Source of the DNA: Victivallales bacterium
Lineage (GTDB): Bacteria; Verrucomicrobiota; Lentisphaeria; Oligosphaerales; Oligosphaeraceae
Direction of reading: 5' to 3'
Length of the DNA: 5,481 nt
Assembly: GCA_017963875.1 (NCBI GenBank)
Contig: JAGCTA010000540.1
Location: 1-5,481, forward strand
Shown here one piece after another: positions 1 to 5,481 of this stretch (the stretch's first letter is position 1; each line of letters starts with the position of its first letter). The notes below the pieces were generated by a model. That model was not told where the DNA came from, did no database searches, and worked only from the letters and a program-made list of their open reading frames with translations. Position numbers and translations under genes: made by a program.

Positions 1-165
1 ATGAATTCCGCCGTTGAAGCCATTGTTGACCTTGTCTCTCCTGGCTGGAATGAACTGGCGAAACGTGCAAAGGACATTGGCAGCGCCGCTGTTTTCTGCA
101 TGCTTGTGCTGTTCTGGGGCAGTTGGCTGTTTATTATTTTGAAGATGTTTGTGTGGACGAACTGA
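1..165 (+). CDS. dgkA: Diacylglycerol kinase DgkA, C-terminal part (5' truncated by window edge)
   Basis: Integral-membrane kinase that phosphorylates diacylglycerol to phosphatidic acid in the inner membrane, recycling lipid left by membrane-derived oligosaccharide or LPS modification. Frame 1 is open from the first base to TGA at 163-165 and gives 54 residues. It begins NSAVEAIVD and continues ELAKRAKDIGSAAVF, matching the conserved C-terminal half of E. coli DgkA (NSAIEAVVD, then ELSGRAKDMGSAAV). The Asn and Glu of NSAVE correspond to E. coli Asn72 and the catalytic Glu76. A final hydrophobic segment (about residues 31-50, FCMLVLFWGSWLFIILKMF) is the third membrane helix. The ATG at position 1 is most likely an internal Met, because the family is about 120 residues and the first two helices are missing. 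The stop overlaps the ATG of the MATE gene by one base (TGATG), so the two are probably cotranscribed. Confidence 0.93.
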   Translation: MNSAVEAIVDLVSPGWNELAKRAKDIGSAAVFCMLVLFWGSWLFIILKMFVWTN

Positions 166-1529
166 TGGGCAATTCCTTTGTAAATTCAAATGTTCTTTTT
201 TCAAATCGCGATTTGCGGCGATTGATTGTGCCATTGGCGATTGAGCAGTTGCTATGGCTGTCAGTCGGTCTGGCGGACACGATGATGGTGTCTTCCATCG
301 GAGAGGCTTCAATATCGGGTGTTTCGCTGATTAATATGTTGAATTCGTTCATGTTCTACATATTCGCGGGCATTGGCACAGGTGGTGCCGTGGTGGCGTC
401 GCAATTCCTTGGGGCTGAGCAAGATGACAAGGCTAGAAATAGCGCAAAACAGCAATTGATGGTGACGCTTGTTATTGGTTTCGCAATTCTTATGTATTGT
501 GAAATAAGTTGCGACTGGACCATACGGCTGATATATGGCGAACTTCCGCCCGATGTGATGAAGGCCGCGCACACGTATTTTCAGATTACGGCATTTTCGT
601 TTCCCATGATGTCGATTTACAATAGTTGTGCGGCGTTGTTGCGTTCACAGAGCAAATCCATGTATTCGCTGTACAGTTGTGCCTTGAGCAATGTCATCAA
701 TATCGTTGGAAATTCATTGTTCATTTTTGTCTTGAAGTACGGTGTAGCGGGGGCTGCATGGGCGACGGTGATGGCGCGTGGCATCTCGATGCTGTTCATG
801 GTATTCCTGTTGACAAAACGCCAGAACAGGATTTATCTGTCATTCAGGGAGCGTTGGAAAGTGGACTGGGGAGTCATAAGAAGAATCCTTCATATTGGAA
901 TTCCCAGCGGGGTTGAGAGCAGCGTGTTTACGTTGGGGCGGCTTTTGGTGACGGGCGTGATTGCCGCGTTCGGAACATCGCAACTTGCGGCGAACTCTGT
1001 GGCGAACACAATGGATTATCTGTCATGCATGGCTGGAAATGCCTTCAGTCTTGGCATTATCACAGTAGTCGGGCAGGCTGTCGGGCGTGCAGATGTGGAT
1101 CTGGTTCGATTCTATATTTGGAAGATGATGAAATGTGCTTGTCTTTTCCATTTTCTATGGGGACTTATCGTATTTGCAGTAACGCCGCTGTGCATGAGTT
1201 TATACACACTGACAGACGAGACGCGTCATCTGGCGTTGATTCTGATAGCAATCCACAACGGACTTGGACTCGTCCTGTGGCCATGGTCGTTTGTTTTCCC
1301 GAACGCCTTGCGTTCCACAAATGATGTTCGTTTCATCATGTTCTGGTCAATCGCCTCGATGTTCGTGGTGCGTGTCGGCATGAGTTACATTTTCGGCGGC
1401 ATCCATTTTCTCGCTTTAGGCGCGATTGGCGTATGGATGGCGATGGTGTTAGACTGGCTGACTCGAATTACAGGTTTTCTATGGCGGTACCATAGCGGTG
1501 CTTGGCGCAAACTGATGTTTGAAAAATAG
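165..1529 (+). CDS. MATE-family cation-coupled efflux transporter
   Basis: A 454-residue inner-membrane exporter of the multidrug and toxic compound extrusion family, which uses Na+ or H+ gradients to expel organic cations, drugs or metabolites. Length and hydrophobicity fit the usual 12 helices. The N-terminal half carries LIVPLAIEQLLWLSVGLADTM, with a helix-1 Pro (23) and an Asp (38) in the place of the conserved NorM helix-1 Asp, followed by GTGGAVVASQFLGA. The C-terminal half repeats the pattern at about 243 (HIGIPSGVESSVF) and in ITVVGQAVG, as expected for the internal duplication. I chose ATG 165 because it overlaps the dgkA stop (TGATG), has GGA seven bases upstream and leaves a normal short cytoplasmic N-terminus. 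The in-frame TTG at 123 would lie deep inside dgkA. The substrate cannot be read from the sequence. Export of the product of the downstream ketosynthase genes is possible, but linkage to dgkA is physically tighter. Confidence 0.93.
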   Translation: MGNSFVNSNVLFSNRDLRRLIVPLAIEQLLWLSVGLADTMMVSSIGEASISGVSLINMLNSFMFYIFAGIGTGGAVVASQFLGAEQDDKARNSAKQQLMVTLVIGFAILMYCEISCDWTIRLIYGELPPDVMKAAHTYFQITAFSFPMMSIYNSCAALLRSQSKSMYSLYSCALSNVINIVGNSLFIFVLKYGVAGAAWATVMARGISMLFMVFLLTKRQNRIYLSFRERWKVDWGVIRRILHIGIPSGVESSVFTLGRLLVTGVIAAFGTSQLAANSVANTMDYLSCMAGNAFSLGIITVVGQAVGRADVDLVRFYIWKMMKCACLFHFLWGLIVFAVTPLCMSLYTLTDETRHLALILIAIHNGLGLVLWPWSFVFPNALRSTNDVRFIMFWSIASMFVVRVGMSYIFGGIHFLALGAIGVWMAMVLDWLTRITGFLWRYHSGAWRKLMFEK

Positions 1530-1584
1530 CCATTGGCAGAAGCCTGCGGCGTCATTGCAAATGACAGGTTGATTTGTTTCGTTA

Positions 1585-1613
1585 TAGACAGGATACAGTC
1601 ATTTTGAGATAAT
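1585..1613 (+). promoter_or_regulatory. Candidate sigma70-type promoter before the lipoyl-domain gene
   Basis: TAGACA (1585-1590) and GATAAT (1608-1613) are separated by 17 bases and together match 10 of 12 consensus bases. The expected transcription start (about 1619-1621) falls inside the Shine-Dalgarno, giving an unusually short leader, which weakens the call. An overlapping poorer alternative, TTGATT (1569-1574), 17 bases, GATACA (1592-1597), would start near 1604 and keep the ribosome site whole. Either would make the lipoyl/ketoreductase/ketosynthase genes their own transcription unit. Confidence 0.4.
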
Positions 1614-1617
1614 TCAT

Positions 1618-1622
1618 AAGGA
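1618..1622 (+). promoter_or_regulatory. Ribosome binding site of the lipoyl-domain gene
   Basis: AAGGA lies eight bases before ATG 1631 and is the clearest Shine-Dalgarno in the window. It fixes the start of the lipoyl/E3-binding protein. No comparable site precedes the ketoreductase domain at 2225, which suggests translation was meant to begin here for both parts. Confidence 0.7.
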
Positions 1623-1630
1623 TTCAGACG

Positions 1631-2140
1631 ATGAGCGATGTGACAATTGTTGAATTGCCGAAATTATATGAGAACATGGATGAGGCGACCATTGGACCGT
1701 GGCAAGTCCAACTTGGACAGAGGGTGGCGGCTGGAGATGTTCTTGTTGAACTCATTACTGACAAAACAGTCGTGGAATTCGAGGCCCCCGTCGCAGGAGT
1801 CGTCTTGAAAATCTATGGCATTGAAAAAAGCACAGTGCCTCATGGCTATGCGCTTTGCGCCATTGGGGAGGATGGGGCGAGCGCGCCTGATTTGAGTGCT
1901 GAGAACGAGGCGAAAGTCGCGGCGCATCTTCGTGCCAATGCGGTGGAGGGTGCCATAGACGTGACTAGTTTGATGGGGACGGCTTCCAGTAGCGCTGAAA
2001 GCAAACCTTCATATCGTGCGGCACCAGCCGCAAAGGCGTTTGCACGTGCACAGAATGTGGATTTGGCTGCAGTGGCGGCTTTCTGCGGTCGTGACATGAT
2101 TCACAGAAAGGATGTCGAGGATTATCTTGCATCGAAATAA
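1631..2140 (+). CDS. Lipoyl domain plus E3-binding domain protein, no E2 catalytic domain
   Basis: A 169-residue protein resembling the N-terminal half of a 2-oxoacid dehydrogenase E2 subunit. Residues 3-79 form a lipoyl domain: LPKLYENMDEATIGPW matches the E2 start (PxLGENMxEGTIxxW), and ELITDKTVVEFEAPVAGVV carries the lipoylation-type DK, with Lys45 the expected attachment site. Residues 128-166 match the peripheral-subunit-binding domain (YRAAPAAKAFARAQNVDL ... HRKDVEDYL), which in E2 proteins docks E1 or E3. The roughly 230-residue acyltransferase domain is absent. Instead, after TAA 2138-2140 the same frame runs through an Ala/Pro-rich linker into a ketoreductase, so this may be the first part of a split or interrupted fusion. 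The start is set by AAGGA eight bases upstream. A biotin carrier is the alternative for the first domain, but DK instead of MKM and the attached E3-binding domain argue for lipoate. The role in this locus is unknown. Confidence 0.88.
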   Translation: MSDVTIVELPKLYENMDEATIGPWQVQLGQRVAAGDVLVELITDKTVVEFEAPVAGVVLKIYGIEKSTVPHGYALCAIGEDGASAPDLSAENEAKVAAHLRANAVEGAIDVTSLMGTASSSAESKPSYRAAPAAKAFARAQNVDLAAVAAFCGRDMIHRKDVEDYLASK

Positions 2141-2224
2141 GACGCATCGCCTGCCGTCGAATCCGTAGCCACGTCCAGTGCGCCTGCCGTTGTTCAGGCT
2201 ACTGCGCCTGAATCCGCCGTTGAA
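2141..2224 (+). other. In-frame, stop-free Ala/Pro/Ser/Val-rich linker between the two domains
   Basis: After the TAA, the frame of the lipoyl gene reads 28 codons without a stop, and these encode repeated Ala, Pro, Ser, Val and Glu (for example DASPAVESVATSSAPAVV). This is the composition of the flexible linkers that follow E3-binding domains in E2 proteins. It joins directly, in the same frame, to the first beta strand of the ketoreductase. No ATG or GTG, and no Shine-Dalgarno, is seen in it. I read it as protein-coding sequence of an original lipoyl-E3-binding-ketoreductase fusion, either separated recently by one nonsense change or still translated by readthrough. Confidence 0.65.
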
Positions 2225-2968
2225 TTGAATCCATCGGTTCGCGTGGCGCTTGTGACTGGTGCCACGGGAGGCATCGGGCAGGCGATTGTCCGACGGCTGG
2301 CGGCAGAGGGCATTGCCGTGGCAATCCACTATCACAACGATGGCAATGCCGCTGAGGCGTTATGCTCGGAGATAAGGGGGAATGGTGGTGTGGCAGAAAA
2401 ATTCCTGGCCGATTTGGGTGCGCCTGGAGCCAGCCAGGCTTTGGCGACGGCTGTCGAGCAAAAGTTCGGTCGAATTGATATTCTCGTTAACAACGCAGGA
2501 TGCCTTGCCGACGGCATGGTGGCGTTTACTTCAGACGAACAATGGTTCAAGGTGTTGAATCTGTGCTTGACAGTGCCTTTTGAACTGATTCGCGCGTGCA
2601 GCATGGGCATGGCACACCGACGGTGGGGGCGAATCGTCAATATGTCCTCCGACGCAGGGCGCATGGGAAGCGCAAACAGAAGCAATTATTCTTCCGCAAA
2701 GGAAGGATTGTGCGGGTTGACTCGTTCGGTCGCGCTGGAACTTGCAGGCATGGGGGTACGCGTTAACGCCGTCAGTCCAGGCTTTATTGACAGCCCGATG
2801 ACGGCTGTGATTCCAGAGACTCGGCGACGCGAAATTGTCAAAAGCATCCCTGTCCATCGCCTTGGAAAGCCGCAGGATGTGGCGGAAGTCGTCGCGTTTC
2901 TCTGTTCAGACAAGGCGGACTACATTACAGGACAGGTAATTTCAGTCAATGGCGGACTGTGTATGTGA
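2225..2968 (+). CDS. FabG-like 3-oxoacyl-(ACP) reductase, SDR family
   Basis: Short-chain dehydrogenase/reductase of the FabG type, expected to reduce a beta-ketoacyl thioester to the beta-hydroxyacyl form with NAD(P)H in the cytoplasm. Counting from TTG 2225 (247 residues), the cofactor motif TGATGGIG is at 11-18 and NNAG at 89-92. The catalytic set is Asn112, Ser142, Tyr155 and Lys159 (YSSAK), then VRVNAVSPGFI and the FabG-like end ITGQVISVNGGLCM. The fold is complete. The start is doubtful: TTG 2225 and GTG 2243 are the only nearby candidates, neither has a Shine-Dalgarno, and there is no ATG. The frame is open upstream back to TAA 2138 and continuous with the lipoyl-domain gene, so the true product may be a fusion. 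It ends in tandem TGA TAA. The ketosynthase gene follows within 12 or 21 bases, so the two likely act on the same chain, as ApeQ does with the aryl-polyene ketosynthases. Confidence 0.88.
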   Translation: MNPSVRVALVTGATGGIGQAIVRRLAAEGIAVAIHYHNDGNAAEALCSEIRGNGGVAEKFLADLGAPGASQALATAVEQKFGRIDILVNNAGCLADGMVAFTSDEQWFKVLNLCLTVPFELIRACSMGMAHRRWGRIVNMSSDAGRMGSANRSNYSSAKEGLCGLTRSVALELAGMGVRVNAVSPGFIDSPMTAVIPETRRREIVKSIPVHRLGKPQDVAEVVAFLCSDKADYITGQVISVNGGLCM

Positions 2969-2980
2969 TAAAATTGGATT

Positions 2981-4894
2981 GTGACAACTATGGCATATAA
3001 AATCATCGGAATGGGGTTGGTTTCCGCCATGGGCGGAAGCGTTGACGAGGTTTTCAAGGCGATGTGCGGCGGCGGCGATGCTTTCCGTGAATTGACGCGT
3101 TTTGATTCGACTCCTTACGCACAACGCCACGGAGGGCAACTCGACGATGCTCTTGAGGATGAATTGCGTGCGGAGTTCCCCGATGACGACATTGCCATCG
3201 CCATGATGAAACATGCGGGAAACGAATGTGTCCACACGGGAAGCGTGGATGCCAATGGCACGACGGGACTGGTCCTCGCAACGAATTTTGGACCGATGGA
3301 GACATTGGAATGGGCGTGGCGAGAACGATTTGACACTGGCACGCTAGACGAGGCTAGTTACAGCCAGTTTGCCCATGTCCTTGATATTGTCGGTGATTAT
3401 TTCAAATGCAATGGCCCGCGCGTTCAACTGTCCATGTCATGCGCGTCGGGTGCCGCCGCCGCAGCCGTCGCTTCCGACATGATTGCCTCTGGCCGTGCCA
3501 GGCGCGTGCTGGTTTTGGCATACGATGCGTTGACGGAATACTGCTGGTGCGGGCTGAGCAATCTGCATACGATTACCACGGATACCATGAGACCTTTCGA
3601 TGTCAAGCGAAGTGGCACGTTATTCAGCGAGGGTGCCGCCGCAATGATGCTCGCGCATGAAGATGATGATGGCAAGCCGCTTGCATGGCTGGCGGGTTCG
3701 GCGACTAACAACAACGCATACCATATTACAGCACCGCGCAAGGAAGGCGAAGGGTCTAGGCAGACGATGGCGGCGGCTTTGAAGAAGGCGGGATTGTCTC
3801 CAGAAGATATTGGGCATATCTGTGCCCATGGTACTAGCACGCGTGCAAATGACGAAACGGAGGCGGGTGCTTTCAGAAATCTGTTTGGAAATCATCTGGC
3901 GGATATGACGGCCGTTGCGCACAAGTCGCAGTTGGGGCATCTTCTGGGGGCGGCTGGCCTGGCGGAGGCTGTTATTACTATGAAATCCATGGAGACGGGT
4001 GTCATTCCTCCGACGCTTCGGTTGGAAAACCTTGATTCGGCTTGCCATGGCGTCAATATGATGTCCAATACCAACGTCCATTCCGTCACGTCTGCCGTGA
4101 CAAATTCTGCGGGCATTGGCGGAAACAATGCCTCGTTGGTCTTGACGACGGACAAGCCGTCTGTGGTTGGCGGTTCCATGCCGACCATAAAGCGGCTTTA
4201 TGTGCGTGGCCTGAGTTGGATTTTGCCACAGAACATTGGCTGCGGACGCGATTTCATTGACCATTCCGAGTGGCTGGCAAACGATGGAAGAGGGTTGGAA
4301 GGGTTTAGCCCAAGAAGTTATGTGTCTTCAGTGAAGGGGTATCTTGACCCCGCAGGCGCATACATGCTTTCTGCCTTCAGCCTGCTTAAGAAAGGCGAGG
4401 AGAACTCTGGCTTCAATGAGCGTTGCGGCATTGCCACAATGACTCGGTTTGGTGCATGCAAATCCGCCTATACGTTTTTTGAACAACTCGCGACCAAAGG
4501 TGCGCGCTTTGCCAGCCCGATGATTTTCCCGCATGGATATGCAAATACCGCAGGCAATCTTGCGGCAATAGAGTTCGGCTGTTGCGGCCCGCATATAGTG
4601 TTTTACGGGGAGCAGAATCCCGTTGAACTGCTGGAATTTGCAGCGGAGCGTTTCCGTCACGATGAGGTGGACGAGATGCTTCTGGGCTGCTATGAGGCGA
4701 CGGTACCTACCGCGCTTCCAGATGGCTGGAAGGTGTTGAATGGCGCGATTGGTCTGAAAGTGGCTGCCAAACCTTCAGAAGATGATCTATTTGTCATAGA
4801 CCTGGCTCAGTTGCAGCTTGGTGTCCCACAGAATTCAAGCGGGGCTGTCGATGCGTTCGGCAGTATGCTGCTCAAGGCATTGATGCGGTTGTAG
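2981..4894 (+). CDS. Fused beta-ketoacyl synthase and chain-length-factor-like protein
   Basis: A 637-residue protein (from GTG 2981) that should extend an acyl thioester by decarboxylative condensation. Residues 5-391 are a complete FabF-like ketosynthase with the nucleophile Cys154 (SMSCASGAAAAAV), His283 (CAHGTST), and Lys315 and His320 (HKSQLGHLLGAAG), ending NSAGIGGNNASLVL. Residues about 404-637 begin a second thiolase-fold unit (LYVRGLSWILPQ ... FPHGYANTAGNLAAIEFG) that stops after the N-terminal half. Its nucleophile position reads GEQNP, placing Gln545 where Cys would be, as in type II PKS chain-length factors (TEQ). It resembles the short chain-length factor (ketoacyl-synt_2 type) that pairs with the ketosynthase in aryl-polyene systems, here joined in one chain. 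ATG 2990 is in frame and may be the real start: GGA lies 11 bases before it but only 2 before GTG 2981. No strong Shine-Dalgarno is present, so coupling to the ketoreductase 12-21 bases upstream is likely. Confidence 0.9.
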   Translation: MTTMAYKIIGMGLVSAMGGSVDEVFKAMCGGGDAFRELTRFDSTPYAQRHGGQLDDALEDELRAEFPDDDIAIAMMKHAGNECVHTGSVDANGTTGLVLATNFGPMETLEWAWRERFDTGTLDEASYSQFAHVLDIVGDYFKCNGPRVQLSMSCASGAAAAAVASDMIASGRARRVLVLAYDALTEYCWCGLSNLHTITTDTMRPFDVKRSGTLFSEGAAAMMLAHEDDDGKPLAWLAGSATNNNAYHITAPRKEGEGSRQTMAAALKKAGLSPEDIGHICAHGTSTRANDETEAGAFRNLFGNHLADMTAVAHKSQLGHLLGAAGLAEAVITMKSMETGVIPPTLRLENLDSACHGVNMMSNTNVHSVTSAVTNSAGIGGNNASLVLTTDKPSVVGGSMPTIKRLYVRGLSWILPQNIGCGRDFIDHSEWLANDGRGLEGFSPRSYVSSVKGYLDPAGAYMLSAFSLLKKGEENSGFNERCGIATMTRFGACKSAYTFFEQLATKGARFASPMIFPHGYANTAGNLAAIEFGCCGPHIVFYGEQNPVELLEFAAERFRHDEVDEMLLGCYEATVPTALPDGWKVLNGAIGLKVAAKPSEDDLFVIDLAQLQLGVPQNSSGAVDAFGSMLLKALMRL

Positions 4895-4953
4895 GCGATT
4901 CATTTGGAAATCATATACTTGAGTTTCCTGGCAGTATTTGTCTGGCAGACCAC

Positions 4954-4980
4954 CTCTAAAATCTCTAGAATCTCTAGAAC
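4954..4980. repeat. Three tandem 9-base repeats, consensus CTCTAGAAT
   Basis: The units are CTCTAAAAT (4954-4962), CTCTAGAAT (4963-4971) and CTCTAGAAC (4972-4980), differing from one another at only one or two bases. Two contain TCTAGA. A further TTCTAGAAC follows at 4988-4996. The 9-base spacing is close to one helical turn, which suits cooperative binding of a regulator, although replication slippage alone could also have made it. Confidence 0.7.
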
Positions 4981-5014
4981 TTAGCCATTCTAGAACCTCA
5001 AGGAAACCTAAGTA

Positions 5015-5020
5015 TATAAT
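5015..5020 (+). promoter_or_regulatory. Candidate -10 box (TATAAT) for the transporter gene
   Basis: A perfect TATAAT lies within AAGTATATAATTTTC. The -35 region at the right distance is poor (TAGAAC at 4991-4996, 18 bases upstream, three of six matches) and lies inside a TTCTAGAAC motif. The start point would fall inside the palindrome at 5019-5032, giving a leader of roughly 175 bases. A weak -35 overlapped by repeats would suit a regulated promoter. Confidence 0.35.
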
Positions 5021-5032
5021 TTTCTAGAAAAT
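5019..5032. promoter_or_regulatory. Perfect 14-base palindrome ATTTTCTAGAAAAT, possible operator
   Basis: The sequence equals its own reverse complement over all 14 bases and is centred on CTAG, the same core as the three TCTAGA motifs upstream. It begins within the TATAAT box and covers the expected transcription start, a typical place for a repressor site. The binding protein is unknown. Being AT-rich, it could also arise by chance, but the shared core with the upstream repeats argues against that. Confidence 0.4.
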
Positions 5033-5120
5033 ACATTAACAAGAGTTATATTAATTAGTTAATGGAATCTGATTCTCAAAGTGACGTAGCACTTTCCGAT
5101 TCAGGAAAACCAAGAGAGAA

Positions 5121-5198
5121 ATGCAGTCACCGAACCAATGCACGCAATCGGCAGATGTTTTGCATAGTTTCATCATGCGTGCAAAAAGAAAAAAATAA
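5121..5198 (+). CDS. Possible 25-residue leader ORF upstream of the transporter
   Basis: ATG 5121 opens a 25-codon frame starting MQSPNQCTQSADV and ending in a basic tail RAKRKK, with TAA at 5196-5198, two bases before the transporter ATG at 5201. A purine run AAGAGAG (5112-5118) could serve as a weak ribosome site. The transporter has only an AAAAAGAAAAAAA run as its own site, so translational coupling or leader-peptide control is conceivable. No homology is recognised, and an open frame this short is not rare by chance, so this is a candidate only. Confidence 0.22.
   Translation: MQSPNQCTQSADVLHSFIMRAKRKK
5139..5183 (+). promoter_or_regulatory. Hairpin-forming inverted repeat just before the transporter start
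   Basis: TGCACGCA (5139-5146) is a perfect complement of TGCGTGCA (5176-5183), giving an eight-pair stem with a 29-base loop. It ends 17 bases before ATG 5201 and is followed by an A-rich run, not T, so it is not a + strand intrinsic terminator. It lies inside the possible leader ORF, where ribosome passage would open it, and it could influence access to the transporter start. Confidence 0.35.
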
Positions 5199-5200
5199 TC

Positions 5201-5481
5201 ATGGGAAAAGATTGTTTTTCAAGCCGCATCGGATATGTTTTGGCTGCGGCAGGTTCTGCGGTTGGGCTCGGTAATATCTGGCGGTTCCCCTATCTGACGG
5301 CAAAATACGGCGGCGGTATCTTCCTTCTGACCTATCTGATTCTCGTACTGACCTTTGGCTATTCTCTTCTTATTGCCGAAAACTGTATTGGACGCATGAC
5401 GGGCAAAGGGCCCATTGGTGCCTTCCGTGATTTATGTATGGGCAAATCATCTTTTCTTGGCAAGGTTCGTTTCGGCGGCTG
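5201..5481 (+). CDS. Sodium-dependent transporter, NSS (neurotransmitter:sodium symporter) family, N-terminal part
   Basis: First 93 residues of a LeuT-type inner-membrane symporter, cut by the window end (the family is usually about 440-520 residues). These proteins couple Na+ entry to uptake of amino acids or related compounds. The diagnostic helix 1 is intact: SSRIGYVLAAAGSAVGLGNIWRFPY at residues 7-31. Ala20, Val21 and Asn25 correspond to LeuT residues Ala22, Val23 and Asn27, which bind Na+, and Arg28 to the extracellular gate Arg30. KYGGGIFLLTYLI and the second helix follow, then the GR of the family signature (ENCIGRMTGKGPIGAFR). ATG 5201 is chosen because it gives the normal short N-terminus. 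Upstream is only an A-rich purine tract, so initiation may be weak or coupled to the small ORF ending two bases before. The 306-base gap and different function suggest it is outside the ketosynthase operon. Substrate unknown. Confidence 0.93.
   Translation, partial: MGKDCFSSRIGYVLAAAGSAVGLGNIWRFPYLTAKYGGGIFLLTYLILVLTFGYSLLIAENCIGRMTGKGPIGAFRDLCMGKSSFLGKVRFGG

Follow-up and report, generated by a model that had tools for sequence, protein, structure and literature searches.

Within 5,481 nucleotides of contig JAGCTA010000540.1 (Victivallales bacterium, assembly GCA_017963875.1), hereafter the window, two consecutive open reading frames, a lipoyl/E3-binding module and an SDR-type reductase, are separated by a single TAA. 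The locus raises two questions: whether these frames are one broken gene or two genes, and what a ketoreductase (KR) would do on a lipoyl arm, where the E2 subunit of a 2-oxoacid dehydrogenase has its acyltransferase domain. The features of the window are collected in Table 1.

Table 1. Features of the window (positions in the window; aa, amino acids; PSBD, peripheral subunit-binding domain; KS, ketosynthase)
Feature	Position	Strand	Basis or remark
dgkA tail	1-165		
MATE transporter	165-1529		
Shine-Dalgarno-like AAGGA	1618-1622	+	Eight bases upstream of ATG 1631; sequence
Lipoyl/E3-binding ORF, 169 aa	1631-2140	+	Ends in TAA 2138-2140
Lipoyl domain, residues 7-78	1649-1864	+	Pfam Biotin_lipoyl
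Lipoyl-acceptor lysine K45 in TDK	1763-1765	+	D-K in all of the best 120 homologues
PSBD (E3-binding), residues 125-169	2003-2137	+	Profile of 13 relatives
In-frame TAA breaking this copy	2138-2140	+	Sense residue in all of the best 120 homologues
Ala/Pro/Ser/Val-rich linker, residues 171-203	2141-2239	+	Alignment; least conserved part
SDR ORF, 247 aa, TTG start	2225-2968	+	Frame shared with 1631-2140
KR domain (SDR, FabG-like), residues 204-445 and stop	2240-2968	+	Pfam, alignment
Ketosynthase gene, 634 aa	2990-4894	+	Next after the SDR ORF
KS part with Cys-His-His	2990-4147	+	Alignment
Shortened CLF-like second KS part, without active-site Cys	4160-4894	+	Alignment with the full-length CLF-like genes found in relatives
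SNF-type transporter, start only	5201-		

The original prediction, made from the sequence of the window, took both ORFs as one reading frame. Its coordinates were exact: the two ORFs share a frame and are separated by the TAA, and the 28 codons 2141-2224 are indeed open and rich in Ala, Pro, Ser and Val. The AAGGA motif was found where it had been announced, ahead of ATG 1631, and no Shine-Dalgarno-like stretch precedes TTG 2225, GTG 2243 or GTG 2252, in line with the claim that the reductase has no ribosome site of its own. The open linker by itself is weak evidence, because about half of the base shuffles of 2141-2224 (50.5% of 10,000) are stop-free as well. The case for one gene is instead comparative, because the full-length relatives are uninterrupted. 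A protein search with the stop read as X and taking proteins of 245-780 aa scored 7,997 proteins, of which 7,929 matched at E 0.001; the 120 best of these matches are 425-542 aa long, all contain both the lipoyl and the SDR Pfam domains, and all have a sense residue in the column of the stop. Short split relatives are absent from this list because of its length window, which was not applied in the locus and 288-genome searches described below. Homologues of about 445 residues, to which the original prediction had pointed, do exist: the nearest (P0002) has 445 aa, is 96% identical, and agrees with the window in 85/85 residues of the lipoyl domain and 46/46 of the PSBD and, downstream of the stop, in 27/33 of the linker and 237/242 of the SDR, so that no decay is seen behind the TAA. 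Furthermore, 27 loci from named genomes comprised 22 with the fusion, four with the SDR only and one with residues 1-37 only, at a contig end; a single open frame spans the match in 22/22 fusion loci, three of which (L001, L016 and L017) are cut by a contig end. Two separate genes, the arrangement that would speak against a fusion, were met only in distant relatives, and every close relative seen is fused.

With a sense residue at the stop column in each of the best 120 homologues and an open frame in all 22 loci, the TAA is either very recent or a sequence error, and positions 1631-2968 are, on this comparison, almost certainly one gene (lipoyl-PSBD-linker-KR) broken by this single stop. Of the three explanations originally offered for the TAA, a recent nonsense change and a sequence error stand. 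The third, a functional split or readthrough site giving short and long products, is highly improbable: split products might work, given that the two parts are separate genes in distant relatives, but the sense residue in those 120 homologues, on which readthrough as a conserved trait was rejected, the 22 open frames and the lack of a ribosome site upstream of the KR all speak against it. If the TAA is real, this copy would make only the 169-aa lipoyl-PSBD part; internal initiation could conceivably yield a KR, though nothing supports this. The break in this copy is ordinary, and the wider finding is the gene set to which the fusion belongs.

Regarding the anatomy of the fusion, the Pfam scan of the window gave 43.8 bits for Biotin_lipoyl (cut-off 22.1) and 203.2 bits for adh_short_C2 (cut-off 27), and E3_binding reached 19.7 bits with the window sequence alone, under its cut-off of 23.7. 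A PSBD profile built from 13 relatives matched E2 subunit-binding domains among the solved structures, with a best E of 6e-4 (20 rows up to E 1, of which 18 are subunit-binding and two are not). Besides, an N-terminal profile of 11 fusions aligns with that of 18 stand-alone lipoyl-PSBD relatives over 162 columns (E 2.7e-41), and in one stand-alone protein, that of locus L077, E3_binding scores 37.6 bits, over the cut-off. Among the best 120 of the 7,929 homologues, the lipoyl D-K is kept in all and the PSBD is well kept, as are the SDR catalytic residues Ser (120/120), Lys (120/120) and Tyr (119/120). Two or three tandem PSBD copies lie between the lipoyl domain and the KR in P0010, P0012 and L018:8001-9629. 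No match to the E2 acyltransferase catalytic family was found by Pfam in either the lipoyl/PSBD or the SDR part; as originally claimed, the KR occupies the place of the acyltransferase domain of E2. The window SDR scores 262.4 bits with the FabG model TIGR01830, under its cut-off of 297.75, and the fusion stays below this cut-off in 7/7 fusion genomes. A role of the lipoyl-KR as housekeeping FabG is unlikely because 6/7 of these genomes have another FabG over the cut-off, G006, where the fusion is the best TIGR01830 match, being the exception.

Named matches to the fusion are mostly from Lentisphaerota (Victivallales, Oligosphaera and others), with one Verrucomicrobia and one uncultured bacterium record, and ten fusions, with open frames of 445-518 aa and no internal stop, were found among 288 genomes of the phylum. 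A phage gene was considered and set aside, no relative having turned up in a single scan of viral contigs. The fusion forms one branch both in the KR tree (21 rows, support 96/100; L016, L017 and L019 are left out, as are three of six FabG comparison rows, whose chosen ORFs gave no SDR match) and in the lipoyl tree (21 rows, support 100/98), and the AU test is compatible with a clade uniting the fusion and stand-alone forms but does not establish it (p-AU 0.505 in the KR tree and 0.327 in the lipoyl tree). According to gene calls from a simple ORF caller, which are rough, the fusion lies next to a KS in 6/22 loci (L004, L006, L009, L011, L019 and L022; a small ORF intervenes in L011, and L004 and L019 are near-copies) and next to a giant protein in 2/22 (L007 and L020); another 6/22 lie within about 340 bases of a contig end, and the remaining 8/22 have other neighbours. 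Outside these 22 loci, the window and L079 have a KS beside the fusion and L081 has the giant protein. In none of the loci seen do E1alpha/E1beta genes adjoin the fusion, and the window has no E1, ACP or giant protein. Other genes flank the fusion-KS pair of Oligosphaera ethanolica (L019:11613-15861, minus strand), namely an aldolase II-SDR fusion and a pair of tubulin/FtsZ-like and FtsA-like genes.

In the window and in L004, L006, L019, L022 and L079 the KS is fused to its shortened CLF-like part; L009 and L011 encode the two separately. Alignments read by eye show Cys-His-His in 7/7 rows of the KS and, in a separate alignment, no Cys at the active-site position in 7/7 rows of the CLF-like part, which is the composition of a type II PKS KS-CLF pair: a Cys-His-His KS with a Cys-less KS-like partner. 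Past the ketosynthase gene, an AT-rich stretch of the window contains four copies of CTAGAA (4965-5029).

The lipoyl-PSBD part also exists without the KR. When the 288 genomes were searched with it, 11 stand-alone ORFs (open frames of 154-199 aa, one of 243) came next in score after the 10 fusions, all above the first E2-sized match. The resulting set of 21 genomes was bounded after the scores were known, at the fusions plus short ORFs down to E 2.7e-19, leaving out weaker short ORFs (G254:C280, G114, G279, G107:C67 and G059). In a protein search over the range of 88-280 aa, the best 120 of 169 stand-alone relatives have 155-193 aa, and those named are from Verrucomicrobia, Kiritimatiellia or Kiritimatiellae, plus one Pacebacteria and one Armatimonadetes. 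In 11/11 stand-alone loci the lipoyl-PSBD ORF has the giant protein (called at 1,736-2,232 aa) as its immediate neighbour, a KR lies within two genes in 10/11 (L073 is the exception), KS together with E1alpha/E1beta is present in 5/11 and a CLF-like gene in 4/11; no E2 acyltransferase was seen in the stand-alone loci with the gene set. The run in L077 reads giant protein, lipoyl-PSBD, KR, KS, CLF-like, E1alpha, E1beta, GT2, ACP, hydrolase. Elsewhere the set is split otherwise, as KS-CLF-GT2-ACP in L117, as giant protein-E1beta-E1alpha in L114, and with E1 near GT2 in L108-L110. Downstream in L101 are glycosyltransferases, a MurJ-like flippase and a Wzy_C ligase, and L102 has similar genes, which suggests an envelope polysaccharide locus. 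The giant protein gave only weak 3-keto-disaccharide-hydrolase or DUF6250-like Pfam matches (L068-L078, L007 and L081), which speaks against a polyketide synthase, and 8/12 of those examined have a hydrophobic stretch near the called N-terminus. A check for aryl-polyene clusters found no dehydratase among the chosen neighbours scanned.

Of the 288 genomes, 24 have the giant protein (E up to 1e-40), 22 the KS (E up to 1e-55), 21 the lipoyl module and 20 all three, under thresholds chosen after the scores were known and with only the top few candidates per genome scored. All KS and lipoyl genomes fall within the 24 giant-protein genomes, among which G266 and G268 have no KS match and G118, G266 and G291 no lipoyl module match. 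The genomes are probably kin, so that this co-occurrence is not independent evidence and hypergeometric values overstate it. E1alpha, at E up to 1e-70, was found in 46/288 genomes, including all 24 with the giant protein. In an E1alpha tree of 47 rows, 24 rows form one branch (support 97/93), which comprises 22 of the 24 giant-protein genomes plus G005 and G007, the E1alpha of G206 and G264 not being included in the tree; outside it fall the second E1 genes of G001, G005 and G066 and the E1 genes that adjoin E2. An E2 lies in the fetched flank of 0/24 rows on the branch versus 11/23 outside rows (19 chosen loci and four others), with flanks that vary in length and some contigs that end early. 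G002 has the fusion and the KS, and an E1alpha of this branch kind was not found in it. The E1 subunits of L077 match pyruvate-dehydrogenase models, with 369 bits for TIGR03182 (cut-off 393.85) and 398.9 for NF006667 (cut-off 321); the substrate of such an E1 may be pyruvate or a different 2-oxo acid. In two other genomes, E1alpha/E1beta pairs adjoin short lipoyl-matching ORFs, of 93 aa at L122:4773-5054 (G221) and of 88 aa at L123:1355-1621 (G059), perhaps another E2-less arrangement.

Taken together, the anatomy, the neighbours and the E1 tree lead us to propose, as a tentative reading that is plausible rather than probable, an E2-less 2-oxoacid dehydrogenase whose lipoyl arm would feed a KS/CLF-KR pathway. 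In this model, (i) the dedicated E1alpha/E1beta, of pyruvate-dehydrogenase type and using ThDP, would decarboxylate a 2-oxo acid and acylate the lipoyl arm at K45, (ii) the PSBD would dock E1 or E3, (iii) the arm would hand the acyl group to the cysteine of the ketosynthase, either directly or via ACP, and not to CoA, because no E2 acyltransferase accompanies the system, (iv) the KS and its CLF-like partner would condense it with malonyl-ACP, (v) the KR, held in one complex with the arm by the fusion, would reduce the 3-oxoacyl product, and (vi) E3, where present, would re-oxidise the arm. The acyl product might be destined for a glycan or glycolipid of the envelope, because GT2, ACP and hydrolase genes adjoin the set in some relatives.

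Cofactor supply bears on this proposal. LipA is present in 23/27 genomes and an LplA-type ligase in 9/9 tested, including the four in which LipA was not found; the fusion is present in three of these four (G210, G229 and G234). Given these enzymes, lipoylation of the module would be possible. E3 was matched in 26/27 genomes, in 25 over the cut-off. The exception is G234, in which neither E3 nor LipA was matched and the fusion is the sole lipoyl match at E up to 1e-6, which leaves two readings, an incomplete draft or a system that works without E3.

Binding of E3 or E1 is an established property of PSBDs, and the broad presence of E3, together with an ordinary fused E1-E3-E2 operon in G001 (L100), fits a different explanation: the lipoyl-PSBD could be an accessory arm of ordinary 2-oxoacid dehydrogenases, like E3BP or protein X, or could dock the KR to E3 and NADH, with no acyl group for the KS. 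We consider it possible though rather unlikely; it is difficult to reconcile with G234, which, in a draft that may be incomplete, keeps the fusion, the KS and E1alpha and has no E3, LipA or other lipoyl match at the above threshold, and with the 5/11 loci where the stand-alone form adjoins a KS and its own E1.

FabH is over the cut-off in 20/27 genomes, and in Lentisphaerota the E1 genes do not adjoin the fusion. Both observations would suit a lipoyl-KR working with a KS-CLF primed by ordinary acyl-CoA or acyl-ACP, the lipoyl domain being a relic or scaffold and the orphan E1 serving something else. This we regard as improbable, since the D-K is kept in all of the best 120 homologues with the PSBD well kept, E1 lies within the same locus in 5/11 stand-alone cases, and the E1 branch has no E2 partner. 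FabH is unevenly distributed: it is over the cut-off in 13/14 genomes without the fusion and in 7/13 with it, gives only weak matches in G002, and has no match at E 1e-30 in G003, G170, G210, G229 and G234 (5/13 fusion genomes), drafts that may be incomplete. Within the E2-less dehydrogenase model, a direct handover of acyl groups from the lipoyl arm to the KS, that is, a CoA-free priming that might replace FabH in the FabH-negative Lentisphaerota, is conceivable but doubtful.

Among the open-access PMC papers listed, none describes the fusion or the gene set in its title or in the beginning of its abstract, and no report of transfer from a lipoyl arm to KS or ACP without an acyltransferase domain was found there. 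If the proposed mechanism is true, lipoyl and acyl carrier protein, two textbook swinging-arm systems, would be joined in one pathway, offering a testable case of CoA-free priming and a function for a gene set that is present in 20 to 24 of the 288 sampled genomes of the phylum and whose members currently carry names such as FabG, FabF or E2 fragment.

Among the nearest known systems, SclQ1-4 of scleric acid and QncN/QncL/QncM load a glycolyl unit by means of an E1-like pair, a lipoyl protein and an ACP, and an acyltransferase domain on the lipoyl protein aids acyl transfer to the ACP (PMC6335953). The likeness lies in a single gene set that combines ThDP-binding and pyrimidine-binding subunits of E1 with a lipoyl protein and an ACP, and in the assembly on a lipoyl arm, here as a proposal, of an acyl group destined for a biosynthetic carrier. 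The E1 pair, lipoyl protein and ACP come together in L077 and L075, and not in the window. The systems differ in that the acyltransferase domain is theirs, whereas here there is none and, in Lentisphaerota, a ketoreductase stands in its place. The set described here also includes a PSBD and a KS-CLF pair, and its E1 matches pyruvate-dehydrogenase models.

AmcF-AmcG (KS-CYF) of cispentacin biosynthesis likewise pairs a KS with a reduced CLF-like partner that has no Cys, alongside an ACP; there the starter is loaded by the adenylating enzyme AmcH (PMC10698177). The main text of that paper does not contain the terms lipoyl, Verrucomicrob or Lentisphaer. The matches found here differ in staying under the curated cut-offs: the window KS scores 170.6 bits over the whole length of the AmcF model (cut-off 325) and higher, 225.2 bits, with FabF (cut-off 493.75), and the ACP of a relative matches AmcB best, with 66.9 bits (cut-off 80). 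With FabG, the window KR shares the SDR fold and the Ser-Tyr-Lys catalytic residues, and differs from it in the attached lipoyl-PSBD and in not reaching the TIGR01830 cut-off. Finally, the E2 of 2-oxoacid dehydrogenases resembles the fusion in the order of its lipoyl domain, linker and PSBD, but continues into an acyltransferase core where the fusion has a ketoreductase.
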